A stretch of DNA of 20,246 bases, taken from positions 1 to 20,246 of IMG/VR virus record IMGVR_UViG_3300001589_000121; one strand, written 5' to 3'. Each line of letters starts with the position of its first letter. The first letter of the stretch is position 1. A model generated the notes under the pieces. It was not told the origin of the DNA. It searched no databases and saw nothing but the letters and a program-made list of their open reading frames with translations. The stretch is from a virus. Of the stretch, positions 1 through 20,246 are shown piece by piece. The translations under genes were made by a program, and so were the position numbers.

Positions 1-2074
1 AATAAGGAGGATTTTCTTCTTCCCCCTCCTTAGATTTTGGTCTTGAATTTTTAAATATCGACCCTTTATTATATTCGTGTTGCTCTTGCCTCTCATCTAG
101 GATTGTATTGTCATATACATACTCATCAAAAGTTGGAATGTCTTTTTTTGTGCTGACAATCTCCTCCCCTAAGATATTAATTTTAGCCCAATCTCGCAAA
201 GGATTTATGTTATTACTATCATAAAAACCTAAAAAACCTTCGTAATTTTTATATATCAACTTAACAGGCTCATCATCAGGTGTTTGCCTACCACCAGACC
301 ATTGATTTTTTATCTTATCTATGTGTATTTCCGTTACTATCCTAAGATCTGAATGCTTGTAATATCTATGGACAATCATAAGGTCATCCACCTTGTTACC
401 CCATTTACCTCCTCCTTCTAAATCAACTCCTCGACAAGGCATTTGATAACCTTTCATCTCTCCAGACTGATGCACTTTTCTATTGGCTTCTGAGGTAGGG
501 TGCATATTAACTGTTACTCCTACTCTCCTAGACATAGACCATTTCTTAAACTTATCAGCTACAGCATAATGGTAATCGTGTATACCTAATTTTCTATCTA
601 TCTCATCGTAACACAATTTCATAATTGAGTTGTAGGGGTCTATAACGAAGCTGTCTAGATTTTCTTTGCTAATAATCTCATCTGCTACATCGAGGATATC
701 TTTATAGGAGACATCATCTTCTATCTCTATAAATTTAAACTCTCTATTAAGATATGTTAAGCATTTCTGAATGTGACTTTTATCTTCTTTATATATCTTA
801 TTTATCTTCTTTCCTAGTAGAAGTTCTATCATTGACATCTTTACTGTCCACATTCTATTTTCGGGGCAGAAGAAAGCTGTTCTCATTCCATGAAGTGTGT
901 TCTCTAATAGCTTAAACAACCATATCATCGTTGACTTACCTGTGTTATAGATACCACCAATAATATTAAATTGGTCTTTCTTAAATCTATAATACTCATC
1001 TAGGTCTGGGTATCCCGTTCTAAGACCTAGCTCCAACTCCCCACTAGCGAACTTGTATATATTCTCTTCTTCGGTAGTGTCTGCGAGATACTCATGTGAG
1101 TTGTCAAGGTCGGCAGGCTCGTCTAGCTTCTTAAACTTAGTCTCTGGAGTTCTACCATAACCCATCTCTTTAAGCTCTATAGCAGCCTTCTTATGGTCTC
1201 CACCACATTCTAGCATAGCATATATAGAGAAAGGATTGTACGACCTATCGGATTCAAAAATCGAAGAGGTGGAGAATACTCTTAATAGATTATAGTTTTT
1301 ATTAAAATTACCAGATATGGGAGAGGTAGCTCCTGGACGTTGCACATTTATTCTAGTTCCCTTTTCTCCTACAATCTTCCAAGAGTGCTTAACAAGTACA
1401 GACTGCCAATCCCCTCTATCGTTAAAGTCATCCCAAGGGGTAAGACCTTTAGAACCCCAAGTGATATTAGGCTTCTCCATAAATACGGGAGGCATAGTCT
1501 CATCAAACATCCTACAGCAAGAGAATATAGTATCTCTTTCTTCAGAAGTTATAGTAGGTATATCAGATAGTTTCCCTTGAATAACTTCATACCCCTCTGT
1601 AGGTGCTGAAACTATGTACCCTGACTCTCCCCTAGTTTCTAGGAGAACGACTTTCTTCTCTCCTTTTTTCTGCTCTTTCTTTGTACCTTCTCTGCTAGCT
1701 AATTTTACGTTTCCTGCTATCTTATCACATTTATAGATAAGGTGATAGCCTCCATTGATTGTTTTAGCAACAGTAAGCTTGTCATATAGACCTTGGTTGA
1801 ATAGGTTAATCTTGTCTTGTAGCCTGTCTATTAGATGCCCTTCTTCTTCTTGGTAAATCTCATTCTTTTGATCTACATCTATTACTTCTATACCTCCACT
1901 AATCTTTCCGCATATTAAACCTATTGATTCGAATAGGTGAGCGTTATCTTCTACATTAATAAATGTTGATTGATACTTCTTCCATGAGCTTACGTTTGGT
2001 CTTTTATCCTTTTTTAAAGGAAGGATGGATAGCCTCTTATTTATAAAAGCTTTAAGTATTTTTTTCTCAATCAT
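1..2074 (-). CDS. Prim-pol primase / RecA-fold helicase fusion (partial, runs off left edge)
   Basis: The frame is open from an ATG at 2074 to the left edge, giving about 691 codons with no stop. The N-terminal part looks like an archaeo-eukaryotic-type prim-pol: a VIDVD metal-binding motif near residue 64, a GGYH motif near residue 105, and a segment ending in SGYIVSAP near 150. The C-terminal half carries a RecA/DnaB-like ATPase core: Walker A GGIYNTGKST near residue 375 and a Walker B-like FVIDPYNS near 475. This is the domain order of phage primase-helicases that both prime and unwind at the fork. The start is preceded by the A-rich AAAAAAAAC. The C terminus is outside the window, and the end visible here is low-complexity (Glu-rich), so the last domain may be nearly complete. 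Family assignment is by motif only. Confidence 0.85.
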   Translation of the reverse strand, partial: MIEKKILKAFINKRLSILPLKKDKRPNVSSWKKYQSTFINVEDNAHLFESIGLICGKISGGIEVIDVDQKNEIYQEEEGHLIDRLQDKINLFNQGLYDKLTVAKTINGGYHLIYKCDKIAGNVKLASREGTKKEQKKGEKKVVLLETRGESGYIVSAPTEGYEVIQGKLSDIPTITSEERDTIFSCCRMFDETMPPVFMEKPNITWGSKGLTPWDDFNDRGDWQSVLVKHSWKIVGEKGTRINVQRPGATSPISGNFNKNYNLLRVFSTSSIFESDRSYNPFSIYAMLECGGDHKKAAIELKEMGYGRTPETKFKKLDEPADLDNSHEYLADTTEEENIYKFASGELELGLRTGYPDLDEYYRFKKDQFNIIGGIYNTGKSTMIWLFKLLENTLHGMRTAFFCPENRMWTVKMSMIELLLGKKINKIYKEDKSHIQKCLTYLNREFKFIEIEDDVSYKDILDVADEIISKENLDSFVIDPYNSIMKLCYDEIDRKLGIHDYHYAVADKFKKWSMSRRVGVTVNMHPTSEANRKVHQSGEMKGYQMPCRGVDLEGGGKWGNKVDDLMIVHRYYKHSDLRIVTEIHIDKIKNQWSGGRQTPDDEPVKLIYKNYEGFLGFYDSNNINPLRDWAKINILGEEIVSTKKDIPTFDEYVYDNTILDERQEQHEYNKGSIFKNSRPKSKEGEEENPPY

Positions 2075-2083
2075 GTTTTTTTT

Positions 2084-2098
2084 GATAAATGTGTGACC
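2084..2098. repeat. Inverted copy of the AAATGTGT junction motif
   Basis: The plus strand reads ATAAATGTGTGACCT in the short spacer between two minus-strand genes. This is the same element found after stop codons at 12.3-16.5 kb and 18.55 kb, but here it points against transcription. Its presence in this orientation argues that the motif may work as DNA or as a protein site, not only as a coding micro-ORF. Confidence 0.4.
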
Positions 2099-2104
2099 TT
2101 AAGT

Positions 2105-2359
2105 TTAGTGGTTTTCTTTTAACTGCTCAATTAGCATTTCTTCAAACTGCATTTGGTCTATGTAGAAAAACTCATAAACAAGGTCTGTGACATCTATGTT
2201 GCCCCATTTAATAGACGTTATATCATCTATAGATTCGGGACATGATGGATAGCCTGGGTCTCCATTGGGTAATGTGTAAACACCTGGATCTTCTGGTGTG
2301 TAATCGAATTTAACTTCTAACTCTTGGTCTCCTAAAATAATTGTTTCGTAGCACTTCAT
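2105..2359 (-). CDS. Hypothetical acidic protein (84 aa)
   Basis: Family not recognised. The protein is short, soluble and acidic. It opens with a beta-like segment (ETIILGDQELEVKFDY) followed by a Pro/Gly-rich stretch and an Asp-rich middle, with no Cys/His metal motif or membrane segment. Its ATG overlaps the stop of the upstream 102-aa gene (ATGA), so the two are translationally coupled and sit directly before the primase-helicase. Its position suggests the replication operon but says nothing more specific. Confidence 0.75.
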   Translation of the reverse strand: MKCYETIILGDQELEVKFDYTPEDPGVYTLPNGDPGYPSCPESIDDITSIKWGNIDVTDLVYEFFYIDQMQFEEMLIEQLKENH

Positions 2360-2664
2360 TTTTTGTATTTTTTTGAAAATTGTTTTAATCCTTCTATATC
2401 TTCTGGTGACACACTTCCATTACTGTCTATCCTAGATATAAAATCTAATAACCCATCAGAGAGAAGTACATGTTGTTTTAATAACTCCTCTACAGATTCT
2501 ACAAACCTTAATCTAAACTCTATTTGTTGTTTGTATTTTTTCTCAATAGTAGGATCTACAGGTTTAAAACCTGCCTTATCTACTGCTGATAGACTGTTTA
2601 ATTTATCCTCACTCTGAGAAACTAAATAGTCTACTCCTTTTTTTATTTTTTCTTCTAACGTCAT
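2356..2664 (-). CDS. Hypothetical helical protein (102 aa)
   Basis: Family not recognised. The sequence is Lys/Glu-rich and strongly helical: an N-terminal segment EEKIKKGVDYLVSQ, a central stretch around FRLRFVESVEELLKQ, and a basic end KKYKK. It may form a coiled-coil or a helical bundle. The gene follows the methyltransferase by 8 nt and overlaps the next gene by 4 nt, so it is clearly in the same transcription unit. The leader AAGCTTAATACAAACA precedes the ATG. Confidence 0.75.
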   Translation of the reverse strand: MTLEEKIKKGVDYLVSQSEDKLNSLSAVDKAGFKPVDPTIEKKYKQQIEFRLRFVESVEELLKQHVLLSDGLLDFISRIDSNGSVSPEDIEGLKQFSKKYKK

Positions 2665-2672
2665 TGTTTGTA

Positions 2673-3311
2673 TTAAGCTTTAGTCCATTGATCCGCTATG
2701 GCTTCTGCCATACCTTTAAACGTCTTACTCCTTAATGTTCTACGTTCAGCAGGTGTCTTAGCGTTTTTTAGTGCGTCAAAATACCATTTAGGTTGCTTTT
2801 TCTTTACCCCTTTTTTTGATATAAACTCTATAAATTCGCCTTTTTCTACAATATCTGTTGATTCTAACTTTGGCAAATTCTTTAACCATAAACAGGTACT
2901 CTTTTGTGCTTTATCTCCAAACATCCAGGGTTGAATTATTTGGTCTGGCTTTCTGATTTTACTACTTATTACGCTTATAGGGTTTTCAATAGCAATTTTA
3001 TCTATTGGTGCATCCATTAATCTTTGCACAAAATTTAATGCTTCTGCTTGGTTTTGCCATCTTTCTTCATTCTTACTACCATCTTTGTTGTATAACCACC
3101 TTGCACCACTAACTGCTAAAAACGTACAAGGTGGGTGGGCTATCATCATTTCCCACCCTTTATCTATTACCTCAAATACATCTTGTTGGTAGTGCCATTC
3201 GGGATGCCCTCCACTACAAGGCAATAAATCACAACTAAATGCTTCGTGTCCTAATTTTCTTAATTCTTTTGTTATTGCTTGGCTCTCTTCACAAGCTACT
3301 AATATTCTCAT
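2673..3311 (-). CDS. DNA cytosine-5 methyltransferase-like protein
   Basis: This 212-aa protein resembles the short phage cytosine methyltransferase-like family. It starts MRILVACEESQ, the AdoMet-binding region. The catalytic motif IV is AHPPCTFLAVSG, with the PPC at residues 60-62 (Cys62 would be the nucleophile), and the motif VI equivalent is IENP at residues 108-111. There is little room for a target recognition domain, as is normal in this short phage group, so specificity cannot be inferred. Expected activity is AdoMet-dependent methylation of cytosine in phage DNA, protecting it from host restriction; no cognate endonuclease lies nearby. The leader AAAAACAAATAATT precedes the ATG. It is one of three methyltransferases in about 6.7 kb. 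Confidence 0.8.
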   Translation of the reverse strand: MRILVACEESQAITKELRKLGHEAFSCDLLPCSGGHPEWHYQQDVFEVIDKGWEMMIAHPPCTFLAVSGARWLYNKDGSKNEERWQNQAEALNFVQRLMDAPIDKIAIENPISVISSKIRKPDQIIQPWMFGDKAQKSTCLWLKNLPKLESTDIVEKGEFIEFISKKGVKKKQPKWYFDALKNAKTPAERRTLRSKTFKGMAEAIADQWTKA

Positions 3312-3348
3312 AATTATTTGTTTTTATTCGTAATTCGCAAATCAAAAA

Positions 3349-3558
3349 TTATTTAACCTTATCCCATCCATCTTTTGTTTTCTCCTCAAGAGAAATGACA
3401 TCTATCTTACCGAATGTTCTAGTGTAAAACTCTTCTAGGTCAACACCTGCCTCTCCACATTTACAGAAATTCATATCATGCCTAATATCTGAATTACTTA
3501 CGACAATACTACCACATTTAACACATTTCCATGTCATACGCATAGACCCCATCTTCAT
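3349..3558 (-). CDS. Small Cys-rich, probable zinc-binding protein (69 aa)
   Basis: The protein contains WKCVKCGS near residue 10 and NFCKCGEAG near residue 31, giving a CxxC...CxC arrangement that could bind one zinc ion. The C-terminal half is charged with no metal ligands. An internal ATG at residue 6 (MRMTWKC) is an alternative start. The gene begins on the last base of the upstream stop (TAATG overlap), so it is translationally coupled to the annealing-protein-like gene. The function is unknown; a small nucleic-acid-binding or adaptor protein would fit, but that is inference. Confidence 0.7.
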   Translation of the reverse strand: MKMGSMRMTWKCVKCGSIVVSNSDIRHDMNFCKCGEAGVDLEEFYTRTFGKIDVISLEEKTKDGWDKVK

Positions 3559-4181
3559 TACTTCTTAAATTGAGATTCGATAAATTCTTTTAAATCTTTG
3601 GTAGGATACTTAGACATAAAATCTAATAGAGTAGGATACTTACCATCCTTATCGAAGTTCTTATGTAGCAATGTCAACTGAGCCTTAGTTAACCCCATCA
3701 TCTTAAAACCGTTATTCATAGCTACTAAGCCAGCCTTAGAACGGTTATCAGTAATAAATGATAAGTCAATAGGTTTTAAGTCTTTACTAGCCTTAGAAGT
3801 CAACGCTTTGCCTTTAGAAACATTATCCGTTTTTTCTATCTTACCTAGCTTCTCTTTAGCTTTGTCTACCTCTTCTTTAGCTGCGTAGTTGCTGTTATCT
3901 CCAATTCCTAAGGCTCTAAATGCTCTACCGATAGCGGAAGTCTCAGCATTCTCAGCCCAATTAGTCTTATTAATCTTTGATGTTCCCTCTCTTTCTAATG
4001 CTATTCCTGTAGCACATACCTTTCCAGAACCATTTAGTATCTCGCACTTAATCATTACTTGATGTTTACCATCTATTATACAAGTGTCTAATAAGTGTGT
4101 GACTATTTTGTGAGATTTAAAATCTTTCTTAAAAATCTGTTGTCTCTCTGCTACTTTCTGATAATCTTGATTATACTCCAT
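3558..4181 (-). CDS. Probable phage ssDNA-annealing/ssDNA-binding recombination protein
   Basis: The protein has 207 aa. Residues 33-95 carry a beta-rich core leading to WAENAETSAIGRAFRALG (residues 75-92). The ETSAIGRA signature is familiar from phage single-strand annealing proteins of the ERF/Rad52-like groups, where it lies in the DNA-binding core. A Lys-rich linker follows (about residues 105-135), then a C-terminal helical region ending QFKK. Such proteins anneal or bind ssDNA during recombination-dependent phage replication. The primase-helicase in the same operon supports this role. The exact family is not certain. The ATG lies inside the end of the upstream ribbon-helix-helix gene. 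Confidence 0.5.
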   Translation of the reverse strand: MEYNQDYQKVAERQQIFKKDFKSHKIVTHLLDTCIIDGKHQVMIKCEILNGSGKVCATGIALEREGTSKINKTNWAENAETSAIGRAFRALGIGDNSNYAAKEEVDKAKEKLGKIEKTDNVSKGKALTSKASKDLKPIDLSFITDNRSKAGLVAMNNGFKMMGLTKAQLTLLHKNFDKDGKYPTLLDFMSKYPTKDLKEFIESQFKK

Positions 4182-4320
4182 AACTTTTCTTAATTGATTG
4201 TCTGATTAATTTTGCTACAGAAACTCCTTGTTTCTTGCCTATGCTCTTAAGTTTCAGAAGTGTGCTACCTTCAATGCGTATCTGAAATCTTATGTCCTTA
4301 ATCTGTTTGGTTTGTTTCAT
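4171..4320 (-). CDS. Ribbon-helix-helix-type small DNA-binding protein (49 aa)
   Basis: A 49-codon gene from an ATG at 4320 to a TAA at 4171. The translation begins MKQTKQIKDIRFQIRIEGS and ends with SVAKLIRQSIKKSYGV. A short basic strand (IRFQIRI), a first helix (LLKLKSIGKKQG) and a second helix (SVAKLIRQSIKK) match the Arc/CopG/MetJ ribbon-helix-helix pattern, in which the strand contacts DNA as a dimer. It overlaps the upstream gene by 23 nt and the downstream annealing-like gene by 11 nt, which is typical of compact phage operons. It may be an autoregulator of this operon; that role is inference. Confidence 0.6.
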   Translation of the reverse strand: MKQTKQIKDIRFQIRIEGSTLLKLKSIGKKQGVSVAKLIRQSIKKSYGV

Positions 4321-4489
4321 CTTTTTCATAATCTAATCTTTTAGTTTCTGCATCTACAAATTTTAAAACCTCTTGCAGTAGCTCGTATTTAAGATAGTCT
4401 GGCTGTATAAAATATTCTTCATCTACAATTAATAAATCTTTATTGTCTTTAGAAGATATTCTAAATGTCATATTGTAATTGCTTTTCAT
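4298..4489 (-). CDS. Hypothetical acidic protein (63 aa)
   Basis: Family not recognised. The N terminus (YNMTFRISSKDNKDLLIVD) looks beta-rich, followed by an amphipathic helix (YELLQEVLKFVDAETKRLD) and an acidic tail. There are no metal-binding or membrane features. The ATG overlaps the upstream stop by 4 nt and the 3' end overlaps the ribbon-helix-helix gene by 23 nt, so three small genes here are translated in a coupled series. Confidence 0.65.
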   Translation of the reverse strand: MKSNYNMTFRISSKDNKDLLIVDEEYFIQPDYLKYELLQEVLKFVDAETKRLDYEKDETNQTD

Positions 4490-4875
4490 TTTTTAGCTTT
4501 TTTCGTTCTAGATTTTGGTTTTGATTTTAATTTTTTAGCCTCTTGGTCTGTTAGTTTAATAACTCTACCATCTATTAAGTCTTTTATAAAAGCCCTAAGC
4601 TCAATAAGTTTAGTAAGATCTAACTTCGCAATATCATGAGATATGTCTTCAAAAATATCTTGTATCTCTTGGATTAATTTAATCTCTTCTTCCTTCTCAA
4701 ATAACTTAGCCTCTACAGGTAGTACAACCCTCTCTAACTCTTCGAAGAACCTGTTACCATGATACTTAACTTGTTGCCTCCAAAGTTTTGTGTGCTTGAG
4801 GTCTTCTAAATTTTCTAGCAAAATAACTCCATTACATATAAATGAAGTCGCCAAATGCTTGGTGCTTTTATCCAT
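4486..4875 (-). CDS. Hypothetical coiled-coil protein (129 aa, internal start chosen)
   Basis: The frame extends up to an ATG at 4926, but the start is placed at the ATG at 4875 (MDKSTKHLATSF). The sequence before it, TTTTTAAAAAAACAATT, is this genome's standard translation leader, and the extra 17 codons look like AT-rich spacer. The protein has a long Glu/Lys helical segment (residues about 45-90) and a strongly basic Lys/Arg/Ser tail of about 20 residues ending KSRTKKAKK. The tail suggests nucleic-acid or acidic-partner binding. Family not recognised. Confidence 0.7.
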   Translation of the reverse strand: MDKSTKHLATSFICNGVILLENLEDLKHTKLWRQQVKYHGNRFFEELERVVLPVEAKLFEKEEEIKLIQEIQDIFEDISHDIAKLDLTKLIELRAFIKDLIDGRVIKLTDQEAKKLKSKPKSRTKKAKK

Positions 4876-4946
4876 AATTGTTTTTTTAAAAATACTGTAT
4901 ATATCTACAATGTTAAGAATAAACATTGTAATGACAAAATAATTAA

Positions 4947-5108
4947 TTAATTACCCTTTGATAAATCGTCTAAAAAATCTTCTATTAAAACCTTCAACCA
5001 GGTATCTATATTCATCTTCCATTCCGCTACTATTTCTCCCTCGTATGTTTCTATTTCTAAAACGAGATCTCTTTTACACAATTTATAATTAAATGTTGAT
5101 TCTGCCAT
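4947..5108 (-). CDS. Hypothetical small acidic protein (53 aa)
   Basis: The frame runs from an ATG at 5108 to a TAA at 4947. The translation starts MAESTFNYKLCKRDLVLEIE and ends in an acidic helix (LIEDFLDDLSKGN). It overlaps the end of the upstream 115-aa gene by 20 nt in another frame, consistent with coupled translation. The coding stretch has normal local composition and fills what would otherwise be a gap. Not recognised. Confidence 0.55.
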   Translation of the reverse strand: MAESTFNYKLCKRDLVLEIETYEGEIVAEWKMNIDTWLKVLIEDFLDDLSKGN

Positions 5109-5436
5109 TTGAAGCTGTTTTGCCCCTTAATTTAATAAATTCAAGTTTAATCTCTTTTAGTCTCTTACTGGTCTTTTCATCTTTATTTTTTAGAAACTCT
5201 TTTACAAGAGCCTCATGCTCTAAAGATAAGCTATCTATTTTTTCTCCCTTAGAGATGACTGAGTTTAAAAAATCTCTAATACATCTGATAGAATCTAATG
5301 AGTTTATACAGAACTTCTTAGAGGGTATATGAGTTCCTTTTACATACCTCTCTCCCTCTAATATTGTTATTAAGTTGTATTCATCATTTGTAGTTATAAT
5401 TGCGTTTCCTTCTTTGTCTAAAATTAAAGTTCTCAT
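5089..5436 (-). CDS. Hypothetical protein (115 aa)
   Basis: Family not recognised. The N-terminal half is beta-like (RTLILDKEGNAIITTNDEYN), followed by a charged helical C-terminal half (residues about 65-105) rich in Lys and Glu, and a short tail GRINI. No metal, membrane or enzyme motif is visible. The ATG is preceded by TTTTATTAAAAAAAAT. It is the first gene downstream of the cassette-like methyltransferase segment, so it probably marks resumption of the ancestral phage operon. Confidence 0.7.
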   Translation of the reverse strand: MRTLILDKEGNAIITTNDEYNLITILEGERYVKGTHIPSKKFCINSLDSIRCIRDFLNSVISKGEKIDSLSLEHEALVKEFLKNKDEKTSKRLKEIKLEFIKLRGKTASNGRINI

Positions 5437-5453
5437 ATTTTTTTTAATAAAAA

Positions 5454-5518
5454 TTAACAGGTTATAAACTCAACCTCGTTCCTCGGCAGTCGCTCAAGCT
5501 AGTTTATAAGGATGTTGT
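5454..5518. repeat. Imperfect palindrome C (cassette-boundary, attC-like)
   Basis: The left arm TTAACAGGTTATAAACT (5454-5470) pairs with the right arm AGTTTATAAGGATGTTGT (5501-5518), with the core TTATAAACT/AGTTTATAA perfect over 9 bp. The outer ends AACA/TGTT resemble the short core sites of integron attC sites. The 30-nt loop (around CGTTCCTCGGCAGTCGC) is GC-richer than the surroundings. It lies just outside the 39-aa ORF and the methyltransferase. Assignment as attC-like is inference. Confidence 0.45.
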
Positions 5519-5543
5519 ATGCAATTAAAAAAGACATACAACA
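5513..5543. repeat. 9-bp perfect inverted repeat
   Basis: TGTTGTATG (5513-5521) and CATACAACA (5535-5543) are perfect complements around a 13-nt A-rich loop. The hairpin links palindromes B and C and may be part of either cassette boundary or a weak transcription terminator. Confidence 0.45.
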
Positions 5544-5734
5544 ACGTGTATAGGTAATTATTGCCCTTGCTTTAGTGCTTCATTTATCGCTTTTAATATG
5601 CTTTCTTTTAAACTATCAGAAACCTTGTTCCATTCATAGTTCACAAATCTTTCGTATATTTTTTCTGCTTCAGTCATTTTATTAAATTTTAGTTGTTATT
5701 AAATCGGGCAAAAACTACCCATACACAATGCGTT
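5541..5734. repeat. Imperfect palindrome B with long spacer (attC-like arms)
   Basis: The left arm 5541-5566 (ACAACGTGTATAGGTAATTA plus TTGCCC) and the right arm 5706-5734 (read on the minus strand: AACGCATTGTGTATGGGTAG, then TTTTTGCCC) are complementary with a few mismatches and a small bulge. The core GTGTAT-GGTA-TT-TTGCCC is shared. Outer ends are CAACG and CGTTAG. About 140 nt containing a 39-aa ORF separate the arms. The right arm's CATACACAATGCGTT is identical to that of palindrome A on the other side of the methyltransferase. Confidence 0.5.
5558..5677 (-). CDS. Small hypothetical protein inside palindrome B (39 aa)
   Basis: An ATG at 5677 opens a 39-codon frame (MTEAEKIYERFVNYEWNKVS..., ending EALKQGQ) that stops at 5558, inside the left arm of palindrome B. 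The product would be a short amphipathic helical protein. The ATG follows AATTTAATAAA. It could be a tiny cassette gene or part of the structured region only. Not recognised. Confidence 0.4.
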   Translation of the reverse strand: MTEAEKIYERFVNYEWNKVSDSLKESILKAINEALKQGQ

Positions 5735-5738
5735 AGCA

Positions 5739-6482
5739 TTAATACTTAGTTCGCTTTAATCCGATAGCTACTGCCTTTTCAGAAATATCACACCCTATAA
5801 AGTTTCTATTTAAATCTTTGCATACTTCTGCGGTTGTAAAGCTACCACCGTAAAAGTCTGCAACTAAATCACCCTCTATTGAACTTGATTTTATAAACCT
5901 TTCTATTAACTTAATTGGTTTATTCGTTTGGTATGCAACTCGCCCATATCTTGTAGAAAAATTATCCAATACAAAACAGTCTGTAAAATATTCTTTAGTA
6001 TATTCACCAATTTCATCAAATTTATATTCTAAATTATTATCATATCCCTTACTTTTATCAATGTAAACTTTATTTTCTCTTGGGTTTTCAAAATAGTAGT
6101 TTTTAGTTTTTGTGTAAAATAATATACAATCGTGTTTTTTACTAAATTCCTTTTTACTTGCACTACCTGTTTTATATCCCCAGACTATCTCGTTTTTAAA
6201 ATTACCGTAACCAAAAATATCATCCATCAAAATTCGCATCCAATGGTTTATTCTTGTGTCCATTTGCAAATAAATACTTCCTGTATCTTTTAAAATACGG
6301 TGCATTTCTTTTATTCGTGGTATGTAATGATCTTCTATTACTTCTCGTTTAGGCTTCAAATCTTGGTAGTCTTTAAACTTTCTACCTGTTCCATACAATA
6401 TGTCGCAGTAAATTAAATCAACTGTATTATCTTGCATTTCTGCCATTAAATCTAAATTATCACTTAATCGTATATCTATCAT
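5739..6482 (-). CDS. Beta-class DNA N6-adenine/N4-cytosine methyltransferase with variant motifs
   Basis: The protein has 247 aa with beta-class order: catalytic motif IV near the N terminus (LIYCDILYGTG, residues 23-33) and the AdoMet-binding motif I near the C terminus (VADFYGGSFTT, residues 207-217) followed by NRNFIGCDIS. This class methylates adenine N6 or cytosine N4. Motif IV reads D-I-L-Y instead of the usual D/N/S-P-P-Y/F/W, and motif I reads DFYGGSF instead of D-PF-GSGT. The enzyme is therefore divergent and may have altered activity. The gene is bounded by near-identical palindrome arms, and its leader lacks the AAACAAACAATC sequence common in the phage genes. It therefore looks acquired as a cassette, probably for defence evasion. 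Confidence 0.75.
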   Translation of the reverse strand: MIDIRLSDNLDLMAEMQDNTVDLIYCDILYGTGRKFKDYQDLKPKREVIEDHYIPRIKEMHRILKDTGSIYLQMDTRINHWMRILMDDIFGYGNFKNEIVWGYKTGSASKKEFSKKHDCILFYTKTKNYYFENPRENKVYIDKSKGYDNNLEYKFDEIGEYTKEYFTDCFVLDNFSTRYGRVAYQTNKPIKLIERFIKSSSIEGDLVADFYGGSFTTAEVCKDLNRNFIGCDISEKAVAIGLKRTKY

Positions 6483-6511
6483 TTTTTATTCTTTAAATCC
6501 GTACAGCAGGT

Positions 6512-6564
6512 AACAACGTGTATATTGCATAGCCTATCGGCATACGCACCATACACAATGCGTT
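6512..6564. repeat. Imperfect palindrome A (attC-like) upstream of the methyltransferase
   Basis: The left arm ACAACGTGTATATTGCATAG (from 6514) plus CC folds back on GGCATACGCACC plus ATACACAATGCGTT (6539-6564), with one bulge and a few mismatches around a short TATC loop. The ends, AACG and CGTT, resemble attC core sites. It shares ACAACGTGTATA and CATACACAATGCGTT with palindrome B downstream of the methyltransferase. The gene is thus framed by two copies of the same kind of structured site. Confidence 0.55.
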
Positions 6565-6775
6565 TTATATTTATTTTTGTATAATAATGGATTTAACAAT
6601 TGTTTTATATGTTTTTAAGTATAAAAAACAATAATAAAAACATGTTAATGTAAATTATCTTTTACAAAAAAAATAATACTTGTAAAGAATAACTTACGTT
6701 TACAAAACCGTATTAACCTTTTTAATTTTGTAAATATTAATTTCTCATAGCTTAAAATATTTTTTCACTAGAAGT
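6565..6775. other. AT-rich spacer between the DnaA-like gene and the cassette
   Basis: Very AT-rich, with no open frame of useful length. A weak fold-back can be drawn between TTGTTTTATATG and the AAAACAATAATAAAAAC that follows. No convincing Bacteroidota promoter (TTTG with 19-21 nt to TAnnTTTG) is seen on the minus strand, although a promoter for the methyltransferase would be expected here. Confidence 0.4.
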
Positions 6776-7645
6776 CTAATTATAAGAATCATTACCACCG
6801 ATCCCACTATAATACTTTTTCTTTTTGTTTTCAATAAGTTTTTCATATAAATAAGGATAGAATTTTTTCATTAATTTCTCTACGGTATTATGATTTTCAT
6901 AACCTATATACCTTTCATTTACTTCTTTAGCTGTGTAACCTCTATTTATATAGGCTATTATCTCTATTTTTTTCTCGTCAAAAACCTTTTGAAGCTTAGT
7001 CGGAAACCCCCATTGAATCTCATAAAAAAGAGCAGGGTAAGCTCTTTTAAAATGTTTTCTTAGCTGATAGGAATTGCAGTAGAAAAAATAATTATCATTT
7101 AGATAAGACGAGGTGCAACCATCTTTTATTCTTTCTAGAATCTCTTCTTCTTTATTGTCCATTACCTGCTGAAACTTGGTAGGATATTTGCTTTTCATTA
7201 CTTCTTTTATATAAGGCTTTATATAATTAGCAGACTGATCTTCACCAGTTATCAAGTGTTTAACATTTAAGAAGTGATTGTATACTGCATCTCCCAACAC
7301 AAACCTATTGTCGTATGTGTGTGTCTTACTGTCTACGGTTCTAATGTAATATAGATAGCTCGTTCTATCTCTTTGTGTGAGCCTACATACTGTCTTATAA
7401 ACCTTTATTGACCTTGGCTTAAAACATAAGTCAGCACATAGCCAAAAGAAAACAACACTAGGAACGATGTCTTCAGGTCTCCTAGTGTCAGCAACTAAAT
7501 TTGTAACATCAAAATAAGACATTACAACCTCTGATATTTTAACAACTTGAGAGGATGTTTCTAATCGGTTGATAACATCTTCAATAGTTTCCCCATCTTT
7601 GCACTCTTGAATAATAGTTTTTAAATCTTCTTTAGTGTATTTCAT
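6776..7645 (-). CDS. DnaA-domain-IV-like protein with duplicated 60-residue C-terminal repeats
   Basis: The protein has 289 aa. Residues about 36-105 resemble the helix-turn-helix DNA-binding domain IV of DnaA. YFDVTNLVADTRRPEDIV is followed by a helix around FFWLCADLC and then QRDRTSYLYYIR, which sits where DnaA carries its DHTTV-type signature. The C-terminal part is a tandem duplication: residues 153-210 (start KYPTKFQQVMDNKEEEI, end YPALFYEI) and 213-270 (start GFPTKLQKVFDEKKIEI, end YPYLYEKL), exactly 60 residues apart. Each unit looks helical and HTH-like. No AAA+ ATPase domain is present, so this is not DnaA itself. It may bind an origin or operators. Location between replication genes fits, but the role is inference. 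Confidence 0.55.
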   Translation of the reverse strand: MKYTKEDLKTIIQECKDGETIEDVINRLETSSQVVKISEVVMSYFDVTNLVADTRRPEDIVPSVVFFWLCADLCFKPRSIKVYKTVCRLTQRDRTSYLYYIRTVDSKTHTYDNRFVLGDAVYNHFLNVKHLITGEDQSANYIKPYIKEVMKSKYPTKFQQVMDNKEEEILERIKDGCTSSYLNDNYFFYCNSYQLRKHFKRAYPALFYEIQWGFPTKLQKVFDEKKIEIIAYINRGYTAKEVNERYIGYENHNTVEKLMKKFYPYLYEKLIENKKKKYYSGIGGNDSYN

Positions 7646-7646
7646 C

Positions 7647-8297
7647 TTATTTATTTAGTGCTATTCCATGAATGTCATCATCATGAACGAATAAGTATTC
7701 TTCTCCCTCTACTTTCATTTTGTAAAAGGCTTCTGGATTAATAATAACTGTGTCACCTTGAGTAATTTCTTCCTCTAAAAATCTTGAAGGTTTGTAAATT
7801 TCTACTAGGTCTTCCCTCTTCTTTTGCCTTAGATGATCGGGGATAATGATAGTAGTAGATTCGAAAATATTCTTCTTCTGCTTGCAGATATTCCACTTGC
7901 TTACAGAGAATATCTCTCCATCTCTTACCTTACAATACACACTACAAACAAACTTAGTAACCCAATCCCTAAACAACGGATAAAAGAAATTACCTTCCTC
8001 TGTTTTTCTTTCAAAATTTACTGAGTGATGGTGGAGATATACATCGTCTCCAACTTCGAAATCTTCTAGAAAGATACCATCATCTTTTAAGTTCTTAGAC
8101 AGTCCTTTTGGTAGTCCAAGTATCTTCCCTTTGTGAGGTATTAAACCTTCATCATGAGGCATCGTGCCATCCTCTTCCATCCTAGAAAATATAGTGTCAA
8201 GGTAAAGCTCTACCTCTTCACCATTTATATTCATAGTAGTCTTTAGATGTTGCTTAAGATCTATATCTATAAGCATAAAATCTTTTAAATACCTCAT
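7647..8297 (-). CDS. GroES-like co-chaperonin candidate (divergent, with insertion)
   Basis: The protein has 216 aa. Two segments resemble GroES. At about residues 56-88, HKGKILGLPKGL and FEVGDDVYLHHH correspond to the G-V-L-A-V-G / V-x-V-G-D-x-V part. At about 177-214, QGDTVIINPEAF plus VEGEEYLFVHDDDIHGIAL matches the GroES C-terminal strand, where E-E-Y/V-L-I-x-x-x-D-I-L-A-I is typical. Normal GroES is about 97 aa, so this would be an enlarged version with an N-terminal extension and a roughly 85-residue insert. Phage co-chaperonins such as T4 gp31 retune host GroEL for capsid proteins. No GroEL gene is visible. The call is by pattern only. Confidence 0.5.
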   Translation of the reverse strand: MRYLKDFMLIDIDLKQHLKTTMNINGEEVELYLDTIFSRMEEDGTMPHDEGLIPHKGKILGLPKGLSKNLKDDGIFLEDFEVGDDVYLHHHSVNFERKTEEGNFFYPLFRDWVTKFVCSVYCKVRDGEIFSVSKWNICKQKKNIFESTTIIIPDHLRQKKREDLVEIYKPSRFLEEEITQGDTVIINPEAFYKMKVEGEEYLFVHDDDIHGIALNK

Positions 8298-8324
8298 ATT
8301 ATAAACTTACTATGTTTGAAAAAA

Positions 8325-8522
8325 TTATTCATATCTATTTGTAAATTCTTTTTTGGTTAAAATATCAACGTTACCCTCGTTGTCCTTTACCGCCCATTCA
8401 TCTTTGAAAGGCATCATAAAAACCTCTCCTGGTTTAGTGATAAACTTTAGTACCTCTGATTTGTTTTCCCCATCGTATAATATTGCCCTTACTATACTAG
8501 GCTTGCTTCTGTAAAATTTCAT
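8325..8522 (-). CDS. Small conserved phage protein of the 'K-P-x-V-x-A-x-x-x-D-G' type (65 aa)
   Basis: The sequence MKFYRSKPSIVRAILYDGEN, then a GEVFMMPFKDEWAVKDNEG segment and the end KKEFTNRYE, matches in layout a widespread short phage family. That family starts with K(F/Y)xxKPxxVxA and ends with an F-x-x-(T/R)YE motif around a central W-x-V/I-K/R-x-G turn. Its molecular function is not established. The start overlaps the end of a hydrophobic small ORF in another frame. Confidence 0.65.
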   Translation of the reverse strand: MKFYRSKPSIVRAILYDGENKSEVLKFITKPGEVFMMPFKDEWAVKDNEGNVDILTKKEFTNRYE

Positions 8523-8607
8523 AAATTGATTGTAGTATAAAAGTTAAAAAAAATATTGCACAAAAAACTATAAAAATATAGAATATTGTATCTAGCTTCT
8601 TGTTCAC
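8497..8607 (-). CDS. Possible small membrane peptide (36 aa, GTG start)
   Basis: A GTG at 8607 opens a frame reading MNKKLDTI then a hydrophobic run of about 17 residues (FYIFIVFCAIFFLTFIL) and a polar tail, stopping at 8497. The run would span a membrane once, with a positive N terminus. The GTG overlaps the stop of the 26-aa hydrophobic ORF (GTGA), and its end overlaps the start of the 65-aa gene. The arrangement resembles a coupled pair of tiny membrane proteins. Existence is not proven, because AT-rich DNA readily encodes Phe/Ile runs. Confidence 0.35.
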   Translation of the reverse strand: MNKKLDTIFYIFIVFCAIFFLTFILQSIYEILQKQA

Positions 8608-8684
8608 TTTATTAATATTTGTATCAAACCGTAACAGATTACGGAGATAGATAATATTAGTAATGATGTTCTTAATGTTTTCAT
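8604..8684 (-). CDS. Possible small membrane peptide (26 aa)
   Basis: The ATG at 8684 is preceded by TTATAAAAACAAACAA, close to the genome's consensus translation leader, and overlaps the stop of the methyltransferase gene (ATGA). The product, beginning MKTLRTSLLILSISVICYG and ending LIQILIK, is a single hydrophobic helix with a basic N terminus. A membrane peptide or short signal-like protein is possible. The leader match is the main support for it being translated. Confidence 0.4.
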   Translation of the reverse strand: MKTLRTSLLILSISVICYGLIQILIK

Positions 8685-9340
8685 TTGTTTGTTTTTATAA
8701 TTGTACTTTTTAATACCTCTTCACAAAGCTGTTGAGGTATTTTTGATCTTTCGTAATTCCCTTTTAACCCTTGAGTTCCCGTTTGACTTCCTCTAGGAGC
8801 AGGCTGATGATGACAATCTTTATTACCATTAAAACATTCTTTTCTTGGCTTCCATCCTTGCTCATTAAAAACGCTAAATATATGATTGCTCCAAATGTCT
8901 GTTGGTTTAGCCCTAATGTCTCCATATTGACAATACCAAACAGTTGTTCTATCTAAGTTCTCTACCACTTTAAGCTTTCTTAATTTACCTCTTGGGTTCT
9001 CAATAAAAAACTTTAAATCAGGGTTTAATTTTAAAAAGTAATCTATTATCTTAAGAGTAGATTTAACATACTCAACACCTTTCAAAGCGTTATCACTTTT
9101 AGGAGTATGATCTTTATTCCAATGCTTACCTATACTTGCTACGCTGAAGTAGGTGCAAGGTGGACTAGCCCATATAACATCTGGAATAAAAGGAACTTTG
9201 TTTACATCAAAAGCGTTTATATCAATAGCATAATCTATTTTATCAAACTCATTAACATCAGTAGAAAATACATTAAACCCTAATCTCTCTGCTTCTTTAC
9301 CTACACTCCTAGAGCCTGCGAATAATTCTAATAAATTCAT
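8681..9340 (-). CDS. DNA cytosine-5 methyltransferase
   Basis: The protein has 219 aa. Motif I is LLELFAGSRSVGKEAERLGF (residues 3-22), the AdoMet site. Motif IV is WASPPCTYFS, with PPC at residues 60-62 and Cys62 as the expected nucleophile, and the motif VI equivalent is FIENPRG (residues 112-118). A Cys/His-rich region near residues 168-180 (ECFNGNKDCHHQPAPRG) precedes the conserved-looking ending SKIPQQLCEEVL. It would methylate cytosine in phage DNA, probably for restriction avoidance; no partner endonuclease is seen. It shares the PPC/ENP layout with the gene at 2673-3311 but differs in sequence, so the two are probably not a recent duplication. Confidence 0.85.
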   Translation of the reverse strand: MNLLELFAGSRSVGKEAERLGFNVFSTDVNEFDKIDYAIDINAFDVNKVPFIPDVIWASPPCTYFSVASIGKHWNKDHTPKSDNALKGVEYVKSTLKIIDYFLKLNPDLKFFIENPRGKLRKLKVVENLDRTTVWYCQYGDIRAKPTDIWSNHIFSVFNEQGWKPRKECFNGNKDCHHQPAPRGSQTGTQGLKGNYERSKIPQQLCEEVLKSTIIKTNK

Positions 9341-9543
9341 TTTTTTTCTAATTTTTGTAAATCCTCAATAAAATCTTGTAAGGATGAAAGAATGTTTAAA
9401 TGCTCCTCTAAATCATCACTACCATCTAAAGCATCTATACACCATCCTAACTTACAATACATTATTTCCGTTATTTTCCAATCATCAAAGTTTTCGCTAA
9501 TCCAATCATGACTGTGAAATTCTATTATCTCATCTAAACTCAT
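9337..9543 (-). CDS. Hypothetical very acidic protein (68 aa)
   Basis: Family not recognised. The composition is strongly acidic (for example ALDGSDDLEEHL) with a C-terminal helix (SSLQDFIEDLQKLEKK). Charge and size resemble DNA-mimic inhibitors, but there is no specific motif. The leader CTTAAAAACAAACAGAT precedes the ATG, a close match to the genome's consensus. The stop overlaps the ATG of the downstream cytosine methyltransferase (ATGA), so the two proteins are made together. Confidence 0.7.
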   Translation of the reverse strand: MSLDEIIEFHSHDWISENFDDWKITEIMYCKLGWCIDALDGSDDLEEHLNILSSLQDFIEDLQKLEKK

Positions 9544-9555
9544 ATCTGTTTGTTT

Positions 9556-10212
9556 TTAAGAAGAATAAAACTCTTCATCTTTAATTATTCTTTTTACTCT
9601 ATTGTATCCTAACACTAAATCTATAGATATAGACCTAACAGACTTACCTGTTTTTCTCATAGATAAAACTCTACTAACTTTCTCAAGTTCTTTAGGTACT
9701 TTGATTAAGCTTTTACCAAACTTCTTGTATCCATAAGGGGGAGTCCTAGAGTAAACTTCTTTGTTCTTTTTTTTATTCTGTAAAATGTGTGAGGTTCGCT
9801 CTGAGATAATTCCTCTCTCCATCTCATTTAGAGATAGCATAAGAGACAAAAAGAATTTACCCATAGCTGAGTTAGAATCTATAGTCTCTCCGTTTATATC
9901 TAATACAGAGATACCTATACCCTCTTTATTTAGCGTTTCTATGAAGTTTAAGCCATCTACTACTCTTCTTGATAGTCTATCTAGCTTCCAACAAACGATG
10001 TGATCTACCTCTTTGTTCTTAATCTTATCTTTAAGAACCTTACCTCCTGGTCTATTGAATATTTTACTACCTCCAGAGATATCAGAATCTATAATTACAT
10101 CTATAAGATCATAACCTTTGTCCTTGCAGAAGGAGGAGCATTTATCTAATTGCATTTTTTCAGAGTTATCTTGTCTGTCTGTAGATACCCTTATGTATAT
10201 AATCGTTTTCAT
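9556..10212 (-). CDS. Serine recombinase (resolvase/invertase type)
   Basis: The protein has 218 aa. The catalytic domain begins MKTIIYIRVSTDRQ, with the nucleophile Ser10 and Arg8. The conserved LDRLSRR block is at residues 77-83 and the helix E region around SLNEMERGIISERT is near 130. A short C-terminal domain (about residues 170-215) holds a helix-turn-helix, as in resolvases and invertases, and lacks the long zinc-ribbon/coiled-coil tail of large serine integrases. It could resolve multimers, invert a segment or act in integration. Two 47-bp direct repeats lie 155-253 bp upstream and are candidate sites. An inverted repeat (10285-10307) close to the start may be an operator. Confidence 0.9.
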   Translation of the reverse strand: MKTIIYIRVSTDRQDNSEKMQLDKCSSFCKDKGYDLIDVIIDSDISGGSKIFNRPGGKVLKDKIKNKEVDHIVCWKLDRLSRRVVDGLNFIETLNKEGIGISVLDINGETIDSNSAMGKFFLSLMLSLNEMERGIISERTSHILQNKKKNKEVYSRTPPYGYKKFGKSLIKVPKELEKVSRVLSMRKTGKSVRSISIDLVLGYNRVKRIIKDEEFYSS

Positions 10213-10284
10213 AATACAGGTTAAATTTATAAGTTAATTTTGTAATGACAAAAATATTTTAGATATATTTTTTAGGAGAATAGA

Positions 10285-10307
10285 TTTAGATACAATATCT
10301 ATCTAAA
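10285..10307. promoter_or_regulatory. Operator-like inverted repeat upstream of the recombinase
   Basis: TTTAGATA (10285-10292) and TATCTAAA (10300-10307) are perfect 8-bp arms around CAATATC. The site ends 73 bp upstream of the recombinase ATG, a normal place for an operator or recombinase binding site. Confidence 0.35.
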
Positions 10308-10366
10308 AATTGGAGTTAATATTTTTTTTTATCCCAGCTCTCTCCGAGGGCGATTGCATCGAGCTA

Positions 10367-10465
10367 CGTATGGAGTATGAAGTATATTCTTATTCCTAAA
10401 TCTTTCGTATGCTCTTATCGTATGGAGTATGAAGTATATTCTTATTCCTAAATCTTTCGTATGCT
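10367..10465. repeat. Two identical 47-bp direct repeats, period 52
   Basis: Copies at 10367-10413 and 10419-10465 both start CGTATGGAGTATGAAG and end AATCTTTCGTATGCT, separated by CTTAT. The unit itself is bounded by CGTATG at both ends. The two copies appear identical over 47 bp, which suggests recent duplication or functional constraint. They lie beside a serine recombinase and may be its sites, or they may be replication iterons. Confidence 0.8.
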
Positions 10466-10514
10466 ATTGAAGTATTGTATTAAGAATTTCTAAGGAGAAG
10501 TTTTTAACTTAAAC

Positions 10515-10597
10515 TTGCCCCGAGTTATGGTTTTTTACTTGCACCGAGGGGTGTTTGTTCCTCTTTTCAAGAGTTGTAATTGCCCCGAGTTATGGTT
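10515..10597. repeat. 18-bp direct repeat pair with CCCCGAGTTA core
   Basis: TTGCCCCGAGTTATGGTT occurs at 10515-10532 and 10580-10597. Between them, TTGCACCGAGGGG (from 10539) is a partial third copy. The 10-mer CCCCGAGTTA also occurs on the opposite strand at 18230-18239, just upstream of the rightward HTH gene. A GC-rich word shared only between gene-free regions of AT-rich DNA suggests a protein-binding site. Confidence 0.6.
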
Positions 10598-10790
10598 AAG
10601 TTAAATGATTTTAAAGATTAAAGAGCTCTCACCCCCCTACCCCCCTCTCTCATTTTAAAAAAAAAGAAGAAAGTTTATAAAATTGGGTTTAAAAAATTTT
10701 AGCTGATCCAACCAGTCGTCCAACTTTAATAGGTGACTTCAGTTTTCGCAAGATTATGTGTTTATCTTACTAGCTTAATATTTCACAAAT

Positions 10791-10823
10791 AAAAAACCCT
10801 CTAGTGGAAGATAGAGGGCTTTT
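10791..10823. terminator. Intrinsic terminator, possibly bidirectional
   Basis: Perfect 7-bp stem CCCTCTA (10797-10803) and TAGAGGG (10812-10818) with an 8-nt loop. AAAAAA precedes it and CTTTT follows, so either strand would give a hairpin plus U-tract. It ends the leftward transcripts from the 11-17 kb block. Confidence 0.7.
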
Positions 10824-10932
10824 AAAGAACGAAACTTTATTTCTAAAGTGTTTTATTTTCTTTGTTCACCTTCCACTGTGAAATGTATTTTCAAATCATG
10901 CTGTAAGATAATACTTTTTTTTTAATAAAGCA

Positions 10933-11010
10933 TTATTTTTTACTTCTATTAGCACCGCTTAATATTAGTCCTAAAACTATTTTACAGATAAAGAATATTA
11001 AGTACATCAT
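10933..11010 (-). CDS. Possible small membrane peptide (25 aa)
   Basis: The ATG at 11010 overlaps the stop of the upstream 161-aa gene (ATGA). The product, MMYLIFFICKIVLGLILSG followed by ANRSKK, is one hydrophobic helix with a basic C terminus. The coupling and the last position before the terminator are consistent with a real gene, but its size leaves doubt. No function can be assigned. Confidence 0.35.
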   Translation of the reverse strand: MMYLIFFICKIVLGLILSGANRSKK

Positions 11011-11492
11011 TCTGATACAATTTTTATTAGACCTAAGTTGGACATATATTTAAATTTATCACACCCTTCAGGAGCATTAGAAGGAGGTTTAAATCCTACG
11101 TGTAAGCTAATAACTTCTCCGTTTAGTATATAGGCATACCCAGAACCAGATTTATAGTTCTCAGGAGTTCCCTCGGGCATATTAGCGTATGTTTTGTGCA
11201 TTAATCCTATTGGATTTTCTTTAAAGTATTTAACCATGTCATATCTAAATTGATTTTGCATGTCATCAATTTGATCTAGGTTATTAATCCAAGAGTCTAA
11301 TATTGTTTTCATTCTTTTCCTAGCCATAGATATAGATTTAGATTTTTTAACTAATGGATTTATTTTTATGTTACCATCTTTTATTAGGATACCCATGTTC
11401 ATTAGTTTATCAATATCTTTTTCATTTTCGTAGTATTTAGTTGAGAATTTTTTTATTTCGTTCTCTTTGAAGTATTTGAATATGTTTTCCAT
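11007..11492 (-). CDS. Hypothetical protein (161 aa)
   Basis: Family not recognised. The N terminus is Lys-rich and helical (residues 1-70, with ISMARKRMKTILDSWINN), possibly DNA-binding. The C-terminal part has Gly/Pro-rich turns (MPEGTPENYKSGSGYAY) and a beta-like LNGEVISLHVGF. An ordinary soluble protein by appearance. The ATG follows TTATAAAATAATAATT. It follows a small two-helix membrane ORF by 6 nt and overlaps another hydrophobic ORF at its end. Confidence 0.75.
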   Translation of the reverse strand: MENIFKYFKENEIKKFSTKYYENEKDIDKLMNMGILIKDGNIKINPLVKKSKSISMARKRMKTILDSWINNLDQIDDMQNQFRYDMVKYFKENPIGLMHKTYANMPEGTPENYKSGSGYAYILNGEVISLHVGFKPPSNAPEGCDKFKYMSNLGLIKIVSE

Positions 11493-11497
11493 AATTA

Positions 11498-11641
11498 TTA
11501 TTTTATAAGGTTAAGATCAGATATTGCTGATAGTATCACAATTAATATTATTAGCCCAAAGAACTGCCATAGATTACTACAGAAGCTCATAAGGACAAAG
11601 CATGTTATCTGAAGGGCAAATATTAATATTTCTATTGCCAT
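11498..11641 (-). CDS. Small membrane protein with two hydrophobic segments (47 aa)
   Basis: The ATG at 11641 opens a 47-codon frame that stops at 11498. The first hydrophobic segment is IEILIFALQITCFVLMSF and the second WQFFGLIIL followed by IVILSAI, with a short polar tail DLNLIK. Two membrane passes with a tight turn at CSNLW are plausible. It fills a gap of 150 nt between two soluble-protein genes, 1 nt after the upstream stop. A holin-like or host-membrane-targeting role is possible, but nothing specific supports it. Confidence 0.55.
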   Translation of the reverse strand: MAIEILIFALQITCFVLMSFCSNLWQFFGLIILIVILSAISDLNLIK

Positions 11642-11642
11642 A

Positions 11643-11876
11643 TTATTTTTTTTGATATTTAATTTCTATTAATAATTCTTCTGTAGGAGCTATTTCTCCA
11701 ATAAGATCTAGATATATATCTCCTCTATCCTCTTCGTCTTCAAACCATTCTGCTATTGTTTCGGAAGCGTTTTCTATCACTAATTGACAGGATTCTAGTC
11801 TCTTAATTAAAGCTTTGTTTTCTTTTTTTAATCGCTCTAATTCTTCTTGTTTTTTTACTATTGTTTCAAAGTTCAT
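11643..11876 (-). CDS. Hypothetical coiled-coil acidic protein (77 aa)
   Basis: The first 35 residues form a clear heptad-type coiled coil (VKKQEELERLKKENKALIKR). The rest is acidic (EWFEDEEDRGD) and ends in a beta-like LIEIKYQKK. It probably dimerises. Family not recognised. The ATG (with TCATGA context) follows the upstream stop by 2 nt. Confidence 0.7.
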   Translation of the reverse strand: MNFETIVKKQEELERLKKENKALIKRLESCQLVIENASETIAEWFEDEEDRGDIYLDLIGEIAPTEELLIEIKYQKK

Positions 11877-11878
11877 GA

Positions 11879-12175
11879 TTATCTACTTTTAATGTTATCA
11901 ATGTTTGAAGTTCCAGAATTTATCATTCTAAAAACATCGTTCCAATTATTATCATCAGCTTCCCATTCGATGTCATCTCTATCAAATTTTACTTGAAAAT
12001 TACTGAAGGCGAAGCCATGCGTATTAATTTTGAAGTCTCCTTCAGGGTTCTTTTTGATAGTCCATTTGTGTTTGTTATCACACATACATGATATAAGGTT
12101 AATAACTACTTCTCTTGCGTTTTCTTTTACCTCCATCTTCGGAGGATTGTTTAATAATTCTGTGTATCTATCCAT
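11879..12175 (-). CDS. Hypothetical protein (98 aa)
   Basis: Family not recognised. A helical N terminus (AREVVINLISCMCDN) is followed by a beta-rich middle (KHKWTIKKNPEGDFKINTHG) and an acidic Trp-containing stretch (DDIEWEADDNNWNDVF). No catalytic motif is seen; CMCDNKH could hold a metal but is not a standard site. The leader AATAAAAACAAAAAATC precedes the ATG. Confidence 0.7.
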   Translation of the reverse strand: MDRYTELLNNPPKMEVKENAREVVINLISCMCDNKHKWTIKKNPEGDFKINTHGFAFSNFQVKFDRDDIEWEADDNNWNDVFRMINSGTSNIDNIKSR

Positions 12176-12187
12176 GATTTTTTGTTT

Positions 12188-12331
12188 TTATTGTTCTATT
12201 GTTATTTCTAATAATACTTCTTCTTTGTCTACCGTTACGACCCAGGTGTCGTATAGTTTTTTCCCTTTGTTTAAAGAACTTAATAAGTCTTCTATGTCGT
12301 ATCTAGTAAATTCTATTTTAATTTTTTTCAT
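12188..12331 (-). CDS. Hypothetical small protein (47 aa)
   Basis: The ATG at 12331 is preceded by the full consensus leader CTTAAAAACAAACAATC, which strongly supports translation. The product starts MKKIKIEFTRYDIEDLLSSL and ends in beta-like VTVDKEEVLLEITIEQ. Not recognised. A micro-ORF (12328-12357) ends on its start codon, so it may be translated by coupling from the 203-aa gene upstream. Confidence 0.65.
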   Translation of the reverse strand: MKKIKIEFTRYDIEDLLSSLNKGKKLYDTWVVTVDKEEVLLEITIEQ

Positions 12332-12357
12332 GATTGTTTGTTTTTAAGGTTACACAT
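12328..12357 (-). other. Met-Cys micro-ORF linking two genes (9 codons)
   Basis: After the stop of the 203-aa gene the minus strand reads TAATAAATGTGTAACC. The ATG at 12357 opens MCNLKNKQS and its TGA at 12328 overlaps the ATG of the next gene. Similar sites are at 13025-13042 (MCNPE), 14934-14951 (MCELE), 15410-15427 (MCKIK), 16415-16540 (chain) and 18552-18572 (MCNYKI). At 14115-14120 the ATG is followed at once by TGA. A nucleotide-level motif without translation is the alternative. Confidence 0.4.
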
Positions 12358-12360
12358 TTA

Positions 12361-12972
12361 TTAATATTGTTCTCCATCTTCTGTAAACTCGTACTCATTA
12401 ACTATAATACTTTCTTCTATAGCTTCTCTAGAAGTATTGTACTCGTGTTCTTGTTTTAGTGAATGGTATATCTTGTTACATATATCTTCGTAATGTTCTC
12501 TTATTTCTTCTAAGATGTCTTCTAAGATGTCTTCTATGTTTGAATAGTTCTTACCGTACCGGTCATTAGTCATTTCAGCATCTAAGTTGTCTGAATAACT
12601 TTTTGAATGGTAATAGTGTCCACTGTGTTTGAAGCTTCCGTATATGTTTATATCACCGTTTTTAATTAGCTTGATAACTCTGTACCAATCTTTTTGGTAC
12701 TGTTTGTTCCTGTAGTTTGGAGTTATGAAGTGTAGTATATCTTTGTTTGGTGATCCTTCAAACATAGCACCATCACCTTGTGAATGGAATCCTCTGAAAT
12801 ATATTTTATCAATATCGAATCCTGTTTCTGTATCTCTGTCCATATACATTTCATAAACACTATCCCACCAACCTTCATATATGTTAAGGTCGTAAAATTT
12901 CTCGATTGCTTTTTCTTGCGATTCATCATTAAGTTCCTCGAACTTGTAAATTTTAATTGTTTCTGTTCTCAT
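12361..12972 (-). CDS. Conserved phage protein of the 'IYF-GF-SQGDGA-FEG' type (203 aa)
   Basis: The protein opens TIKIYKFEELNDESQEKAIE and contains GFDIDKIYFRGFHSQGDGA followed by MFEG (residues about 51-73). This combination is familiar from a family spread over phages and plasmids of unrelated bacteria; its function is not established as far as I know. The C-terminal part is acidic and helical (SNIEDILEDILEEIREHYED). It is preceded by a 60-bp leader element that also precedes the gene at 14639-14881, so the two may be regulated together. Confidence 0.75.
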   Translation of the reverse strand: MRTETIKIYKFEELNDESQEKAIEKFYDLNIYEGWWDSVYEMYMDRDTETGFDIDKIYFRGFHSQGDGAMFEGSPNKDILHFITPNYRNKQYQKDWYRVIKLIKNGDINIYGSFKHSGHYYHSKSYSDNLDAEMTNDRYGKNYSNIEDILEDILEEIREHYEDICNKIYHSLKQEHEYNTSREAIEESIIVNEYEFTEDGEQY

Positions 12973-12988
12973 GATTAATTAAATTACA

Positions 12989-13048
12989 TCCTCTTTAAAA
13001 ACTGTGTAACCTAGAGTGAGGATATTACTCAGGGTTACACATTTATTA
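12989..13048 (-). promoter_or_regulatory. Leader hairpin element, copy 1 (terminator/attenuator-like)
   Basis: On the minus strand TGTGTAACC and GGTTACACA form a perfect 9-bp stem, with an inner GAGT/ACTC pairing, followed directly by GTTTTTAAA. This looks like an intrinsic terminator or attenuator in the leader of the 203-aa gene. The same element, with an identical 43-nt core, is repeated at 14898-14957 before another gene. It also contains the Met-Cys micro-ORF MCNPE. Confidence 0.65.
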
Positions 13049-13630
13049 TACTGTTTCTTCTATTTGATTAAACTCTATATAGTCATCCATAATCTGTTCA
13101 TATATATTCATTGTCTCATAACCTTCATTCTGTAGTATAAACTCTAATACAGCTCCGAAATTATGTTCTAGGTGAGATTCTGACTTCATATTGTTTATCC
13201 ATACCTCAGCATTATTACTATGTGAGGAGATAAATCCAGAACTTGATGTGTATCTATCTTTAATCCAATTATCAAATTCTGTCCAATTAGATTTTAGATA
13301 GTCTATGACAAGATAGTATTGCTTTTGAGAGATAACATATTCACAGTTTATGCTGTCATTAGTAAAGTTGTAGTATTTAGGACTGACTAAATTTTGAAAG
13401 TTGATACTCGTATTTATGTTTTCATCTGACAATAAGCTTTGTACTATGCTACAAATTTGTTTAGATATTCTTTCATTCCTTTCTGTATGATTCCATTCAA
13501 AGCCTTCATAGTCAAGGCTTGTTCCGTATTCATCGTTGAAAGATTGAATATCATATTCTTCCATTTTGTATTCGAATAGGCTATTATAGAACCCGTTGAA
13601 TAATGGTAAGTAACTTTCTATTTTTTTCAT
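13046..13630 (-). CDS. Conserved phage/plasmid protein of the 'SPKYYNF-ND' type (194 aa)
   Basis: The sequence begins MKKIESYLPLFNGFYNSLFE and contains NLVSPKYYNFTNDSI (residues about 81-95). That pattern, 'LP-F-GFY' followed by 'SP-xYNF-xx-D', is known from a family in phages and plasmids, without an established function as far as I know. The protein is acidic and soluble. Its ATG overlaps the stop of the upstream 155-aa gene (ATGA). Members of the two families seen here (this one and the 203-aa one) can occur near each other, and the adjacency suggests a shared task. Confidence 0.75.
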   Translation of the reverse strand: MKKIESYLPLFNGFYNSLFEYKMEEYDIQSFNDEYGTSLDYEGFEWNHTERNERISKQICSIVQSLLSDENINTSINFQNLVSPKYYNFTNDSINCEYVISQKQYYLVIDYLKSNWTEFDNWIKDRYTSSSGFISSHSNNAEVWINNMKSESHLEHNFGAVLEFILQNEGYETMNIYEQIMDDYIEFNQIEETV

Positions 13631-14094
13631 GATTTTTGTTTTTTAATTTGTTGAATTATATCTGTTTCCATTAATTTTAATACATCATCTACAGTTTTAA
13701 CTGTCGTGTCTCTAAAGAATATGTAATATTTTCCAGTGTATGTCGTGTATTTACTGTCTTTGAAATCTCTGTCATTATCAGGTCTTATATTTAAAGTCCA
13801 ATTGTTGTTGTTAATACTAATTTTAGCTTGGCTACCTTGACACTTGTTTGAAAATTCAGTATACAAGTAAGGAGTATTAAATCCTTTTATACAGGCAACG
13901 GCTAATTCTCTGTTTATTTCTTCTACAAAGTCACAAAGTATCTTATTATATATTTTTGTTGACTTTTTATTAATCGTTTCGGTTATTTTTAACTGATTTT
14001 GTTCATCATTAGCCTGATTAATAAAGCTATTAATTAATGAATTTCCTTTTGCGTGGATTGCCTCCACTTCTACTGTAAAGTTGTAAGTTTTCAT
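13627..14094 (-). CDS. Hypothetical protein (155 aa)
   Basis: Family not recognised. A beta-like start (TYNFTVEVEAIHAKG) is followed by a helical region, an Asn-rich beta segment (AKISINNNNWTLNIRPD) and a C-terminal helix ending IIQQIKKQKS. No metal or membrane features. The ATG follows the consensus leader ATTAAAAACAAACAATC. The junction upstream carries the AAATGTG motif in the same layout as at 12331-12360, with two or three differences over about 31 nt. Confidence 0.75.
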   Translation of the reverse strand: MKTYNFTVEVEAIHAKGNSLINSFINQANDEQNQLKITETINKKSTKIYNKILCDFVEEINRELAVACIKGFNTPYLYTEFSNKCQGSQAKISINNNNWTLNIRPDNDRDFKDSKYTTYTGKYYIFFRDTTVKTVDDVLKLMETDIIQQIKKQKS

Positions 14095-14123
14095 GATTGT
14101 TTGTTTTTAATGTTTCACATTTA

Positions 14124-14348
14124 TTATTGGTGTATCCATGTAGTATCAGAAGCGAATAAATATTCGTCAGTTCCAAAACAGTAGTATATGTCTATACCGT
14201 TCACTGTGTCTTCATATTGGATATTTGCAATTGTTTGTTCGTTGTAGTCTACCTCAGTCCAATCTAAGTGATTAGCGTAGTCTATAGCTTTTTCAATTCC
14301 TTGAAATCCTGGAATCGTAGCTTCAAAAAATTCTTCTGTAATTTTCAT
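14124..14348 (-). CDS. Hypothetical acidic protein (74 aa)
   Basis: Family not recognised. A helical start (ITEEFFEATIPGFQGIEKAI) is followed by a beta-rich half (IDIYYCFGTDEYLFAS) that could form a small sheet. It is very acidic, with few basic residues. The leader TTTAAAATAAAACAATC precedes the ATG, supporting the start. It is followed by the AAATGTG junction motif. Confidence 0.7.
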   Translation of the reverse strand: MKITEEFFEATIPGFQGIEKAIDYANHLDWTEVDYNEQTIANIQYEDTVNGIDIYYCFGTDEYLFASDTTWIHQ

Positions 14349-14360
14349 GATTGTTTTATT

Positions 14361-14642
14361 TTAAATTATACTGAATCCGTTTTGTTCAAAGCTTAAAGAC
14401 CCAAGAGCAGACCTAAGATCTTGATATATTCTTTCAATATCGTCTTGCTGATCGTGTGCCCATTCGTTAAAGTCAACATTGTTAACGTCTCTAAAGTCTT
14501 GCATATCAATTTTTTCTTTTACCTCTTTATCGTGGTCTTGATATATTTTAACCACTTGATTAATATAAGCGGTTAACTTCTTCATGTCTTTGCAATCTAT
14601 ACTTTTGTCATAGATTTCTTTTGCTTTTTCTATTGGTCTCAT
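14361..14642 (-). CDS. Hypothetical acidic helical protein (93 aa)
   Basis: Family not recognised. It is mostly helical and rich in Asp, Lys and Gln, with a segment (WAHDQQDDIERIYQDLRSAL) that could be amphipathic. The start is unusual in this window: AAAACGAAAGGAT before the ATG contains AAAGGA, a possible Shine-Dalgarno sequence. The ATG overlaps the stop of the upstream 80-aa gene (ATGA). Confidence 0.7.
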   Translation of the reverse strand: MRPIEKAKEIYDKSIDCKDMKKLTAYINQVVKIYQDHDKEVKEKIDMQDFRDVNNVDFNEWAHDQQDDIERIYQDLRSALGSLSFEQNGFSII

Positions 14643-14881
14643 ATCCTTTCGTTTTTAGCGTAGTTTGTAATATTTATAAGGTTATCATTCAGAATTTCAA
14701 TTGCTTCTTCGTATTTAGCTTTAAATACGCTCTCAGTGTGTTTCTTAATCTCCTCAGGAGTTAAGTTTTCTTCTCTGAGGTTACAATATATTTCTAATAA
14801 TAATTGTTCGAATGTGTATCCATCCATTAGGTTTTGAGACTTCTCGTAACCGCTTTCTAAATCAATGTTTGTCCAATCCAT
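14639..14881 (-). CDS. Hypothetical acidic protein (80 aa, internal start chosen)
   Basis: The frame continues upstream to an ATG at 14947, but that part consists of the 60-bp leader repeat, so the start is set at the ATG at 14881 (MDWTNIDLESGYEKSQ). The protein is acidic and largely helical (FEQLLLEIYCNLREENLTPE, then an EAIEILNDN segment). Not recognised. The leader GGATAAAAATTTAATTATT before the start resembles that before the 203-aa gene, which has the same repeat upstream. Confidence 0.7.
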   Translation of the reverse strand: MDWTNIDLESGYEKSQNLMDGYTFEQLLLEIYCNLREENLTPEEIKKHTESVFKAKYEEAIEILNDNLINITNYAKNERI

Positions 14882-14897
14882 AATAATTAAATTTTTA

Positions 14898-14957
14898 TCC
14901 TCTTTAAAAACTGTGTAACCTAGAGTGAGGATATTACTCAAGTTCACACATTTATTA
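14898..14957 (-). promoter_or_regulatory. Leader hairpin element, copy 2
   Basis: The core 14898-14940 is identical over 43 nt to 12989-13031, and the following segment differs at about four positions. The outer stem is weaker here (TGTGTGAAC against GGTTACACA), while the inner GAGT/ACTC pairing and the GTTTTTAAA tail are kept. It contains the micro-ORF MCELE. It lies 17 nt upstream of the chosen start at 14881. Confidence 0.6.
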
Positions 14958-15323
14958 TTAATAAGTTTTTTTAAGATAGTTTCTTAGCTCTCTCATTTCC
15001 CATGTAGCATCCTGACCAGCACAATAAGAGATTCTAGCACCACTTTTATTATACTTAGATAGAAAGAATCTACCCAATGCCCAATGCTGAGGAGATCTAA
15101 ACAGCAAACAACGTTCTACTGTTTGTTTTGTTTTGTGCATGCCACCTATTTGAGTAGTAAGCATGTCGCAAAGTTGTCTTCTAAAATCGTCTGTCAAATT
15201 TACTTTTGACCATCCTGTAGTTTTAAGGTACATTCTACCGTTTAATAATTCTTGTGCAGATGTCTGTGAACCTGCTACCTTCCAAGCCTTTTCTAGGCTG
15301 TCAATTTTTGTTATTCGTGCCAT
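14958..15323 (-). CDS. Hypothetical basic protein (121 aa)
   Basis: Family not recognised. Unlike its neighbours it is basic, with segments such as HKTKQTVERCLLFRSPQHWA and a basic C-terminal helix (MRELRNYLKKTY), so it may bind nucleic acid. It contains two Trp-containing segments (KAWKVAGS, TTGWSKVNL). Its upstream region holds nested inverted repeats (15331-15382), which suggest its own regulation. Confidence 0.7.
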   Translation of the reverse strand: MARITKIDSLEKAWKVAGSQTSAQELLNGRMYLKTTGWSKVNLTDDFRRQLCDMLTTQIGGMHKTKQTVERCLLFRSPQHWALGRFFLSKYNKSGARISYCAGQDATWEMRELRNYLKKTY

Positions 15324-15330
15324 AACTTTT

Positions 15331-15382
15331 AAATTAGTGATTGAATTTATATAGGTTTCAATCTTTTACCTTTTGCTAATTT
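15331..15382. promoter_or_regulatory. Nested inverted repeats upstream of the 121-aa gene
   Basis: The outer arms AAATTAG (15331-15337) and CTAATTT (15376-15382), and the inner arms GATTGAA (15339-15345) and TTCAATC (15357-15363), are all perfect. They start 8 bp upstream of the ATG at 15323, so they could form an mRNA leader hairpin or an operator. Confidence 0.4.
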
Positions 15383-15419
15383 AGTGAATATATTTCGTAC
15401 TGACAAATATTATTTAATT

Positions 15420-15947
15420 TTACACATTTATTCTCATTACCATATTAAGAGGGATACCGTATCCATCGGGATCAATAACAGGTTCAGATTCCTTGTATTC
15501 TTCTTCATCAAGCTCTGAGTCTTCGTCTATTATATATTCTATTTCTAACCAATCGCTTATTTTTGGGTTGTCACTTCCGTAATTGTCTTTTATTCTTGCT
15601 GATTTTCCGCAGTCACTTAGTTCTATTAAGTATCCACCAGTATTTGACATTGTAACATATCCATGCGCTTTAAAGCTTTTGTGTTTTTTGTATTCATCAA
15701 TAGCAAGATCTAAGCATTCATTAAAGTTTTCGCTGTTGTTTTGAAACTCTTTTATTCTTAAGTCTTCGCTGTTGTCTAGTCTAAAAATATATTTGTTCCA
15801 ATCTCCTTTTATTTCAGGATCTTCGTAAGTTTCTTCATAGGCTCTATCTTCCCATACGTCAAACCATATTTTTATATTGTTTTCTGTCTCTATTTGGACA
15901 CTTGAAACTATCCCTGCAGTCTCTAATTCTGTTTTAATTACTTTCAT
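15420..15947 (-). CDS. Hypothetical very acidic protein (175 aa)
   Basis: Family not recognised. Asp and Glu dominate, especially at residues about 140-160 (IDEDSELDEEEYKESEP), with few basic residues. Several beta-like segments (SVQIETENNIKIWFDVW; GGYLIELSDCGKSARI) suggest a compact sheet. The charge recalls DNA-mimic anti-restriction or anti-nuclease proteins, but there is no motif for this. The stop TAA lies inside the AAATGTGTAA junction motif, so its last two residues (Asn-Val) come from it. Confidence 0.75.
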   Translation of the reverse strand: MKVIKTELETAGIVSSVQIETENNIKIWFDVWEDRAYEETYEDPEIKGDWNKYIFRLDNSEDLRIKEFQNNSENFNECLDLAIDEYKKHKSFKAHGYVTMSNTGGYLIELSDCGKSARIKDNYGSDNPKISDWLEIEYIIDEDSELDEEEYKESEPVIDPDGYGIPLNMVMRINV

Positions 15948-15949
15948 GA

Positions 15950-16153
15950 TTATTTAGTTTTAGCATTATTAAATTGTAAAAAGTTTGTTTTTATTATTAG
16001 GTCTTCTCTTTTTTCTTCTATCCATTTTGAATACCATGTTTGAAGAAATTTAGGAGCTGTTTCTAGCATCCCTTTTTGATCTACATAAAAAGTGTTATTA
16101 ATTAGATAGATCGTTTTGTTATGTACGTCTTTATAGATTTCGAATTTTTTCAT
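15950..16153 (-). CDS. Hypothetical protein (67 aa)
   Basis: Family not recognised. A beta-like start (KKFEIYKDVHNKTIYLINNT) is followed by a Trp-rich amphipathic segment (PKFLQTWYSKWIEEKRED) and a polar tail. It is soluble and mildly basic. The leader CACAAACTAAACCCAAAATC before the ATG is nearly repeated before the next gene upstream, 265 nt away. Confidence 0.7.
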   Translation of the reverse strand: MKKFEIYKDVHNKTIYLINNTFYVDQKGMLETAPKFLQTWYSKWIEEKREDLIIKTNFLQFNNAKTK

Positions 16154-16166
16154 TTTGATTTTGGGT

Positions 16167-16418
16167 TTAGTTTGTGAATATTTTTACTAATTTTTTATAC
16201 TCTTTTTTTGCCTCTGTTAATGTTTCGTAACTGTTCCATATTTTGCAATCGTTTCTAGTCATTAGCCTTTTTAGATCGTTTCTGTATGCCTGAATATGAT
16301 AGATCCCATGCTCATAATACATTGTTAGTTTAGTTTTTTTCGTTTGAATGGTTTCTATGTATCCACACATAAAACCGTATTTACTTGTAAATCCGTTTTT
16401 AGTTTTTATTGTTTTCAT
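16167..16418 (-). CDS. Hypothetical basic protein (83 aa)
   Basis: Family not recognised. It is Lys-rich, with beta-like segments (FTSKYGFMCGYIETIQTKKT; YYEHGIYHIQAYRNDL) and a C-terminal helix (LTEAKKEYKKLVKIF), and could bind nucleic acid. It is the end point of a series of micro-ORFs: the 12-codon ORF upstream stops by an ATGA overlap on this ATG. The leader GCACAAACTAAACCCCAAAC resembles that of the 67-aa gene downstream. Confidence 0.7.
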   Translation of the reverse strand: MKTIKTKNGFTSKYGFMCGYIETIQTKKTKLTMYYEHGIYHIQAYRNDLKRLMTRNDCKIWNSYETLTEAKKEYKKLVKIFTN

Positions 16419-16540
16419 TTTGTTTGGGGTTTAGTTTGTGCAACGTCGCACATTTATAAATAGACCCCCCTATAGAATCGAACTATATAAACTGCATAAA
16501 ACCAGCAGAGGGGGTGAAACATTTATTCAAGATCACACAT
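16415..16540 (-). other. Chain of three abutting micro-ORFs
   Basis: From right to left: MCDLE with its TAA at 16523-16525, immediately followed by an ATG at 16522 opening a 22-codon ORF (MFHPLCWFYAVYIVRFYRGV, then YL) with its TAA at 16454-16456. An ATG at 16453 then opens MCDVAQTKPQTK with a TGA that overlaps the ATG of the 83-aa gene (16418). No bases separate the ORFs, which looks like a re-initiation relay. The 22-codon ORF includes a CCCCCT/AGGGGG pairing at 16464-16471 and 16509-16515. None is proven to be translated. Confidence 0.4.
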
Positions 16541-16596
16541 TTAGTATTATGTGCCTTGTTACACTATATAAGAATATAGTATACATTAAATAACTA

Positions 16597-16640
16597 ATTT
16601 AATAGGATAGTACATTTAGAATAATACTACCCTATTAAAT
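16597..16640. repeat. 16-bp inverted repeat (hairpin)
   Basis: ATTTAATAGGATAGTA (16597-16612) and TACTACCCTATTAAAT (16625-16640) pair at 15 of 16 positions around a 12-nt loop. This is longer than a typical operator half site. It could be a hairpin, an operator or part of an origin. No T-tract that would make it a clear terminator follows. Confidence 0.6.
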
Positions 16641-16896
16641 AACTGTTTTATTAATAAGCTATAATAAGAAGTAAACAAAACGGAAAAAATTGGTTATTAA
16701 TTACGATGTTTAACTTCCTTTCTACTTATTAATTAAGTCTTAAAAGTTTCATTTTTTCGCCTTGTTCCAATTTATTTAAAACTTCATAACCTTTTCAAGA
16801 TGCTTAAAAGCATAGGGTGTTTAGTTTAAAATTTCATGGAGCAAAATTTGCACACTTTTAAAATTTTATCAAGATGTCAAAAAACTGGAAATTGTG

Positions 16897-16946
16897 AACG
16901 GGCAAAGGAATTGAACCTTTTAAAACTTTGCGCCCACGCGCCCGTT
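16897..16946 (-). ncRNA. tRNA-like minihelix (acceptor stem + T-arm, no anticodon arm)
   Basis: On the minus strand AACGGGC (16946-16940) and GCCCGTT (16903-16897) form a perfect 7-bp acceptor-like stem. Directly inside the 3' strand is a 17-nt T-arm: AAAGG, loop TTCAATT and CCTTT, which fits the tRNA T-loop consensus TTCRANY. Between the 5' acceptor strand and the T-arm are only 19 nt, against about 43 in a tRNA, so no D- and anticodon arms fit. ACA follows one base later instead of CCA. It may be a tRNA remnant (for example an attachment site), a tRNA mimic or chance. Confidence 0.5.
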
Positions 16947-16958
16947 GAAAAAAATTAT

Positions 16959-17411
16959 TTACTTTGTGAAGTCTTCAAAGATGTCTTTAACGTCGTAACC
17001 GTTTAAAATATCCTTAATTTCATGGAAAAATCTACCTTTTGCTTTGTTTAGATCTTGTTTACTGCCTTGTTTGTAGTTGTAAGCTTTAACCGTTCCGCTT
17101 TCTTCAGTTGTTAAAACTATTTTTAGTTTATTGTTCCACGTTAAAATTATGTCTAATGGTTTTGAAACTTGTATTTTATTAAATGGTCTTAAGCCGTTTT
17201 GCTTTCTTGTCTTTTCGCGCTCTATCAATTGATAAGTACCGTTAACAATTGCAAGGATCGATTTTTTTTGGTCCAGTCTTTTTTCATTTGTTTCAAAGTT
17301 CCACGTTTTTAAGTCGATTTTTTCGATACTTGTACATTTATCCGTTGTTAACTCTTTCTTTGTTGTTACTACGTTTTGGCTCTGTCGAATTACTACTCTT
17401 AAATTATTCAT
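16959..17411 (-). CDS. Hypothetical basic protein (150 aa); first gene of the leftward block
   Basis: Family not recognised. It is Lys/Thr-rich, with beta-like segments (ILAIVNGTYQLIEREKT; LKIVLTTEESGTVKAYNY) and a C-terminal helical part (FFHEIKDILNGYDVKDIF). A basic protein made first from the divergent region would fit a host-takeover or regulatory role, but this is inference. The ATG follows TTTAAACTTTATAAAC. The tRNA-like element lies 12 nt downstream of the stop. Confidence 0.7.
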   Translation of the reverse strand: MNNLRVVIRQSQNVVTTKKELTTDKCTSIEKIDLKTWNFETNEKRLDQKKSILAIVNGTYQLIEREKTRKQNGLRPFNKIQVSKPLDIILTWNNKLKIVLTTEESGTVKAYNYKQGSKQDLNKAKGRFFHEIKDILNGYDVKDIFEDFTK

Positions 17412-17507
17412 GTTTATAAAGTTTAAATTTTGCCCGAACTTTTAAACGGTGTTCGAACTAGACCGAGATACAAATCTATATTAAATAAACGTACGGACAA
17501 AAATAAA

Positions 17508-17538
17508 AGTTACATTAATTTTAAAATTAAATGTAACT
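17508..17538. repeat. 31-bp near-perfect palindrome
   Basis: The segment AGTTACATT-AATTTTAAAATT-AAATGTAACT equals its own reverse complement except for one extra base. It lies about 97 bp upstream of the first leftward gene, where an operator or a hairpin that limits transcription would be expected. Confidence 0.65.
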
Positions 17539-17606
17539 GCTTGAATATCAGTTAATTAAATTTCATAGTTTTACTGGCAATCTCATAAAATTGATATTAA
17601 TAAAAG

Positions 17607-17695
17607 GAAAAAAAGTATATCTATTAATTTGATCCCGTTGAAATTTTAGTGAAAAAAAGTATATCTATTAATTTGATCTCGTTAAAATTTTAGTG
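17607..17695. repeat. Two 44-bp tandem repeats
   Basis: Units start at 17607 and 17651. Both run GAAAAAAAGTATATCTATTA, then ATTTGATC(C/T)CGTT(G/A)AAATTTTAGT, and they differ at two positions. The AT-rich direct repeats could be iterons (protein-binding repeats) of an origin or operators. Confidence 0.75.
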
Positions 17696-17722
17696 TGTTT
17701 TTTGTTTGGTGGATGGATAGGG

Positions 17723-17862
17723 TTAAGCAACGTATTAAAACGGATACAAAACAAAAATAAATCTTTTAGCCGTTGCTTAATCTTAATACTTCCCTAATGA
17801 ATAGAGCAAAAGTAATTTGCCCCAACGTTCGACATGGTGAGTATAACTAACTAAGTATTAAG
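17723..17862. repeat. Interlaced inverted repeats
   Basis: TTAAGCAACG (17723-17732) pairs perfectly with CGTTGCTTAA (17771-17780). CTTAATACTT (17782-17791) pairs perfectly with AAGTATTAAG (17853-17862). GTATTAA at 17732-17738 can also pair with TTAATAC at 17783-17789, so alternative folds exist. Confidence 0.6.
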
Positions 17863-18006
17863 TAGTTAAGGACAAGCGACACAGCGCAAAATTAGATAGT
17901 TAAGCGGATCGCAGAGATCAAAACGACCCCACCCCCCAAAAGATTTCGGGATCTCCCAGGCGACTACACCCCGACGCGCACACCCAATAACCCCACTCCT
18001 TCACCC

Positions 18007-18075
18007 CCACAGAACACTCCTAAGAAGCCTTGTGCCTCCACTGAGGGGATACATCCCTTTCGGTTGTTTCTGTGG
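18007..18075. other. GC-rich stem-loop with inner hairpin
   Basis: CCACAGAA (18007-18014) and TTCTGTGG (18068-18075) close a loop of 53 nt that contains GGGAT-AC-ATCCC (18046-18057). The stretch 17920-18060 is much richer in C than any other part of the window. It could be a structured leader RNA or origin element; no known RNA family is recognised. Confidence 0.4.
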
Positions 18076-18159
18076 CTGTATGGGCTTGTATGTGAATCTT
18101 TTTACTTATCCGTAACGTATTATGGTTTGCATAAAGCGATTGTATTGATTAAAGATGTG

Positions 18160-18191
18160 TTTGTTTATTTGGTGTAGTATTTATATCTTGG
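18160..18191 (+). promoter_or_regulatory. Candidate Bacteroidota-type promoter for the rightward genes
   Basis: TTTG at 18160-18163, then 20 nt, then TATCTTGG at 18184-18191. The Bacteroidota consensus is TTTG, 19-21 nt, TAnnTTTG, so the spacing fits and the second box has one mismatch. Transcription would begin about 60-70 nt before the ATG at 18264. Confidence 0.4.
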
Positions 18192-18210
18192 ATACTGAAT
18201 TACGTCTTGG

Positions 18211-18269
18211 CTATGTAAATTGGCAACTCTAACTCGGGGTTTAGACGATAGAAACTATGTAAAATGGCA
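18211..18269. promoter_or_regulatory. Direct repeat overlapping the HTH gene start
   Basis: CTATGTAAATTGGCA (18211-18225) and CTATGTAAAATGGCA (18255-18269) match at 14 of 15 positions, 44 bp apart. The second copy includes the ATG of the HTH gene. CCCCGAGTTA (minus strand, 18230-18239) lies between them. Two sites at a regulator's own start suggest autoregulation. Confidence 0.45.
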
Positions 18270-18548
18270 TATTTAACTTATGAGCAGAGGAGATTAAAGT
18301 ATGATCCTTTGTATATTGATTGGCTGGACAGGTTTGTGAGTTTACGGAAGTTGCGGAATATCAGCAGGAAGTACATGGCTAAGGAGTTGGGCTTGAGTAA
18401 CAGGACTTATTATACTAAGGAGGCTTGTATTTCTAGTTTTAAGATGTATGAGTTGGTTAAGGCTTTTGAGATTATAGGTTTTAGTTTTGAGGTTGTTGTT
18501 GACCAGGTGTTTAGTCATACTAAGAGGGGTAAGAGGATAGATTATTAA
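18264..18548 (+). CDS. HTH (XRE/Cro-like) transcriptional regulator candidate (94 aa)
   Basis: The central part (residues about 26-75) reads as a helix-turn-helix domain: LRKLRNISRKYMAKELGLSN has the layout of a Cro/CI-type helix 1, turn and recognition helix, followed by RTYYTKE and two more helices (FKMYELVKAFEIIGF). A basic N terminus and a KRGKR tail also favour DNA contact. It is the first rightward gene after the divergent region, with a sequence repeat over its own start, so it is a good candidate for a control switch or late-gene activator. It uses G/T-ending codons (TTG, AAG), unlike the leftward genes. Confidence 0.6.
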   Translation: MAYLTYEQRRLKYDPLYIDWLDRFVSLRKLRNISRKYMAKELGLSNRTYYTKEACISSFKMYELVKAFEIIGFSFEVVVDQVFSHTKRGKRIDY

Positions 18549-18551
18549 TAA

Positions 18552-18572
18552 ATGTGCAACTATAAGATATGA
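18552..18572 (+). other. Met-Cys micro-ORF on the rightward strand
   Basis: The HTH gene ends TAATAAATGTGCAAC. The ATG at 18552 opens MCNYKI and its TGA at 18570-18572 overlaps the ATG of the next gene (18569). This is the same arrangement as in the leftward block but on the other strand, so the element follows transcription direction in both blocks. Confidence 0.4.
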
Positions 18573-18736
18573 AGGTAAAGATACAGGTAACTGTTGTTAA
18601 GGTTTTCGATGTAGATTCTGACAGTGTGGAATCCTCGAAAGAGATTTTGTATGATAAGTTTTTATCGGATGAATTGGATTTGGACATCATGGAGGATTAT
18701 GATGATGTTCGCATAAGTGTTCAGCGTTGGGTGTAG
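18569..18736 (+). CDS. Hypothetical acidic protein (55 aa)
   Basis: The ATG at 18569 opens 55 codons (MKVKIQVTVVKVFDVDSDSV...), stopping at 18736. A beta-like start is followed by an acidic helix (SDELDLDIMEDYDDVRIS). Codon choice matches the neighbouring rightward genes. It follows the HTH gene by 20 nt, linked by the Met-Cys micro-ORF. Not recognised. Confidence 0.65.
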   Translation: MKVKIQVTVVKVFDVDSDSVESSKEILYDKFLSDELDLDIMEDYDDVRISVQRWV

Positions 18737-18771
18737 AGGGGGAAAGGCATTTCACTGACGAGGGGGATCGC

Positions 18772-18945
18772 ATGGTTTGGAAGACTCGCAAGGGTGGTAT
18801 CTTTTATTTGGAAGATATGAACAGTGCTCATTTGGTAAAGATTTACAGGTCTCATTTAAAGCGTAATTATACGATGCCTGTTATAGATTGTGTGTGGGAT
18901 GAGTTGGTTCATCGTGGGTTGGATAGTGAGTTTGAGCAAGAATAG
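18772..18945 (+). CDS. Small conserved phage-type protein (57 aa, ATG start chosen)
   Basis: From the ATG at 18772 the protein reads MVWKTRKGGIFYLEDMNSAH then LVKIYRSHLKR. This 'W-T-x-x-G-x-x-x-x-x-DM-x-x-x-HL-x-x-x-x-x-x-L-x-R' layout is familiar from small phage proteins of unknown function. The frame extends back to a TTG at 18727 that overlaps the upstream gene (72 aa in total); the ATG is preferred because the family pattern begins there. It has an acidic tail (DSEFEQE). Confidence 0.6.
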   Translation: MVWKTRKGGIFYLEDMNSAHLVKIYRSHLKRNYTMPVIDCVWDELVHRGLDSEFEQE

Positions 18946-18973
18946 TTTTGTGTAATGACTAAAAAGGAATATC

Positions 18974-19177
18974 TTGGTTGGTATAATAGTAGACGAAAGT
19001 AAATTCATCGAGGAGCATCGGCATCGGGTGTTGAATAACATACCAAAGGTTTCAGAACCTTATTTACGTAGGTTGGAGGAGTATTGTTTTGATAATGGGT
19101 TTAAGTTGTGTAGACGTTGTTATAGACCTTATTATGAAAAGAAAGATTGTACCGAGTGTGGTCAAGCAGTTAAATAA
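18974..19177 (+). CDS. Small zinc-ribbon protein (67 aa, TTG start)
   Basis: The C-terminal half carries LCRRCYRPYYEKKDCTECG, a CxxC-x8-CxxC zinc ribbon. The N-terminal half is helical and charged. No ATG is available in frame: the stop-free frame begins after a TGA at 18956, and TTG at 18974 is the first plausible start. An ATG at 18955 opens a different frame of 15 codons (MTKKEYLGWYNSRRK) that overlaps the start. Either TTG is used, or there is a frameshift (programmed or a sequence error) near AAAAAGG at 18961. Confidence 0.5.
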   Translation: MVGIIVDESKFIEEHRHRVLNNIPKVSEPYLRRLEEYCFDNGFKLCRRCYRPYYEKKDCTECGQAVK

Positions 19178-19751
19178 GAATTTCCCAGAGATAGAGTTAG
19201 AAGATTTAAGGTCAGACGAAGAGTTTTTGTATTTGTGTTGGCTTAATGAGTTGTGCAATGCTGGTTTTGTTAGTAATGCTTGGTATGAGAGTGAGACTTT
19301 CGAGTTGTATGGTGGGTATGATAAGTTGTATGAGGAGGTTAAGAAGACTAAGACTAATGTGAAGAGTGAGAAGTTGGTACGTAGAACTGTTTACACTCCT
19401 GATTTTAAGGTTGAGTGGTTGCCAGAGGCTTCGGATATTTTTTATTGTGATTTGGTATCTCCTAAGAAGATTACTCATAATGTAAAACCTCTTTATCATG
19501 TTGGTGATAGGTTTGTTACTTATGTGGAGGTGAAGGCAGATCATAATCAGAATAACAGTACGAGTTATTCTCAGGTGAAGATGAATTGGTTGTTTGCCAC
19601 TCAGGGTGTTTATATTAATCTTGTGAAAGTCCCAGAGTTGTTTAAGAAGGTTTTTTGTGCTGATGAGTTTTTGTATACTGAGAAGAGTAGGAATAGGAGG
19701 CAGTTGTCTTATAGGGTGAAGACGTTGGATGAGTTCTTAGAATTGCATTAA
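19134..19751 (+). CDS. PD-(D/E)XK-like nuclease candidate (205 aa)
   Basis: The C-terminal half shows the signs of this nuclease fold: VYTPDFKVEWL provides the Asp, RFVTYVEVKADHN the E-x-K, and a following helix has SYSQVKMNWLF, consistent with the Q/K helix. The family includes phage resolvases and DNA-repair nucleases, which cut DNA with metal ions. The start is set at the ATG at 19134 (MKRKIVPSV), 15 codons inside a longer frame from 19089, because the longer version overlaps most of the zinc-ribbon coding sequence. Even so the two genes overlap by 44 nt. The specific subfamily is not determined. Confidence 0.5.
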   Translation: MKRKIVPSVVKQLNKNFPEIELEDLRSDEEFLYLCWLNELCNAGFVSNAWYESETFELYGGYDKLYEEVKKTKTNVKSEKLVRRTVYTPDFKVEWLPEASDIFYCDLVSPKKITHNVKPLYHVGDRFVTYVEVKADHNQNNSTSYSQVKMNWLFATQGVYINLVKVPELFKKVFCADEFLYTEKSRNRRQLSYRVKTLDEFLELH

Positions 19752-19776
19752 AATAAAAGTTTTATATTTACAGAAG

Positions 19777-20058
19777 ATGGACAGAGAAGTTATCATAGAT
19801 GTATTTCAGATTACGGTTTTGAATAAGAGCTTGGGGAACACTCCTGGTTTTGTTTGGCAGGTAGGAAAGAAGTACAGGCTTAATGGTAAGTTTTTCACTT
19901 GCTCTAGGATTTTGCATGATGATACTGCTTATTATTTTAATGGTCAATCTCGCTGGGATGTTTATATGTCGGCAGATGATGGTCAAGAGTTTAAGCATGT
20001 AAGCTATGAGAATGCTAGTTTAGAGATTAAGAGATCTGTTCCTATTGATTGTATATAA
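19777..20058 (+). CDS. Hypothetical protein (93 aa)
   Basis: Family not recognised. The middle, WQVGKKYRLNGKFFTCSRIL, then HDDTAYYFNGQSRWDVYMS, suggests a small beta barrel or sheet. It is soluble, with no membrane or metal motif. The ATG follows AAGTTTTATATTTACAGAAG after a 25-nt spacer. It is the last gene before the putative structural gene. Confidence 0.65.
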   Translation: MDREVIIDVFQITVLNKSLGNTPGFVWQVGKKYRLNGKFFTCSRILHDDTAYYFNGQSRWDVYMSADDGQEFKHVSYENASLEIKRSVPIDCI

Positions 20059-20092
20059 ACGTTAAACATATAAATTTTAAAAATAAAAAGAA

Positions 20093-20246
20093 ATGGCGAA
20101 GGTAGATTTATTATTAGTAGATGGAAGCACTGCGACTGTTGTAGATAGCCACGTAACTTTCGTTGGTGGTGTAAACAGCGCAGTAGAAGTTACAATTCCA
20201 ACAGCAGGAGAGAATCCAATTGTATTAGAGGTTAATGACACAGTGG
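20093..20246 (+). CDS. Probable structural protein, N-terminal part only (cut by right edge)
   Basis: The ATG at 20093 follows TTAAAAATAAAAAGAA, a strong A-rich leader. The visible 51 codons start MAKVDLLLVDGSTATVVDSH and continue with FVGGVNSAVEVTIPTAGENP, an alternating beta-strand pattern rich in Val, Thr and Gly, as in phage decoration, fibre or tail proteins. Its codon choice (GTA, TTA, AGC, AAC, GCA) differs from the G/T-ending choice of the genes just before it, which fits a highly expressed gene. The assignment is provisional because most of the gene is outside. Confidence 0.45.
   Translation, partial: MAKVDLLLVDGSTATVVDSHVTFVGGVNSAVEVTIPTAGENPIVLEVNDTV

Follow-up and report, generated by a model that had tools for sequence, protein, structure and literature searches.

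Results

The window, by which we mean the whole 20,246-nucleotide stretch analysed (IMG/VR record IMGVR_UViG_3300001589_000121), carries a leftward early unit, whose conserved first gene encodes a 150-aa protein with no function found (family F06), and a rightward unit headed by an HTH-like 94-aa protein, a weak match below the Pfam cut-off. Many of the small early genes are separated by a recurrent element of non-coding sequence, which lies right after one stop codon and before the next start (Table 1). A sequence-only reading had reported this motif at a series of sites, including a copy near 14120 that reads ATG-TGA and an inverted copy near 2084-2098, and all of them are present.

Table 1. 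Junction elements and associated features in the window. Cores are named by their first base: 12360, 13045, 14123, 14954, 15430, 16456 and 16543 (minus), 18549 (plus) and 2086 (inverted).
Feature	Coordinates	Strand	Details
Inverted core	2086..2100	+	TAAATGTGTGACCTT; upstream of leftward primase/helicase gene
Form A junction	12329..12360	-	core TAAATGTGTAACCTT (12360-12346), A-rich leader AAAAACAAACAATC, ATG at 12331
Form B junction	12988..13045	-	core, hairpin 13041-13003, loop AUCCUC, downstream GAGGAU (possible pseudoknot)
Form A junction	14092..14123	-	degenerate core TAAATGTGAAACATT; micro-ORF reads ATG-TGA
Form B junction, second copy	14897..14954	-	folding z -1.1 alone
Core	15416..15430	-	TAAATGTGTAAAATT; contains stop of 15420-15947 gene
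Form C	16437..16456	-	TAAATGTGCGACGTTGCACA, near-palindrome TGTGCRAYGTYGCACA, then leader to ATG at 16418
tRNA-like structure	16464..16515	-	7-bp acceptor-like stem ACCCCCT/GGGGGGT, T arm TATAG-TTCGATT-CTATA
Weaker core	16525-16514	-	TAAATGTTTCAC; beside 16543 core
Core in form E position	16529..16543	-	TAAATGTGTGATCTT; upstream of tRNA-like structure
F06 gene	16959..17411	-	first gene of leftward early unit
Bacteroidetes-type promoter match	17471..17503	-	TTTTTG-N19-TAGATTTG; upstream of F06; consensus TTTG/TANNTTTG (PMC6847099)
Core	18549..18563	+	TAAATGTGCAACTAT; after HTH-like gene 18264-18548, before next rightward gene

The motif is strongly enriched. Allowing one mismatch, TAAATGTGYNAC has 14 matches in the window versus 0.87 expected (0/100 shuffles), and is a better core than TAATAAATGTGT, which has 19 matches with up to two mismatches versus 7.4 expected (0/100 shuffles). 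The full core spans about 21 nt, TWATWM-TAAATGTGYNACSTT, its conservation extending past the letters used for its search; no conserved -33-like block was seen upstream. All 27 non-redundant cores contain TAAATGTG, the set having been selected for AAATGTG, and position 14 is T in every one. The motif had been described as lying mostly right after a stop codon. Indeed, in most copies the upstream gene's stop ends -2, +1 or +4 nt from the core, a spacing that corresponds to tandem in-frame TAA repeats.

The element recurs, and is likewise enriched, in seven related IMG/VR phage records, where it lies between small early genes. Its carriers are a small clade of uncultured crAss-like phages, for which a nucleotide search of the phage collection returned no relative. 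In these relatives, the cores are almost always co-directional with transcription, in line with the earlier proposal of a junction element that follows transcription direction. The sites are concentrated in the early array; most core-like matches in late genes, antisense to structural genes, were set aside because the other strand is coding there and reads Gly-Asp-Thr-Phe (GDTF). Inverted cores lie upstream of late genes in G002, G003, G005 and G006, and an inverted pair occurs in G007, a phage in which TGTGT has shifted to TGTGC genome-wide. In fetched pieces of a sister clade (TerL 65-66% identical), no comparable array was found, the early array probably having been lost at contig ends. A scan of genome contigs turned up nothing beyond isolated matches scattered over unrelated organisms, and therefore no host was identified.

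Individual junctions differ in their conservation. The gene junction of the 12360 copy carries form A in G003 and G005 as well. The plus copy at 18549 is not conserved in the relatives checked, nor is the inverted copy at 2086 in G003, and both may be chance or recent. Across the gene families tabulated, the same gene or the same neighbor bears different forms of the element in different phages; junctions therefore behave as shuffled cassettes.

The element consists of a fixed core and exchangeable downstream leaders, each running to the next start codon. Sorting by eye gave five forms: A, the commonest, with a short A-rich leader; B, a hairpin with a possible pseudoknot; C, a palindrome; D, a hairpin with a GAAA loop; and E, a covarying hairpin followed, at the array head, by a tRNA-like structure that also covaries. 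Leaders are found with and without the core, and the form A leader recurs as a DNA block either way. The TGTGYNAC stretch of the core has an exact or near-exact complement downstream in forms B and C and upstream in form E, so that the core can fold into a stem there but stays open in forms A and D. A dimer operator is made less likely by the spacing between the core and its partner, which varies among forms.

Folding and covariation are clearest in form E. Its hairpin in G003 has 17 bp (z -7.5), three pairs are changed on both sides, and covariation is 0.259 versus 0.161 (0/500 shuffles); in the window, the hairpin is degenerate (16543 copy). The B hairpin reaches z -3.9 to -6.3 in four relatives and has one compensatory pair, with covariation not above shuffles, and its AUCCUC loop is fully complementary to the downstream GAGGAU in 7/7 copies. 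The two B copies of the window (88% identical over 80 nt, 1.9 kb apart) fold less well than those of the relatives, with z -2.6 for the copy at 13045. Form A shows no local structure, and pairing of its core with upstream sequence was rejected (mean z +0.16). The lack of structure in the commonest form and the form B covariation result count against an RNA site. Hairpins that pair with the core, together with cassette-like exchange, support the earlier suggestion of a possible RNA element.

Between the E and C cores, the tRNA-like structure shows six doubly changed pairs (0/500 shuffles), and its 3' tail CTATTTA runs into the form C core. Its acceptor-like and T arms covary, whereas the middle is short or irregular and does not complete a cloverleaf; ARAGORN and Rfam gave no match for it, and nothing relevant otherwise. 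The presence of this covarying structure between the two cores indicates that the leader is RNA-active.

The motif's ATG opens Met-Cys micro-ORFs, for which translational coupling had been proposed as one possibility. The ATGA overlaps reported at 12357, 16453 and 18552 are all correct, such overlap with the next start occurring in 11 of the 39 copies that have a downstream start, mostly of form A, and many A copies encode an MCNLKNKQS-like peptide. A coupled upstream ORF would keep its frame and its overlap with the downstream start, but here the distance from the motif ATG to the next start falls in frames 0, 1 and 2 in 10, 6 and 23 of the 39 copies, and micro-ORF length ranges from 1 to 97 codons. 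One A copy stops after Met (ATG-TGA); B and D copies stop after five codons, those at 13045 and 14954 overlapping nothing. At 15430, the next start is 104 nt from the motif ATG, some copies read in frame into the next gene, and others precede no gene, such as the 16543 copy before the non-coding tRNA-like structure. The peptide similarity among A copies is a consequence of the DNA identity of the A block. We therefore rejected coupling on frame, length and the copies lacking a downstream gene, and regard it as hardly credible: the Met-Cys micro-ORF is a by-product of the motif.

Discussion

The element looks like a control tag of early messages rather than a tiny gene. Its closest precedents are the SAS/ESAS repeats of cluster K mycobacteriophages, the intergenic repeats of halovirus HF2 and the stoperators of cluster A mycobacteriophages. 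SAS/ESAS are likewise short asymmetric repeats at junctions of non-structural genes, mostly in one orientation and before genes of different families; an additional inverted repeat accompanies about half of them, and their function is unknown (PMC3203893). However, SAS is a 13-bp GGGATAGGAGCCC-type repeat with a Shine-Dalgarno core 3-7 nt before the start, whereas the core described here, TAAATGTGYNACSTT, lies at the upstream stop without a ribosome-binding sequence, its ATG 10-104 nt from the start where one was found. ESAS repeats lie just upstream of SAS with little support for RNA pairing (PMC3203893), whereas here the inverted partners pair with the core. HF2 also has class I and II intergenic repeats conserved in its virus genus, and a tRNA-like gene, read there as attP (PMC8707807). 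Its host belongs to a different domain, reporter assays and primer extension identified its repeats as archaeal promoters carrying TATA boxes, and the portion of that report consulted describes no core-pairing hairpin forms (PMC8707807).

We tentatively favor, on the comparative sequence evidence, the view that the core belongs to a non-coding intercistronic expression cassette and may serve as an RNA recognition or processing site within a variable early gene array. The runner-up, only somewhat less probable, is that the core is a phage-specific early promoter, each gene having its own promoter and leader. Here, TAAATGTG would be a variant of the Bacteroidetes -7 element TAHHTTTG, which it fits at 7/8 positions (PMC6847099), with transcription starting a few nucleotides downstream in YNACCTT. 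This resemblance to a host promoter element counts against an RNA site, and so does a TAAWTGTG or similar sequence that precedes the first leftward gene by about 240 nt in G002, G003, G004, G005 and G007. The core precedes every kind of unit, the tRNA-like structure included, and in two G007 genes the ATG lies exactly 5 nt past TAAATGTG. A start downstream of the core would strip the core's AUG from the message, and Bacteroidetes show AUG depletion near their starts (PMC6847099); HF2 provides a precedent. On the other hand, host-type architecture was rejected at the cores. The two free positions of the host element are fixed as AA (24/25 TAHHTGTG sites just upstream of starts are TAAATGTG), downstream sequence is conserved, a -33 element is lacking, TTG 17-26 nt upstream is not enriched (2/40 versus 11.5% in controls), and the region just upstream has less AT than other gene ends (0.688 versus 0.732). 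Moreover, the B and C leaders and the upstream E arm keep complements to a core that would be absent from a transcript starting downstream of it. No phage-encoded T7-type polymerase or sigma factor was found, the T7-type search having had no working control.

It is improbable that the core is instead a stoperator-like binding site of a phage DNA-binding regulator. Like stoperators (PMC9283540), it is asymmetric, lies in short intergenic gaps overlapping stops and follows transcription in one main orientation. The TGTGT-to-TGTGC shift across G007 suggests co-evolution with a recognizer, the HTH-like protein could be a candidate despite its sub-threshold match, and some inverted copies lie upstream of starts, which would also be odd for a purely RNA signal. 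However, stoperators occur throughout the genome and bind the immunity repressor (PMC9283540), whereas the sites here cluster in the early array; the phage records read showed no lysogeny module, the spacing of inverted partners varies, and RNA pairing better accounts for the covariation in the E arms beyond the core. Least probable, apart from coupling, is a passive recombination linker whose repeats persist only through gene shuffling at them. The differing flanking forms and partners of single gene families across genomes and the two 88% identical 80-nt copies in the window would fit, but such a linker leaves unexplained a core conserved in non-homologous contexts and oriented with transcription, the compensatory changes and the separable leader modules.

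Under the favored RNA-site reading, the core in the polycistronic early mRNA would be an orientation-dependent recognition site for a putative trans-acting factor, most likely for RNA processing or control in the ribosome-free gap past a stop codon. Accessibility of the core would depend on the stems, and translation of the gene that follows on the A-rich or hairpin leader. Since many units have a junction of their own, recombination at the junction repeats could add, remove and shuffle genes. We consider unlikely, though it would go further, a shared single-stranded RNA code tagging the gaps of early messages for a putative phage-specific reader, with a tRNA-like processing structure leading the array and each junction (open, hairpin or pseudoknot) setting accessibility.

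Annotators of these phages should treat N-termini that read "MCN..." with caution, since they are probably artefacts of the motif ATG. Little is known of how crAss-like phages control the expression of their early genes, and the literature searched held no promoter or processing map for this clade. A named, searchable element, with its core, interchangeable leaders and nearby tRNA-like RNA, makes this control testable, and small early genes may be swappable as self-contained cassettes. If the RNA code were real, it would constitute a plug-and-play mRNA segmentation system that doubles as a gene-shuffling joint.

Results

The record holding the window is a 27.8-kb IMG/VR virus whose array region gave no nucleotide match in our search among phage records. 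The primase/helicase of the window is ~30% identical to its counterpart in Cellulophaga phage phi38:1, and pattern and protein scans yielded seven related records (G001 to G007), among which G001 and G003, as well as G004 and G006, appear near-identical. Because G007 encodes a match to the crAss muzzle family (one protein), we place the phage group among the crAss-like phages; the hosts are probably marine Flavobacteriia. The otherwise lytic-looking phage carries a small serine recombinase (window 9556-10212, minus strand; Pfam Resolvase, 3e-36), with akin recombinases in G003 and G007.

The sequence-only reading had located a recurrent junction motif opening Met-Cys micro-ORFs, and its positions in the window are correct. 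The informative core, TAAATGTGYNAC, matches the window 14 times at ≤1 mismatch (0.87 expected) and has 8 exact matches in a 20-kb stretch of G003 (0.02 expected). The 27 non-redundant copies give the consensus TWATWM-TAAATGTGYNACSTT, conserved also outside the search seed (A at position 10 in 26/27, C at 11 in 21/27 and T at 14 in 27/27), with no conserved block further upstream; TGTGC is used in G007 and mostly TGTGT in the other genomes. In most copies the end of the upstream gene's stop falls at -2, +1 or +4, corresponding to tandem in-frame TAA codons. Among the compared records, G000 and G002 to G007 carry the core at junctions of a leftward early array that follows the conserved first gene F06 (another gene in G002 and G004) and extends to gene family F04. 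Most core matches inside structural genes were rejected, being antisense and representing Gly-Asp-Thr-Phe codons of the other strand.

As functional units, the micro-ORFs did not hold up: in the 39 copies with a downstream start, frames 0, 1 and 2 occur 10, 6 and 23 times, and ORF length ranges from 1 to 97 codons. The ATGA overlap is found in 11 of these copies. Where the motif ATG is in frame with the gene (e.g., MCNVAQTKTPNK-MKNFEVYKD), an automatic gene caller would give the protein a spurious N-terminus.

Downstream of the core lies one of several leaders. Leader A is short and A-rich (CTTAAAAACAAACAATCATG) and carries A at -3, -6, -12 and -13, where this base favours initiation in Flavobacterium (PMC6847099). 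Leader B is a 15-bp hairpin whose AUCCUC loop is complementary to GAGGAU 14-15 nt upstream of the start, and leader C is the palindrome TGTGCRAYGTYGCACA. Leader D, 37 nt long (CTAAATAAAATCCTAGAAATAGGTGTAAAATTATG) with the GAAA-loop hairpin CCUA-GAAA-UAGG, precedes six different G007 genes; the core accompanies it at two of them and is absent at the other four. Leader A, too, is found both together with the core and on its own, which makes core and leader separate modules.

Ahead of the first array gene stands form E, a hairpin (17 bp in G003, z -7.5) that has its 5' arm before the core and the core's TGTGYCACC within its 3' arm; three pairs are changed on both sides (covariation 0.259 versus 0.161, 0/500 shuffles). 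It precedes a tRNA-like structure with a 7-bp acceptor-like stem and a 5-bp T arm (loop TKCRA), present in 6/6 genomes versus 1/1800 shuffles. Six of its pairs are doubly changed, with covariation of 0.611 versus 0.203 (0/500) for sequences trimmed by hand to fit that structure. In the six genomes its middle is short and irregular, CCA is not encoded, and ARAGORN and Rfam did not detect it at the array head. The next core starts 6-7 nt past its 3' end. In the window, form E is degenerate and the tRNA-like stems are intact.

Coordinates of features in the window and in sequence pieces (L0xx) of relatives
Feature	Location	Strand	Remark
Bacteroidetes-type promoter match	window 17503-17471		upstream of F06
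tRNA-like structure	window 16464-16515	minus	
tRNA-like structure, relatives	L082 6250-6420; L086 15740-15970; L096 2600-2790; L077 14780-15010; L091 4990-5220		
Leader D copies, G007	L095 19881, 17673, 17014; L096 1014, 731, 454	minus	
Region ahead of rightward late genes, relatives	L082 ~9800-9900; L077 ~18115-18260; L086 ~12250-12400; L088 ~13560-13710		

Before the rightward late genes of G003, G005 and G006, a terminator-like hairpin and T-run are followed by an inverted core, GGTGACACATTTA, and then by a conserved block, GGTAAAAAATAATTGTTATATATTTACA, immediately 5' of the ATG. The window also holds a non-coding 52-bp unit (CGTATGGAGTATGAAGTATATTCTTATTCC...) in two tandem copies (10367-10470, 94% identical) and a twofold 44-bp tandem repeat (17607-17694, 95% identical) at the divergent control region separating leftward and rightward early units.

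Discussion

We tentatively interpret the element as a site of RNA-level control or processing, at somewhat below an even chance. A complement to the core's TGTGYNAC is kept in three forms, on differing sides and at differing distances, which would be simplest if the core were part of the RNA and its accessibility mattered; the same variation is awkward for a dimer operator with fixed spacing. The hairpin/pseudoknot pairing of form B is suggestive only: its pseudoknot pairs are invariant throughout, and covariation of this form alone was not significant.

That the core is instead a promoter is the somewhat less likely alternative. In its favour, the core resembles the Bacteroidetes -7 element (TAHHTTTG), also precedes a non-coding RNA and, in five relatives, lies ~240 nt ahead of the first gene; at two G007 genes the ATG stands exactly 5 nt past the element, and a halovirus offers a precedent (PMC8707807). 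The kept complements are awkward for a promoter with a transcript starting downstream of the core. Against a host-type promoter, AT content upstream of the cores is below that at other gene ends, TTG at -33 is not enriched, and the element has fixed bases where TAHHTTTG leaves a choice. A Bacteroidetes-type match does occur upstream of F06, where G005 and G007 also have -7 matches; given that match, the array could be a single transcription unit.

The element shares its layout with SAS/ESAS (PMC3203893), stoperators (PMC9283540) and the HF2 intergenic repeats (PMC8707807). For each of these, however, a defining test fails or is lacking, and the element was not described in the open-licence literature searched. 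The mobile promoter/stem-loop cassettes of T4-type phages offer another analogy.

Across genomes, the same gene family carries differing forms and partners. Downstream of F03, an A-like core is found in G000 and G002, B in G005 and D in G007. F12 is preceded by B in G000 and G005 or by C in G007. After F08 comes A, and the gene that follows it is a different one in each of G002, G003 and G004. The order F05-A-F13-F07 of G000, G003 and G005 contrasts with F05-A-F07 in G002. Swapping of gene-plus-junction units would give this pattern.
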